From Bacteroidales bacterium (GTDB lineage: Bacteria > Bacteroidota > Bacteroidia > Bacteroidales > UBA932): DNA of 64,000 nucleotides. Every line of letters starts with the position of its first letter. Position 1 is the stretch's first letter. Positions 1 through 64,000 of this stretch are shown one piece after another. A program made the position numbers and the translations under genes. The stretch spans positions 46,342-110,341 of the forward strand of contig JAUYTX010000024.1 in NCBI GenBank assembly GCA_030695025.1, given 5' to 3'. The notes beneath the pieces are model-generated. The model did not search any database, was not told the origin of the DNA, and worked only from the letters and a program-made list of their open reading frames with translations.

Positions 1-187
1 AAATTGAACGTTGATAAATCTGCTCGATTTCTGAGTTGTCACTTACTGTTGTTTTCGCCTCAACCGATCCTCTACGATCAATTACTTTACCTTCAAACAA
101 CATTGTCTCCGCAAGGGTAGTTTTACCAGATTTCGTATTCCCTATAAGGACTACGTTACGGATGCTTTGGGTGGGATAGACTTTCAT
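1..187 (-). CDS. Elongation factor G-like translational GTPase, N-terminal fragment truncated by window edge
   Basis: Minus strand from ATG at 187 reads MKVYPTQSIRNVVLIGNTKSGKTTLAETMLFEGKVIDRRGSVEAKTTVSD..., with P-loop GNTKSGKT and an EF-G-like N-terminus. Confidence 0.75.
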   Translation of the reverse strand, partial: MKVYPTQSIRNVVLIGNTKSGKTTLAETMLFEGKVIDRRGSVEAKTTVSDNSEIEQIYQRSI

Positions 188-277
188 ACTTAATCCAAAT
201 TACTTATTAGTTACTTCTTTTAGCTCATTTTTATTAACAAATTTTAAAAACAGAACATCAAATTTATAAAATATTTT

Positions 278-646
278 TCAATAGACAATATAGTTAACCG
301 CCCTTTCAAAGCTGTCAAAAGTGGTAAATCCCGAATATTTGTATAAATCCTTATAGGCAACCCCCTTTTTGTGTAGGTCTGCCGCAAACTGCACTCTGTA
401 CATATCTGTAAGCTCTCTCAGAGATAATCCAAGGTGGTTTTTTACCGACCTCTCAAGATGCCCGGTTTCTACCCCGGATAGTGCTGCTATATGTTCCGCA
501 CCAAGATTGGGGTTAATAAATAACTTTTGATTTTCTAATATCTCCACAAGGGAATCTGCCCTTTGAAAATCTGCAATCTCACATTTCATAAAACATTTTT
601 TTTGCAAATGTATACCCAGATCATACTCTAAAGCAAACCTCAGCAT
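278..646 (-). CDS. Small stand-alone AraC-type HTH DNA-binding protein
   Basis: 122 aa; AraC-like HTH pattern (LGAEHIAALSGVETGHLERSVKNHLGLSLRELTDMYRVQFAADL). Confidence 0.55.
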   Translation of the reverse strand: MLRFALEYDLGIHLQKKCFMKCEIADFQRADSLVEILENQKLFINPNLGAEHIAALSGVETGHLERSVKNHLGLSLRELTDMYRVQFAADLHKKGVAYKDLYKYSGFTTFDSFERAVNYIVY

Positions 647-779
647 GTGGTTTATCTGATTTTAACTCATTTATATCTTTTTTTAAATTTATTTTCCAAA
701 TAACACATGTTATTCCTGTTATTTTCACAACTTATGGTTGTTGTTCAACAGTGCCATCTTAAACATAAATTTGTCATAT

Positions 780-1175
780 ATGGATTTCGACCAGATAAGA
801 GAGCGCATAAAAAGGGAGAGGAGATCCCTTGGATATACCCAGGAGTACATGGCTACAACATTGGGTATATCGGTGAACTCATATCGCGAAATTGAAAGCG
901 GGACTACATTATTGGTCAATCCCCGATTGGAAGAGATTGCAAAAATTCTTGAGAAACCTCTGGAAAATCTGATTTTTGACACTGCTTCAACAGCAGATTA
1001 CTCACAAAAGCTAAGTATTATTGAGAGGGAGTTTAAAGAGAGGCTTGATATCGCCGAAACTGCATATAAAATTAAGCTCGCCGAAAAAGAGGGGGAGATT
1101 AATGTCCTCAAAGCAAATCTTGAAACCAAAGAGAGCATAATCGGTGTGCTCCGCGAGAGGCTCCCTGAATATTAA
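780..1175 (+). CDS. XRE-family helix-turn-helix regulator with C-terminal coiled coil
   Basis: MDFDQIRERIKRERRSLGYTQEYMATTLGISVNSYREIESG HTH; ORF track starts at 738 but ATG at 780 fits the domain. Confidence 0.75.
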   Translation: MDFDQIRERIKRERRSLGYTQEYMATTLGISVNSYREIESGTTLLVNPRLEEIAKILEKPLENLIFDTASTADYSQKLSIIEREFKERLDIAETAYKIKLAEKEGEINVLKANLETKESIIGVLRERLPEY

Positions 1176-1220
1176 ATATGATTTTCATATTTTAAATGCC
1201 ATTGCTAAATTGCGTTAAAA

Positions 1221-1805
1221 ATGGCAAACACACTCTTAAACTATCTGGAAAAGGGCAAAATTGAGGCCGGTTGCGACGAAGCGGGCAGAGGTTGTCTTGC
1301 CGGGCCGGTCTATGCGGCAGCAGTCATTCTTCCTGTGGATTTCTTTCATCCTCTTTTGAACGATTCAAAACAACTTACTGAAAAGGCGAGAGAATTGCTT
1401 AGGCCAATAATTGAAAAAGAGGCAGTTGCATGGGGTGTTGCATGGGCAGATGCAGGTGAAATTGACAATATAAATATTCTGAACGCTGCAATTTTGTCGA
1501 TGCACCGTGCCATTGGCAAGCTTGCGGTGAACCCTGATCTTCTACTGATTGATGGCAACAGATTTAAACCATATGAAAACATTCCTCACAAATGCATAGT
1601 AGGTGGTGATGGAAAATTTGCCTCAATCGCCGCCGCTTCTGTACTTGCCAAAAGTTACAGAGATTGTTTTATGAGAGAGATTGCAGCTGAGTTTCCGATG
1701 TATGGATGGGATAAAAATATGGCCTATCCGACAAAGTTACACAGGGAGGCCATTAAAAAATTTGGTACTACTGAATATCACCGAATGTCATTCCGACTTC
1801 TATAA
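1221..1805 (+). CDS. rnhB: Ribonuclease HII
   Basis: [23 protein letters not shown] and [10 protein letters not shown] motifs. Confidence 0.95.
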
Positions 1806-1824
1806 GTTGACAGCATTTCCTGAG

Positions 1825-2166
1825 TTAACTGACCTCTTCATTTACATATTTACCAACGGCAAATATGGCAAGTGCAGTTAAAAGAAACGACACAACGATT
1901 TCGGGAGTTGCCGATTTAACATCCCTGAAAGCTCCCCCTAAAGAGGTTAGCCCATCAATTATGGCGCTATAGCCCCCCAGTAATACAAAAATTAAAAACC
2001 CTGCCAGTGCAAAAAGCGGCATTATAATCCAACTTCTGTCCTTCTTTACTGCAGGCTGAGGCAGGCAGTCCAGAGTGGCAAACAATCTCTCGCTAAAACC
2101 CTGGTCATTAATTGTCTGTTTGTGGTCGTCAAAAAACCTCTTTATATTATCCTCTTTCATAACCAA
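1825..2166 (-). CDS. Small membrane protein, possible anti-sigma partner of the upstream ECF sigma
   Basis: 113 aa, two TM stretches; overlaps the end of the sigma factor gene. Confidence 0.45.
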   Translation of the reverse strand: MVMKEDNIKRFFDDHKQTINDQGFSERLFATLDCLPQPAVKKDRSWIIMPLFALAGFLIFVLLGGYSAIIDGLTSLGGAFRDVKSATPEIVVSFLLTALAIFAVGKYVNEEVS

Positions 2167-2644
2167 TACTTTTTAAATGTGTCTCCAGATTTGATTTCGC
2201 TCTTGAGAGGTGGGATTTCACTGTGTTTTCGTTTATTCCTGTAATAATGGCAATCTCTTTTATCGGCTTGTCCTCCATATAAAACAGAAGAATGCAGCAT
2301 CTCTCTTTTTCGTTCAGTTTAGATAGTGCCAAATGGAGCTCCTGATTTTGATATTTTGAGTCTGTTGATTCACTTGAATATAGTTTACCTTCGTTAATCT
2401 CTGTGTTTATGTATCGTTGCGAAATTCTTTTGTTGTCGCAAAAACAGTTATACGCTATTCTAAACAGCCATGTTGAAAATTTTGACTTCCCAAAGAAGGT
2501 GTTCATATTAAGATATGCCTTTATAAACGCCTCCTGTGCAATATCATCGGCCAGAGAGAGGTTGCCGTCGCAGAGGTTAATCAGGAACCGTCTGAGCGGT
2601 TCCTGATTTGATTTTACCTGTTGTTCAAACTCTGCTCTTGTCAA
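2147..2644 (-). CDS. ECF RNA polymerase sigma-70 factor
   Basis: DDIAQEAFIKAYLN, FSTWLFRIAYNCFCD, and sigma-4 INENTVKSHLSRAKSNL. Confidence 0.88.
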   Translation of the reverse strand: MTRAEFEQQVKSNQEPLRRFLINLCDGNLSLADDIAQEAFIKAYLNMNTFFGKSKFSTWLFRIAYNCFCDNKRISQRYINTEINEGKLYSSESTDSKYQNQELHLALSKLNEKERCCILLFYMEDKPIKEIAIITGINENTVKSHLSRAKSNLETHLKSIGYERG

Positions 2645-2655
2645 TCTTTTGTGTT

Positions 2656-3015
2656 TTAATACTCCCCTTTCGGATTATTTCTCTTGTTAATCAGAAAGGC
2701 AATCAATTGTCCTAGTCCAATAAAGAGCGGGATGAATCCGAATGCAGCAAATTTAAGTTCATTAAAAAAGAGGTAAAGTGCAACAAAGATCCCGATACCA
2801 ACCCCAATTATAACCAGTGACGAGGTGAGAGGGTCGCTCTTCTTCTCTTTTCTTGATTCAGTCAATAGCTCCGGAGATATCTCCTTGCCATGCTCAATTG
2901 CTTTCATGATAAGTTCGTTTCTTGATCTTTCTCTTAATATCTTAGAAATAAAGACGATAAGAATTATGATTATTGCGGTTAAAAACGGACTTATGATTCC
3001 AAATACTCCTTCCAT
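2656..3015 (-). CDS. Membrane protein, DUF6249-like
   Basis: 119 aa; N-terminal TM, cytoplasmic linker, two TM segments; in line with the sigma gene. Confidence 0.45.
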   Translation of the reverse strand: MEGVFGIISPFLTAIIIILIVFISKILRERSRNELIMKAIEHGKEISPELLTESRKEKKSDPLTSSLVIIGVGIGIFVALYLFFNELKFAAFGFIPLFIGLGQLIAFLINKRNNPKGEY

Positions 3016-3046
3016 TTTATTTTGTATTATTTGTTCGATTATTAGA

Positions 3047-4183
3047 CTAAATATCCTTTAAATAAGTTGCAGCATCGGCAGAAATTTTTTCCAGGTATTC
3101 GCGGGCATTTTTGATTGCCAACTCTTTTTCAGGCTCTATGTAAGAAATTGCAAACAGCGAAGAGGCTCCTATGCTCTTAATCTCTTTGTCGGACAATTGG
3201 TTATCTCCACAAATTATCCAAAGTGGTTTTTTGTGCCTTTTGCACATCTCTCCAACTCCGGCTAACAACTTCCCTGACAAGCTTTGCTGATCGACCCTGC
3301 CTTCTCCGGTAATTACAAGGTGTGCCTGCATAATGCTCCTCTCAACATCCATAAAGTCAAATAAAACGCGCCAACCGCTCTTTAAGTTTGCTCTGCAGTA
3401 TGCAATAAGGGCAAAGCCAACCCCTCCTGCTGCTCCTGAACCAGGAACTGCAGAAAGATCTTTACCCAGATAATTTGCCGAAATCTTCACAAAGTTTTGC
3501 ATTCCCCTTTCAAGGAGGTCAATTTCATATTCTCCTGCTCCTTTCTGAGGGCCATATACACGGCTTGCTCCTTTTGCTCCGGTCAGAAAATTGGTAACAT
3601 CACTTGCTACTTCGATAGATATCTCTTTTAATAGCGGGTTCGCCCCTGAATCGTCAACATCTCGTATATTTATCAAATCCCGGCCTGCTATGTGTTCTCC
3701 CAATCTGACATCTCTCCCCTCTTCTCCGATAAAACGAAACCCCAGTGCCTCCAGCATTCCCGCTCCTCCATCATTGGTGGCACTACCTCCTATGCCTATC
3801 AGAATATTTTTAGAACCCATTTCGGCCACTCGTTTGATCACAAGACCTAGACCATAGCTGCTGGTGTAAAGGGGATTCCTCTCCTCTTTTGTCAAAAGAT
3901 GCAAACCTGTAGATTTTGCCATCTCTATCAGAACCCTGTCACCCATTTTAAGAACTGGCACCAGAATTTTTCTTCCAAGAGGGTCTATGCTTTCTACCAT
4001 AAATCTCTCGGTTCCCTCTCTTTCAACGGCCTCCAAAGTACCCTCCCCGCCATCGGCTAAGGGAACCTTAACAATTTCTAAACTATCTGAATAAGAAAGC
4101 ATTCCCTTTGAGATAGCCTCCGAAACCTCACTGGCGGTCAGACTTCCTCTGAACTTGTCTACAAGTATGAGAACCTTAATCAT
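3047..4183 (-). CDS. Glycerate kinase
   Basis: VDKFRGSLTASEVSEAISKG, PLADGGEGTLEA, GIGGSATNDGGAGMLEALG and GEGRVDQQSLSGK signatures. Confidence 0.92.
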   Translation of the reverse strand: MIKVLILVDKFRGSLTASEVSEAISKGMLSYSDSLEIVKVPLADGGEGTLEAVEREGTERFMVESIDPLGRKILVPVLKMGDRVLIEMAKSTGLHLLTKEERNPLYTSSYGLGLVIKRVAEMGSKNILIGIGGSATNDGGAGMLEALGFRFIGEEGRDVRLGEHIAGRDLINIRDVDDSGANPLLKEISIEVASDVTNFLTGAKGASRVYGPQKGAGEYEIDLLERGMQNFVKISANYLGKDLSAVPGSGAAGGVGFALIAYCRANLKSGWRVLFDFMDVERSIMQAHLVITGEGRVDQQSLSGKLLAGVGEMCKRHKKPLWIICGDNQLSDKEIKSIGASSLFAISYIEPEKELAIKNAREYLEKISADAATYLKDI

Positions 4184-4280
4184 AGCACACCTCGCTTTAT
4201 GTAAATATAATATATTTCTGACAGATTTATTTATCTTTGTTTTAAGACAACCAAATCAAACAAACATAAAAAAGATAAAA

Positions 4281-6428
4281 ATGAAAAAGACCGGTCTATT
4301 GATTCTTTTTGCCATTTTGCTTTCCATCAGTCCATTAAGGTCTGACGAGGGAATGTGGCTGCTTCCGTTAATTGAGAAGCTAAATATTAAAAAGATGTCC
4401 GAAATGGGGTTCAAATTAACCGCAAAGGATATTTATGATATTAATAACACAAGTCTTAAGGATGCCATAGTGCATTTTGGCGGAGGCTGTACAGGTGAGA
4501 TTATCTCTTCTGAGGGGCTGCTTCTTACAAATCACCACTGCGGTTACGGTGTAATTCAGAGGCTTAGCACTGTTGAAAAGGACTATCTGCAGCATGGCTT
4601 CTGGGCTATGAACCGTCAGGAGGAGCTTCCTTCTCCGGGGCTCTCAGTTACTTTTCTTGAAAGCTTTACAGATGTAACAAAGGAGATTGAAAAAGCCCTT
4701 AAAAAGGCGAATACTGATGAAGAGAAAAAAAAGGCTCTTGATGATAAAATCGAAGAGCTTACAAAAAAGGCAACAGCCAATAACAAGTATTTGCAAGCAA
4801 GAGTAACCACAATGTATGGTGGCAACGACTACTACCTGGTGGTGACAAAAGTCTATACCGATGTTCGTTTTGTAGGTGCCCCCCCTTCATCTATAGGTAA
4901 GTTTGGTGCTGACACAGATAACTGGATGTGGCCAAGACACACAGGTGACTTTTCTCTTTTCCGTGTATATGCCGACGAAAACAACCAACCTGCAGCATAC
5001 TCACCCAACAATAAACCACTTCAGCCTAAAAAGCACCTGACAATATCTTTAAAGGGTGTTGAGCAGAATGACTTTGCAATGGTTATCGGATATCCTGGCA
5101 GAACAAGTCGCTTTATGACCTCAGCAGAGGTTGTCGAAACAAGAGATATCACAAATGCCATCTCAATCTATGTTAGAGGCGTTCGTCAGGATGTGCTTAT
5201 GGCAGACATGGAGGCCGATCCAAAAATTCGTCTTCAGTACTCAAGCAAATATTCAGGCAGTTCAAACTTCTGGAAAAAGGCTATCGGTATGAATGAGACA
5301 TTTGCAAAACTAAATGTTCAGGAGCGTCGTGCTCAGGAGGAGAAAGCATTTGCCGAGTGGGTTAAAAAAGATAAGAAGAGAGTTGAAAAATATGCCAACG
5401 CTCTGGAAAACATAAACTCAGCCGTTGAAAAAAGAGCTCAACCAATGTATCATCTAAGATATCTTCAGGAGGCTCTCGGAAACATTGAGCTTACTGCTGT
5501 TGCTAACCATTATGCCCAAGTAGCGTCATTGCTGGCCAAAGGTGATAAAGAGGAGGCCATGAAGGCTGCCCAAGGGCTGGAGCAGAGAATCAAGGCATTT
5601 TTCGTAAATTATTCAGAACCTACAGACCGCAAGGTTGCCAAAGCACTCATTAAGGTTTACCAGGGTAAGGTTAAAGCCGAAAACAGACCTGAATTCTTCA
5701 AAACTCTGGAAGGTAAATTTGCAGGAGATATTGACAAATTTGTTGATGATATGTTTGACAACTCTGTCTTCACATCTCTTGAAAAGATAGAGAAAGCTCT
5801 TGCAGAAAATCATAATGCAATAATTAACGACCCGGCTCTCGAAGTTGGAAAGAGTATCTTTTCGCTTATGCCTAAATTGCAGGCACAACTTGCAAGAGCA
5901 AATCAGACCTATGCAGACGGACACAAAGCATACATTGCCGGTCAGCTTGAAATGAAAAAAGGTACTGCAATGTATCCAGATGCAAACTCTACAATGCGTT
6001 TAACCTATGGTCAGGTATTGAATTACTCTCCAAAAGATGCCGTTCTCTTTGAACATATCACAACACTTAACGGTGTAATGGAAAAAGAAGATCCTAACAA
6101 CTGGGAGTTTGTGGTTCCTGAGAAACTCAAAGAGCTTCACAAGAATAGGGATTATGGACAGTATGCCATGTCAAACGGTGAAATGCCTGTAGCATTTTTA
6201 ACAAACAACGACATTACAGGAGGAAACTCAGGAAGCCCTGTTCTAAATGCAAAGGGTGAACTGATTGGTTGCGCATTTGACGGCAACTGGGAGGCCATGA
6301 GTGGTGATATCATTTTTGAACCAACTCTTCAAAGATGTATCAGCGTTGATATTCGCTACGTACTCTTTATAATTGACAAATTCGGAGGCGCAGGTCACCT
6401 TATTAACGAAATGACATTGGCGAGGTAA
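4281..6428 (+). CDS. S46 family dipeptidyl-peptidase (DPP7/DPP11 family; DPP7-like subsite residue)
   Basis: Signal peptide; GGGCTGEIISSEGLLLTNHHCGYG (His), TDNWMWPRHTGDF, and TGGNSGSPVLNAKGELIGCAFDGNWEAMSGD (Ser). ORF track start 4155 is probably too early. Confidence 0.92.
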   Translation: MKKTGLLILFAILLSISPLRSDEGMWLLPLIEKLNIKKMSEMGFKLTAKDIYDINNTSLKDAIVHFGGGCTGEIISSEGLLLTNHHCGYGVIQRLSTVEKDYLQHGFWAMNRQEELPSPGLSVTFLESFTDVTKEIEKALKKANTDEEKKKALDDKIEELTKKATANNKYLQARVTTMYGGNDYYLVVTKVYTDVRFVGAPPSSIGKFGADTDNWMWPRHTGDFSLFRVYADENNQPAAYSPNNKPLQPKKHLTISLKGVEQNDFAMVIGYPGRTSRFMTSAEVVETRDITNAISIYVRGVRQDVLMADMEADPKIRLQYSSKYSGSSNFWKKAIGMNETFAKLNVQERRAQEEKAFAEWVKKDKKRVEKYANALENINSAVEKRAQPMYHLRYLQEALGNIELTAVANHYAQVASLLAKGDKEEAMKAAQGLEQRIKAFFVNYSEPTDRKVAKALIKVYQGKVKAENRPEFFKTLEGKFAGDIDKFVDDMFDNSVFTSLEKIEKALAENHNAIINDPALEVGKSIFSLMPKLQAQLARANQTYADGHKAYIAGQLEMKKGTAMYPDANSTMRLTYGQVLNYSPKDAVLFEHITTLNGVMEKEDPNNWEFVVPEKLKELHKNRDYGQYAMSNGEMPVAFLTNNDITGGNSGSPVLNAKGELIGCAFDGNWEAMSGDIIFEPTLQRCISVDIRYVLFIIDKFGGAGHLINEMTLAR

Positions 6429-6478
6429 TTCTCCGCGCCAATTTGTGGTAACTACCACAATAATAACAATATAAAAAC

Positions 6479-6515
6479 GAGCCAATTTTTGTCATAAAAA
6501 TTGGCTCATTTTTAT
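6479..6515 (+). terminator. Rho-independent terminator-like hairpin inside repeat copy 1
   Basis: gagccaattttt-gtcat-aaaaattggctc (12-bp perfect stem) followed by atttttatt. Confidence 0.65.
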
Positions 6516-6525
6516 TGTGGTGAAT

Positions 6526-6638
6526 TCAATCCCTGGGAATTCTTTCCTTATCATTCATTATCAGTTGATTAGTTCTTTTTCGCATTAGTGGTTAAATCGT
6601 TGATTATAAGGCAAAAGGAAAGAATTCCCAGGGATTGA
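6526..6638. repeat. Nested 113-bp segment bounded by 24-bp perfect inverted repeats
   Basis: tcaatccctgggaattctttcctt (6526-6549) and aaggaaagaattcccagggattga (6615-6638) are exact reverse complements. Confidence 0.85.
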
Positions 6639-6737
6639 CTGGCGCGGAGGAAAACTTTTCTCTGTTATTATTGTTGTTTAAATTTGTGTTCTCTTTTGAG
6701 CACAAAAATATAATAGTACAATACAAACACTCATCAG

Positions 6738-7811
6738 ATGGGAATTGATAAAATGGATAAAAATTCAATAGAACAGGCACTTCGAGGTGTGATTCACCCG
6801 GTATCGGAGAGGGACATTGTCTCTCTTGAGATGGTTGAGGATATCAAAATTGAGGAGGGTAAAGTGAGATTTAAGCTTGTTTTCCCATCTCCTGATGCAC
6901 TTTCGGGATCAATTAAAAAGAGTTGCGAACAGGCAATACGGGATGCGTTTCCGGGGGAGGATTTCAAAGTTTCAATTATGGAGCTTGTTAGGGAGAGAAA
7001 GATTAAGAAGAGGGTTACTGTTGAGCTTGGACAGGAATCCATTGCACATGTGGGGCATATAATTGCAATAGCATCAGGTAAAGGTGGCGTGGGAAAGTCA
7101 ACTGTGGCAGTTAATCTTGCCATTGCTCTTGCAAAACTTGGGTACAGGGTTGGGTTAACAGATGCCGATGTTTACGGGCCCTCTGTTCCAAAGATGACCG
7201 ACACCGAAACAGAGAAGCCCTTGGTTGACGATTCAAGTGGAAAGGAGATGATTATCCCTATTGAAAAGTACGGAGTAAAATGGATGTCAATAGGATACTT
7301 TGCAAAACCAGATCAGCCTTTAATATGGCGCGGCCCGATGGCCAGCAACGCCCTTAAGCAGATGGTTCTGCAGGTACAGTGGGGTGAGCTTGATTTTTTA
7401 CTGATAGACCTACCTCCGGGAACCGGTGATGTTCATATTTCAGTAGTGCAGGACCTGCCTCTTTCGGGAGCAATTGTTGTGAGCACACCCCAGGATGTAG
7501 CACTAGCAGATGTTGAGAAAGGGGTAAATATGTTCCGTTCAAAGGATATCAATAAACCAATTCTGGGAATTGTGGAGAATATGTCATGGTTTACACCCGC
7601 AGAGCTACCCAACAACAAGTATTATATATTTGGAAAAGATGGATGTAAAGAGATGGCCAAAAAATTTGACATTCCCCTGCTTGGACAGATTCCGCTAATC
7701 CAAAGCATAAGGGAGTGTGGAGACGAAGGTAAGCCAATAGCACTTTTAGATAGAGAGGATTCAAAAAGCTTCCACAAACTTGCAAGCAAAATTGTTGCAA
7801 TATTGGAGTAG
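6738..7811 (+). CDS. Mrp/NBP35-family P-loop ATPase (Fe-S cluster carrier)
   Basis: IAIASGKGGVGKSTVAVNLAIALA, DADVYGPSVPKM and IDLPPGTGDVHISVVQ. Confidence 0.93.
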   Translation: MGIDKMDKNSIEQALRGVIHPVSERDIVSLEMVEDIKIEEGKVRFKLVFPSPDALSGSIKKSCEQAIRDAFPGEDFKVSIMELVRERKIKKRVTVELGQESIAHVGHIIAIASGKGGVGKSTVAVNLAIALAKLGYRVGLTDADVYGPSVPKMTDTETEKPLVDDSSGKEMIIPIEKYGVKWMSIGYFAKPDQPLIWRGPMASNALKQMVLQVQWGELDFLLIDLPPGTGDVHISVVQDLPLSGAIVVSTPQDVALADVEKGVNMFRSKDINKPILGIVENMSWFTPAELPNNKYYIFGKDGCKEMAKKFDIPLLGQIPLIQSIRECGDEGKPIALLDREDSKSFHKLASKIVAILE

Positions 7812-7847
7812 TTAGCTTAAAATTATTTCACTTAAAGCGTAAAAAAA

Positions 7848-7890
7848 GCCACGGGTAGTGTAAAAATTTCCCGTGGCCTATTTTTTTTAA
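7848..7890 (+). terminator. Rho-independent terminator
   Basis: gccacggg...cccgtggc stem followed by ctatttttttt. Confidence 0.75.
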
Positions 7891-8008
7891 ATATTTGATT
7901 ACTCAAAAAATTGCAAATATTTATTAATTAGAGCTTTAATTTTTAAATCGCATCAACCCAAAGGGTGGAAAAGTGTAATTATTTCCCTTTTTGGTATGGA
8001 TACTTTCT

Positions 8009-9064
8009 TTACTTATCAGACAGTTGTCTGTACTTATCCAGACGCTTTTTCCAGCGCTCTCTTGCGTACTGCTGCATATCGGGATTAACATCCCTTTCGT
8101 CCATGATTTCGAGCCCCAGAATTGTCTCAATTACATCTTCGAGTGTAACTATTCCCTCAAACCCTCCATATTCATCAACCACTAAAGCAATGTGTGCTTT
8201 TTTGGATAGAAGCCTCTCCCATAAGACAGTAAGCGGCTGAAAGTTTGGAACAACTGTAATCTCTCTTTTAATGGATTTTAGTTTAACTCCAAAATTGTCG
8301 TTGGCCACATTTTCAATAACGTCCTGTCTGTGGACAAAACCGATAATATCCTCTTTTCCGGTAGCAGAATAGATTGGTATTCGGGAAAAGTTTCTGTAGT
8401 TTTTATTGTTATGAAACTCTTCAATTGTCATCTCTTCAGATGCTCTCTCCACGACTACACGTGGCGTCATAACATCTTCTACCTTAACCCCTCTGAGTTT
8501 TATTATGTTTTGTATAATACGATTTTCTGCACTGCCGATCAGACCCTCCTCCTCACCAATGTTAACCATTGCAGAGAACTCTTCACGACTTACAGATGCA
8601 TTATCTCTCCCCCCCTTCGAAATAATTTTGGTCAACCCCTCTGAAATGACCACAAGAGGATAAGTTATAAAAACCATTATGTTAATAATCTTTGCTGACC
8701 CCATAGCTATTGATTTCCAATAGTATGCGCCAATAGTTTTAGGAAGAATTTCAGAAAAGACCAGTATAAGGATTGTGAGGGTAGCAGAAATCAGCCCAAA
8801 AGAGATATTATTAAAGACCAGTGTGGCCTGTGCTCCCACCCCTGCAGCTCCAATTGTGTGTGCAATTGTGTTAAGAGAGAGTATTGCAGAGAGCGGCCTG
8901 TCTATATTCTGTTTTAACCTTTTAAACAGCGCCCCCGCTTTTACTCCCTGCTCCTCTTTCATAGATACAAACGACATGGGTGTCGTAAGCAATACCGCCT
9001 CCATTACCGAGCACAGAAATGAAACAGAGAGTGCAAGAAACAGGTAAAAAAGCAATAGGCCCAT
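8009..9064 (-). CDS. CNNM/HlyC-CorC family transporter (DUF21 + CBS domains)
   Basis: N-terminal DUF21 TM region; CBS pair with VEDVMTPRVVVERASEEMTIEEF and VVDEYGGFEGIVTLEDVIETILG. Confidence 0.9.
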   Translation of the reverse strand: MGLLLFYLFLALSVSFLCSVMEAVLLTTPMSFVSMKEEQGVKAGALFKRLKQNIDRPLSAILSLNTIAHTIGAAGVGAQATLVFNNISFGLISATLTILILVFSEILPKTIGAYYWKSIAMGSAKIINIMVFITYPLVVISEGLTKIISKGGRDNASVSREEFSAMVNIGEEEGLIGSAENRIIQNIIKLRGVKVEDVMTPRVVVERASEEMTIEEFHNNKNYRNFSRIPIYSATGKEDIIGFVHRQDVIENVANDNFGVKLKSIKREITVVPNFQPLTVLWERLLSKKAHIALVVDEYGGFEGIVTLEDVIETILGLEIMDERDVNPDMQQYARERWKKRLDKYRQLSDK

Positions 9065-9180
9065 TTAATTGTGTTTTTTATATTGTTTCTTAAAACGATT
9101 TAAAGGACTGCATATTAAGTTACCCTAAATACAATTAGATTATAAAAGGTATTATACTATTTCAATACGTCAGTTTGTCA

Positions 9181-10947
9181 CTAAGACTTCTTAACTGTAC
9201 TCTTCAAAAAAAGCTCGTCCATCTGGGTAGCATCAATTGCAGAAGGGGCATCAAGCATTACGTCTCGACCCGCATTGTTTTTAGGGAAGGCGATGTAGTC
9301 TCTGATTGTCTCCTGTCCGCCAAACAGGGCGCAAAAACGGTCAAAACCGAATGCAATACCACCGTGAGGAGGCGCTCCAAACTTAAATGCGTTAATAATA
9401 AAGCCGAATTTGTAATCTGCCTCTTCTGAGCCGAAGCCAAGAACTTCAAACATTCTCTTCTGAACGGCTGAGTCGTGTATTCTGATTGAACCTCCGCCAA
9501 TCTCAGTACCGTTAAGTACAAAGTCATAGGCATTGGCACACACATTAGCGATATCTTCTCTGTTACTGCTGTAGAACTTACCCATGTCCTCTGGCTTTGG
9601 TGAGGTAAATGGATGGTGCATAGCGTAGAATCTTTGAGTCTCTTCATCCCACTCCAAAAGCGGAAAGTCATAAACCCATAGTGGTGCATAGTGGTCGCTC
9701 TTTCTAAATCCAAGGCGGTTACCCATTTCAATACGGAGTGTTCCCATTGCATCCTGTGTCTTTTTCTTGTCACCGGCCAAAACGAGAATAAGGTCACCCG
9801 ATTTCGCTCCTGTCTCATTTGCAATAGCAGTGAGATCTTCCGGTGTATAAAACTTATCAACCGATGACTTAATTCCATCTTCGGCCAGTCTGATGTAAAC
9901 AAGCCCTTTTGCTCCAACCTGAGGCCTTTTCACCCACTCGGTAATCTCATCAAGTTGCTTTCTGGTATAGGATGCAGCTCCCTCAACACAAATCGCTCCT
10001 ACATATTCTGCACTGTCAAATACGGCAAAATCTTTACCTCCGGTAAGGTGCTTTATCTCGGTTATTTTCATCCCAAACCTGATATCCGGTTTGTCAGAAC
10101 CGTAATACTTCATGGCGTCGGCATAGGAGATTCTTGGAAACTGCTCGTTCATTTCAAGACCCAGAACATTTTTAAAAAGGGCCTTTATCATTCCCTCAAA
10201 GGTGTTGAGAATGTCTTCCCTCTCAACAAAAGACATTTCGCAGTCTATTTGTGTAAACTCCGGCTGACGGTCGGCTCGTAAGTCTTCGTCACGGAAACAG
10301 CGTACAATCTGAAAATATTTATCATAGCCGGCAACCATCAAGAGTTGCTTGAATGTTTGCGGACTTTGAGGCAGGGCATAAAATTCGCCCGGATTCATTC
10401 TTGAAGGAACAACAAAATCTCTTGCACCCTCAGGTGTAGATTTAATAAGAACAGGAGTCTCTACCTCAATAAAGCCAATTCCGTCCAGGTACTTTCTTGT
10501 CTCCTGAGCCATTTTGTGCCTAAGCTCAAGCGCCTTTTTAAGAGGTGCTCTTCTAAGGTCGAGGTAACGGTACTTTGCACGAATCTCCTCACCGCCATCT
10601 GTCTCATCCTCAATTGTAAACGGAGGTGTTTGAGATGCATTAAGAAGATTGATCTCCGAAAGTTTTATTTCAACATCACCTGTTAGAATCTTGCTGTTTT
10701 TGCTTGTCCTTTCAGTAACAATCCCTGTTGCCTGAATCACATACTCACGACCGAGCTTTTCGGCTGTGGTGTTCAGATCCGGGCTTGCGCTCTCGTCAAC
10801 AACAAGCTGGGTAATTCCATAACGGTCTCTAAGGTCAATGAAACTCATCCCTCCCATTTTACGGATTTTTTGAACCCAGCCGGCAAGAGTAACCTTCTCT
10901 CCGGCATTATTTAAGCGCAGCTCCCCGCAAGTGTGTGTTCTGTACAT
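9181..10947 (-). CDS. aspS: Aspartyl-tRNA synthetase
   Basis: [59 protein letters not shown] and GGIAFGFDR; likely start MYRTHTC at 10947. Confidence 0.96.
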
Positions 10948-11015
10948 GATATATCTCTTTTTTTCTTTATTCAAATGAGGTGCAAATATAAGAATAAATC
11001 AGAAAGGGGTATTTG

Positions 11016-11825
11016 TTAATTTTTGACAGGCTTGTACTTTGCTGCCTCGGGGAGGATTTTTTTAATTTCGGCAATACGTTTCTCGTCTGAAGGGTGAGTG
11101 CTAAAGAAATCAGACTTGTTAGCAGCACTACTACTCGTCTTCTCCCAAAAACCGGGAGCAACATTTATGTCATATCCTGCCATTGCCATAATGATAAGTC
11201 CCAGCCGATCAGCTTCATATTCATGCTTTCTTGAGTATGGGAGCAGCACTCCCAACTGAGAACCCAAGCCAAATGCGACCTGAAATATCATTTGCTTTTT
11301 CTGGTCCTCGCTGCCGATGAATGCCGAAATTGCCTGCCCGGCCATACCCATCATAACCTCCTGGCTCATACGCTCATTTCCGTGTTTTGCTAGCGCGTGG
11401 GCAATTTCGTGTCCCATTACTACCGCAACAAGGTCGGGTGTATTTGTGATTTTCATAATTCCTTCATAGAAAACAATGTTTCCGTTTGGAAGACAGAATG
11501 CATTTACCTGATCGTTCTCAATCACCTCGTATTTCCAGTCAAATCCTTCGGCCTCTTTCTGCCAGCCGTTTTTTGTAAGGTAGCTTTCAACTGCCCGGGT
11601 GAGATCTTCTCCCACCTTTTTAACTGTGGCATTATGTGCTCTGTTTGTAGAGATTTTTGATTCACTCATAATCTCGGTATATGCCTTATCGCTAAGTGCT
11701 GTGATGTCTCCCTGATTGTATAACAGCAGCTGATTTCTGCCCGTTATCATTACCTTTCCGCAAGAAACAACCAGCATGGATACAAGTAGTGCCATTAGTA
11801 TGATTGTTAGGTTTATTCTCTTCAT
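11016..11825 (-). CDS. M48 family metalloprotease lipoprotein
   Basis: Lipobox VVSC; zinc motif VVMGHEIAHALAKHGNERMS; YSRKHEYEADRLGLIIMAMAGYD. Confidence 0.9.
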   Translation of the reverse strand: MKRINLTIILMALLVSMLVVSCGKVMITGRNQLLLYNQGDITALSDKAYTEIMSESKISTNRAHNATVKKVGEDLTRAVESYLTKNGWQKEAEGFDWKYEVIENDQVNAFCLPNGNIVFYEGIMKITNTPDLVAVVMGHEIAHALAKHGNERMSQEVMMGMAGQAISAFIGSEDQKKQMIFQVAFGLGSQLGVLLPYSRKHEYEADRLGLIIMAMAGYDINVAPGFWEKTSSSAANKSDFFSTHPSDEKRIAEIKKILPEAAKYKPVKN

Positions 11826-11894
11826 AATTATTTAATTATTTGTTTAATTTTTTACAGGAACTCGTTTATCTCTTAATTCGTTTGTCTCTTGATT

Positions 11895-12773
11895 TTAATA
11901 GCTACCTCCCATTGCGTAGTACAATTCAAGGGTCCTTCGGATATCATCTATCTGAGCCTGTGGAATGTTGTGAACCGCAGAATAGTGCCTTCCGGCAAAT
12001 TTTACTTTTGCTGTATGGGAGCTGGCAAGAGCAAAGATAAGCTCCTTTTGTTTCTCTTTAAGCTCCATATCAAACCACTCCCAGATCTTTCCGTCACTGC
12101 CAAGACGGCGTTCTGTATAACCCGGCACAAGTTCAAAGGCATCTCCATTAATTGAAAACTGAACGGTTGTGAAGAAGAGCCAGGTGTCATCGTGGTATTG
12201 CGCCCTGAACCTTATGGCTCCCGGAATACCCTTTTTGACATGAAAGTAGCAATATATGTGATTTGAATTTGTGTGATATGGTGCCGCCTTTGGCCTGTAT
12301 GAGACCGGGCGTTTAGGGTCAAATTCATCTTTATGAACAGTAAAGTATGGCATGAGAGAGTCAATCTTTGGCTGATCAATTTTTGCCAAAATCTTAAAAG
12401 CTGCCAGGTTTTCCAGTATATTACGTTTGTCTATGGGAGAACTTACCTGAGAAAAAACCCTCTCTTCAATTGCACTCTCTACGCTCTCTCTTTCCGGCAC
12501 TTTTGCAGTAAAAGTAATATCCTCACCTTTGGAATTATAGAGAAAAAATCTTTTGGGAGGCGAATTATAGTCTTCCAAAGTCAACTTGAGTATTCCCGAT
12601 GACTTCAGGGAATTGCAGAACATTTCGTAGGCAGTCACAAAAGCGGCACTGTCGCTCTTTGCCTTTATCTCAACCGGCTGATCCTGCCCGAAAGCGTATT
12701 TGTAACTCTTTTCAAACTGACAGGAGGTTATTAGTAAAATTGCCGGGAGCAATAGAATGAGAAACTTTTTCAT
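11895..12773 (-). CDS. Hypothetical lipoprotein
   Basis: LLITSC lipobox; no recognised domain. Confidence 0.55.
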   Translation of the reverse strand: MKKFLILLLPAILLITSCQFEKSYKYAFGQDQPVEIKAKSDSAAFVTAYEMFCNSLKSSGILKLTLEDYNSPPKRFFLYNSKGEDITFTAKVPERESVESAIEERVFSQVSSPIDKRNILENLAAFKILAKIDQPKIDSLMPYFTVHKDEFDPKRPVSYRPKAAPYHTNSNHIYCYFHVKKGIPGAIRFRAQYHDDTWLFFTTVQFSINGDAFELVPGYTERRLGSDGKIWEWFDMELKEKQKELIFALASSHTAKVKFAGRHYSAVHNIPQAQIDDIRRTLELYYAMGGSY

Positions 12774-12859
12774 ACGGCAAATAAATATTAGAGGACTCCT
12801 GCTTTGTCCAAAATTAATGAACCGGCAGGAATCCTCTCAAATTTACAAAATAAAGCCGA

Positions 12860-14098
12860 TTATCTGAACGAAATTTTGCAGGTAATTCCACTTGTCGTAA
12901 ATCTCACATCTTTTGACCCCATTCCCGTAAGAGGAATCTTAAGATAGGGCTCAATATGGAGGTTAAGTTTTGGAGAGATGCTCTTGCTGTATCCAACCAT
13001 CAGATTTATTCTCCCTGCCACATCAAACGACGAAAACGGTTCTGTCCTTTCTACTGTGGTGGTACGTACATCAACAAGCTTGTAAACTGTGTTCTCTTCG
13101 CCACTTGTCCCGTAAACAATGCTTGACTGCAACAACTGGTTATAGGAGGTTGTGCTGTAATTTTCTCCCAGATAGGCAAGAGATGAGAAGCCACCGGATA
13201 TGTAGTAACTCTCCGTTCTGTTATTTTTAAATTTCCAGGTAATATTGAGGGGGATATCCAGGTTTGTGATATTATATGAGGATTGCTGTATGGCAGAGAC
13301 TCCTGTTCCGTTTCCGGTTGCTGTCTCAATATCACGATATTCAACCTGGACACCTGTTGAGATATCTAAGTTCTTTGCAATTGCAATATCGAGATTTACT
13401 CCTCCTCCTATATTTAATGCAGACCCATCAGTTGCAGAGCTCATTCCCGGGGCCACATTAATACCAAATCTCACCTTACGTTCATGCCTCTCATTCTCAA
13501 TTAAAGCAAATGCCGTTCTTGAAGACATTGTCGCAGGAACTTGATATTTAGACTCCTCTGTGGGTTTTGGAGGTGTTGTTGCCGGCATTTGTCTCTTCGC
13601 AGGCTCTTGAATCTCAGCACTGTCAATTTGCTCCTTTAAAGCAGTCAGTTTTTTTACCTCTGTTTCCCTCTCAGGTTCTTTAACTATCTCCTCTTTGGTC
13701 TCAGTTATTTCGCTCTTTGCAATCAGTCTCTTTCCGCTAATTGCTTCTGAAGGGGCTTTTTTAACAATTTTAATCTGGTTTTGGCTTTTCCCGGCTTCAC
13801 CTCCTCTTTTAATAATATCTGAGTTTTCGGAAGGATTGATCTCTGTTCCTGTATCCGGCGTAGTTACAATTGCCGATACCTCTTCAATCTTTTGTGAAGT
13901 TTGGTCATTTTGGACACCAAATACAACCAGTGCAAGTACCACAGCGGCAGCAACTCCGGTTGAGATGTTTCTAAACAGTAAGAACCTTTTGCGCCTCTGT
14001 TTCAAACTGAACCTCTCCCAGCTTCCTTCAATGTACCCCTCTTCCTGCTCAGAAAGGGAGCTCTTTATTATCTCGCCGATATCCCTTTTATCTTTCAT
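12860..14098 (-). CDS. Membrane-anchored protein with C-terminal outer-membrane-type beta-barrel; partner of ECF sigma
   Basis: Single TM after a cytoplasmic N-terminus, low-complexity linker, barrel-like C-terminus; ATGA overlap with the sigma gene. Confidence 0.55.
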   Translation of the reverse strand: MKDKRDIGEIIKSSLSEQEEGYIEGSWERFSLKQRRKRFLLFRNISTGVAAAVVLALVVFGVQNDQTSQKIEEVSAIVTTPDTGTEINPSENSDIIKRGGEAGKSQNQIKIVKKAPSEAISGKRLIAKSEITETKEEIVKEPERETEVKKLTALKEQIDSAEIQEPAKRQMPATTPPKPTEESKYQVPATMSSRTAFALIENERHERKVRFGINVAPGMSSATDGSALNIGGGVNLDIAIAKNLDISTGVQVEYRDIETATGNGTGVSAIQQSSYNITNLDIPLNITWKFKNNRTESYYISGGFSSLAYLGENYSTTSYNQLLQSSIVYGTSGEENTVYKLVDVRTTTVERTEPFSSFDVAGRINLMVGYSKSISPKLNLHIEPYLKIPLTGMGSKDVRFTTSGITCKISFR

Positions 14099-14658
14099 GA
14101 CCTGCCCGGTTTGTGGTTAAAATTAAATTCGTAAAGCTCTCTCATCCTTTTTCTCGCTCTTGTTAAATAGACTCTGGAGGTACTTTCGGGTATCTTTAGC
14201 TTTTTTGAAATCTCTTCGTGGCTGTACCCCTCAATATCAAAAAGGCAAAACACTGTTTTATGAATGTGTGGCAGATTGCCCAGCATTGCTGCTATTTCAC
14301 CCGCCGACAGACTGCTCTCCACTCCCGGAGTATCGTTTGGTATCCAATCCGGCAGCTCCTCCTGTAACAGCCTGTTTCTGCTGTTCCTTCTTATCCTGTC
14401 AATTGCCGTGTTTATCACAATCTTTCTCAACCACCCTTTAAAAGATTGAGTAGGATCAAATCTTGCGATCTCCGCAAAAACCTTCATAAAGCTGTCGTCC
14501 ACAGTTTCAACCGCCTCATCCCTGCTTTTGCTGTATAAAAGAGCAACACTTAAGGCATATCCGAAGTACGCTTTGTAGAGCGTCTCCTGTGCCTTTCTCT
14601 CTTTTCGGATACAGCCCTCTATTGTGGGTGCCGGGTTTTCGTAGTTGCTCTCTGCCAC
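14095..14658 (-). CDS. ECF RNA polymerase sigma-70 factor
   Basis: ALSVALLYSKSRDEAVETVDDSFMKVF, FKGWLRKIVINTAIDRIRR, and sigma-4 EGYSHEEISKKLKIPESTSRVYLTRARKRMRE. Confidence 0.9.
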   Translation of the reverse strand: MAESNYENPAPTIEGCIRKERKAQETLYKAYFGYALSVALLYSKSRDEAVETVDDSFMKVFAEIARFDPTQSFKGWLRKIVINTAIDRIRRNSRNRLLQEELPDWIPNDTPGVESSLSAGEIAAMLGNLPHIHKTVFCLFDIEGYSHEEISKKLKIPESTSRVYLTRARKRMRELYEFNFNHKPGRS

Positions 14659-14697
14659 ACAATTTAATTTAGCCGATTAATACTGTTCGGTGTAAAT

Positions 14698-15630
14698 TTA
14701 GTTTACTGCTTTTAGTTTAACAACATATTTTAATATAGAGTAAGGCAAAACCTCTTCAATTATTATCCTATCTCTTACAAGCTCCTGTCTCACTTTACGA
14801 GGAATCACACACACGCTCTGTTTGAATGCAATTGAAGAAGGCATAACAAGAATTGCAGATCCTCCGGATTTCATCAATTTGAGCCCCTCTTCCAAACCCG
14901 GAACAGCATATTGGCTATTCAAAGGGAAAGAGGTCTCCTGCACAGTTTTGATTAAACCGTTATCAAGGTATTTCCTCTTAAAATCAATTGTAATAATATC
15001 TCCAAGACGAGGAGTGTTTCCGGTACCACCAATGCTGTCAACAAAGCAGAGGCCGGTTTCTGTCATAAGATAGCCGGGATAGTTTGCGTCCATGTATGCT
15101 ATTATTGAGTCCTTCTGAATGTTAAAAACTTCTGTCTCGCTCATTTTTCCAAGAACCTCAACATCTATTATGAAATTGCTTCTAGATGCAAAATGGTCAC
15201 TTACATAGCTTCCGAATGCAATATATGAAGGCATAAAGAAACGGTACTTTTCACCTGTTTTCATCAATTTAATTCCATAATCCAGCCCCTCCGGAATCAT
15301 CGTAAATGAATTTAAGTTAAACACTGCCGGAGTACCCTCTGTAAAGTTTGACTCAATAAGTGTTCCGTCAAGGAGTGAAATCGAGTAGAGGAATTTTACA
15401 ACATCATTTTTATTAAGTTGCGCTCCTGTGGCGTTAGTTTCCAATACTTTATAGTAAAAACCCAGATTGTGTTTCTGAGCCTGGATATCGTTCTGTGTCA
15501 GGTGATTTAGTATTTTCTCATCATCAATTTTCATCTGCTTCTTCAGGTCTGACTCCATCTTATTACACGAAGCAACTGACAATAAAAGCCCAAGACCGGC
15601 TAATAATAAATTTCTTCCTTTCATTTTCAT
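14698..15630 (-). CDS. FKBP-type peptidyl-prolyl cis-trans isomerase lipoprotein
   Basis: SVASC lipobox; two FKBP-like segments (IPEGLDYGIKLMKTGEKYRFFMPSYIAFG and VPGLEEGLKLMKSGGSAILVMPSSIAF). Confidence 0.75.
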   Translation of the reverse strand: MKMKGRNLLLAGLGLLLSVASCNKMESDLKKQMKIDDEKILNHLTQNDIQAQKHNLGFYYKVLETNATGAQLNKNDVVKFLYSISLLDGTLIESNFTEGTPAVFNLNSFTMIPEGLDYGIKLMKTGEKYRFFMPSYIAFGSYVSDHFASRSNFIIDVEVLGKMSETEVFNIQKDSIIAYMDANYPGYLMTETGLCFVDSIGGTGNTPRLGDIITIDFKRKYLDNGLIKTVQETSFPLNSQYAVPGLEEGLKLMKSGGSAILVMPSSIAFKQSVCVIPRKVRQELVRDRIIIEEVLPYSILKYVVKLKAVN

Positions 15631-15657
15631 AGCAATTTCTCGATTATTTTAATTTGT

Positions 15658-16080
15658 TTATATAACTCTGTCTATCTCCATTTTAACCCTTGTTTTGCCT
15701 GGCCTGGCCGATGTTCCCGGATATGGGCTAACCTCAGTAATTTTCCATCTGTAGCCACCAATGTCAAACGGGTTTTCATTATGGGTGTACATATGCACCA
15801 TTGTATCTATTCTTTGTCTCTGGTAATAGATTTTAAAGAAAATATCTACATCTCCGGCCCAAATACAATACATATTTGCAGGACATCTGTAGTCTCTTAT
15901 ACTGTCAATCTCAAATGATAATTGCTCGTGAACATAGTATCGGTGATCTAACCTGAAACCATCTGTAAAATCATTATCAAAATTTTTTGAACAACCTTGT
16001 GTTGTTAAGGTGATTAAAGCTATGCCGGCGACAATCAGTGCCGACTTTAGATATGTTAGCTTATTAAGGGTGCTTTTCAT
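15658..16080 (-). CDS. Hypothetical lipoprotein
   Basis: 140 aa, TTQGC lipobox. Confidence 0.5.
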   Translation of the reverse strand: MKSTLNKLTYLKSALIVAGIALITLTTQGCSKNFDNDFTDGFRLDHRYYVHEQLSFEIDSIRDYRCPANMYCIWAGDVDIFFKIYYQRQRIDTMVHMYTHNENPFDIGGYRWKITEVSPYPGTSARPGKTRVKMEIDRVI

Positions 16081-16137
16081 ATAAAATAATAATATTGTGA
16101 ATTTTAGTAAGAGTAGATAATTTGTGGGAGTAGATTA

Positions 16138-16614
16138 TTAGTAAGTGTAAATCAGTGGTGAATCCCAGTTATTCAGATTGATGTGAATCTTGTTGTAACC
16201 CTTGACCCTGATTGGTTTAAGGTCAAATGTGTATTTCTTTGTGAAGTAAGCCAGGCACATCTCCTTGTTCTCAAAGGTTACCTTCATATATCTCTGAATG
16301 GGCAAAGATTTCGCAATTATCTCTGAATCAACAAGACCAACCTTCCAAGTCATACCACTGCAACCACTTCCCGAGATTTCAATTTCGAGGTTATCTCCTA
16401 CAATGGCAGCTTTATTGAGTGTAAAATGGGAAGAGCCCTCTTCCAGAAATCTTGTGTAGCTCAATACAGCCACGCCCTCCTGATCCTCCACCGGAGGAGC
16501 TACCTGCTTAGTGCAGCTTAACGCAACAATACCAAATAATCCAATTACAAAAATCACTACCAGTAATTTTGGAGTGACCCTGAATCTTCTCGTTTTTGTA
16601 ACTCGGTTTTTCAT
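16138..16614 (-). CDS. Hypothetical lipoprotein
   Basis: 158 aa, N-terminal TM with VALSC lipobox. Confidence 0.5.
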   Translation of the reverse strand: MKNRVTKTRRFRVTPKLLVVIFVIGLFGIVALSCTKQVAPPVEDQEGVAVLSYTRFLEEGSSHFTLNKAAIVGDNLEIEISGSGCSGMTWKVGLVDSEIIAKSLPIQRYMKVTFENKEMCLAYFTKKYTFDLKPIRVKGYNKIHINLNNWDSPLIYTY

Positions 16615-16676
16615 AATAAAAACTGTTTACAAGTCTATACGATTAAGTAACGGTTTTCGCTACAAGGATTAGCAAA

Positions 16677-16703
16677 AAACCCTCCGAAATTTCGGAGGGT
16701 TTT
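16677..16703. terminator. Bidirectional rho-independent terminator
   Basis: accctccgaaatttcggagggtttt, perfect palindrome with A/T flanks. Confidence 0.75.
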
Positions 16704-16734
16704 AATAATCGCGATTCATTTTTGTTGTTTCTGC

Positions 16735-17829
16735 CTATTTTGCTAAGACAAAATCTTTCAATTCACGCCTTACACTTACCGGTTCGGGATATTTATCTAC
16801 ATAACCTATTCGTGCAATAAATTGAATCTTTCCGTTTGAAATCAGATATCTGTTTGCATCACCCTCAAAGTTTGCCTCCTCTATCATCTGGTTCATGGGG
16901 TGCATTCCAATCATCAAGTCGCGGCATCTGAGGTTAGTTCTTTGGTATATCCTGCCTGTTTGAATCCAATTTTCCGGAGAATCCTGGTCTTGGGTTATCA
17001 GAAGCCAACCTCCGCAATTTTGAACCTGATTGCGAACATTGTCAATACCCTTATTAACAAAGGAATCCTTCATTGAATCTTCCGGCTTATACATTTGGCT
17101 AACCATAACTCCCGCAAAACCTGTTATGCCCATTCCTGCAGTTGTCAAACCATCTCTGTTCTCCTTAACAAGTTTGTTTGAAAAACGAATCCACTCTGCA
17201 AGCTCTTTTTTTGCATCATCCCTGTTGGACTGCTGTGAGTATGATTCGAGTGTCTTCTGGCTAATATAATTAAATTGTGGCATTGAGGGTGAAATATAAC
17301 TTACACAGTTATCTGTATCATCAAGCAAATCATCAATATGTTCCGGTTTGATTTCTGCGTTTTTATACGGTATGCGCAGAGTCATTCTTTTCTCAATTGA
17401 AGAGATATTGCCCTTGGAAGAATTGCTTTTTTGCAGTTTTACATTTACAAATAATTGGCCCGAAGTATGGTCTTTGTAAATTTCGGTCACAGGGCTATAA
17501 CCATAAAAGGCAGATGCCTGACAGAGGTTTTCTATAAATGCTCCAAGTGAGATGTAAAGGCCACGTGAGGTTGGGTCAACAACTTTCAAATGTCTTGAGA
17601 AATCGGGTTTTATAAGAATTTCATTCGTCTTTTCAGTGACTTCAACCTTCCATGGTTGAGTGTTGTGAGAATTCCCGGCAAGGGAGGCATAGTAGATAAT
17701 TTTGTTTAGATCAGACTCCTGTGAGGCTGGTGTCTTGGTGATACTTTTTCTCGTTGTTACGCAACTTGACAGCATAATGGTTAATAAAATAGATGAGGTT
17801 AGTAATTTGGTTATAGAATTTCGCTTCAT
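16735..17829 (-). CDS. Nitroreductase-family (Acg-like) lipoprotein
   Basis: Lipobox MLSSCVTT; SLAGNSHNTQPWKV and nitroreductase-like C-terminal layout; likely start at 17829. Confidence 0.65.
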   Translation of the reverse strand: MKRNSITKLLTSSILLTIMLSSCVTTRKSITKTPASQESDLNKIIYYASLAGNSHNTQPWKVEVTEKTNEILIKPDFSRHLKVVDPTSRGLYISLGAFIENLCQASAFYGYSPVTEIYKDHTSGQLFVNVKLQKSNSSKGNISSIEKRMTLRIPYKNAEIKPEHIDDLLDDTDNCVSYISPSMPQFNYISQKTLESYSQQSNRDDAKKELAEWIRFSNKLVKENRDGLTTAGMGITGFAGVMVSQMYKPEDSMKDSFVNKGIDNVRNQVQNCGGWLLITQDQDSPENWIQTGRIYQRTNLRCRDLMIGMHPMNQMIEEANFEGDANRYLISNGKIQFIARIGYVDKYPEPVSVRRELKDFVLAK

Positions 17830-17899
17830 AAATGAAAAATAAAATGTGGGGCAAAAGTATAACCTCATTTACCGAAAATACTTGATATATGTCAAATTA

Positions 17900-18475
17900 T
17901 TAAATTGAGCGCCTGATTCGGCTAAGAGTCTCCTGAGTTATGCCTAAAAAAGAAGCTATGTATTGAAGAGGAATCTCTCTTACGTATTTGGGATACTTTT
18001 CGAGAAGTATCTTATACCTCATATCAGCCGGTTGGTTCAGAACCAAAAAGAGGTGCTCCTCGTATGCCAAAAGAACCTGTTCTGCCATTAAACGCCCGAT
18101 GCGCTCTACATTGTGGTTGCTTTTGTACAGTTCAAACAGATCATTTTTATCAAGTTCAAGCATTTCAATGTCATTCATTGCCTGGACATTTATCAGAGAT
18201 CTCCTTTCGGTTAGAAAACTTGTGTAGGAGGATATAAATCCGGGGGCAAATAGAAAATCACTCGTTATCTCCCTCCCTGCCTGATCAACATAGTAAAACC
18301 TGAAATATCCCTCCTGATAAAAATATAACTTATTGCAATGCTCTCCCTCTTTAACAAGCAACTCCTTTTTTAATAGAGATTTTGCCCGCATCTTACTGAA
18401 TACAGCCATGAACTCCCGGTCGCTTAACGGGGCTATTGCAGTTATATATTTTCTTAGGGCCTCTTCCATAACCAT
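17900..18475 (-). CDS. Crp/Fnr family transcriptional regulator
   Basis: cNMP-binding fold (LLVKEGEHCNKLYFYQEGYFRFYY) and HTH (IASFLGITQETLSRIRR). Confidence 0.85.
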   Translation of the reverse strand: MVMEEALRKYITAIAPLSDREFMAVFSKMRAKSLLKKELLVKEGEHCNKLYFYQEGYFRFYYVDQAGREITSDFLFAPGFISSYTSFLTERRSLINVQAMNDIEMLELDKNDLFELYKSNHNVERIGRLMAEQVLLAYEEHLFLVLNQPADMRYKILLEKYPKYVREIPLQYIASFLGITQETLSRIRRSI

Positions 18476-18578
18476 ACAAAGTTAATAATAACTCAGTCTG
18501 GCACTAATTATAACATATCCGGGTTATTTATTTTTCTTTGAAATTTGTGCTGCATAACTTTGGTTTTTAAAATAATTA

Positions 18579-19175
18579 TTGATGAATTTAAGACCAACAC
18601 TTGATTCCGGAATATCGGCAGATGAATTTAAAACCCACTACTGGCTTCTTGAAGAGCTGGTGACATTTTGCAAATTGCATGGAATAAAGAGCTCCGGTGG
18701 GAAACTTGATATAACTGCAAGAATTGAGCAATATTTGAGAACAGGCTCTTCTCATTCGCCAAAGAGATGTTTTAGAAAACCATCCTCAAAATTCGATTGG
18801 GCCAATGAGCCATTAACTCTTCAAACTATTATTACCGATAATTATAAAAACAGCGAAAATGTAAGAGCCTTTTTTAAAAAACAGATCGGTGAGCACTTTA
18901 AGTTCAATACAGAATTTATGAACTGGATGAAGGCAAATGCGGGGAAAAATTTGAGTGATGCTGCCGAAGCGTGGAATCAGATAAGGTTAAAGCAAAGATC
19001 GCCTGATTACACGCCTGAAATAGCCCCACAATTCGAATACAACAAATACATCAGAGATCTGCTGACAGACAATCCCGGGCTTACAATAAAAGAGGCTATT
19101 GCCTGTTGGAAGGAGAAGAGGTCTTTGCCCGTTCCAAAAAAATACGACAGGGATGACCTTCGCTTTATTTTGTAA
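18579..19175 (+). CDS. SAP-like / DUF6434 domain protein
   Basis: LEELVTFCKLHGIKSSGGKLDITARIEQYL (SAP-like) followed by FDWANEPLTLQTIITDNYKNSENVRAFFKKQIGEHFKF. Confidence 0.6.
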   Translation: MMNLRPTLDSGISADEFKTHYWLLEELVTFCKLHGIKSSGGKLDITARIEQYLRTGSSHSPKRCFRKPSSKFDWANEPLTLQTIITDNYKNSENVRAFFKKQIGEHFKFNTEFMNWMKANAGKNLSDAAEAWNQIRLKQRSPDYTPEIAPQFEYNKYIRDLLTDNPGLTIKEAIACWKEKRSLPVPKKYDRDDLRFIL

Positions 19176-20367
19176 TAACCTTAGCTGCGTAAACTCCTCC
19201 GTCTGAACTACCGAAATAGATAATGTTTTTATCTACGGCTGGGGTTGAGAGAATAGCGCCTAAAGATTGTATCAAGCGCTCAGATTCAAGATAATCTTTA
19301 CCATAAAGGTCAAATCCGGGTTTTAACTTACCGTCACTGCCAAAGACTTTTGAATAATTTTCCCGGCTCCCTCTTGTCTGATATTCGTACATGATTTCCC
19401 CTGTATTAACATCAGCTCCTCTGAGAATACCATCAAAACAACCAAAGTAAACAAAATCATCTATTACAACAGCCGAACTATAAACCCTCATTGGAAGCGC
19501 AACCTTCCATAGTTTTTTACCTGAAAATTTGTCTAAGCACACAAATTCGTGAGTGTCCGATGTTCCGTAAAAAATCATCTTTTTATGAATCGTCGGAGTA
19601 GATATAACCCAACTTCCCTCTTTAATATTCCAGACACCTCGTCCTGTAAGTTTATTAACAGCGTAAATATTATAATCTCTGCTACCAAAATAAATAGCAT
19701 TATGGTCTGCTGTTACTCCTTTCTGTATCTCTCCCTTAGGAAAATATCTGTCTCCAACAGTTCGGAAAGTCCAGATTAATTTCCCATCATTGATATTCAA
19801 TGCATAAAGATTTCCATTAAAGTCTCCAATATAAAGAGTATCTCCATCAATTTCAGGGGTGGCGTGAATGATGTCCTCAGCCATAAATTTCCATTTGAGT
19901 ATACCCGTTGTTTGTTCAACTGCATAAAGACTACTGTCGGCACTTCCCCAAAAAACCAACCCTTTTGCCAACTTTGGTGAGCACAGGTAATAGTCCCATA
20001 TATCTTTTGCCGTTTCTCCATTTGATACAAAATTCCACCTTAATATACCTGTATTTAAATCAACTGCATAAAGGGTTCCATCTGTGCTGCTGAAATAGAC
20101 ATTTGAATCATTAACTGCCGGAGAAGAGTGCACTGCACCTTCGGTTTTGAACTTCCAAAGCACTTTTCCATCGGCTTTATCAAAAGCATACAAACAGCTA
20201 TCGCCGCTGCCTACAATGACTTTTTCATTTATAATAACAGGAGACGAATATACTCTGCCTCCGGTTTGATATCTCCAAACCGCCTCACTTTCCTGAGCAA
20301 ATATTTGCCCCAAATCTGAAATCAGGACCAAAAGGAGAACTCCTTTGATAATAATCTTCTTTATCAT
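19165..20367 (-). CDS. Secreted PQQ-binding-like beta-propeller repeat protein
   Basis: Repeated blades such as GKVLWKFKTEGAVHSSPAVNDSNVYFSSTDGTLYAVD. Confidence 0.85.
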   Translation of the reverse strand: MIKKIIIKGVLLLVLISDLGQIFAQESEAVWRYQTGGRVYSSPVIINEKVIVGSGDSCLYAFDKADGKVLWKFKTEGAVHSSPAVNDSNVYFSSTDGTLYAVDLNTGILRWNFVSNGETAKDIWDYYLCSPKLAKGLVFWGSADSSLYAVEQTTGILKWKFMAEDIIHATPEIDGDTLYIGDFNGNLYALNINDGKLIWTFRTVGDRYFPKGEIQKGVTADHNAIYFGSRDYNIYAVNKLTGRGVWNIKEGSWVISTPTIHKKMIFYGTSDTHEFVCLDKFSGKKLWKVALPMRVYSSAVVIDDFVYFGCFDGILRGADVNTGEIMYEYQTRGSRENYSKVFGSDGKLKPGFDLYGKDYLESERLIQSLGAILSTPAVDKNIIYFGSSDGGVYAAKVITK

Positions 20368-20376
20368 TACTTAGTA

Positions 20377-21453
20377 TTAAATTTTAATAAGGGGAAGAAT
20401 TGCTGTGTAGTAACCGTTTTCCAGAATAAATTCAGGACTCTTTTCACAAATAATCTGATACCTACGTTGAATATTTTTTTGTCCCAGACCGGTTGAGGCA
20501 AATTTTGAAATTTTTGGTTGAAAATTGTTCTTTATAATGAGTTCGTCATTATAGCTCTCTATTTCAATTAGTAATGGATTATCTTCATTAACGATATTGT
20601 GTTTGATTGCATTTTCAAATATTACCTGAAGTGACAATGGCGGGAGTGAAAGTGTGAAATGCTTCTCAGATATTTTTTCTGAATATTTTAAGCTATTGCC
20701 GTATCTTATCTGCTGAAGATAAAGATAGGAGCGGATGAATGATACCTCTTTGTCAAGACTTGTTAATGATTGCTCTATTGACTCAAGAACATATCTGTAG
20801 ATGTTTGAGAACTCCTCAATAAATAGCAACGCCTTTTCAGGATCTCTTTTTAATAATCCTGAAAGCACATTCAAACTATTGAACATAAAGTGCTGGTTGA
20901 TCTGACTCTTTAATATATTGAGCTTTATCGAGGCAATTTCGTCTCTTAGCACTGCTTCTTCACGCTTTGCCCTTTTATGATCTCTGTAAAACATATAGCC
21001 CTCAAGGGCCGCAATAAAAATAAGATTTGTAGCCGAGTAGGTTAATGTCCCTTTGAGCAGTGATAGATTTTCTTTTGAAATATCAGTGACAATGCCTTCT
21101 ACAAGAAGAAATACAACCATTGTTGTCAGAAAAGAGATTGTGACTACAACAATAATCTCTGCAGATATTCTGGCGATTGTTCTTTTACCCCATGGAAAAA
21201 ACAGATTGAGGAATTTAATCAGATATATGAAAGGGAGTGCAACGATTAAACTTGAAACAAACCCGGTTGCCGATCTGGAGACAATTACAGTCAAAAGCTC
21301 CCCTGCTGTATAATGGTCGTATGACCCCAGCATATGGTACTGAATTATAATGCCGGTCTGTAAAACTACCGCAATAAACACAAGAAACCCAACAATGTTT
21401 TTGTAGGTCTCATAAAGGTGTTTAAAGGTAATTTTACCTATTTGTCCATCCAT
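20377..21453 (-). CDS. LytS/YehU-type sensor histidine kinase (kinase 1)
   Basis: LKSQINQHFMFNSLNVLSGL and LPPLSLQVIFENAIKHNI; multiple TM segments. Confidence 0.88.
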   Translation of the reverse strand: MDGQIGKITFKHLYETYKNIVGFLVFIAVVLQTGIIIQYHMLGSYDHYTAGELLTVIVSRSATGFVSSLIVALPFIYLIKFLNLFFPWGKRTIARISAEIIVVVTISFLTTMVVFLLVEGIVTDISKENLSLLKGTLTYSATNLIFIAALEGYMFYRDHKRAKREEAVLRDEIASIKLNILKSQINQHFMFNSLNVLSGLLKRDPEKALLFIEEFSNIYRYVLESIEQSLTSLDKEVSFIRSYLYLQQIRYGNSLKYSEKISEKHFTLSLPPLSLQVIFENAIKHNIVNEDNPLLIEIESYNDELIIKNNFQPKISKFASTGLGQKNIQRRYQIICEKSPEFILENGYYTAILPLIKI

Positions 21454-22193
21454 TTTTTGAACTCTCCAGATTTGTTAATGCTTACTATAGCATCCAGTTC
21501 GTCTTCAATTTCCGGATTAAGGGTAATCTTTATTCTTCCCCTGGAATAAGCTACCATGTGCCCTATTGATTTATGCGAAATGAACAATTTTCTGTTAATT
21601 CTGAAAAACATTTCGGGATCAAACATTGTCTCAACTTTTTCAAGGGGAAAATCTATGGGATATGATGCCCCGCCAAAAGTCCTGACATAAATACCTGCGT
21701 CAGTCGCATAAAAGTATGCGATTTCTGATACTTCAACTTTTTTATAATTTGTACCTATCTGGATAAGAAGCCTCTCTTTATAGCGCCCATCCCTTTTACC
21801 AAGCATTTCAGAAAGTGCAGCAATATCAATTGCAAAAGCAGTTTTAAGCGACTTAAACTTATGCATGCTCTCCTCCAGTTTTTTCATGCTAATTGGTTTA
21901 AGCAAATATGCAATACTGTTCAGGTCAAAAGCTTTAATTGCGTACTGATCGTATGTTGTGGTAAATATTATTGGAGTTGAGATTTTAATCTCGTCAAAAA
22001 TCGTGAAACTCAACCCATCCGATAACTGAATATCCAGAAAAATAAGATCGGTGCTGTTTCTTTTGAGCCAATCTACAGACTCGGCAATTGAGCCAATTTT
22101 TGCAACAACCTTTATCGCAGGATCAATCTCATATAACATCTCCTCGAGCCTCTCTGCTGCCAAAACTTCGTCTTCAATAATAAGTACTCTCAT
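21438..22193 (-). CDS. LytTR-family response regulator
   Basis: Receiver (LIIEDEVLAAERLEEML, DLIFLDIQLSDG) and LytTR domain. Confidence 0.92.
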   Translation of the reverse strand: MRVLIIEDEVLAAERLEEMLYEIDPAIKVVAKIGSIAESVDWLKRNSTDLIFLDIQLSDGLSFTIFDEIKISTPIIFTTTYDQYAIKAFDLNSIAYLLKPISMKKLEESMHKFKSLKTAFAIDIAALSEMLGKRDGRYKERLLIQIGTNYKKVEVSEIAYFYATDAGIYVRTFGGASYPIDFPLEKVETMFDPEMFFRINRKLFISHKSIGHMVAYSRGRIKITLNPEIEDELDAIVSINKSGEFKKWMDK

Positions 22194-22198
22194 AATAA

Positions 22199-23281
22199 TT
22201 AATTTATTAATGGTAAACTGGCAATAAAATATCCATCAGACTTTCTGAATACCGGGTTTTCATTACAAACAAACGCATATCTCTTTGTAAGGTTTTTCAG
22301 GCCCGTTCCAGAGCTGATTTCATAGGATAATTTTGGGGCAATTCTATTTTTAATGACCAACGAGTCATCCTCAGTAAATATTTCAATCAATAATCTTGAT
22401 GACTCATTAATTATGTTGTGCTTAATGGCGTTTTCAAGAATAACTTGCAGCGAAAGGGGAGGGAGCTGGTAATTTAGTATTTCGGGTGAAATGTTTTTAG
22501 AATAAGAGAGTAAATCTCCGTATCTTATCTTTTGTAAATAGAGATAGCTTTCTACAAATTCCAATTCCATATTAAGAGTCACCAGGGGCTTTTCAATAGT
22601 TTCAGCAACATATCTGTAGACACTTGAAAAATCCTCAATAAATTGCTGCGCCTTAGCGGTGTCTTTTCTGATAAGACCAGATAGAACGTTCAGACTATTA
22701 AACATAAAATGAGGATTTATCTGACTTTTCAATACGTCAAACTTAACCTGGTTAAGCTCATATTTGAGGCTCCCTGTAATGAGGCTGGTTTTTTTGTTTT
22801 CATTGAAGAATAACCACCCCTCCAGAACGGTCATCAACATTATATTTGCAACCACTACTATTATCCCATTAATAATCAACACCTCCACAAGATTCTCTTC
22901 GTACTCATGAATGAAATAATTCGAAAAAAAGGTGGTGAGAGTTGATATAAATACTGCAGAAGCGATTGTAAAAGAGAGCTGCGCTGAGACTCTTTTTAAA
23001 ATGTTGTGCGACCAGGGAATCGTTCTGTTAAGATATCTTATGCATGATATATTAAAAATTACAATCACGGTCCCTGCGATTGCGCATATAGTCGTGTTTA
23101 TTGTAAGCCTTGTAAACAACTCCTCCCATGAGTCTATCAATACAAAACCAGTGTAATGGTTGTAGGAAAGCACAACGAGTTGGAGGATAAACGACGAAAC
23201 AACCAGAAGCATTAAAACGCTCCTGGCTGAAAAGGGTCTGAAATAGTCACTATTAAACAAACACCAGTAATTTTTTTTCAA
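22199..23281 (-). CDS. LytS/YehU-type sensor histidine kinase (kinase 2)
   Basis: LKSQINPHFMFNSLNVLSGL and LPPLSLQVILENAIKHNI; clear paralog of 20377-21453. Confidence 0.88.
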   Translation of the reverse strand: MKKNYWCLFNSDYFRPFSARSVLMLLVVSSFILQLVVLSYNHYTGFVLIDSWEELFTRLTINTTICAIAGTVIVIFNISCIRYLNRTIPWSHNILKRVSAQLSFTIASAVFISTLTTFFSNYFIHEYEENLVEVLIINGIIVVVANIMLMTVLEGWLFFNENKKTSLITGSLKYELNQVKFDVLKSQINPHFMFNSLNVLSGLIRKDTAKAQQFIEDFSSVYRYVAETIEKPLVTLNMELEFVESYLYLQKIRYGDLLSYSKNISPEILNYQLPPLSLQVILENAIKHNIINESSRLLIEIFTEDDSLVIKNRIAPKLSYEISSGTGLKNLTKRYAFVCNENPVFRKSDGYFIASLPLIN

Positions 23282-23288
23282 ATATATT

Positions 23289-23960
23289 TTAAAAATTCTT
23301 AATTATACCTATTCTCAGACCTATATATTTTAGGTGGATGCTATAATCTTCCACTTCGGGTAGTGGTGTCGGTAGTGGTAAAATTGAAGATGCAGGAATA
23401 ACCAATAAATTAACATCTCTTTTTAGCTGATGATATTTTACACTTCCGTTAATAGCCCAGCCTCTTCCCAGGCTGTACTGAACAGCACCTGATGCGTGCA
23501 GGCCAAGACCATGGCCGCTATCATAATAGAATCCGTCAGCTGTAGAATTGTGTGCACCCTCAACTTCAATGTGGTTGTAAATCGCACCCGCTCTCAAAGT
23601 ATAAGAGAACCTACTATCCTTAATTGCATTTCTGTACTGGAAACCATACATGTATCCTGTCTCTTCAAAGTCAAAAAACTCACTTCCGAATGTATTCCAG
23701 CCCCAACCTGCAAAAACTCCAAAACCCTTATAGGCATTAAAGCCAATAATACCGTCTGCACCCATTCCAGTATTCACCTTTATTCCAGCCAGTTTAGCAA
23801 CCGCAATTGAGTGGCCACCGCCAAGCTCAACAGAAAATCTGTTTTTTAATGAATATTTCGAACATGCCTCCTGAGAAAAACCGGCAAGCGAGATAATACT
23901 GAAAATCGCGACTAATAACAATCCTTTTAATTTCATAATAATAATAATTTGGAGGCGCAA
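23289..23960 (-). CDS. Secreted outer-membrane beta-barrel-like protein
   Basis: Signal peptide; YMYGFQYRNAIKDSRFSYTLRAGAIYNHIEVEGAHN, paralogous to the next gene. Confidence 0.6.
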   Translation of the reverse strand: MRLQIIIIMKLKGLLLVAIFSIISLAGFSQEACSKYSLKNRFSVELGGGHSIAVAKLAGIKVNTGMGADGIIGFNAYKGFGVFAGWGWNTFGSEFFDFEETGYMYGFQYRNAIKDSRFSYTLRAGAIYNHIEVEGAHNSTADGFYYDSGHGLGLHASGAVQYSLGRGWAINGSVKYHQLKRDVNLLVIPASSILPLPTPLPEVEDYSIHLKYIGLRIGIIKNF

Positions 23961-24058
23961 AATTATTCAACTGAACACGTAACTTTTAACAAAACCTTAT
24001 GAATGCGTTATTAAATATGCTGAATGTGTCTATTTGCGCCCCAAATGTGCTTTTTATT

Positions 24059-24673
24059 TTAAAAATATTTAGTAATGCCTACTCTTACTCCCAAGTGACT
24101 AAGACAAAAGTTGCGCGGCATATTGATTATAATCTTAGAATGAGGTGTTCCGTCAGGATAAATTGCTTCCGGAAGTGTGAGTCTTGTGTTCATTAAGCTG
24201 TATCTGAGAGTCCCCGTTATGAGCCATCCTCTGCCAGCACTATACCGAATGCTGCCAGATGTGTAAAACCCTTCTGAATATCCGGAATCGTAGTAAAAGC
24301 CTCTATTCCAATCCCTATCTGTAACCTCTATATGGTTCCACGTCCTTCCTGCTCTGAGCAGATAATCAAACTTGCCAGAAAGAGGTTCAATCTTGTACTG
24401 AACACCATAAATTATACCGCTTTCACGATAACGAAATACTCCGTCTGAAGAGAAGCTGCTTGTGCCCCAACCCCCAAAGAGACCAACATCTGCCCACAAA
24501 TCAAAAGCTAAAATAGCGTCTAATCCCCTACCGTATTTTAGCCTTATCCCTCCTGTCTCTCTCATGGCAAATGATGGTCCCGAAGTCAATTCTGCAGAAA
24601 AAATTGATGTTCTGCTTTGAGGGTATAAGTTCGTGACTGTCAAAATTAAACAAATTGTTAATAATCTTTTCAT
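24059..24673 (-). CDS. Secreted outer-membrane beta-barrel-like protein (paralog of 23289-23960)
   Basis: Shares GYxYGVQYK, YLLRAGRTWNHIEV, GFYYDSG, GRGWLITGTLRYS and LGVRVGI pattern; likely start MKRLLTI at 24673. Confidence 0.6.
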   Translation of the reverse strand: MKRLLTICLILTVTNLYPQSRTSIFSAELTSGPSFAMRETGGIRLKYGRGLDAILAFDLWADVGLFGGWGTSSFSSDGVFRYRESGIIYGVQYKIEPLSGKFDYLLRAGRTWNHIEVTDRDWNRGFYYDSGYSEGFYTSGSIRYSAGRGWLITGTLRYSLMNTRLTLPEAIYPDGTPHSKIIINMPRNFCLSHLGVRVGITKYF

Positions 24674-24675
24674 CT

Positions 24676-26226
24676 CTATTTTTTTACACACCTTACAGAA
24701 TTACCCATTCCTTTATACATTCCTGTGTTCCCATACGAAACTGGCGATATTCTAAGCGCTCTGGCCATAACCGAGACTGTATCAACAGTCCAGTAATATC
24801 CATGAGCATTAATATTTCTGGACTCTCCGCTAAATCTTATATATCCCGCTGCCGGGAGAAAAATGCTTTGAGAGGTATTGGAGAGATCACTGCAGGCCAT
24901 CCACCTTCCGGGCAAGCCATCAACACCTCCGGCTCCTGCTAAAACCCCAATACTACTCATAGAACTCAATGCCTCAAACTCCTCATAAGTTGGAATTCGC
25001 CACCCTTCAGGACATGGGTTGTACATCTCTGACATATCCCATTTTACATATGAGCTATCACACCAGTTGTAAGGATCAATGAAGTTTGTCAAGAACACAT
25101 TGCTGTACTCTGTGCTGTTGCCCTCTGCAAGGCTCAAAACACAATTTTCTTGATTAGTTGTCCCGTATGAATGACCGAATCTTCTATGCCATTGGTAATA
25201 GAGCCCGTATCTGTTATTTTCGTCATAACCAACGTTCAACGGAGCCCAGGTAACACCAGCTATGGTTACTGGCTGCAGATCTGAACCATGAATTATAGGA
25301 GGCTCTGTATTATCTATATCAACTAAAATGGAATATTTTTTCCCCCTTTGGAAAGTTACATCAGACTTAATAATCTCCTTCACTACACCATCTATCTCCA
25401 AGACTAAAGTCATTGAGCTAGGGGTATTCCATGGAAGAATAACCATATATGCCCTTGGAGTAGTACTGTAATCGTTTGTTGGGGTAATTGGTGTCTCTAA
25501 TGACAACACAACCTCACTAGAAACATCTGTAATTTCATTTATTATATAGGAGTTGCCTTGCGATGGCACCTCTTGCGCCAGATTAATTGTACCTGATTCA
25601 AACGCAAGAGGCAAGAGACCTCTAAGTTTTATCTTTGTTATTGACCCTGTACCTGAATTATTCCTAATTTTAAACTCAAGCACTGTGAAAACATGATTAT
25701 ATCTCAAAGAAATTGCAGCATCACTTCCTGATATCCCCGGATATTTAGCTACTGAGGGTTTTGATACCAGAAAATCCAGTTGAGCAATGTGATCTGAATT
25801 ATCTCCTTCACTCTGAATTTGAATTCCGGGCAGTGACACTGGCACATACTCAAAGTCAAGATTACCCTCTTTGAAAGGATAGTATGAGTAGAAAACATGT
25901 TCTCCCACCCCCCAGTATACCGATCCCTGAAAAACAGACCTCTCTCCGCTTGTCAGAGCAGTCAGAGGCAGATTTATCACCCCGGGGCTTCCATCCGACT
26001 CGATACTAGCATGAGGAGAGAAGAGACCCACCGTATCTTTGTTTGCAACCCATTCGGTCTGAAGTCCATTAAGGGTTGTTTTGGTGTCAGGTTGAGCATC
26101 TTCACAAACGAACATTACCGTTCCGTCGTCAACAAGAACCGGCACGGGCTCGTCTTTTATACACGACGAAAGGATTGTAACAAAAGCCACAATAATTGTT
26201 ATTAATATTCTTCTTATGAGCCACAT
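24676..26226 (-). CDS. Fimbrillin-like lipoprotein with C-terminal FISUMP domain
   Basis: SSCIKDEP lipobox; ATKTTLNG-type region; C-terminal YNPCPEGWRIPTYEEFEAL...FLPAAGYIRF; likely start MWLIRR at 26226. Confidence 0.75.
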   Translation of the reverse strand: MWLIRRILITIIVAFVTILSSCIKDEPVPVLVDDGTVMFVCEDAQPDTKTTLNGLQTEWVANKDTVGLFSPHASIESDGSPGVINLPLTALTSGERSVFQGSVYWGVGEHVFYSYYPFKEGNLDFEYVPVSLPGIQIQSEGDNSDHIAQLDFLVSKPSVAKYPGISGSDAAISLRYNHVFTVLEFKIRNNSGTGSITKIKLRGLLPLAFESGTINLAQEVPSQGNSYIINEITDVSSEVVLSLETPITPTNDYSTTPRAYMVILPWNTPSSMTLVLEIDGVVKEIIKSDVTFQRGKKYSILVDIDNTEPPIIHGSDLQPVTIAGVTWAPLNVGYDENNRYGLYYQWHRRFGHSYGTTNQENCVLSLAEGNSTEYSNVFLTNFIDPYNWCDSSYVKWDMSEMYNPCPEGWRIPTYEEFEALSSMSSIGVLAGAGGVDGLPGRWMACSDLSNTSQSIFLPAAGYIRFSGESRNINAHGYYWTVDTVSVMARALRISPVSYGNTGMYKGMGNSVRCVKK

Positions 26227-26239
26227 ATTATCCGCAATA

Positions 26240-28807
26240 TTATTTAACACAACGTATAGAATTGCCCACTGCTCTATAACGGCCTCCCTCAGTGTAAGGG
26301 GAAATTGTCTCTGTAAAAAATAAGGCATCAGCAAAGTTTCCATCGCCACTTGGAGTCGCAGTCCAATAAGTACCCCAAGTAGTTCTCAACCCTCCAATAT
26401 CTCCATTATAGCTTCTCATCCCTGCTGCAGGTAAAAACACACTCCCAACTTTGTCAGTGGCATGATTTCCACCAAACCACCTTCCGGGTTTACCGTTTAC
26501 CCCGGATGACACCCATGTACTTCCAGATGAAATTAAGATATCAAACTCCTCCTTAGTTGGGACTCGCCAACCTAATGGACACGGATTATATTCGTGACTC
26601 CAATTAGAAGCACGAGCTGTAAAACAATCAAAAGGGGAAACTGTCGGGACATAAAATTTGTTTGAATTTCCTATATTATTAGCTGTAGATATGTTTGTTG
26701 GTGCTGCATTTGAAGAAGCTGGTGATTCGCTATTGTCATATGTTTGTCCGTACATCCGGCTCCACTGATACATTAGTCCGTAAAGATTACTCGTTGAATA
26801 ACCAGCATTTACAGGAGCCCATATAATTCCTCCAACATTGACTTCGTTCGATCCTTCCCAATTAGGAATTGTAGCCAATCGGTATTGGTCTCCATAAAAA
26901 ATCTGAGATAGCGAATTTACAACATATGATCTAACAATGTAGGTAGACGAGGCGGTGAGACCGGTCATTTCCACAACATACTCATTTGGCCCCCCTGACA
27001 ATGCAATCCTCTTGTTTCCTGTTGGATCAACAGTTGTGCCTGTATTGTAAACAATTCCTCTTTCAATTATCGGGTACCCTCCTGCATTTTCTATGACAAC
27101 TCCAGTTTTCGCACTGTTATATTTTACCTCAAAAGGCTTAATTGTTGAAATTATCGGTTTATCTTGGGCAACAACATCTTTAACACACCTTACTGCATAA
27201 CCAAACGCCTTGCCAGTATAGGAAAAAACTGGATTTGAAGTTGATGTCGTAAATTGCATATAATCTGCACTTTTTGGACCCGCGGCAGGCGTTGTTGAAG
27301 TCCAATAAATTGCATGAGATGTAAAATTTGTCCTACTACCTGTTGAGCTAGCTGTAAAATAGCCGATAATTGGAAAAAAAACAGCTGTTGTAGGTCTTAA
27401 CTCGGGATTGTCATGATTAGGGCCTATCCACTTACCCAATAAATCGTCAACTCCTCCATTTGTTGTACCAATATTGGTAAACCCATAAGATAGCAGTGTA
27501 GTTAATTCGGTTTTTGTTGGCACTCTCCAACCAATTGGACAAGGATTAAATTTTTGTGAGCTATTCCATTCAAGTTGACGGACCGGATTCCAGTCATAGG
27601 GATCTGTGCCAGCCTTTAGAAAGACATCTTTATATTTATTTTGCGCAGTTTCCTGGTCTAAGTCGTAGTTCCAATATTCACTTGCATTTTTGTTTGACGT
27701 TGGAGCTTCTGCTACTGATAATCCGAAACCGTATTTTCTGCCCCATTGAAATAGTTCTCCTTGCTTAAGATCTTCCCGATATCCTACATTAATCGGAGCC
27801 CAAATTAAATCACCAACAGTCACAGGTTCAAGCTCAGAGCCTTTGACAACTACCTTAGATGCACCATAAACATCGACCTGAATTGTGTATTTTTTCCCTC
27901 TCTCAAAAATGACATTTGACCTTGACACCTCATAATATACACCATTGATTTCAAATCCAATATTTAGCTCCCCTGTATGAACTCCCGGCAACACTACCAT
28001 ATAAACTTTGGGCGCGTTTAAATACTCAACATTACTGGGAGTGAAAGCCGTTTTAAGTTCAACCGTAACAGATTTAGACGTGTTTGTCATGCTTTCAATC
28101 ATATAAGGAGTCCCTGATGCTGGCACACTCTGAGCAAGATTTATGGTTCCGCTGCCAAATGCCAATGGGGCTGTGCCTCTTAAACGGACTTTTTTTATTG
28201 AACCACTTCCTGTGGTTCTTTTTATCTGAAACTCAATGATTGAAAAGAGGTGGTTGTACCTTAAAGAGACTGCGGCAGGTGTGCTGTTAGAACCGGGGTA
28301 CTTTGCTGTATATGGTTGCGCAACAAGAAAATCAAGAAAAGCAAGTGAGTCGGAATTATTTACCTGCAATTGACCCTGATTTGACTTTAGTGATACCGGC
28401 ACAGCTGTGTGGGGCGGTGTTCCTGCGGCATAGGGGTAGTATGAGTAAAAGGTGTGATCGCCAGTGTTCCAGAAAACAGAGCCGCTGAACTGAGATCTTG
28501 CACCGTTGGTTAATGCAGTAAGTGGCTCGTTAACAACGCCTGTGGCACCTCCTGCGGTTTTGGAGGCCTGCTGGCAGAAGAGACCTACCTTGTCGGTATT
28601 TGCCACCCACTCTGTTTGAAGTCCATTAAGAGTTGTTTTGGTGGCTGGTTGATAGTCTTCTCCGACAAATATTACTGTTCCGTCGTCAACAAGTACGGTA
28701 ACCGGTTCATCTTTTATACAAGAAAAGAGCATTGAGCTTAATATAAACGCAAAAATCAAATGAAAAGTTGATCTCAACAATTTCAATATTTTTATTGCTT
28801 TTACCAT
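26240..28807 (-). CDS. Large fimbrillin-like lipoprotein with two FISUMP domains separated by an Fn3-like linker
   Basis: N-terminus near-identical to 557-aa paralog; FISUMP twice (FNPCPIGWRVPTKTEL and YNPCPLGWRVPTKEEF). Confidence 0.75.
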   Translation of the reverse strand: MVKAIKILKLLRSTFHLIFAFILSSMLFSCIKDEPVTVLVDDGTVIFVGEDYQPATKTTLNGLQTEWVANTDKVGLFCQQASKTAGGATGVVNEPLTALTNGARSQFSGSVFWNTGDHTFYSYYPYAAGTPPHTAVPVSLKSNQGQLQVNNSDSLAFLDFLVAQPYTAKYPGSNSTPAAVSLRYNHLFSIIEFQIKRTTGSGSIKKVRLRGTAPLAFGSGTINLAQSVPASGTPYMIESMTNTSKSVTVELKTAFTPSNVEYLNAPKVYMVVLPGVHTGELNIGFEINGVYYEVSRSNVIFERGKKYTIQVDVYGASKVVVKGSELEPVTVGDLIWAPINVGYREDLKQGELFQWGRKYGFGLSVAEAPTSNKNASEYWNYDLDQETAQNKYKDVFLKAGTDPYDWNPVRQLEWNSSQKFNPCPIGWRVPTKTELTTLLSYGFTNIGTTNGGVDDLLGKWIGPNHDNPELRPTTAVFFPIIGYFTASSTGSRTNFTSHAIYWTSTTPAAGPKSADYMQFTTSTSNPVFSYTGKAFGYAVRCVKDVVAQDKPIISTIKPFEVKYNSAKTGVVIENAGGYPIIERGIVYNTGTTVDPTGNKRIALSGGPNEYVVEMTGLTASSTYIVRSYVVNSLSQIFYGDQYRLATIPNWEGSNEVNVGGIIWAPVNAGYSTSNLYGLMYQWSRMYGQTYDNSESPASSNAAPTNISTANNIGNSNKFYVPTVSPFDCFTARASNWSHEYNPCPLGWRVPTKEEFDILISSGSTWVSSGVNGKPGRWFGGNHATDKVGSVFLPAAGMRSYNGDIGGLRTTWGTYWTATPSGDGNFADALFFTETISPYTEGGRYRAVGNSIRCVK

Positions 28808-29877
28808 ACAATCACTACTTCCTGAAATATTTCAATATCTGATATTCTTATAACCTCAAGCCTTGCATCTGTAAGGCTTACCCCTTTAAATTTTAAAGTT
28901 ATGTTGTACTGTGTATTAGCGTTAATATTGTAGTTCGATGTTAGATTGTTTCCCAAATAGAGTTTAAACGTGACATTCTCATTCACTCTGCCATCACTGC
29001 TGACTCCCTCTCCCTTTATCTCCATCCAGGTTGATTTCTCCGGAGCATAAGCGGGTTTCTGTTGCTGTGAACCAACTGACGCAATAACTCCTCTAATATT
29101 TTCCGGCATATAGTAGCTCACATTACCAGTATAACCCCCAATTGAGTACGCCTCTCCTGATGCTCCTGTCTTGGAGCCTGTTGTTGCAGGGTAGTTTATA
29201 ACCGTTGCCGGAGTTAATGAATTGTTATTGAATGGGTTGGAGATATATGTCGACGTTGCCGGCACATCTCTCAGTTGAACAGAGGTTACTCTTAAGCGGG
29301 TTCCGTCGGGTACACTGCTCACATCCTCAGAAGTATATGTTAGATTCACCCTTGCACCTATACGGTACAGAAAAACTGAGGAGTTTTTGTTCGGCACAGC
29401 TCCCTCATAGGAACCATACATTCTTAGGTACTTTGTTACACCTCCTGCATACATTCCTGACTCATCTGACAGCGGGAATGTCTTCTGTTTAAATTGCAAA
29501 TATGTAAAGGTGTTGAGCGGCGCATTTGCCTCATTAAATAGTGCAGAGTCAAATGTATTTGCAATAAAGAGCACTCTGTGGTTTACTCCCTGATTTAAGA
29601 CAATTTGCAAATCTGCCAGGCTACCAATAGTTGCTTTATACTCGCGCCTAACAAGCGTTGAAGCATCAGTTGTTCCGTCAAATTGCAATATCCACAAATT
29701 CACAACAGCACTCTCATTCACGGCCACTCCTGCCCTTGTTACCACAGCCCCAAATTCAGCCGGGGCAAGCGAAAAAGTCATTTTCACCTGCTTAAACTCC
29801 CCATTCCCGGGAAGTTCTTTTGTGCAGGCGGACAATAGCAACAGTCCAATAAGTGACATTATTGTGAACTTTCTCAT
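28801..29877 (-). CDS. Mfa-like/DUF4906-type pilus subunit lipoprotein
   Basis: LLSACTKELPG lipobox; TRAGVAVNESAVVNLWILQFDG. Confidence 0.65.
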   Translation of the reverse strand: MRKFTIMSLIGLLLLSACTKELPGNGEFKQVKMTFSLAPAEFGAVVTRAGVAVNESAVVNLWILQFDGTTDASTLVRREYKATIGSLADLQIVLNQGVNHRVLFIANTFDSALFNEANAPLNTFTYLQFKQKTFPLSDESGMYAGGVTKYLRMYGSYEGAVPNKNSSVFLYRIGARVNLTYTSEDVSSVPDGTRLRVTSVQLRDVPATSTYISNPFNNNSLTPATVINYPATTGSKTGASGEAYSIGGYTGNVSYYMPENIRGVIASVGSQQQKPAYAPEKSTWMEIKGEGVSSDGRVNENVTFKLYLGNNLTSNYNINANTQYNITLKFKGVSLTDARLEVIRISDIEIFQEVVIVW

Positions 29878-29884
29878 CTTTATG

Positions 29885-31537
29885 TTATAAGGATTTTACG
29901 CATCTGACAGACAATCCGGCAGCTCTGTTAATAGTGCTTGTCTCGTTTATAGACTCTGTAAAGCGGAGTCTATAAATGTCATTCCCAGAAACTTCAGATG
30001 TTGAATATTGGCCATTCTGACTTGATAATCTATAACTTGAATTTCCTTGATTAGAAATAATTCCTGCAGCAGGAAGAAAAACACTGCCTACGCGGTCAGT
30101 ATTATGATTCCCTCCATACCAACGCCCTACGACATTATTCATCCCACCTTCTCCAGCATTTACCCATGTACTACCACCTGACCTTAAAGAACTAAATTCA
30201 GAAAGGGTAGGTATTCTCCAGCCTTGAGGACAGGGATTATATTGTTCTGACATATTCCAGGAAGATTCATAAGTGGTGCACCAATTAAACGGAGATGTTT
30301 CATTTTTATAAAATTTTGTGCTGTTTGCAACATCATTTCCAAGTGCTAAAAGTACAGGTCCATTTACAACATTTAATGTCCCAAACATCTGACCATATTT
30401 TCTATGCCATTGAAACATAAGTCCATATGGATTGTTTGCAGGATCATAACCAACATTCACAGGCGCCCAAAGGAGGCTGCCAATTTGGACCGGCTGCATT
30501 CCGTACCAGAGATCTTCATAGCCGCTGCTTACCTCGTACGAGACTAGGTTCCATTCGGCCACTCCGGTAATGTTGAGTGATTTAGGGCTAAGTTTAACTG
30601 TAAGGATGTAGGCATTTCCAGAAGTAAGGTTAAGCTCTCCGGTTCCGGGGAATTTTGCGGTAAAGATACTTCCGTCAATTTCAAAACTAAATTCAATATC
30701 GTCGCGGTTTGCAACTGAGGCCGGAACAAGTAGCATGTGGAAATTTCTTTGGGAGAAAAGTGTAGCAGGGATGATTCCGGGATCACTGCTTAGTGTTATG
30801 TTTGAGTTAATGTTCGTTATTGTTAAACTTGAAGCCACTGAACCTCCGACAATTTCACCGTTAGAGAGCTTCATTCTAAGATCATTAATTCCCTCTTTAT
30901 TTACCCTGAAAAGATTACTTCCCGAAGTGCTCTTTATCTCCATTCTGGTTATATTTCCGGTTTGTTCATACCCTGATTTATAAAAGACAAAGGCAATCAT
31001 CGAGAGTGAGTGGTTCATCTTAAGCTGAACCGATGCATTGTTTGAATTAATTGCTGAGCCTCCGGGTGGAGGTGTTTTATCCTGCGCACACCAGAGGTAA
31101 TCGGGGATGGAGTCTTTTTTGTGCTCTTTTGGTATGTTCACCATGAGTACTGATGTTTCGCCTGTACCGACAAAGCTAGCAGGGTTTGATGTAAAGGGGT
31201 AGTAGGCATAAATTTTGGCATTTTCACCATTTACTGTAACCTCTCTTGACAAACCTGCTCCGTTATCAAAAACCCATGATCCGGCAGGCTTAAATAGCCT
31301 CATGTTCGCATACACTCCGTTACCGTCATACAACTGAGTTCCCGTCTGGTTTGTTATTTGGATTCCAATCTCTTTTGAGGAGATATTAGAATCATCAACA
31401 AGCGTTTTAGTTATCTCACCTATTGCCGGAGATATTTGCAATGCTACCCCCTCCTTAACCAAACTCTTCTCTTTTGAGCAGGAGTTAAGTATAAGGAGTG
31501 CAGCAATTGCAAATATGTTAAGGCAATATCTCACCAT
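29885..31537 (-). CDS. Fimbrillin-like lipoprotein with C-terminal FISUMP domain
   Basis: LNSCSKEK lipobox; fimbrillin-like middle; YNPCPQGWRIPTLSEFSSL...VFLPAAGI. Confidence 0.75.
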   Translation of the reverse strand: MVRYCLNIFAIAALLILNSCSKEKSLVKEGVALQISPAIGEITKTLVDDSNISSKEIGIQITNQTGTQLYDGNGVYANMRLFKPAGSWVFDNGAGLSREVTVNGENAKIYAYYPFTSNPASFVGTGETSVLMVNIPKEHKKDSIPDYLWCAQDKTPPPGGSAINSNNASVQLKMNHSLSMIAFVFYKSGYEQTGNITRMEIKSTSGSNLFRVNKEGINDLRMKLSNGEIVGGSVASSLTITNINSNITLSSDPGIIPATLFSQRNFHMLLVPASVANRDDIEFSFEIDGSIFTAKFPGTGELNLTSGNAYILTVKLSPKSLNITGVAEWNLVSYEVSSGYEDLWYGMQPVQIGSLLWAPVNVGYDPANNPYGLMFQWHRKYGQMFGTLNVVNGPVLLALGNDVANSTKFYKNETSPFNWCTTYESSWNMSEQYNPCPQGWRIPTLSEFSSLRSGGSTWVNAGEGGMNNVVGRWYGGNHNTDRVGSVFLPAAGIISNQGNSSYRLSSQNGQYSTSEVSGNDIYRLRFTESINETSTINRAAGLSVRCVKSL

Positions 31538-31571
31538 TCGGCTCGTTTGTTTGCGGTTAGCTATTCTATCT

Positions 31572-32576
31572 TTAGTAAATTACTACTTCCCCCTCATGGC
31601 TTGATGACCAAGGAGTTACTGTAACGCTTATTATGTTCATCTGAGTGCCTGAAAGCTTAACGGTGTATATGTACTGCTGTCCTGCAACCCAGGTGATTGC
31701 TCCGCCTCCGGTAAGAGATACGTTGTACTCTTTATTGTCTATGTTAAAGGTGAACTGAACATTGTTCTTATTGGCTACCGAGGTCGGTACAATAAGCAGG
31801 TATGCATTTACTTTCGATTTTAATTCTGCTATATCTGCAGAGGGTTGAGTTGTAAGAATTGAACCTGCGATTGATGTAGCTGATATCTCGGTAGTGGTCT
31901 CCCCTCCTGTTATATTACCATCTGCAACATTCATGTAGAGGTCGTTTGCAGCATTCTTCATCTTTCTAAGAGCAGGGGTAGCGGTGATGTCCTTAACCTT
32001 AACAGAGTTTATTGCTCCGGTTCCGTTGTAGTTCTCCCCGTAAATTACAAAAGCTATCTGAGAGAGGGCGTGCTTCATGGTGAGTGAAACATTGGGATTG
32101 GTACTGTTTATATCAATCGCACCGCCTGCAACTGTCTTGTCCTGATAGCACCAAAGAAAATCAACCTGATTTGCCATTTGCTGTGTGGCAGGGATGTCGA
32201 GTCTTCTTTTAAGTGTGTTGTAAGAATCGGTTTCGACGGTTGTGGGATCTGCCGGTGTTGGTGCATAGGCATAAATCTTTGCATTTTCTGCAGACAGGTA
32301 TAACATATTAGATAGAGCCCAATTGACGCCTCCGTGCGCGAGGGTGTATTTAGAGCCTTCAACGGCATAGCTCTCAGTACCGTTTGACTTTGCCACCTGA
32401 ACCCTAATAGTTTCACTGGTGATATTATCATCGGTGATTGTTGCCTTAGTCGCTGCAGCTCCAAAATTTGCAGTCAGTGAAATTGGAGCAATTCTCTCGG
32501 TAGATAAAAATCTGTTCTTTGTGCAAGCCGAAAGCAGCAAAAGACCAAGAATTGAGATTGTGATTATTCTTTTCAT
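31572..32576 (-). CDS. Fimbrillin family lipoprotein
   Basis: LLSACTKNR lipobox; AKIYAYAPTPADP; SLTMKHALSQIAFVIYGENYNGTGAINSVKVK. Confidence 0.8.
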   Translation of the reverse strand: MKRIITISILGLLLLSACTKNRFLSTERIAPISLTANFGAAATKATITDDNITSETIRVQVAKSNGTESYAVEGSKYTLAHGGVNWALSNMLYLSAENAKIYAYAPTPADPTTVETDSYNTLKRRLDIPATQQMANQVDFLWCYQDKTVAGGAIDINSTNPNVSLTMKHALSQIAFVIYGENYNGTGAINSVKVKDITATPALRKMKNAANDLYMNVADGNITGGETTTEISATSIAGSILTTQPSADIAELKSKVNAYLLIVPTSVANKNNVQFTFNIDNKEYNVSLTGGGAITWVAGQQYIYTVKLSGTQMNIISVTVTPWSSSHEGEVVIY

Positions 32577-32589
32577 AACTTTATTATTA

Positions 32590-33585
32590 TTATTGTATTA
32601 CCATATCTTCTGCCTCTATTGGCAACCAGTCTGTTATTGTTACAGAAGAGACTGTTAGCGATGTTCCGGCAAGTTTTACTTTATAGATGTATTGTTTACC
32701 TTTTTCGAATTTAATTGGTGCTCCATTGTTTATACGGTAGGTATTTCCGTCAATCACAAAAGAGAATTTAAGCTCTCCGGGCAGAATGTCTCCGGTTGGG
32801 ACAACAACTGCATTAACACCGTGTGTGTTTACCTGTGTTTTTAAGGTGTTTATATCTGTTGCCGGAAAGATAGGGTCGGAAGAGCTGTTCTGAAGAATTT
32901 TTGCCTCAGCAAGTGTGATAGTTACTTTTCCTTTGGCACCTCCTGTAATTGCACCATCTACAATGCTCATCGAGAGGTCATTATCCTCATCTTTGTTGAC
33001 AATAATGTGTGATGAAAGGTCATTGTCCTCAATTGAGAATCCGGTAAGTTCACCAGCTCCGTTGTAGTTCTCTTTAAAAACCAAAACTGAAATCTGGGAC
33101 AGTGCGTGGTTCATCGTAAGGTTGATTGTACTTCTTGTATTTGAAACGGCTGTCTCTTCGGTAACAACAGGGGTGGCATACATGTAATCGGCTGTGTTAC
33201 CCGCAGGGTCAACAGAGATTGGTATTGAGAAAAATATCTGCTTGTTGTCACCCAGAGTAGTGAAGGGGTAGTAGGCATATACTTTTGCCTTTTGAGAACT
33301 TAGGATATAGCTTGATGCTGATGTCCACTCTTCTCCTCCTACAAAGGTGTATTCGTTGTTAGTAATTCCTGATTGTGAATAGATGGTGTTATCTTCCAGT
33401 TTAAGAAGCTGGATTCCCATTTTTGAACCAACTGGGAACTGATCTCCCTGTATGGCAGATTTTGTTTGGAGAGCTGCCGGTGTTTTAACCCTTAACAGGG
33501 CGATTTCTTGCATATGCAGGTTTGTCTTGCTGCATGAGAAGACTACAACTATTACTGCAAAAAGAGCAATTAATGTTTTTTTCAT
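32590..33585 (-). CDS. Fimbrillin family lipoprotein
   Basis: FSCSKTN lipobox; KAKVYAYYPFTTLG; NLTMNHALSQISVLVFKENYNGAGELTGFSI. Confidence 0.8.
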   Translation of the reverse strand: MKKTLIALFAVIVVVFSCSKTNLHMQEIALLRVKTPAALQTKSAIQGDQFPVGSKMGIQLLKLEDNTIYSQSGITNNEYTFVGGEEWTSASSYILSSQKAKVYAYYPFTTLGDNKQIFFSIPISVDPAGNTADYMYATPVVTEETAVSNTRSTINLTMNHALSQISVLVFKENYNGAGELTGFSIEDNDLSSHIIVNKDEDNDLSMSIVDGAITGGAKGKVTITLAEAKILQNSSSDPIFPATDINTLKTQVNTHGVNAVVVPTGDILPGELKFSFVIDGNTYRINNGAPIKFEKGKQYIYKVKLAGTSLTVSSVTITDWLPIEAEDMVIQ

Positions 33586-33592
33586 GGTATTA

Positions 33593-34525
33593 TTATTTTG
33601 TTTCTATTTCAAGGTCCTCTACAACTTTGTACTCCCAACTTACAATGTGGCTGTTGACAGACATGTCAGCGGTCATAACATTAATTGTAATTTCGTAGGA
33701 GTAACCAGGCCTGAAGTTGTAGTTAAATTTCTCTCGTATTATTACGGGTGGCAGATTCAATGGAAACGTTGCAGGAATTTCAATTTCAAGGTTATACTCT
33801 GCCTCTCCGGTTTTTGGGGCAAAGCAAACAGGATTATTCTCTTCCGTAATTATTACAGAGGGGTCAATAGGTCCTCTGGTAAGTTTTCCGGTGTATACAT
33901 TTAAATAGAATTTTTTACAGAAGCCACTGATAATAAAATTCTTCTTGCTGAAATCATGCAGCTCTTTTAAAGACGGATCCCGGCTGTCTTCAAACAGGAA
34001 CTTTACCTTTGAGGTGAGGTGCTCATAATCGAGTTGAATTTTATTGATCACACTTCCCTGCGTTCTGTTGGAATATTTTGCTGTTGCCCAAATAACGTCA
34101 GTCTCATGTTCAAATGCTATTGACTCTCCATTTATCTTATTGTCTCCAATAAATGGGGCATATGAATAGACATTATACTCCTTTTGTTTGTCAAAATACA
34201 ATTTATCTCCATCTAAAATACCCCCGGAGTTTCTGAAAAACATATTCCGGACAACGGGGATGCCCCAAATTTCCTTAACAGTAGCCGTGCCTGCCTCATG
34301 GACAAATATTCCGGTTGAAAACTCATTTCCATAGCTATTTACATTATCAGGAACTCCTGAGTCAACAACTTTACGAACAACGAATTCTACTTTTGAGATA
34401 TTAAAAGCATCTTCAAGAGCTTTGGTACAGCCTGATGACAGAAGCCCGACAGATAAAAGCACCGCCAACAAAAGCACCTCTGTTCTAACTCTTGCAAATA
34501 CCGTTATTGAAACTCTCTTTTTCAT
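33593..34525 (-). CDS. Fimbrillin family lipoprotein
   Basis: SSGCTKAL lipobox; YNVYSYAPFIGDNKIN; LDYEHLTSKVKFLFED. Confidence 0.7.
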   Translation of the reverse strand: MKKRVSITVFARVRTEVLLLAVLLSVGLLSSGCTKALEDAFNISKVEFVVRKVVDSGVPDNVNSYGNEFSTGIFVHEAGTATVKEIWGIPVVRNMFFRNSGGILDGDKLYFDKQKEYNVYSYAPFIGDNKINGESIAFEHETDVIWATAKYSNRTQGSVINKIQLDYEHLTSKVKFLFEDSRDPSLKELHDFSKKNFIISGFCKKFYLNVYTGKLTRGPIDPSVIITEENNPVCFAPKTGEAEYNLEIEIPATFPLNLPPVIIREKFNYNFRPGYSYEITINVMTADMSVNSHIVSWEYKVVEDLEIETK

Positions 34526-34535
34526 CTTTATAGCT

Positions 34536-35393
34536 CTAAATATTTATTTTATCTTCAACAATAATCCACGACTTTACCGAAGCATTAAGCTCCATATTGA
34601 CTCGGGAAATGTCAATGTAAATAACCAGTCTCTTTGAATATATATACTCATCTTCCAGTTGAGTCAACTCTAATTTTGTGTTCTGAACCTTCTGATTGTT
34701 ATAAATAAACTTAATTTCCAGCTCTTTCTTTTCGGGATCAACTCCCAGAAGGCTGAATGAGCCGGTGAAGTTGTTCACACGGCTTGCCTCTGCAGAGATT
34801 GATGGATTGGTAACAGGGTCGAAAATAAGTTGATTGTTGTGAAATAAAAATCCTTTTGAGACTCCGTTCTGCGTAATTATGCATCTCTCCAGTGAATCTT
34901 TTGCGCCCTCGATAATTAATTGATACTCTATGTTTTTGACTTGGTTAACAAGGTTAATATTTAAGACATTTGGAGCATTTGGCATTACAAAATACTCCTT
35001 TACCGTTGAGGCAAAAACATTTCTAAGAGGATTGGTTGTTGTCATCATTGCTCCTTGGGTATTCAAGAGCAAACTTGCCTCCCTGAATTTGTGCATTTCC
35101 CCAAATCTTACGCCAGAAGCAGACAGGTTGACTGTAATAAAATTGTATTTTCCAACTGCAATATTAAGAGTGTCAATTTGTTTAACCGATCTTTTGGTTC
35201 TAACAAGAGAATCTCCTGCATATACATATGTTGTGTAAATCTCTCCCCCCTTGCTCAAAGAGCTGTCTGCAATTGTCTGGTATTTTACCTCCACAGTGTA
35301 TTTATTCCACATAGGGGCATAAACCTCCCGCTTGCTACATCCGAAAAGGAAAGCAACACCCAACAATATGTATATGCAGACGTTTATCTTCAT
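34536..35393 (-). CDS. FimB/Mfa2-like pilus anchor lipoprotein
   Basis: FGCSKREVYAPMWNKYTVEVKY; LNIAVGKYNFITVNLSASGV layout; position at the promoter-proximal end of the pilin genes. Confidence 0.6.
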   Translation of the reverse strand: MKINVCIYILLGVAFLFGCSKREVYAPMWNKYTVEVKYQTIADSSLSKGGEIYTTYVYAGDSLVRTKRSVKQIDTLNIAVGKYNFITVNLSASGVRFGEMHKFREASLLLNTQGAMMTTTNPLRNVFASTVKEYFVMPNAPNVLNINLVNQVKNIEYQLIIEGAKDSLERCIITQNGVSKGFLFHNNQLIFDPVTNPSISAEASRVNNFTGSFSLLGVDPEKKELEIKFIYNNQKVQNTKLELTQLEDEYIYSKRLVIYIDISRVNMELNASVKSWIIVEDKINI

Positions 35394-36433
35394 CTTATTC
35401 CGGGTCGTTTATATCCTCCAAATCTGTAGCTTATGCTTAAATTATAACTTGTAAAACCAAACTCACTGCTCTCAAGAGACTCAGAGACAAAAAAACTTCC
35501 ATTGTTAACAATGTATGTGTCGTATTTATCACTTCTGTATCCAGCCCTTAATCCCGCCTCAAGAGTTATGCCTCTGTACAGCGGCAAAGAGTATCCTATG
35601 CTAAGACCTCCTCCTGCAAAACTTCCGGTCTTACCCTTCTCATCAACGCTTACATCCCTTATGTCAAAATCTCCGTAAAGCCCGTACAGGCCGGCGTAAA
35701 ATCCATTAAAGCCCTCTTTTTTACCCATATAGACCCTATTTTCGATAACTGCTCCGCTCACTTTATACCAATCCTGAGAGTTAATGTCTGTTTTGTCAAC
35801 AATTGGTGCTTTGAAACCCTCTGCACTGATGGAGAATCTTTTAGCATAAAAGAACTCGACTGAGAGGTTAAAGATTGGGTCTGTAAAAGTGGCCGGAGGT
35901 ATTATCCCTGCAATTCCCAACAGATTGGTTTTGATTGCAACAATGGGTTTGTAAACCTGTTTTTCGGACTGCTTCTCAATCGTTTGTGGCTGAGAATTTA
36001 CATTTACAGGCTGTAGATTTGTAGCTACTTGCGGCGAGGTAGTTTGTTGAGGGTGTGAATAAGCATTTTCCGGCTGTATGTTTGAAGTTGATTCCTGTGA
36101 ATAGACTCTCTCCGGCTGGGTGTTTGCTGTTGACTGCTGCGAGTAGACTCTCTCCGGCTGCGTGTTTGACGCTGTCTGCTGTGAGTAAGATTTTTCCGGC
36201 TGTATGTTTGACGTTGTCTGCTGTGAGTAGACTCTCTCCGGCTGTGTATTCACAATTACGGGTTGCGAATTTACATTTGAGAAGTTTCCGTTTACCTGTT
36301 GGGGTTGGTCGTTTACTTTAGCCGTTTGTGTAAATTTTTTCTCCAATTCACTTATTCTTGAAAGCAGCTCTTCAACTCTGACGCTTTCTTTAGTTTCATA
36401 AGCGTTGTTCTCATCAGGAAACGCCTCCATCAA
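35390..36433 (-). CDS. DUF3575-like protein with N-terminal 14-aa tandem repeats
   Basis: C-terminal VAIKTNLLGIAGIIPPATFTDPIFNLSVEFFYAKRFSISAEGF...LSISYRFGGYKRPG; tandem QPERVYSQQTTSNI-type repeats. Confidence 0.65.
   Translation of the reverse strand: MMEAFPDENNAYETKESVRVEELLSRISELEKKFTQTAKVNDQPQQVNGNFSNVNSQPVIVNTQPERVYSQQTTSNIQPEKSYSQQTASNTQPERVYSQQSTANTQPERVYSQESTSNIQPENAYSHPQQTTSPQVATNLQPVNVNSQPQTIEKQSEKQVYKPIVAIKTNLLGIAGIIPPATFTDPIFNLSVEFFYAKRFSISAEGFKAPIVDKTDINSQDWYKVSGAVIENRVYMGKKEGFNGFYAGLYGLYGDFDIRDVSVDEKGKTGSFAGGGLSIGYSLPLYRGITLEAGLRAGYRSDKYDTYIVNNGSFFVSESLESSEFGFTSYNLSISYRFGGYKRPGIR
36058..36250. repeat. 42-bp coding tandem repeat, about five units
   Basis: cggctg core recurs at 36071, 36113, 36155, 36197 and 36239, an exact 42-bp period. 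Confidence 0.9.
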
Positions 36434-36454
36434 CTTTTGTCTTTTATCTGTCTC

Positions 36455-36979
36455 TTATGGAATCTCGCTGTAATTGGCCATCGCATAAATAAGCTCCTTA
36501 TAAGTGGGCTTAAGGGTGTAGAATATTTCCCGGTTGTCGTATGGTTTTACAGAATATGGCCTGTATTCAACTCTTACTAAGTTTGTGACAGATTCGTCGG
36601 TGCGTATTATAAATGTAAATTGTAAATTATTAAGTCCATGTCGTGTTTTCAGATAGGATCTCACCACGCTCCCCAATACAGAGGCTCTGTTAACCGCATA
36701 AAGGTTCTCTTTTTGCTCTTGCTTGATGTATGCAATAATTGCAAGATGTGACGAACCGCGCTGAATGGAGGTTCTGTTGTATGAAATAAATTCATTTAAG
36801 CCTGAAATTTCCAAACGGTTATTATCATAGGTAACCTCTAGCACATTTGATCCTGCCGGAAATGAAAGATCGAATGTGACTCCGGGGTGTAAAAAGCTCT
36901 GCCCCTGAGCAGCAATCGAAAAGAAAATAAAAGCTCCAATCAGACAAGCTTGTCTGAATTTTAATTTTTTAACCTGCAT
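36455..36979 (-). CDS. Secreted protein of pilus locus (OmpA/DUF3868-like C-terminus possible)
   Basis: Signal peptide; NRASVLGSVVRSYLKTRHGL resembles the OmpA/DUF3868-like segment found beside DUF3575 genes. Confidence 0.45.
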   Translation of the reverse strand: MQVKKLKFRQACLIGAFIFFSIAAQGQSFLHPGVTFDLSFPAGSNVLEVTYDNNRLEISGLNEFISYNRTSIQRGSSHLAIIAYIKQEQKENLYAVNRASVLGSVVRSYLKTRHGLNNLQFTFIIRTDESVTNLVRVEYRPYSVKPYDNREIFYTLKPTYKELIYAMANYSEIP

Positions 36980-38123
36980 TTAAACTCTGTTTGTATGTGT
37001 TAGTCATCTCTTTGGCTCTATACTTCATAATCCTGTCCAGAGCGCCCTCAATTTGCGCTTCTGCTGAATTTCGGCAATAGTAAAAGAAGTTATTATGACG
37101 AATAAATATGTCGCTCTCTCTGCTGAAGCATGACTCCTCTATCAGAAAAGCAACTTCGGGGTTTTTTTTGAAGAGTTTATCAATCGCACTCTTAAAATGC
37201 AAATCTTTAATCTCTTCATTTATAATAACTATATCTGTTTTGGCAAGTCTCTCTGCTGCACCAGCCATAAAGCCTTGCGCCGATGTTCTGATAACCATAA
37301 AGGGATAGTTGGCCAACACTCTGTCTAGCGCACAACTACTTATTGGCTCATCTTCTACTACTAAAACTCTAAGCTCTGTATCTGGCAGGTTGTTTGTTCC
37401 ATAGAGGTTTCCTACCGGCAATTCGAAGGAGATCACCTTGTTATTGCTGTTTATCTTAAGGTACATATGACCTCCTATCTTTTTGGAAATCTTGTGACAA
37501 ATAGCCAGGTTTATTCCGATTCCATCTTCAAACCTAAGTGTTGAAAGAGCAGCATCAACATCCTCTTCATAACTTGATTTTTTATCACTCAAATTGGTTA
37601 GCTGCTCTTCTGAGACAAGTACCTGAAGCGCCTCTTTGACCCCATTTTTATAAACCACGTTAAATGAAAGAAATACCTGCCCCTCTTTATTAAGATAGAA
37701 CGCACTTAAAAGAAGGTGATTAAGAAATTTTTCAAGTTTAGGCTTATCCGAAAAAACTGTGACACCCTGCTCTTCTGCAGTTGTGTTGCAGGTTATACTG
37801 AACAACCTTTTGTTACGCCCGAACTCCTTAGCGATTATGTCCTGTGATCTCTCAAGAAGCACAGAAACAGTGACCTCTTCCAGATAAACATCGTTCTCGT
37901 AGTCCAGTGAGTTTAGGGCGATCACCTTTTGAATCTTGTCCAAAAGAAGAGAGCTGTTATTTTTGATAATTGCAGCAAACTCTTTTATCTCTTCAATCGA
38001 CTCCTCTTCAAGAATCAAATCAGTAAAACCGATGATGGCATTAAGCGGAGTGTTGAGCTCGTGCGATATAGAGGATGTAACAACATTGGTCTCTGAGAGC
38101 GATATACTATTATGGTTCATCAT
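36969..38123 (-). CDS. Hybrid histidine kinase with degenerate ATPase and receiver domains
   Basis: SHELNTPLNAIIGFTDLI (HisKA); degenerate HATPase; C-terminal receiver-like LRVLVVEDEPISS with IVIINEE where D is expected. Confidence 0.75.
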   Translation of the reverse strand: MMNHNSISLSETNVVTSSISHELNTPLNAIIGFTDLILEEESIEEIKEFAAIIKNNSSLLLDKIQKVIALNSLDYENDVYLEEVTVSVLLERSQDIIAKEFGRNKRLFSITCNTTAEEQGVTVFSDKPKLEKFLNHLLLSAFYLNKEGQVFLSFNVVYKNGVKEALQVLVSEEQLTNLSDKKSSYEEDVDAALSTLRFEDGIGINLAICHKISKKIGGHMYLKINSNNKVISFELPVGNLYGTNNLPDTELRVLVVEDEPISSCALDRVLANYPFMVIRTSAQGFMAGAAERLAKTDIVIINEEIKDLHFKSAIDKLFKKNPEVAFLIEESCFSRESDIFIRHNNFFYYCRNSAEAQIEGALDRIMKYRAKEMTNTYKQSLNAG

Positions 38124-38547
38124 TTGGGGACTATTGCGGTTTATGCAAAAGTATATTCACGCATTACCTTTATAAAGAGATGATGAGCAAAAGTGCACCC
38201 CGGATGTCTGAGTGTGCATATTTTCTTTCCGGTTGCGCACAGCCTCTGAACAAAACACAAAGCCAGATTGCTCTTATCAGAACAATCTGGCCTACTAACC
38301 AAATTACAACAATTTTATGCTGAGCGACAAAGGTATTTCAACAAATATTCAGAGTAAAACAATATCTTGCCAACTACGCCGGATTGAATGCTGAATGCGC
38401 AATAAAGACTGCTCTTCATGAATTTTAACGGTATTTTTTCTCTTTCTTTAATAGATCTCCAGCGCTCTTCTACTACTTCAACCTATTCCTAATTCTCAAT
38501 AATAGCATCAACTTCATAATCTCACGCCTTAATGTTATATTTGTGGA

Positions 38548-39342
38548 ATGAAAGCTTATTTAGATTTACTTAAACATATTATGGAGAACGGTACGCTCAA
38601 GAGCGACCGCACAGGTACCGGAACAAAAAGTGTTTTTGGTTACCAGATGAGATTCTCCCTTGAAGAGGGCTTTCCTCTCCTGACAACTAAAAAACTGCAT
38701 CTTAGGTCAATAATACACGAATTACTCTGGTTTATAAACGGCGATACCAACATAAAATACCTAAACGAAAACGGAGTTACAATCTGGGACGAATGGGCAG
38801 ACAAGAGTGGAAATCTTGGACCGGTTTACGGACACCAATGGCGCTCATGGGAGAGTTCCGACGGTAGAACAATCGACCAATTAAGTCTGTTGATTGAAGG
38901 GATAAAAAATAATCCGGACTCACGCCGTCACATAATCTCGGCATGGAACCCGGGCGATATTGATAAGATGGCGTTACCTCCATGTCACGCATTGTTTCAG
39001 TTTTATGTTGCAGACGGACGCCTTAGCTGCCAACTCTACCAAAGGAGTGCCGATGTGTTTCTGGGTGTTCCTTTCAATATTGCATCTTACGCTCTCTTTA
39101 CGATGATGGTAGCTCAAGTTTGTGATTTGAAGCCTGGAGAATTTGTACACACCTTTGGTGATGCTCACATTTACACAAATCACTTTGAGCAGGTTGCGTT
39201 GCAGCTCTCCCGCGAAACGCGCCCTCTGCCCGTTATGAAAATTAATCCTGCGGTCAAATCAATTTTTGACTTTAAGTACGAAGACTTCACATTGGAGGGT
39301 TACGACCCACTCCCTGCAATAAAGGCCCCAATAGCGGTTTAA
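38548..39342 (+). CDS. thyA: Thymidylate synthase
   Basis: [29 protein letters not shown] and [20 protein letters not shown]. Confidence 0.97.
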
Positions 39343-39624
39343 GTTTTAGTATTAGTGCATTAAAGCCCCCAGAAGTTATAATAAGCAATATATAACCAGA
39401 ATATACACATCAAAAGAGAAAAGCTTCAAATAACAGATTAGCAACTTAAGAACAATACAAGCAACGCGTGTACATACAGAATTACAAAACAAGAACAATA
39501 ATGCACAAATACAGGTTTACACCTCAAGAACAGCAGCCATTGTTTTTTCTTAGTAATAAGAGCTTTAATGCGTTCATTCTAATATTATCGAATTAACAGA
39601 CAAAAAGAAACGGTTAATAATAAA

Positions 39625-40266
39625 ATGAATAAACCCGGCGAAAAAAAATATACCCTTTCGGTAATCGTTGCAGTGGCAGAGAACGGTGCAATAGGAAGAG
39701 AGAACCAATTGCTGTGGCACATTACAGAAGACCTTAAGTACTTCAAGCGCACCACTCAGGGTTGTCCCGTAATAATGGGGCACAAAACCTGGCTCTCTAT
39801 TGGCAGACCGCTTCCCGGCAGAAGAAACATTGTGCTCAGCAGATCGCTCGTTAAGTCGCAAGAAGCCCTGGATGACAAATCTCGGGAAGAAAAACATTAC
39901 GAATCTCACGATGCCCTGCAAATCAAATCTCACGATGTAATGTCTGACAAGCTCCCTGCAAATTACCACCACAAAATTCCCGGCGCAGAACTCTACTCAT
40001 CGCTTGAAGAGGCATTAAGCAATATTCAGAATTTTGATTCCGGCGAAGTCTTCATAATTGGAGGAGGAGAGGTTTACAGACAAGCCCTCCCGTTGGCTGA
40101 TAAGCTCTACCTTACAAAGGTTCATATAACAGTTAACGATGCCGACACCTTTTTCCCCGAAATTGACATTTCTCAATGGCATGAGACTTTCCGCGAAACA
40201 CACGACCGTGGCGAACGCTTCGAACACCCATTTGAATTTATTGTTTACGAGCGAGATGTTCGTTAG
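39625..40266 (+). CDS. folA: Dihydrofolate reductase with an internal insertion
   Basis: IVAVAENGAIGRENQLLWHITEDLKYFKRTTQG, GHKTWLSIGRPLPGRRNIVLSR and FIIGGGEVYRQALPLADKLYLTKV. Confidence 0.95.
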   Translation: MNKPGEKKYTLSVIVAVAENGAIGRENQLLWHITEDLKYFKRTTQGCPVIMGHKTWLSIGRPLPGRRNIVLSRSLVKSQEALDDKSREEKHYESHDALQIKSHDVMSDKLPANYHHKIPGAELYSSLEEALSNIQNFDSGEVFIIGGGEVYRQALPLADKLYLTKVHITVNDADTFFPEIDISQWHETFRETHDRGERFEHPFEFIVYERDVR

Positions 40267-40353
40267 TCATTTAGCCTTTGAATTTTGCCAGTCGGTTAGC
40301 ACTTGAAATTCGTTAGTCATTTAGCCTTTGAATTTTGCCAGTCGGTTAGCACT
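40261..40353. repeat. Two 43-bp identical direct repeats with 7-bp spacer, overlapping the folA stop codon
   Basis: cgttagtcatttagcctttgaattttgccagtcggttagcact at 40261-40303 and 40311-40353. Confidence 0.95.
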
Positions 40354-40489
40354 GAAAGTTTTTTGGTAATTTTAAGTCATTGTGAATCTTGTTGATAATC
40401 TGCATAATACAAAAATGATGATTCAAATTTTAAGGTAATGCGTTTTGTTATTTGCTCATTATCTGCTGGTTACAGCAACACTTAAAATT

Positions 40490-40800
40490 TCCGATCCTCT
40501 ACATTCAAAAATGCTACCTCTACCTTCTACCACTCACTATCCATCTTCTACCAAATACCCAATACCAACTGACATCCAACCTCTACCTTGCACCATCCAC
40601 TTCCTTTCAACTTCCAACTTCTACCAAATACCAAATAACATCTTACATCCAATCTTCTTTCTTCCTACCGCTTCCTTCTACCATCCACCTTCTACCTTCT
40701 ACCTTCTACCCTCCTCCTTACAACCTCCACAATTTTACCACTTTACTCCACCTAAGCCCCTACCTGCAGCCTCCCTTTACTAATATATGCCTCCCATCTA
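40490..40800 (+). other. G-depleted C/T/A-rich low-complexity tract
   Basis: Very few G on the + strand over ~300 bp; recurrent ctaccttctacc / ctaccaaatacc words. Confidence 0.85.
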
Positions 40801-40863
40801 CTTTGTATAAGAAATAATTTCCTGCGTTGAACAAACGGAGCTATTTTGTGTTATAGTATGTAA

Positions 40864-41610
40864 ATGAAATTCTTAACAAAAAGAGTTAATATGAGAAATA
40901 TTATAATGGCGGTATTGATAATGGCTCTGCCACTAATTGCAACAGCCGAAAACCGCACAGAAAACAATTATTCAAAAACACAAAAGAGTATGAAAACATT
41001 AAATAAATTCGAATTTCCACATCTTCCTTACGCTTACGATGCACTTGAGCCATTCATTGACAAAATGACAATGGAGATCCATTACAGCAGACACCACAAA
41101 GCATATTTCGACAATTTTGTTGCCGCGATAAAGGGCACAGAGATGGAGTCAAAAACCATTGAGGAGATATTTGCCAATATGAGTAAATACCCTGCCGGGG
41201 TAAGGAATAACGGAGGAGGTTTTTACAACCATGTGATTTATTGGGAGAACATGAAGGTGAACGGAGGCAAGCCATCTGCTAAGTTGGAGGCGGCTATCAT
41301 GAAGAAATTCGGGTCGATGGATGAGTTCAAAAAGCAGTTCTCTGATGCCGGTAAAACACGATTTGGAAGTGGCTGGGCTTGGCTGAGCGTTGACGAGAAG
41401 GGCGAGTTATTTGTCTCTTCGACTCCTAACCAGGACAACCCGCTGATGGATGTTGCCGACAAGAAAGGTTCTCCGATTCTTGGAATGGATGTGTGGGAGC
41501 ACGCCTACTATCTAAAATACCAGAACAAACGTCCTGACTATATTGAGGCATTCTGGAGCGTTATCAACTGGGATGTGGTTTCAAAGCGTTATGATGAACT
41601 GGTGAAATAA
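40864..41610 (+). CDS. sodB: Fe/Mn superoxide dismutase with N-terminal signal-peptide-like extension
   Basis: FEFPHLPYAYDALEPFIDKMTMEIHYSRHHKAYFDNF and DVWEHAYYLKYQNKRPDYIEAFW; N-terminal MRNIIMAVLIMALPLIATAEN. Confidence 0.92.
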   Translation: MKFLTKRVNMRNIIMAVLIMALPLIATAENRTENNYSKTQKSMKTLNKFEFPHLPYAYDALEPFIDKMTMEIHYSRHHKAYFDNFVAAIKGTEMESKTIEEIFANMSKYPAGVRNNGGGFYNHVIYWENMKVNGGKPSAKLEAAIMKKFGSMDEFKKQFSDAGKTRFGSGWAWLSVDEKGELFVSSTPNQDNPLMDVADKKGSPILGMDVWEHAYYLKYQNKRPDYIEAFWSVINWDVVSKRYDELVK

Positions 41611-41611
41611 A

Positions 41612-41737
41612 TCTCCGCGCCACTTTGTGGTAACCATTTAATTAAGTGCGTATTAGAAATGAACCGATTTTTTAAATAAAATTGGCTCGTTTTTATTTTG
41701 TTATTAATCAGCCACATACCACAAACTGGCGCGGAGA
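41612..41737. repeat. Inverted-repeat element copy 2
   Basis: tctccgcgccactttgtggta (41612-41632) vs taccacaaactggcgcggaga (41717-41737): 21-bp inverted repeat, one mismatch. Confidence 0.8.
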
Positions 41738-41766
41738 AATTTTGCGGCCTAGCTGCAAGGTGGTGT

Positions 41767-42678
41767 TTAGCGGGTAAGGTCGTTGAAGATGTCGGTGACG
41801 CTTTCTGCGTGGCGGATCATGGTGGCGGCCTGGCCGATTTCGAGTTCGCCTTGTGAGAGGTCGCCTTCGAAGATGCCTTTTTTTGCACGGCCTTTACCGA
41901 GAAGGTCACTAAGCTCTTCGGCTGAGGCTCCTCGGCCTTCGGCCTGAGCAACAGCATCTGAGAAGTCGTTTTGGACAAGTCTTACCGGAGCCAGTTGTTT
42001 GAGCAAGAGTCGTGTGCCACCCTCGGGCAGGCCGCGGCATAACTCTTTGAAAGACTCGTGGGCAGAACTCTCTTTACAAAGGGCAAAGCGGGTACCTATC
42101 TGCACCCCTTCGGCTCCTAGGGCAAAGGCAGCATTGTAGCTTGCCCGCGAGGAGACTCCGCCCGCTGCAATAAGCGGAATTGAAATTGCTTCACGAACAG
42201 CAGGTATCAGGCAAAATGTTGTGGTCTCCTCTCTTCCGTTGTGACCTCCTGCTTCAAAACCCTCGGCAACCACAGCATCAACCCCGGCCTCCTGGCACTT
42301 GACCGCAAAGGATGTGCTTGAAACCACATGTACCACAATAATTCCTCTCTCTTTAAGATACGAAGTCCACTTTTTTGGACTGCCGGCAGAGGTAAAGACA
42401 ATAGGAACCCTCTCCTGGGTAATAACCTCTATTATCTTTTCAATCTCAGGATATAGCAGAGGCACATTAACCCCAAAAGTGCGACCGGGCAAAAGAGCCT
42501 CCCGGCAACTCGATATGTGATGTCTCAGGTTGTCAGGATGCATCGATCCGGCTCCTATAAGGCCAAGACCTCCGGAATTACTTACAGCAGAGGCCAATCT
42601 CCAGCCGCTGCACCAAATCATACCACCCTGTATAATGGGATACTCAATCCCAAAAAGTTTACAAATTCTGTTTTCCAT
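41767..42678 (-). CDS. FabK/nitronate monooxygenase-family FMN oxidoreductase
   Basis: LFGIEYPIIQGGMIWCSGWRLASAVSNSGGLGLIGAG, EAGGHNG and IPLIAAGGVSSRASYNAAFALGAEGVQIGTRF. Confidence 0.88.
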   Translation of the reverse strand: MENRICKLFGIEYPIIQGGMIWCSGWRLASAVSNSGGLGLIGAGSMHPDNLRHHISSCREALLPGRTFGVNVPLLYPEIEKIIEVITQERVPIVFTSAGSPKKWTSYLKERGIIVVHVVSSTSFAVKCQEAGVDAVVAEGFEAGGHNGREETTTFCLIPAVREAISIPLIAAGGVSSRASYNAAFALGAEGVQIGTRFALCKESSAHESFKELCRGLPEGGTRLLLKQLAPVRLVQNDFSDAVAQAEGRGASAEELSDLLGKGRAKKGIFEGDLSQGELEIGQAATMIRHAESVTDIFNDLTR

Positions 42679-42738
42679 AACGATACAAAAATAATGATAA
42701 AACCAGCATTTATATATCTTTGTGTTAAAACTTAGATT

Positions 42739-44088
42739 ATGGCAAATATCGAAAGAGATGGCTTTGGCAGCCGCTTTGGAGTCCTGGTAGCAGTGGCCGG
42801 TTCGGCAGTAGGTCTGGGCAACTTGTGGAGATTCCCCTATATGGTTGGCAATAATGGCGGTGCAGCCTTTATAATTCTCTATCTATTTTTTGTCATTCTA
42901 CTCTGCCTTCCAATAATGTTTTCCGAGTTTGTTATCGGAAGGAGAACCCAATCCAATGCATTTGGAGCGATTAAGAAGATTGCCCCGAAATCGGGTTGGC
43001 TGTCAATCGGAGTGATAAGCGTAGTGGCATCAATCTGCATAATGTCATTTTATAGCGTAGTAGGAGGATGGACCCTGGAGTATATTTTTAAATCGTTCTC
43101 TCCCGACTTTCTCACCTCAGACAGCACATCGTTGGCAAACCAGTTTTCAGGTTTTTCACAGTCCTCATTTATGCCGGTAGCAATGCACCTTTTATTTCTG
43201 ACACTGTCTGCCCTGATAGTGGTTGCCGGGGTGAAAAACGGAATTGAGAAATACTCCAAAATACTGATGCCAATGCTGTTTATACTGGTTTTATTACTGG
43301 CTATCCGGTCTTTAACCCTTGACGGAGCCGGTGAGGGAGTAAGGTTTCTTTTGTACCCTGACTTCTCAAAAATTACAGGAGAGACAATGCTTGCAGCTCT
43401 CGGGCAGGCCTTCTTCTCGTTAAGTCTTGGTATGGGTTGCATAATCACTTACGGATCATACGTTAACCGTAAAGAAAATCTCTTCAAAATCTCGTTCATG
43501 TCGGCATTTGCAGATACAGGATTTGCAATTCTGGCAGGACTGGCTGTTATGCCGGCCGTATTCGCCTTCGGAATCTCTCCAGGACAAGGGCCAAGTCTCG
43601 TATTCATAACCCTCCCTCAGATATTTGCCCAGATGCCGTTTGGCAGCATTATATCAATCGCCTTTTTCTTCATTCTGCTAATAGCAGCAATAACCTCTGC
43701 AATTTCGCTGCTCGAGGTGGTTGTGGCCTATTTTACGGAGGAGCTTAAGATGACCCGAAAAGTAGCTGTTGTTGTTACTTTTATAATTATCGGACTCTTC
43801 GGAACATTCAGCTCCCTTTCACAGGGTCCGCTGAGTGATGTAAAAATATTCGGCAAAACATTTTTCGACCTCTTTGATTACGCTTCATCAAATGTGCTGC
43901 TTCCGGTAGGAGGCCTTTTGGTTGTGCTATTTGTCGGATGGAGGATGAAAAGGGCCGATGTGTTGGACGAACTTACCAGCGGAGGGACAATTGCATTAAG
44001 AAAGTCCCTCTTTAGCGGAATCATGCTGGTAATTAAGTTTTTAGCGCCAATTGCAATTTCAATTGTTTTGCTAAACAGTATCTTCTAA
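42739..44088 (+). CDS. Sodium-dependent (NSS/SNF family) transporter
   Basis: RFGVLVAVAGSAVGLGNLWRFPYMVGNNGGAAFI and ALGQAFFSLSLGMGCIITYGSY. Confidence 0.95.
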   Translation: MANIERDGFGSRFGVLVAVAGSAVGLGNLWRFPYMVGNNGGAAFIILYLFFVILLCLPIMFSEFVIGRRTQSNAFGAIKKIAPKSGWLSIGVISVVASICIMSFYSVVGGWTLEYIFKSFSPDFLTSDSTSLANQFSGFSQSSFMPVAMHLLFLTLSALIVVAGVKNGIEKYSKILMPMLFILVLLLAIRSLTLDGAGEGVRFLLYPDFSKITGETMLAALGQAFFSLSLGMGCIITYGSYVNRKENLFKISFMSAFADTGFAILAGLAVMPAVFAFGISPGQGPSLVFITLPQIFAQMPFGSIISIAFFFILLIAAITSAISLLEVVVAYFTEELKMTRKVAVVVTFIIIGLFGTFSSLSQGPLSDVKIFGKTFFDLFDYASSNVLLPVGGLLVVLFVGWRMKRADVLDELTSGGTIALRKSLFSGIMLVIKFLAPIAISIVLLNSIF

Positions 44089-44193
44089 ATAATATTTTTA
44101 GCCCTCTGATTAAAGGCTTGAAGCAGAGTAAGAGTCATATTTAATTCTGTCATTTTCATGAACGGAATTTTCATGACAATTTGTTTGTCACAC

Positions 44194-44652
44194 CTACCGC
44201 TGGCAACGCTTAAGGTATCGTGCAAGTTTTTTAACCTTTGGACCTGAATACTCAATCGGGCCTGATACTAGCTCATACTTATGAGGAATATAGTGATAAA
44301 TTGTTGCAACAGCATAGCTTTCATCTTTTGCCATTATTACATCAAGTCTGCCGCTGCCGTTATCGCTGAAGTAAATCAAAAGTGAATTATCTCCAAGTTC
44401 ACCGTGAAGAACATTCTCAAGGGCACTTTTACTGTCCCTGTCAAAGAAGTATGACTCTCGTTTCACAGGACTTCCCGTAACTGTATAAACTTCGTGTTTG
44501 CGTTTGAAAAAATATATAAGTGCAGCGGCAATAAAAACAATTACAGTTGTTGAGTAATCTTTAAGAATGAGTGCCACACCTGAAACAATTATCAAAGTAA
44601 TTGCAAGCACCAATACCTTTACATTAAGCCTTTTATCTATTACGTGTTCCAT
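44194..44652 (-). CDS. Hypothetical membrane protein
   Basis: 152 aa with two N-terminal TM segments. Confidence 0.5.
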   Translation of the reverse strand: MEHVIDKRLNVKVLVLAITLIIVSGVALILKDYSTTVIVFIAAALIYFFKRKHEVYTVTGSPVKRESYFFDRDSKSALENVLHGELGDNSLLIYFSDNGSGRLDVIMAKDESYAVATIYHYIPHKYELVSGPIEYSGPKVKKLARYLKRCQR

Positions 44653-44880
44653 TTTTTATTCAATTTATTTTAATTTAATCTGATCTTACGATCTTGAAAT
44701 TTTGATCATTAATGATTTTTGTGTCTGAATCGTTTGATAATTCAATCTGGTTGAACAGTTGATTTGATCTGACGAATTAGAGGTCCCGCAGATGAATTGA
44801 CCTAAGTGTTCGGGCAAGTTCATACATGAGAACGCTTCCGGGCAGAACGCCCGAAAAATCTATAAAAAAATTGAAAATGG

Positions 44881-45369
44881 CTATATAATTATCTCCCTCA
44901 GAAGGTAAACAAACTTGTTGTTACTATAGGAGAATGTAAGAATTTGTCTCTCACCAAGGCTTAGTACCGAGTGGGCAAAGACCCTTTTTAATGAATTTTC
45001 GCGAATTTCAGAGTATTGAAGAGTTTTGCCAAGCCTTATATTAACACCAGATCTGCTCCATGGTGAGCTGCTTCGGGCAGTAACACCGGGAAGCGAAACG
45101 GTCCCATCATGAACAATCGCCATGAAGGGAGAGGCTTGAGGCATTGAGAAGGAAAATGCATAATCAAAAGCCTCTTCTTTGGATTCAGTTTGTTGTTCAG
45201 AAGAGCTTTTGTGTTCGGGTTGAGCTGAGACTGAGAGGTTATCAGTACCAATGACGGTTGAGCTTAGAAGCAAAACAGAGCACAATACAGCGGTTAAAAG
45301 CGCTGTAAACCAAATTTTTACTATTTCTCTGACGTTTTCCAATTCTCTTTCAACTCTCTTGTGGCGCAA
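44881..45369 (-). CDS. Hypothetical protein with N-terminal TM segment
   Basis: 162 aa, 6 bp downstream of the YfhO-family ORF. Confidence 0.45.
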   Translation of the reverse strand: MRHKRVERELENVREIVKIWFTALLTAVLCSVLLLSSTVIGTDNLSVSAQPEHKSSSEQQTESKEEAFDYAFSFSMPQASPFMAIVHDGTVSLPGVTARSSSPWSRSGVNIRLGKTLQYSEIRENSLKRVFAHSVLSLGERQILTFSYSNNKFVYLLREIII

Positions 45370-45375
45370 AGATAC

Positions 45376-47883
45376 TTATTGTTTTGTAGGTATTCTATTA
45401 TGCAATATTTCCTTAACAACTACCCCTAACAACAACAAGATAAGTATGCCTGAGGCAATTCTTGAGTAGAGTTCACCTTTGGTGAAGGATTCTGGTTTGA
45501 AATCAAACTCTACAGTGTGGCTTCCTGCAGGGAGTTTAAGACCCCTTAGGGTGTAATTTGCTCTGAAAATTGGCACCTCCTCTCCATCGACAAAGGCTCT
45601 CCAGCCCGCCGGGTAGTAAATTTCACTGAACAGGGCAACTCTGCTGCTGTTGGAATTGTACTGATAGGTAAGCTTATTTGGAGAGTATGCAGTGAGTACA
45701 ATCATCTCATCACTGGCCAAAGTATCCTTTGAATAACCCTCAATCAGTGAGGCATAGCTGTTATTGACCACCGCATTGAATTTTATGTCAAACGGTTCGT
45801 CAGCCTCGGCAGGGTTTAGCATCTTTATTTCACGGGTGTTTGTCTCCACAATTTTTACATCTGTCACAAACCATGCATTGCCCATGGCGTTTGTATTGAT
45901 AAGCGGTGGGCTCTCTGCTGATATTACAATATATCTGGTATTGAGCATATTCAGAACAGAGTAATTTCCTAAACTGCTTTGCGCCTCATCAATTGTGCGA
46001 CTCTCCTTTAAATCGGTTGCAATTTGCTGCATCTCACGGTAGAGGTGGTTATCTATCATATCCTGATATCTCTGCAATTTTGCAGGGCTGTAACCGCCTA
46101 TTGTTTTGTGGTGGTAGCTAATGTGTGAGTCGTTGAAAGGGCTCTCAATACTTAGGTCAAGAACTCTGTAATTAGGGTCTTTATCCTGAAGAATCAGCTT
46201 ATCAACGGTTCTGAGTGTATACTGATTTTCAAAATCACGCCTCTTTACAAAATGGTCATCATTGAGGTACCTCTTTCCAACCACCCACAAATCTGCAACA
46301 AAAATCAGGGCAATAATACCAAAAACCAATCCCTGCTTAATTTTGCCCTTGAAGCCAAACCATATTACCGTGGCGCCGGCCAGAATGAACATAAGTGAAC
46401 GGAATGCATCTGCCCTGAGCAGATCCATTCTGTCGTTGATCAATGGTTCATGAAGTGCCTGCGGAAGTCGAGCATCACCCGCAGATGTGAATGATCCTGC
46501 AAGTGACGGGATGATTGCAAACACCAGCGAAAGGCCGGCGGTTATCGCAAGCGAAATTGCAAATGCCTTTTTTAGCCTCTTTTGGTCATACTCTTTTTTA
46601 AGAATCCTGTCAAGCACAATAATTGCCAATAACGGGATGGTTATCTGGAGAATCACCAGCACCATTGAAACCGTTCTGAATTTACTGTAGAGAGGAATGT
46701 ATTTAAAGAAAAACTCTGTAACAAGCAGCAGATTAGACCCCCACGAAAGCATCACGGCCAACAGGGAGACGCCGGCCACCCACCACCTGAGCGGACCTTT
46801 TATGAGAATAAGCCCAAGGACAAAAAGAAACAATGAGAGAGCCCCCATATACATAGGGCCTGCAGTGAATGGCTGAGGTCCCCAATAGAGTGGAAGTTGC
46901 TTGATTACCTGTTCGGCTCCCGAATATCCTCCAGATTTTAGAGCCTGGTAGGTGTGTGATTTTCTTGACAACTCCCCGCCTGACGAACCGCCGTTAAAGT
47001 TTGGTATCAAGATATTAGGCATCTCTTCGGGACTGTATGACCAGTTGGTAGCATAGGAGATATCCAGCCCCTTTTGATCTTTACCCTCCTCCTGGGCCAG
47101 CTCTGAGCCTCCCCTCATTGTGAATTTTGAGTACTCATACGTAGGCCACAAATGGTTAACGTTGGAGGCTATGCCCAGAAGCCCGGCAACAAGAAGCATT
47201 GCAGAGACAGATATGAATTTTTTAAAATACCCCTCTTTAATTGCCGAATAGAGTTGGGCGATTGCCAGAGCAAGTATTATCATGGCCAGATAGTAGGTAA
47301 TCTGAGGGTGGTTGGCCTTAATCTGAAAACTAAGGGCAAATGCAAAGAGGACAGATCCAAGAAGCGCCTTTTTATTGTACGCATATACAACAGCAGCCAC
47401 TACCCACGGCATAAAGGCAATCGCCACCATCTTTGAGTTGTGCCCAACCTGAATTATCTGCAGATTGTACGAGCAAAATGTAACGGCAAAGGCCCCGATA
47501 GCCGAAAGCCAGGGGTTAATCCCAAATGCAAGAAACATCAGAAAGGCTCCTGCCAGACTTATCAGAAGGTAAGCCGGTGGCCTTGTTCCAGAAATCTTGT
47601 TTATCAGTTTGTAAAAATAGTCGGTGTAATCACCATCGTAAATAACAGAGATTGTTGTTGCCGGCATACCCGAAAACATTGAGTTTGTCCAAAGTGCGGG
47701 ATCCTCATCGGGATTGGCCTTGTTGTACTCAATTATCTCATTTGCCATGCCCCTCCATGCGGCAATGTCACTCTGATTTACAACCTTGTTCTGCAACACC
47801 TGAGGTGTAAAGAGGTATGCCGTCACTGCAAATAGCAGCACAGGTATCAAATATTGCCTGTATCTCTTTAAAAACTCCTTCAT
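45376..47883 (-). CDS. YfhO family membrane protein
   Basis: Large polytopic protein; YSPNKLTYQYNSNSSRVALFSEIYYPAGWRAFVDGEEVPIFRANYTLRGLKLPAGSHTVEFDFKP. Confidence 0.9.
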   Translation of the reverse strand: MKEFLKRYRQYLIPVLLFAVTAYLFTPQVLQNKVVNQSDIAAWRGMANEIIEYNKANPDEDPALWTNSMFSGMPATTISVIYDGDYTDYFYKLINKISGTRPPAYLLISLAGAFLMFLAFGINPWLSAIGAFAVTFCSYNLQIIQVGHNSKMVAIAFMPWVVAAVVYAYNKKALLGSVLFAFALSFQIKANHPQITYYLAMIILALAIAQLYSAIKEGYFKKFISVSAMLLVAGLLGIASNVNHLWPTYEYSKFTMRGGSELAQEEGKDQKGLDISYATNWSYSPEEMPNILIPNFNGGSSGGELSRKSHTYQALKSGGYSGAEQVIKQLPLYWGPQPFTAGPMYMGALSLFLFVLGLILIKGPLRWWVAGVSLLAVMLSWGSNLLLVTEFFFKYIPLYSKFRTVSMVLVILQITIPLLAIIVLDRILKKEYDQKRLKKAFAISLAITAGLSLVFAIIPSLAGSFTSAGDARLPQALHEPLINDRMDLLRADAFRSLMFILAGATVIWFGFKGKIKQGLVFGIIALIFVADLWVVGKRYLNDDHFVKRRDFENQYTLRTVDKLILQDKDPNYRVLDLSIESPFNDSHISYHHKTIGGYSPAKLQRYQDMIDNHLYREMQQIATDLKESRTIDEAQSSLGNYSVLNMLNTRYIVISAESPPLINTNAMGNAWFVTDVKIVETNTREIKMLNPAEADEPFDIKFNAVVNNSYASLIEGYSKDTLASDEMIVLTAYSPNKLTYQYNSNSSRVALFSEIYYPAGWRAFVDGEEVPIFRANYTLRGLKLPAGSHTVEFDFKPESFTKGELYSRIASGILILLLLGVVVKEILHNRIPTKQ

Positions 47884-47895
47884 ATCACCATTAAT

Positions 47896-49209
47896 TTATT
47901 GTCCTGCTGTAATTTCATCAAGTATCCGTGCAATCTGCCCGGTTAAATTTTTTCTTGAATATTTGTCAATATGAGCCCCTTTTATGTTCGGAGAGCCATC
48001 TTTATAAAGCTTGTACGCCTCGTCAATCCACTCCACAACACCTCTTTTATCCTCAAAATCAAACATTTTGCCCGCACCGCTCTCCTCAAGGGCAATATCC
48101 ATATCACCCCCCTTTGGACCAAAGCCAAGAATAGCTCTGCCGGCGGCGAGATACTCAAAAAATTTCCCGGTCATTATTCCCTTCGATTCGGGCTCACGGC
48201 CGCCCGAAAGCAACAAAATCCGGGCCCTTCTTTGCCACAAAATCACCTGATTATGCGGCATATAATCCATCAAAATCAAATTATCCCTAAGTCCGTTTTT
48301 ATAGATATCTTCCAGGATTGACTTGTCAATGTTTCCTATAAGTCTGAGTCTAAGGTCTCTTGCAAAGATCTTGCTCTTCTTTGCCCTCTCTCCCAACACC
48401 CTCCACAAAACAGACGGATTTTGAGTTTGAACAAAGAGGCCTGTATAGGTGAGGGTAAAATTAATTTCCGCTTCAGGCTCTCTCCCTTTAAAATCATCCT
48501 GATCAAATCCGTTTGTAACCACAAAAACCCTCTCCTGCCCCAACTCTTTAAGTTCGGAGGCAATAGTGTTTGTAACTGTAACAACAGCATTGGCACCTCT
48601 TACAACACTCCTCTCTAACTTCTCGTGAACACCCTTAACGTAAGGGGTGTGCCTCAAGTATTTAAAGTTGTATATTTTTGTCCAAGGATCTCTGAAATCG
48701 GCCAGCCACGGAATTCCGGTAGCAAGGGAAACCTTTTGGGCAATCAGGTGCATTGAGTGGGGAGGTCCGGTACTTATAATTGCATCAACCGGATTCTCCA
48801 GAAGGTGTTTTTTAAGAAATTTAACAGAGGGTAAAACCCACAAAACTTTAGGATCGGGGATGAAAACATTGCTTCTGATAAAGAGAGACAGCCTCTCCTT
48901 AAGCGAGACCCCAAAAGAGCCGGAGCCCGGACTGCTGATAAATCCAGGCTTGATTGCCCCCTTTTTCTTTCCTGTAAAGAGCCTGTAAAGGGAATATGGC
49001 TCAGTAATTTTCCTCTTTATAACCTCCACCCCTGCAGGTATTTCACTGCACAGCGACCTGTCCTCCGCCATAAACTCAGGGTTTTCGGGGGTATAGATCA
49101 CCGGTTCGTAACCAAACTCCCTGAGGTACTTGGTAAACTTAAGCCACCTCTGCACACCGGAACCTCCAAAGGGAGGCCAGTAATAGGTTATGATGAGTAC
49201 TCTCTTCAA
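47896..49209 (-). CDS. Family 4-type glycosyltransferase
   Basis: ITYYWPPFGGSGVQRWLKFTKYLREFGYEPVIYTPE and C-terminal GT-B region. Confidence 0.85.
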   Translation of the reverse strand: MKRVLIITYYWPPFGGSGVQRWLKFTKYLREFGYEPVIYTPENPEFMAEDRSLCSEIPAGVEVIKRKITEPYSLYRLFTGKKKGAIKPGFISSPGSGSFGVSLKERLSLFIRSNVFIPDPKVLWVLPSVKFLKKHLLENPVDAIISTGPPHSMHLIAQKVSLATGIPWLADFRDPWTKIYNFKYLRHTPYVKGVHEKLERSVVRGANAVVTVTNTIASELKELGQERVFVVTNGFDQDDFKGREPEAEINFTLTYTGLFVQTQNPSVLWRVLGERAKKSKIFARDLRLRLIGNIDKSILEDIYKNGLRDNLILMDYMPHNQVILWQRRARILLLSGGREPESKGIMTGKFFEYLAAGRAILGFGPKGGDMDIALEESGAGKMFDFEDKRGVVEWIDEAYKLYKDGSPNIKGAHIDKYSRKNLTGQIARILDEITAGQ

Positions 49210-49233
49210 TTTTGCAAAACAGAATTGAATATT

Positions 49234-50421
49234 CTATTTGATATAAATATCGTACAGCGCCCTTATAACATCACCCTGAATAACAGTAAACCCATCTTTG
49301 TAAACAGGGTCGCAACCATTTGTCATCATTACAAAGCCGAATTTTTTATTTGGCTCAAAGAACATCGCACTGTAAAGACCGTATGCCGAACCTGTGTGAC
49401 CAACCATCATTTCGCCCGGGATTAGGTTTCCCGCATGTCTTAAGGCAAGGCAGTAGCTGTTTAATTCACCGGTCTCAATAACAGGAGTCTGCATCAGTTT
49501 TGCACTCTCCTCAGAAATAACTCTCACACCATTTTCTCCCACACCGTAGTTCATGTGCATTATCATATAGCGAGCAAGATCGTAGGCAGAAGTTTTCATT
49601 CCTCCTGTAGGCGAGAAGAGAGGAGTGCTGTATCCCATAACATAGCCCGAATCAATATCTTTAGCTCTGCTAAGGTAGGCGGCAGGCTGAGCTTTAAACA
49701 CCCTCTCTGCCCCCTTGGTTGTGTCAACAGGCTCTTTGCTGTAAAGCGGAACATATCTCGCAACATCAAGTGAATCAACATTAAAGCTTGCTATTAGACC
49801 AAGCGGATTGATAATTGTCTCCTTTATCAGGTTATCAAAGCGAACACCGGAATACTTTTCGATAACTGCTCCAAGTGTGTTGAAACCAAGGTTGCAATAC
49901 TCATATTTTGAACCGGGCTCGTAGTCGTTATAACTCTTTGCATAGTCGGGATTCTTTTCAGGGTTAATGACATCAAGCCTAAAGTAACCACCTGCATCAT
50001 TCATGCTTGAGGTGTGCGAAAGCAAAAGCTTAACGGTTATGGGAACATCGGGATATTTTGGGTTTCTTACAGTAAAGCCCACAAGGTTGCTTACATCGTC
50101 ATCCAGTCCAAATAGCCCCTTCTCAACAAGAGTCATAAGAGCAGTAGTGGTGAAAGACTTTGAAATTGAGGCGATTCTAAAAATATCCTCCTTTACAAGC
50201 GGAGTCTGCTCTTCAAGGTTTTTGTACCCGAAAGAGTTGCTGTAAATAATCTTTCCGTCCTTAACAACGGCAACTGCAAGACCAATTGTGCCGGTGCTAT
50301 CCATAATTTTACCAATCTGCTCCTCTACCTGTCTCTCTTTTGACTGAAAACTGCAGGCTGTCACTATTGTAGCGACAGTAATAAATGCAGCAATGTTTCG
50401 GAAAATTTTCTGTTTTTTCAT
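49234..50421 (-). CDS. Serine hydrolase (class C beta-lactamase family) lipoprotein
   Basis: FRIASISKSFTTTALMTLVEKGLFGLDD (SxxK) and YEYCNLGFNTLG (YxN). Confidence 0.92.
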   Translation of the reverse strand: MKKQKIFRNIAAFITVATIVTACSFQSKERQVEEQIGKIMDSTGTIGLAVAVVKDGKIIYSNSFGYKNLEEQTPLVKEDIFRIASISKSFTTTALMTLVEKGLFGLDDDVSNLVGFTVRNPKYPDVPITVKLLLSHTSSMNDAGGYFRLDVINPEKNPDYAKSYNDYEPGSKYEYCNLGFNTLGAVIEKYSGVRFDNLIKETIINPLGLIASFNVDSLDVARYVPLYSKEPVDTTKGAERVFKAQPAAYLSRAKDIDSGYVMGYSTPLFSPTGGMKTSAYDLARYMIMHMNYGVGENGVRVISEESAKLMQTPVIETGELNSYCLALRHAGNLIPGEMMVGHTGSAYGLYSAMFFEPNKKFGFVMMTNGCDPVYKDGFTVIQGDVIRALYDIYIK

Positions 50422-50491
50422 ATTAGGTTAAATTTAGGGGACATTTTACAAAGATAGGGTTTTGAAACAAAATATATCTATTTTTGTAGGA

Positions 50492-53101
50492 ATGAACTCC
50501 GGTAAAAAAATAGCAGAGACCCCTTTAATGAAGCAGTATCTGGCCATAAAGGCCAAGTACCCTGATGCCGTTTTACTGTTTCGTGTGGGCGACTTTTACG
50601 AGACCTTTAGCGAGGATGCAATCATTGCCTCCAAAGTACTTGGTATTGTACTCACCAAAAGGGCCAACGGAGCCGCCTCTCACGTAGAACTGGCAGGCTT
50701 TCCCCACCACTCAATTGACAGCTATCTTCCCAAACTGGTAAGAGCCGGTTATAAAGTTGCCATCTGCGACCAGCTGGAGGATCCTAAACTCACCAAAACA
50801 ATTGTAAAAAGAGGCATAACCGAGTTGGTTACACCCGGAGTTGCGTACAACGATCAGCTTCTTTCAAACAACGAGAACAACTACCTCTGCGCAGTAAGCT
50901 TCCGGGGAGAGAGCGGAGGAGTTGCTTTTCTTGATATATCAACCGGCACCTTTCGTGTTGCTGCCGGCTCACTTGAATACATTGAGCTTCTGCTTGCAAG
51001 CCTGTCTCCAAAGGAGGTTCTTGTAGAGAGGTCGTTCCGAAAAGGGTTTGAGGAGAGGTTTGGCAAAGATTACTATATAACCACCATGGACGAATGGGCC
51101 TTTGTTCAGGAGGCCTCATACGAAAAGCTTAAGGAGCATTTTGGCACAACATCACTAAAGGGCTTTGGAGTTGAGGAGATGCCGTTGGCGGTTACGGCAG
51201 CCGGGGCGATTCTCTTCTATCTTGAACTGACCCGCCACGAAGGTCTTGGCCATTTATGCTCTATCTCCAGAATTGACGAGGGAGAGTACGTGTGGATAGA
51301 CAAATTCACATTCAGAAACCTGGAGGTGTTCGGGAGCTACCGGGAGGAGGCCGTATCGCTTTTCAAGACCATTGAGAGATGCGCAAACCCCATGGGTTCG
51401 AGAGCTCTCAGGAACTGGCTGGCAATGCCTTTGAAAGATATTAATCAACTGAACATAAGGCACAGTATTGTTGAAAAGCTATTCAATGACAACCATTTGA
51501 TGGATTCCCTAAGGGCATTACTGCATGAGACGGGAGATCTGGAAAGGGTTGTTTCAAAGGCAGCCGCCGGAAGAATTACTCCCCGCGAAATGACAATGCT
51601 CAGGCGGGGTCTACAGCAGATTAATCCAATCCGGGAGCTGTGCATCAATTCAGAATCTACACACCTCAAATTGTTTGCAGAGTCACTTGACAACTGTCCC
51701 AAACTGATGGAGAGACTCACTGCAGAGCTACTTCCCGACCCCGCCGGCCTTATCGGAAAAGGAGATGTAATTTCGCCGGGGGTAAATCAGGAGTTGGATT
51801 CGCTGCGGGACATAGCACGACACGGCAAGCAGATATTGGCATCCATTCAGGAGAGAGAGACTCAACGCACAGGAATTTCATCGTTAAAAATAAGCTACAA
51901 CAATGTGTTCGGCTACTATCTCGAAGTAAGAAACACACACAAAGATAAGGTCCCGCAGGATTGGATCAGAAAACAAACACTTGTGAGCGCCGAAAGGTAC
52001 ATAACCCAGGAACTCAAAGAGTACGAAGAGAAGATCCTGGGCGCAGAGGAGAAGATACTCGTTCTGGAACAGACTCTTTTCAACAACTTAATTGCAGCCA
52101 TACAGCAAAACATTCCTGCCATACAGCAAAATGCGGCCATACTTGCCCGACTGGACTGCCTTGCAGGCTTTGCTCTTGTATCAAAGGAGAACAACTATTG
52201 CCGCCCACAGTTAAATACCGGCACTGCCATTGACATCAAAAACGGAAGGCACCCGGTAATCGAAAAACTTATGCCTCCGGGAGAGGAGTATGTGGCAAAC
52301 GATATATACCTCGACAACGATAACCAACAGATTATAATACTCACCGGACCAAACATGGCCGGAAAAAGCGCCCTTCTAAGACAAACAGCCCTCATCGTAC
52401 TTATGGCGCAGGCAGGGTGTTTCGTTCCGGCAGAGAGTGCTTCAATGGGTATTGTTGATAAGATTTTTACCCGTGTAGGGGCATCTGACAACATTAGCCG
52501 CGGAGAGAGTACCTTCATGACAGAGATGCTCGAAACATCTACAATTTTGCACAATCTCTCAACAAGATCACTAATTTTGCTCGACGAAATTGGCAGAGGA
52601 ACAAGCACATACGACGGAATGTCAATAGCCTGGGCAATTGTAGAGTATATACACGAACACCCTGAATATAAGGCAAAAACCCTCTTTGCGACCCACTATC
52701 ACGAGCTGAACGACCTGGAAGGGAAGTTTCCGAGAGTAAAAAATTGGCACATTTCTGTAAAAGAGGTCGGTAAAAACATTATATTTCTGCGAAAATTGTG
52801 CAGAGGAGGGGTTGAGCACAGTTTTGGAATTCATGTGGCCAGGATGGCAGGTATGCCGCAGGAGGTAGTCAACAGAGCCGGCAGAATTTTAAAGCAGCTG
52901 GAGAGCTCGGGAGCAACCGAGGGCAAAAAGGGTAAAAGGGCAACAATAAATGAGGAGGCAGTTCAACTCTCTTTCTTTAAACTTGACGACCCTCTTTTAA
53001 TAGATTTAAGAGACGAATTGCGAGATATGGATATTAACACACTCTCACCGCTTGACGCATTTGATAAATTAAGAAACTTAAAAAAGAGATTGGGTCTTTA
53101 A
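50492..53101 (+). CDS. mutS: DNA mismatch repair protein MutS
   Basis: TPLMKQYLAIKAKYPDAVLLFRVGDFYETF, TGPNMAGKSALLRQTALIVLMAQ and LILLDEIGRGTSTYDGMSIAWA. Confidence 0.97.
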   Translation: MNSGKKIAETPLMKQYLAIKAKYPDAVLLFRVGDFYETFSEDAIIASKVLGIVLTKRANGAASHVELAGFPHHSIDSYLPKLVRAGYKVAICDQLEDPKLTKTIVKRGITELVTPGVAYNDQLLSNNENNYLCAVSFRGESGGVAFLDISTGTFRVAAGSLEYIELLLASLSPKEVLVERSFRKGFEERFGKDYYITTMDEWAFVQEASYEKLKEHFGTTSLKGFGVEEMPLAVTAAGAILFYLELTRHEGLGHLCSISRIDEGEYVWIDKFTFRNLEVFGSYREEAVSLFKTIERCANPMGSRALRNWLAMPLKDINQLNIRHSIVEKLFNDNHLMDSLRALLHETGDLERVVSKAAAGRITPREMTMLRRGLQQINPIRELCINSESTHLKLFAESLDNCPKLMERLTAELLPDPAGLIGKGDVISPGVNQELDSLRDIARHGKQILASIQERETQRTGISSLKISYNNVFGYYLEVRNTHKDKVPQDWIRKQTLVSAERYITQELKEYEEKILGAEEKILVLEQTLFNNLIAAIQQNIPAIQQNAAILARLDCLAGFALVSKENNYCRPQLNTGTAIDIKNGRHPVIEKLMPPGEEYVANDIYLDNDNQQIIILTGPNMAGKSALLRQTALIVLMAQAGCFVPAESASMGIVDKIFTRVGASDNISRGESTFMTEMLETSTILHNLSTRSLILLDEIGRGTSTYDGMSIAWAIVEYIHEHPEYKAKTLFATHYHELNDLEGKFPRVKNWHISVKEVGKNIIFLRKLCRGGVEHSFGIHVARMAGMPQEVVNRAGRILKQLESSGATEGKKGKRATINEEAVQLSFFKLDDPLLIDLRDELRDMDINTLSPLDAFDKLRNLKKRLGL

Positions 53102-53110
53102 GGAGGATAT

Positions 53111-54382
53111 ATGGTAAGTTATTACAGAAGAATCCAAATGATTTTCAAACTGATGATGGAGAGCATCAAATTTGCTTTCGGATCATTAAAAGGAGACAAG
53201 TTCAGAACCTTTTTATCGCTGTTTGGTGTAACCATAGGTATTTTCTCCATTGTTACCGTTTTTACCGCCATTGACGCGCTGCAGAGCAACGTCGAGAGAG
53301 GGCTCAACAGCTTTGGCACTACAACCGTTTACGTGCAGGAGTTCCCCTTTGCGCCCGAAGAGGGTGAGGAGTACAAATGGTGGGAGTTTCGCACAAGGCC
53401 CACACCAAAATACGAAGAGTACCTATTTTTGAAATCAAACTCCAAAACCCTCGAATCTGTTGCTTTTGTAACCTTTACAAACCTCTCCGTAAAATACCGC
53501 AGAAATACCTTTACCGGAGGTTTTGTAACAGCCCCTACCTTCGAATGGGATAAGGTTGCAAATGTGGAGATAGATAACGGACGATACTTTTCAATGTCAG
53601 AGACACAGTCCTCTGTTCCTGTGGCAATTATTGGATACGAAGTTGCAGAGACACTCTTTAAGGGAGAAGATCCCATTAACAAAATCATAAAACTGGGTAA
53701 CAGCAACACAAGGGTAATTGGTGTTATGAGAAAGGCAGGCGAAAGCATTGTCAACATATTCGATACCGACAACTCTGTATTGGTTCCATACAGTTATGCC
53801 GGCACTCTCTTCAATGTAAAACGCTCCTCTGCAATGATCTGCCTTAAACCTCAGGATAATGTATCCCGAGACGAATTTATTCAAGAGATGAGGCAGTTGA
53901 TGAGGGCAGTAAGAAGGCTCAAGCCAAAGCAAAAAGATAATTTCGCCCTTAACGAAATGACATTCCTTCTAAACTCAACAAAAGAAATTTTTGGAGGAAT
54001 AAACCTCGCCGGATGGATAATCGGAGGATTCTCAATACTGATTGGAGGTTTCGGAATTGCAAACATTATGTTTGTGTCGGTAAAAGAGCGCACAAACCTC
54101 ATTGGTATCCAGAAAGCACTCGGAGCAAAAAAATATACAATCCTTACACAGTTTCTGGCCGAAGCCGCTGCTCTGGCACTAGCCGGAGGTGCGGTAGGAA
54201 TATTGTTCGTCTCACTTCTTGTGCTGGCAGTTGGAAGTAATGAATCCTTCCCTATGCAGCTTAGTGCATACAACATTATCAGAGGACTGATGATCTCCTC
54301 TGTTATTGGAATTGTTTCGGGATTTCTTCCTGCATATACAGCAGCAAATCTCAACCCTGTAGATGCGATAAACTCTAAGTAG
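53111..54382 (+). CDS. MacB/FtsX-like ABC transporter permease
   Basis: FRTFLSLFGVTIGIFSIVTVFTAIDALQ, FGIANIMFVSVKERTNLIGIQKALGAKK and GIVSGFLPAYTAANLNPVDAI. Confidence 0.92.
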   Translation: MVSYYRRIQMIFKLMMESIKFAFGSLKGDKFRTFLSLFGVTIGIFSIVTVFTAIDALQSNVERGLNSFGTTTVYVQEFPFAPEEGEEYKWWEFRTRPTPKYEEYLFLKSNSKTLESVAFVTFTNLSVKYRRNTFTGGFVTAPTFEWDKVANVEIDNGRYFSMSETQSSVPVAIIGYEVAETLFKGEDPINKIIKLGNSNTRVIGVMRKAGESIVNIFDTDNSVLVPYSYAGTLFNVKRSSAMICLKPQDNVSRDEFIQEMRQLMRAVRRLKPKQKDNFALNEMTFLLNSTKEIFGGINLAGWIIGGFSILIGGFGIANIMFVSVKERTNLIGIQKALGAKKYTILTQFLAEAAALALAGGAVGILFVSLLVLAVGSNESFPMQLSAYNIIRGLMISSVIGIVSGFLPAYTAANLNPVDAINSK

Positions 54383-54395
54383 TGTGAGTCTTCTT

Positions 54396-55199
54396 TCAGG
54401 TAGTTTGGGCCTCTTTGAGTGAGTTAACAATTAACGTAAGCTCAACAAACTCCTCAACAGAGAGCTGCTCAGGCCTTTTAGCAAAGAGATAACTCTCAGG
54501 TAATACTAAACCACCGATAAGCGGCTTGAGAGAGTTTCTTATGGTCTTGCGCCTTTGGTTGAAAGAGGTCTTTATTACAGCCTTGAAAAGAGCCTCATCA
54601 CACCCCAAAGACTCTCTTGAATTTCTCTTCAGTCTGATAACTGCCGATTTTACCTTAGGTGGCGGAATAAACTCATTCTCATCAACAGTAAAAAGATACT
54701 CAATTGAATACCATGCCTGTAGCAAAACAGATAGTATGCCGTAAGCCTTTTTGCCCGGAGGAGATGCCAATCTTTCGGCCACCTCTTTCTGCACCATTCC
54801 CACAACCTGCGGAACCCTCCCTTTATAGTCAAGAACCTTGAAGAATATTTGAGAAGATATATTGTATGGGAAATTCCCTATCACGATAAACTCCTCCTTA
54901 AAGATATCTTCAAGCTTCATCCTTAGAAAGTCAGCCTCATAAAGAGAACTCTCCAGAGCCGGGTAGTGAACTTTAAGATATTCAACCGACTCAGAATCAA
55001 TCTCTACCAGTTTTAGATTAATGACCGGTTCGTTGGCAAGAAATTGAGTAAGAACGCCGGTTCCGGGGCCAACCTCAATTACATCAATCTTGTCATTTTG
55101 ATTATAATCCGAAAGTACCAGCGAATCCACAATGCGCTTCGCAATTTTGGGGTCTTTTAGAAAATGTTGACCCAACGACTTTTTTGCCCTTACATACAT
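54396..55199 (-). CDS. rsmA: 16S rRNA (adenine1518/1519-N6) dimethyltransferase
   Basis: KKSLGQHFLKDPKIAKRIV, VIEVGPGTGVLT and VIGNFPYNISSQIFFKVL. Confidence 0.96.
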   Translation of the reverse strand: MYVRAKKSLGQHFLKDPKIAKRIVDSLVLSDYNQNDKIDVIEVGPGTGVLTQFLANEPVINLKLVEIDSESVEYLKVHYPALESSLYEADFLRMKLEDIFKEEFIVIGNFPYNISSQIFFKVLDYKGRVPQVVGMVQKEVAERLASPPGKKAYGILSVLLQAWYSIEYLFTVDENEFIPPPKVKSAVIRLKRNSRESLGCDEALFKAVIKTSFNQRRKTIRNSLKPLIGGLVLPESYLFAKRPEQLSVEEFVELTLIVNSLKEAQTT

Positions 55200-56269
55200 T
55201 GTGCAAAGGTATAAAAATAAATCAGCAGCCTCACCGGAAGATGGTCACTTATTCCTCCGTTATATCGAGGCCCGATATATGTCCTCTTAGGCTTAAATCC
55301 CGTAAAAGCCTTGTCTCTCTCAAGTAAATAGGATGCATTAAAAATTGAAAAATTAGAAGGCTCGGTATAGACCGGTTCATCTTTGTTAAGTAAATTTTCC
55401 GAAACAAGAATCTGATCTATAAGTTCCCAAACACCTCTATACTTGATTGTACCCTGTTTATCTGAATGAAAACGGCCGGCAAGATTGACCAGTCTGCTCA
55501 ACAATTTCATGGGTTCAGAATCGGGAGTATCGTTAAAATCCCCAGCCACAATAATATTTGCCATGCTGTTAACATCAAGAATAGAGTCGCATACTCTTTT
55601 CAACGCATAAGCTGCAGCCTCCCTGGCCGGCCGAGACAATTTCTCTCCCCCGAATTTTGATGGCCAGTGATTTATGAAAATATGCAGCGTGTCAAGGTTA
55701 TCAACCACCCCCCTGGCATAAAGAATATCTCGTGTTGTTCTTGCAGTATCAGGTAAAACCACCCTGATAAAATCGGTTGAGAGCACCCTGAACAGATCCC
55801 TCCTGTAAAGCAAAGCAACATCAATTCCCCTGCTGTCCGGCGAATCTTTGTGTATAATCCAGTACCTGCCAAAACTCAAAGGAGAGTCGTAGATGAGAGA
55901 GTTTAACACATATCTGTTCTCAATCTCTGCCACACCAACAAACAGAGGAAAACTTCCCTCTCCCATGTCCATAATTGTCTTGGCAATTGCATCTCTCTTG
56001 GCAACAAACCTCCTTCTCCCCCACCTCATCTTTCCAAATGCAGAAAACTCCTGTAAAGCACCTCCTATTTCTGATTGATGACTCTCTTTTTCTGGTTGAG
56101 CACTCACTATGTCCGATTTTGTATCAAAAAAGTTTTCAAGATTCCAGAAGACAAAATAACTGCCCCGAAACCCTCCATAACCGGCTGAACTATCTCTTTG
56201 CTGCCCGGATAGTACGGTAAACAAAAGAGTAATTGCTGCTGTTGTCAATAAAAATCGTTTCGTTTTCAC
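55190..56269 (-). CDS. Secreted endonuclease/exonuclease/phosphatase family protein
   Basis: VFWNLENFFDTK, VGVAEIENRYVL, FINHWPSKFGG, VAGDFNDTPDS and GISDHLPV. Confidence 0.9.
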   Translation of the reverse strand: MKTKRFLLTTAAITLLFTVLSGQQRDSSAGYGGFRGSYFVFWNLENFFDTKSDIVSAQPEKESHQSEIGGALQEFSAFGKMRWGRRRFVAKRDAIAKTIMDMGEGSFPLFVGVAEIENRYVLNSLIYDSPLSFGRYWIIHKDSPDSRGIDVALLYRRDLFRVLSTDFIRVVLPDTARTTRDILYARGVVDNLDTLHIFINHWPSKFGGEKLSRPAREAAAYALKRVCDSILDVNSMANIIVAGDFNDTPDSEPMKLLSRLVNLAGRFHSDKQGTIKYRGVWELIDQILVSENLLNKDEPVYTEPSNFSIFNASYLLERDKAFTGFKPKRTYIGPRYNGGISDHLPVRLLIYFYTFAQCM

Positions 56270-56467
56270 ATTAAAGAGAGTTTAAGTTTCGGAGAAAAAA
56301 CGCCGGAGAGAATTGTTGTTTCTAACAGGGTAAAAATAATATTCAACCAGAAAATAAAGGTATATCCATCATCACAATTATCTGATATTAAGCACACTTT
56401 ATACGATTTTAGAATTATCTCCCTTTTTTTGTTAATTTCGCACCCTCAAATAATAATTTTATACAAA

Positions 56468-57571
56468 ATGGCACTTCAATGCGGAATAGTAGGGCTCCCA
56501 AATGTTGGTAAATCGACCCTTTTTAATTGTATCAGCTCAGGTAAAGCCCAATCTGCAAACTTCCCCTTTTGCACCATCGAACCAAACATAGGATCTACAA
56601 TTGTCCCTGACGAAAGACTTCAGGTACTGGAAAAACTTGTAAAACCCCAAAGGGTTGTTCCTGCGACAGTAGAGATTGTAGACATTGCCGGGCTCGTTAA
56701 GGGTGCCAGCAAAGGAGAGGGTCTGGGAAATCAGTTTCTTGGAAACATCCGTGAGACCGACGCCATTTTACATGTACTCCGTTGCTTTGATGACCCAAAT
56801 ATTGTGCATGTTGACGGATCTGTTAATCCGGTAAGGGACAAAGAGATTATTGATACCGAACTGCAGATTAAAGATCTTGACACTGTTGAGAGCCGCATTT
56901 CCAAAGTGCACAAACAGGCACAAACAGGTGGTGACAAAAACGCAAAGAGGATGTACGAAATTCTGGTTAAGATTAAGGATGCTCTTGTTCAGGGAAAATC
57001 TGCAAGAACCGTAATTTTTGACAATGCCGAAGATGCAAAAATGGCAAAGGAGCTCTTCCTTCTCACGAATAAACCTGTTATGTATGTCTGCAATGTAGAT
57101 GAGGCATCTGCAAAGAGTGGCAATAAATACGTAGAGATGGTTAAGGAGGCAATTAAGGATGAAGATGCTCAGTTGCTGGTAGTGGCAGCTAAAATTGAGT
57201 CAGAAATTGCAGAACTCGAAAGCTTTGAAGAGAGGGAGATGTTTCTCTCAGAACTTGGACTTGATTCATCCGGAGTTTCTCGACTTATCCGCTCAGCTTA
57301 TGCCCTTTTGAACCTGGAAACCTACTTTACAGCAGGGGTACAGGAGGTTCGCGCCTGGACATTTGTAAAAGGAATTAAAGCCCCTCAGTCTGCAGGAATC
57401 ATCCATACAGATTTTGAAAAGGGTTTTATCCGTGCTGAAGTTATCAAATACGATGACTACGTTAAGTATGGCAGCGAAGCCGCCTGTAAAGAGGCCGGTA
57501 AAATGGCCGTAGAGGGCAAAGAGTACGTTGTTCAGGATGGCGACATCATGCACTTCCGCTTTAATGTCTGA
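56468..57571 (+). CDS. ychF: YchF-type redox-regulated ATPase/GTPase
   Basis: CGIVGLPNVGKSTLFNCIS, VDIAGLVKGASKGEGLGNQFLGNIRETDAILHVLRCF and C-terminal TGS-like region. Confidence 0.96.
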   Translation: MALQCGIVGLPNVGKSTLFNCISSGKAQSANFPFCTIEPNIGSTIVPDERLQVLEKLVKPQRVVPATVEIVDIAGLVKGASKGEGLGNQFLGNIRETDAILHVLRCFDDPNIVHVDGSVNPVRDKEIIDTELQIKDLDTVESRISKVHKQAQTGGDKNAKRMYEILVKIKDALVQGKSARTVIFDNAEDAKMAKELFLLTNKPVMYVCNVDEASAKSGNKYVEMVKEAIKDEDAQLLVVAAKIESEIAELESFEEREMFLSELGLDSSGVSRLIRSAYALLNLETYFTAGVQEVRAWTFVKGIKAPQSAGIIHTDFEKGFIRAEVIKYDDYVKYGSEAACKEAGKMAVEGKEYVVQDGDIMHFRFNV

Positions 57572-57606
57572 TCATACAACGCTTTAGATTAAAAAATAAG
57601 AAATAT

Positions 57607-57634
57607 TCAGGTCGTTTTCCGGCCTGATTTTTTT
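57607..57634 (+). terminator. Rho-independent terminator after ychF
   Basis: tcaggtcg-ttttc-cggcctga followed by ttttttta. Confidence 0.75.
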
Positions 57635-57981
57635 ATGCTCAAACTTTCGTAACTACTAATAATTACTAGTGGTTTTAGCGATTTGCAGGAGTGTAATTAT
57701 TCAGCATATCAGCATTTTGTGAACTTAAAGTGAGCAAATATGTCAGAAATTTTTATTATTTTTGGTATAATATCTATCAGTAAGCACATTGAGCAGGTTT
57801 TCTATTTACAAAATTTGATTCTATTGCGAATATTACAAGAAAATGCATAAATTAAATATTCATATAGTGAGGAAGTTAATGCTTCTAATTGTTTCATTAA
57901 CCCTTTCAATAACATTATCAATTGCTCTTCTAATTCTCATAGCAACTCCACTTGCATCATTTGCCCAGGATGTAAATGGGA

Positions 57982-58505
57982 TGAAACTGGCCGAGGATAA
58001 GCATTATTAAAGCGTTCCGTATAGGTTTATTGGAAAGAAAGTGACGATGCTATACCCTCAAAATGAAGTGGAGATTTATTATCGTTATGAAAGAATAGCT
58101 CTACATCAATGAAACCGACAGCTCTACGGAAACACAACGGAGTATTGAGTTTTTCTGCACGTGCAGGTAAAGAGAGGCTCAACAACGCCTGCAGGCGCGC
58201 AATTCAATATGGAGACTTCGGATACCAGACAATAAAAACAATCCTTGAAAAGGGACTAGATTTTAACAATGAAGTTCTATGGCATGGCTAAGGCAGATGG
58301 TCCTAGTAACGTGAGATCCCAAAGATAGAAAGGCAGGACCTCTTAGAAAAAACAGAAAAATATATTTGATGAAGATCTTGAAAACGAGTAAAAATTTATA
58401 AGTTTGTATAAAAGCAAATTAGCCCTGGAAATTGTTGTTTTTATGAGAGATCCCGGAGAGTGGTCAATTTAAAACAGCAGGGGTGGTCAATTTAGCCAGC
58501 ATATG
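57982..58505 (+). pseudogene. Decayed IS21-family istA transposase 3' relic plus terminal repeat remnant
   Basis: Broken frames read MKLAEDKHY*SVPYRFIGKKVTMLYPQNEVEIYYRYERIALHQ*, then GVLSFSARAGKERLNNACRRAIQYGDFGYQTIKTILEKGLDF, then gtggtcaatttaaaacagcaggggtggtcaatttagcc. Confidence 0.7.
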
Positions 58506-58630
58506 CAGATAATCTCAAAAAATCATTGGAAAGGGACTGTGAAACCTTTCCTGATAAAGAATTAAAATTTTTCAAACTGGTCTTTGATTTAATTTTAGAA
58601 ATTAAAGCACAATAATGCTTTAACTAACAA

Positions 58631-59983
58631 TTGGAGCGAAACTTACATTTGATAAGAATACAACATATGGAACCCGAGACAAACCGCATAGAATACAAAC
58701 AGCATCTTACAGATGATTTAGAAAAGGAAGCCATTGCTTTTCTAAACTATCAGGAGGGAGGTGTCATATACATTGGAATCCACAAATCTGGAACAGTAGT
58801 TGGGGTTTCTGATATTGATGGCGATATGCTCAAAATTAAAGACCGTTTGAAAAACAACATTATGCCTTCTTGTATGGGACTGTTCGATGTTGTAGTAGAG
58901 AATATCGAATCGAAAGACGTGATTAAAATCACTCTTGCCAGTGGAACGGAAAAGCCGTACTATATCAAAAAACTTGGTATGTCAGAAAAAGGTACATTTA
59001 TCCGTGTTGGAACGGCAGCCGAACCGATGCCAGTAAGGGTGATAGAATCTCTGTTTGCGAAACGCACTCGAAATTCTATAGGTAAAATCAAGTCGCCGAA
59101 TCAGAATCTAACATTTGAACAGCTTAAGATTTACTATGAAGGCGTAAACAAAACGCTGAATCAACAATTTTCGGCTAATCTCGAATTGCTTACTGCAGAT
59201 GGACAATATAACTATGTTGCTTACCTATTGGCTGATATAAATGGGATTTCTATAAAGCTCGCAAAATATGATGGACTTGATAGGGTTGATTTAATGGAAA
59301 ACAACGAATATGGGTATTGTTCATTAGTAAAAGCCACAAAACAAGTATTAGATAAGATTGAAGTTGAAAATAAGACGCTTGCAAAGATTACTCCCAAAGA
59401 GCGGGAAGAGAAAAGGCTTTGGAATCCTGTTGCTTTACGTGAAGCTGTAATCAACGCAATGGTTCATAACGATTATACTTCGGAAGTTCCTCCAAAATTT
59501 GAGTTCTTTGATGATAGAATTGAGATTACTTCATTTGGAAGTCTCCCGCAAGGAATGACAGAAAAAGAATTCTTTGAGGGTTATTCTGTCCCTCGTAATA
59601 AAGAACTAATGCGAGTATTTCGGGATTTGGAACTGGTTGAACATTTAGGATCTGGCGTTCCTCGTATTTTAAAAAGCTATGGAAAAGAGTGTTTTAAGTT
59701 TACCGAGAACTTTCTACGAATGACTTTCCCTGGATCCGAGCAAGTTACCGAGCAAGTTACCGAGCAAGTCAAAGAACTAGTTAATGTATTGGATAAAGAA
59801 ATGGATAGGCAAGAAATTCAGGATAAATTAGGACTTGCTCATAGAGAAAATTTTCGATCCAACTATCTAAAGCCCGCATTAGAACAAGGTTTTGTTGAAA
59901 TGACTATACCTGATAAGCCTAATAGCAGTTTGCAAAAATATCGCTTGACTATATTAGGGAAGCAACTGAAAGGGAAACTGTGA
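58631..59983 (+). CDS. AlbA_2/Schlafen-type, RecG-like ATP-binding transcriptional regulator
   Basis: ETNRIEYKQHLTDDLEKEAIAFLNYQEGGVIYIGIHKSGTVVGV, REAVINAMVHNDYTSEVPPKFEFFDDRIEITSFG and EQVTEQVTEQVKEL; ATG at 58667 may be the true start. Confidence 0.88.
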   Translation: MERNLHLIRIQHMEPETNRIEYKQHLTDDLEKEAIAFLNYQEGGVIYIGIHKSGTVVGVSDIDGDMLKIKDRLKNNIMPSCMGLFDVVVENIESKDVIKITLASGTEKPYYIKKLGMSEKGTFIRVGTAAEPMPVRVIESLFAKRTRNSIGKIKSPNQNLTFEQLKIYYEGVNKTLNQQFSANLELLTADGQYNYVAYLLADINGISIKLAKYDGLDRVDLMENNEYGYCSLVKATKQVLDKIEVENKTLAKITPKEREEKRLWNPVALREAVINAMVHNDYTSEVPPKFEFFDDRIEITSFGSLPQGMTEKEFFEGYSVPRNKELMRVFRDLELVEHLGSGVPRILKSYGKECFKFTENFLRMTFPGSEQVTEQVTEQVKELVNVLDKEMDRQEIQDKLGLAHRENFRSNYLKPALEQGFVEMTIPDKPNSSLQKYRLTILGKQLKGKL

Positions 59984-59990
59984 AAATCCT

Positions 59991-60021
59991 TTTGCTAAGC
60001 CAAACAAAATCAGTATCTTTG
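59991..60021 (+). promoter_or_regulatory. Bacteroidetes-type promoter
   Basis: TTTG (59991-59994), exact 19-nt spacer, TATCTTTG (60014-60021). Confidence 0.6.
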
Positions 60022-60232
60022 CCCCATCGTTAAAGCGATTGTAAACTCTTCTTTTTGTACCCGAATTTCTCGTGGACAAATCGTGGACAACGACAAAAAA
60101 GTATAAGTTAAAGTACCGATAATACAATGGGTTAAAGGAACGAGTCAGTTCCGTCAACATTAAAATGAATAATTTTCTTGGAGAATGAAACTGGCCGAGA
60201 CTTATAAGTATAGCAATATTTAAAAATAAGTT

Positions 60233-61381
60233 ATGAAAAACCCTCATTTACCTTTCTATTTTTTGTGGGTAATCTTTGCCTTAATTAGCTGCAATAGGCT
60301 TGAAAATGAAACAATCCAAACAATTACACCATTAAAAGCCACAACTTTTACCGATGATTTTTCATTATTTGTGGAGACATTAATCTTTATCCCGGTACAA
60401 AGTAGCTCTGGAGATATTATATCTGTGGTATCTAAGATCTTAATTGATAATAATGATAACTTTATTTTAAAAGACGAAATCCTAGGCATTCAAGTTATTG
60501 ATGAAACCGGAAAATATATCGGAAGTATCGGCAATAAAGGGCGCGGACCAGGCGAATATACCGATATTACTGATATGTGCATAACCCCAGATGGTGAGTA
60601 CATCTGGCTCCTCTATTCAAGTGGTGTATCAAAATATAAAATAGGTGACGGCAAGTTTGTTTTAAAGATAAATTTAGAACAAGTTAATTACGACGCAATA
60701 TGTGCGTCCGATAACGGGGGCTTTTACCTGTTCTCTTCAAATCCTCCTGACGAATCAAACTTTGAAGAGCATTTCTATGCCCTTACTCAATTTGACAGCA
60801 ATGGAGAGAAAATTAAAGAGTTCTTGCCCAGGAAAGACTATGTATTTACACAAGGTATATTTACTCAGTCTTATGACAAATCAACAATTATGAGACCTCA
60901 GGAGGGTGACAATATTGCTTATAAAATCGGAAAAGAGATCATTCCATTTTTAAAAATTGATTTTCAAAACCACACAATTCCGCATAAGTATATTTTCAAG
61001 GATGGTGGCGATTTGTTTGAGGGGATGAAAAATTATCTATTTTCGGATTACTATAAGCTCCCAATACATATACATGACACAAAGGAACATATCTATTTTT
61101 CTTGTATTGGCCCGAGTGCTTTGCAGAACGATTTTGTTTTATCTAAGAATACCAATAAAGGGTTCCGATGGGCTTATGAAAGAAGCGACAGAGACCCTCT
61201 ATTTATTATGGCCTCAGATTCAAACTATTTTTATTCAGTAATATACCGCGACAAAGGTGTTGTTAAAGAGGCAGTATCAAAAACAACAAATCTCAAAGAC
61301 TATGTTTTACACAAAATGAGTCAGCTTCCAGACTCAGACAATGATGTTTTTATTATTAAATTGAAGTTTTGTAATATTTGA
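60233..61381 (+). CDS. 6-bladed beta-propeller lipoprotein
   Basis: ALISCNRLEN lipobox; GIQVIDETGKYIGSIGNKGRGPGEYTDITDMCITPDGEYIWLL. Confidence 0.82.
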   Translation: MKNPHLPFYFLWVIFALISCNRLENETIQTITPLKATTFTDDFSLFVETLIFIPVQSSSGDIISVVSKILIDNNDNFILKDEILGIQVIDETGKYIGSIGNKGRGPGEYTDITDMCITPDGEYIWLLYSSGVSKYKIGDGKFVLKINLEQVNYDAICASDNGGFYLFSSNPPDESNFEEHFYALTQFDSNGEKIKEFLPRKDYVFTQGIFTQSYDKSTIMRPQEGDNIAYKIGKEIIPFLKIDFQNHTIPHKYIFKDGGDLFEGMKNYLFSDYYKLPIHIHDTKEHIYFSCIGPSALQNDFVLSKNTNKGFRWAYERSDRDPLFIMASDSNYFYSVIYRDKGVVKEAVSKTTNLKDYVLHKMSQLPDSDNDVFIIKLKFCNI

Positions 61382-61644
61382 TATTCATAATGCTCATTCA
61401 ATTTTTCGTTCAACATATTTCTCATACCAAATTCTGAGTTAATTTGTCATTTCAAAAGGCAAATGATTTCTAATCCGAACATTTATTTGGATTATTATTT
61501 CTATTTATTATCAAATACCCACATATCGTTACATTGTTAAATTGGAGCAAGTTGCATTTCCGGCAAAAAATCTTTTGTGTTTTTTTTACAAAAACCTCCC
61601 CAAAGTTTGGTTAAATGTCAAAAATATACATACATTTGCACCCG

Positions 61645-61850
61645 AATTGGTATCGATACACCAGCAGGTGTGTTGATTAAAAGGGAACCGGGTGTGAATC
61701 CCGGACAGGCCCGCTGCTGTGAAGCACGTGAACGTTCCAAAAAAATCTGCGACCACTGGTCATAACGGCCGGGAAGGTTTAGGAATGAGTGTGTTAGTCA
61801 GAAGACCTGCCAATTCAAGTAAATGTCAGTTAGCCCCGTGGATCGGGTTG
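61645..61850 (+). ncRNA. Cobalamin (adenosylcobalamin/B12) riboswitch
   Basis: gggaaccgggtgtgaatcccggacaggcccgctgctgtgaa, gaccactgg, and B12 box agtcagaagacctgcc; candidate P13 hairpin cccg-tggat-cggg (61835-61847). Confidence 0.93.
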
Positions 61851-61995
61851 AATGGCAACCTAAAAGTTAAACTTCGAAAAATAGTCGCCCTTGACTTGGG
61901 CGGGATGTGAAAACATGCGAAACCGGCATTTTTGCCGGAGTGTAATTGCTTTGCCTGAACCGAAACACGAAACTGAATATTAAACACATACCATT

Positions 61996-63456
61996 ATGAT
62001 GACAAAAGAGCAGTATATCGAAAGCCTCAGGAAGATGAATCTTAAGGTTTACCTTATGGGCGAACTAATAGACAACCCCGTTGATCATCCAATGATTAAA
62101 CCGTCTATGAATTCTGTTGCAATGACCTACGAGCTTGCCGAAATGCCGGAATACCGTGAGCTTATGACCGCAACATCTAACCTCACCGGTAAAACCATAA
62201 ATCGTTTTTGCCACCTGCATCAGAGTACAGACGACCTTGTAAAAAAGGTTAAGATGCAACGCCTCTTAGGGCAGAAGACTGCTGCCTGTTTTCAACGCTG
62301 CGTAGGAATGGATGCCTTTAATGCCATCTACTCTACTACATATGAGATCGACAAAAAGCACGGCACAGAATATCACAAGCGATTTACTGACTATCTGAAA
62401 TTTGTACAGGAGAACGACCTTACGGTTGACGGTGCGATGACAGATCCTAAAGGAGATCGCGGCCTCTCTCCGTCAAAGCAGGCAGATCCCGACCAATATC
62501 TTCGGATTGTAAAGGTTTTGCCGGAAGGAATTGTGGTGAGAGGTGCAAAAGCTCACCAGACAGGTGCCGTTAACTCGCATGAACACCTTATTATGCCTAC
62601 AGTTGCAATGAAGGAGGAGGATGCGGATTATGCAGTCGCTTTTGCTGTTCCATCTGATGCAGAAGGGGTTGTTATGATCTACGGAAGGCAATCTTGTGAT
62701 ACCCGCAAAATGGAGCCGGGTGCAGACATCGACCTGGGAAATCCCCGCTTTGGTGGTCATGAGGCTCTTGTCATTTTCAACGACGTTTTTGTTCCTAATG
62801 AGCGCATCTTCATGTGCCGTGAGTATGATTTTGCAGGCATGATGGTTGAAAGGTTCGCAGGTTACCACCGCCAGTCATACGGTGGGTGTAAGGTTGGCGT
62901 TGGCGATGTACTGATTGGTGCTTCAGCAGTAGCTGCCGATTACAATGGAGCTGCCAAAGCAAGCCACATCAAAGACAAGCTGATTGAGATGACTCACCTG
63001 AATGAAACCCTGTATGCCTGCGGTATAGCATGTTCGGCAGAGGGAGAGTCGATGCCTGCAGGCAACTATATTGTTAACCTGTTGCTTGCCAATGTCTGCA
63101 AACAGAATATCACCCGTATGCCTTACGAGATAGCCCGCCTTGCAGAAGATATCGCGGGAGGTCTTATGGTTACAATGCCTTCGGAACAGGATTTTCGCAG
63201 TTCAGAGGTGGGACCATACATCGAGAAGTACCTTGTTGGAGTTGCAGGGGTTTCAACGGAAAATCGTATGCGCATCCTGCGCCTTATCGAAAACATTACA
63301 CTTGGTACTGCAGCTGTCGGCTACCGCACAGAGTCGATGCATGGAGCAGGCTCTCCTCAGGCTCAGCGCGTGATGATTGCCAGACAAGGTGATATTGAGG
63401 GTAAAAAACTTCTTGCAAAAGAAATTGCCAGAATAAATGAGGAGCAGAATGGCTAA
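61996..63456 (+). CDS. abfD: 4-hydroxybutyryl-CoA dehydratase / vinylacetyl-CoA isomerase
   Basis: YIESLRKMNLKVYLMGELIDNPVDHPMIKPSMNSV, FNAIYSTTYEIDKKHGTEYHKRFTDYL, MTDPKGDRGLSPSKQADPDQYLRIV and VVRGAKAHQTGAVNSHEHLIMP. Confidence 0.95.
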   Translation: MMTKEQYIESLRKMNLKVYLMGELIDNPVDHPMIKPSMNSVAMTYELAEMPEYRELMTATSNLTGKTINRFCHLHQSTDDLVKKVKMQRLLGQKTAACFQRCVGMDAFNAIYSTTYEIDKKHGTEYHKRFTDYLKFVQENDLTVDGAMTDPKGDRGLSPSKQADPDQYLRIVKVLPEGIVVRGAKAHQTGAVNSHEHLIMPTVAMKEEDADYAVAFAVPSDAEGVVMIYGRQSCDTRKMEPGADIDLGNPRFGGHEALVIFNDVFVPNERIFMCREYDFAGMMVERFAGYHRQSYGGCKVGVGDVLIGASAVAADYNGAAKASHIKDKLIEMTHLNETLYACGIACSAEGESMPAGNYIVNLLLANVCKQNITRMPYEIARLAEDIAGGLMVTMPSEQDFRSSEVGPYIEKYLVGVAGVSTENRMRILRLIENITLGTAAVGYRTESMHGAGSPQAQRVMIARQGDIEGKKLLAKEIARINEEQNG

Positions 63457-63760
63457 CAGTTTATTTGTACAAACCACATTTAGTGAGAGAGTTGAGCGCG
63501 CTGTAAATGAGTATATCCGCCCTTCATTACAACTGCACCAGGGAGATATATGTGTCAGAGATGTACGTGACGGAGAGGTGTGGGTAGAGTTAAACGGAGC
63601 TTGCAAAGGTTGTCCTTCAGCACAGATAACAATGGATGAGACAGTGAAGCAAACTCTTACTGAAATACTTGGCAACGAGCTTAAAGCCGTTCATCTTGTA
63701 AACGAAGTGGACGAAGATCTGCTCAATTTCGCCAGAAATTTGCTTAACAAAAACAAATAG
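63449..63760 (+). CDS. NifU C-terminal-domain-like Fe-S protein
   Basis: RVERAVNEYIRPSLQLHQGDICVRDVRDGEVWVELNGACKGCPSAQITM (CxxC). Confidence 0.85.
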   Translation: MANSLFVQTTFSERVERAVNEYIRPSLQLHQGDICVRDVRDGEVWVELNGACKGCPSAQITMDETVKQTLTEILGNELKAVHLVNEVDEDLLNFARNLLNKNK

Positions 63761-63763
63761 CTG

Positions 63764-64000
63764 ATGAACTGGAAAGAACAATATAAAGACAGGATAACTA
63801 CAGCTGCCGATGCGGTTGGAGTGATAAAAGATTCCGATTATATCGTCTGTTCGCACGCTGCAGCTAACCCTCAGGTTATCATGCGAGAATTAGTTGCACA
63901 AAAAGAGAGATTCCGTAACCTCCACATCTATCATATGCTTCCTCTCGGTTACGGGGATTATCTTCTGCCCGAAAATGCAGAACATTTTCACCACATCACA
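63764..64000 (+). CDS. abfT: 4-hydroxybutyrate CoA-transferase / acetyl-CoA hydrolase family, N-terminal fragment cut by window end
   Basis: MNWKEQYKDRITTAADAVGVIKDSDYIVCSHAAANPQVIMRELVAQKERFRNLHIYHMLPLGYGDYLLPENAEHFHHI; operon context with abfD. Confidence 0.85.
   Translation, partial: MNWKEQYKDRITTAADAVGVIKDSDYIVCSHAAANPQVIMRELVAQKERFRNLHIYHMLPLGYGDYLLPENAEHFHHIT

Follow-up and report, generated by a model that had tools for sequence, protein, structure and literature searches.

A cobalamin riboswitch heading a succinyl-CoA-to-butyrate operon in Bacteroidales and its proposed role in the choice between propionate and butyrate

Cobalamin riboswitches control the synthesis of B12, its uptake, and B12-independent isozymes. 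At the 3' end of the window, meaning the whole stretch of 64,000 nucleotides analysed from a Bacteroidales bacterium, an element of this class lies in front of abfD, and the question arises of what a B12 sensor does at the head of a butyrate operon. The features of the region are as follows.

61606-61638, + strand: predicted promoter, with TTTG at 61606-61609, 21 nt, and TACATTTG at 61631-61638 (from the sequence)
61631-61828, + strand: cobalamin riboswitch aptamer, RF00174 (cmscan, 116.1 bits, E 2.8e-29)
61709-61716, + strand: loop L5, GCCCGCTG, predicted kissing-loop partner (CCGC complementary to GTGG of L13)
61824-61857, + strand: P13 hairpin, predicted expression platform (folds locally and complements L5, as in the closest relatives L005 and L006)
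61957-61976, + strand: candidate competitor strand immediately 5' of abfD (from the minimum-energy fold of the leader)
61996-63456, + strand: abfD, 4-hydroxybutyryl-CoA dehydratase/vinylacetyl-CoA isomerase (486 aa; 837.6 bits with PDB entry 1u8v)
63437-63760, + strand: NifU-like [Fe-S] scaffold-domain protein, overlapping the end of abfD (PF01106, 69.9 bits)
63764-64000, + strand: start of cat2/abfT, 4-hydroxybutyrate/butyryl-CoA:acetate CoA-transferase (matches to 3eh7 and 3gk7)

Riboswitch leader of abfD

A preliminary description of this DNA claimed a near-canonical cobalamin riboswitch ending 145-180 nt before abfD, on the same strand and with no intervening gene, and proposed a covariance search with RF00174. 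That search bears the claim out: the match to the window spans the full model (1-189 of 189) against a gathering score of 31.5, and about 167 gene-free nucleotides separate the end of the aptamer from the abfD ATG on the same strand. Helix P1 extends from ~61640 to 61822, the conserved B12 box AGTCAGAAGACCTGCC lies at 61796-61811, and the receptor core GGGAACCGGGTGTGAATCCCGG is conserved as well. By the RF00174 model, the leader is confirmed as a complete class-I cobalamin riboswitch, whose ligand would be of the AdoCbl type. The 2.25-Mb genome (about 91% complete) contains only two RF00174 matches, the stronger of which is the abfD aptamer; the second (C36:39899-40091) precedes the gene of a BtuB-like TonB receptor (btuB). 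A chance match is excluded because of this low number per genome and because 27 Bacteroidota loci share the arrangement.

The promoter pair is of the Bacteroidota -33/-7 type and adjoins the 5' side of the aptamer, and transcription is expected to start just before or at P1. Among 26 comparable abfD leaders, 24 have the motif TAnnTTTG directly 5' of their aptamer, with 1.9 expected from shuffles; no second copy occurs between the aptamer and abfD in the window. The CCGC of L5 (61711-61714) is complementary to the GTGG of L13, the loop of P13 (CGTGGATC, 61837-61844), and the pair covaries across lineages as CGCG/CGCG, CCCC/GGGG, and TCCCC/GGGGG. This complementarity predicts a kissing loop that links the aptamer to the expression platform, an interaction of a type known from studied corrinoid riboswitches (PMC10653944).

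Further downstream, CCGA (61960-61963) and CACG (61966-61969) of the competitor strand can pair with the P13/L13 region, and the strand is conserved in L006 apart from one wobble-preserving change. In the alternative fold, the P13/L13 segment is bound to 61960-61976, adjoining the abfD start codon. This pairing is a candidate regulatory element whose sign is not readable from the sequence. No clear intrinsic terminator turned up on the coding strand in a search of the leader in the window; terminator-like hairpins were seen, by eye only, in the leaders of three other loci (L031, L044, and L056). The mean column identity of the leader is 94% in the three nearest sequences.

Operon content and B12 metabolism of the genome

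The AbfD reading frame scores 837.6 bits against the AbfD of Clostridium aminobutyricum (1u8v), compared to ~142 bits for HpaB hydroxylases, and contains the Pfam domains HpaB_N and HpaB. Residues C98, C102, H291, and C298 align with C99, C103, H292, and C299 of 1u8v, which we take to be the ligands of the [4Fe-4S] cluster. Judged by these scores and residues, the product is a true 4-hydroxybutyryl-CoA dehydratase. The adjoining NifU-like gene keeps this position in many relatives, and its small product may supply AbfD with the [4Fe-4S] cluster.

Contig C79 ends where the window ends, inside cat2. Its last 318 nt (63683-64000) overlap contig C81 of the same genome (L105) with 93% identity, identical at first and divergent later, which probably reflects strain variation or a mixture in the assembly. 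According to tblastn, C81 continues with the end of nifU, cat2, 4hbD, sucD, bcd, etfB, and etfA, and the same gene order follows the same riboswitch in L005 and L006. SucD scores 480 bits against 8cei, a solved CoA-acylating succinate-semialdehyde dehydrogenase, and the 370-residue 4HbD scores 383 bits against the solved protein Cvir-Hbd2. The genes sucD and 4hbD, suggested earlier as targets to be sought elsewhere in the genome, are thus both located on the overlapping contig, and together with cat2, abfD, and bcd-etfAB the set is present on C79/C81. By homology, the riboswitch-led unit covers the whole route from succinyl-CoA to butyrate. We know of no enzyme of this route that uses B12.

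The B12-dependent counterpart, methylmalonyl-CoA mutase, whose presence the preliminary description likewise proposed to verify, is encoded by mutA and mutB in the same genome (C52:28762-32144), and in the window the riboswitch heads a transcription unit of a B12-independent enzyme, with promoter, aptamer, and abfD in sequence. MetH, the beta subunit of lysine 5,6-aminomutase (KamE), and a corrinoid-protein homologue are also encoded. No corrin-ring methylases were found in the genome; the only two TP-methylases detected are both RsmI-like. B12 is probably imported by the organism, since no corrin-ring pathway is seen.

The idea that abfD leads the operon merely because a B12 transport gene sits downstream was rejected, as the downstream genes encode the pathway enzymes followed by [FeFe]-hydrogenase-like and SpoIIE/PP2C-like proteins. 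This latter pair lies 3' of etfA in the same direction (L105:2752-5659, - strand; also L006:18447-21381), and similar pairs are found 5' of abfD in the rumen loci L008, L014, L015, and L056; the pair possibly ties redox sensing to the butyrate operon. On the 5' side, the neighbors are a Schlafen/AlbA_2 regulator with a Fic-like C-terminal domain and a DUF5128 six-bladed beta-propeller protein (58631-59983 and 60233-61381), which are not evidently related to the operon.

Distribution of the arrangement among Bacteroidota

The survey comprised the 80 top AbfD loci from named genomes, plus 60 genomes of the family of the window. Among the abfD operons of Bacteroidota, 27 carry the riboswitch (the window and the related genome G007 counted) and 24 do not. 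The riboswitch-bearing group includes Sanguibacteroides, Tannerella, several Porphyromonas species, and rumen lineages. Motifs missed by a regular expression are excluded as the cause of the negative loci: a second search of all 24 with Rfam at the gathering threshold gave no RF00174 match. Within the family of the window, abfD occurs in 3 of 60 genomes, each time with an RF00174 match upstream. Directly before the abfD genes of Firmicutes, no B12 box was found among the loci examined; Clostridium simiarum (L077) has a box 2.4 kb 5' of abfD, which was discarded because it stands in front of other genes.

Mapped onto the AbfD tree, the riboswitch label changes eight times, at least five of them on supported branches. 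A tree of the aptamers from 13 genomes, weak and with long branches, requires at least four changes of the abfD label. A single origin of the abfD riboswitches is rejected by these changes, which are compatible with several recruitments or losses, gain being indistinguishable from loss.

In G007 and G008, the distance between aptamer and abfD is about 800 nt, with marC in between. The bcd-etfBA genes of G007 form a separate unit, and near-identical cassettes of promoter, aptamer, and P13 precede both transcription units of this genome (L165, G007:C30:44000-55000).

Contig 47225-47407 and contig 50646-50828: the two G007 cobalamin riboswitches, of which one lies before bcd-etfBA and one before marC-abfD-nifU-cat2-4hbD

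The two cassettes diverge just after P13, a point that may delimit the functional unit in G007.

Proposed switch, alternatives, and known systems

The abfD leader is quite probably a cobalamin OFF switch that diverts succinyl-CoA to propionate when B12 is available and to butyrate when it is scarce. The OFF sign is preferred because most known cobalamin riboswitches repress (PMC11575231, PMC10653944) and because the regulated genes form a B12-free sink for the substrate of a B12 enzyme. With plentiful imported B12, the ligand would lock the L5-L13 kissing loop and P13, lowering the expression of abfD-nifU-cat2-4hbD-sucD-bcd-etfBA, and succinyl-CoA would flow to propionate via B12-dependent methylmalonyl-CoA mutase. 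With scarce B12, the mutase would be left without its coenzyme and the riboswitch would be open, so that B12-free enzymes would convert succinyl-CoA to butyrate via 4-hydroxybutyrate and crotonyl-CoA. We infer the sign, an effect of P13 at the level of either transcription or translation, and the change of acid; B12 supply probably determines which fermentation acid is produced. The preliminary description had proposed the same shutdown of the butyrate branch by B12. Its reading is supported in part, namely by the riboswitch, the complete B12-independent operon, mutAB in the genome, the enrichment of the riboswitch in genomes with mutAB, and the separate switch on the bcd-etfBA unit of a relative, while the direction of the response, AdoCbl as the ligand, and the shift in acid output are predictions.

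Matches to mutAB are found in 26 of 27 riboswitch-positive genomes compared to 17 of 24 negative ones (Fisher p=0.019, kinship ignored). Only five independent pairs lie on supported branches, and a sign test on the link is not significant. The positive exception is a metagenome-assembled genome (G092, L044), where the absence is perhaps due to incompleteness; in two other positive genomes, mutAB is present as fragments or as one subunit only. Porphyromonas circumdentaria, which has neither mutAB nor a riboswitch on its abfD, fits the link. Since 17 Bacteroidota genomes combine abfD and mutAB with an abfD that has no riboswitch (e.g., Porphyromonas loveana and P. canoris), the wiring is not obligatory.

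An activating switch, by which B12 would turn the operon on, for example because B12-dependent lysine fermentation needs Bcd-EtfAB or because reductant has to be removed during B12-dependent metabolism, is improbable. One activating corrinoid riboswitch is known (PMC10653944), KamE is encoded in the genome, and beside the start codon the leader can form a pairing that would be disrupted by P13. Yet activating corrinoid riboswitches are rare, the steps of abfD, sucD, and 4hbD play no part in lysine fermentation, and the riboswitch is linked with mutAB and not with lysine 5,6-aminomutase, which occurs in 17 of 26 positive and 17 of 24 negative genomes (p=0.77). The rationale from lysine fermentation is rejected on this lack of association; both Tannerella forsythia genomes are without lysine aminomutase.

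Slightly less probable still is a general response to B12 starvation, in which the mutAB link would arise from lineages that keep their B12 metabolism and retain both traits. Porphyromonas circumdentaria (L047), an isolate nested among riboswitch-bearing species, has a bare abfD and lacks mutAB and any genomic RF00174 match, which makes joint losses possible; phylogenetically independent contrasts are too few, and the cobalamin riboswitches of the same genomes precede genes as diverse as those of secreted proteins, CbiK, and TonB receptors. Against such a general response stand the regulated set itself, which gives the substrate of the B12 enzyme a complete alternative outlet, and the presence of the switch on both transcription units of G007. 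A decayed or read-through relic, with abfD driven by another promoter, would suit the 167-nt spacer and the absence of the element from many relatives but is very unlikely in view of the full-length aptamer, the intact B12 box, L5/L13 pairs that stay complementary while differing from lineage to lineage, the conservation of the leader, and the lack of a second TAnnTTTG before abfD.

Beyond the OFF switch at this single locus, it appears rather likely that a B12-sensing cassette of promoter, aptamer, and P13 has been attached several times to the succinate-to-butyrate pathway in Bacteroidota, even duplicated per transcription unit, and that cobalamin from neighbors sets the ratio of propionate to butyrate in B12-importing bacteria of gut, rumen, and mouth. 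Propionate and butyrate differ in their effects on the host and on rumen physiology. If the proposal is true, cobalamin riboswitches also choose a fermentation end product, and a vitamin from neighbors steers the acid released by a B12 importer, as many Bacteroidota seem to be.

The wiring of riboswitch and abfD recurs in many related bacteria, yet it has barely been noticed before. One sentence of a 2020 study of Tannerella transcripts places a cobalamin riboswitch 5' of 4-hydroxybutyryl-CoA dehydratase (PMC7160235), the same arrangement as here, and our survey scored the T. forsythia loci L038 and L039 as riboswitch-bearing. The suspicion that related wiring had already been noted in Bacteroidales such as Porphyromonas is correct, but for Tannerella. 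The part of that study concerned with these transcripts labels the gene "adenosylcobalamin biosynthesis" and does not deal with the operon, the logic of the pathway, its distribution, or mutAB. In the literature searched, which left most subscription journals out of scope, no proposal of a B12-controlled switch between butyrate and propionate was found.

The closest regulatory parallel is the MetE/MetH logic, tested with a cobalamin riboswitch 5' of metE, e.g., in Priestia megaterium (PMC9600662), and "isozymes of B12-dependent enzymes" are one of the categories in surveys of B12 regulons (PMC3766115). Like the abfD leader, the metE and nrd riboswitches put a cobalamin aptamer in control of a B12-free substitute for a B12-dependent enzyme. 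Their alternative is an isozyme that gives the same product, whereas here it is a whole catabolic branch, which starts at the B12 enzyme's substrate and yields butyrate instead of propionate. The succinate-to-butyrate pathway of Porphyromonas gingivalis (PGN_0723-0725, PMC4949257) and Clostridium AbfD show the same kinds of enzymes and the same order of reactions as the operon described here; cobalamin goes unmentioned in the P. gingivalis paper, and P. loveana has no riboswitch in our survey. In Xylanibacter ruminicola, B12 supply decides propionate formation via the succinate pathway (PMC11575231, 2024). This member of the rumen Bacteroidales shares the B12-dependent propionate formation proposed here but makes no butyrate, and none of its four cobalamin riboswitches lies near succinate-pathway genes (PMC11575231).

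Other cobalamin riboswitches were observed in related genomes. One lies directly before the gene of a second butyryl-CoA:acetate-type CoA-transferase (G070, L172, G070:C41:51580), and in two genomes of the same clade (G103, L177; G106, L181) the element precedes nrdD, which encodes an anaerobic ribonucleotide reductase that does without B12; control of this classical B12-independent alternative speaks for the OFF reading of the abfD leader. In T. forsythia, the abfD riboswitch has a near-identical copy 4.4 kb upstream of itself (G088, L166, contig 35244-35453), located before a 552-aa reading frame without a Pfam match, and further elements precede the genes of DUF4430 and T9SS-tail proteins. 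The 552-aa, DUF4430, and T9SS-tail proteins are possibly unrecognized B12-uptake proteins.
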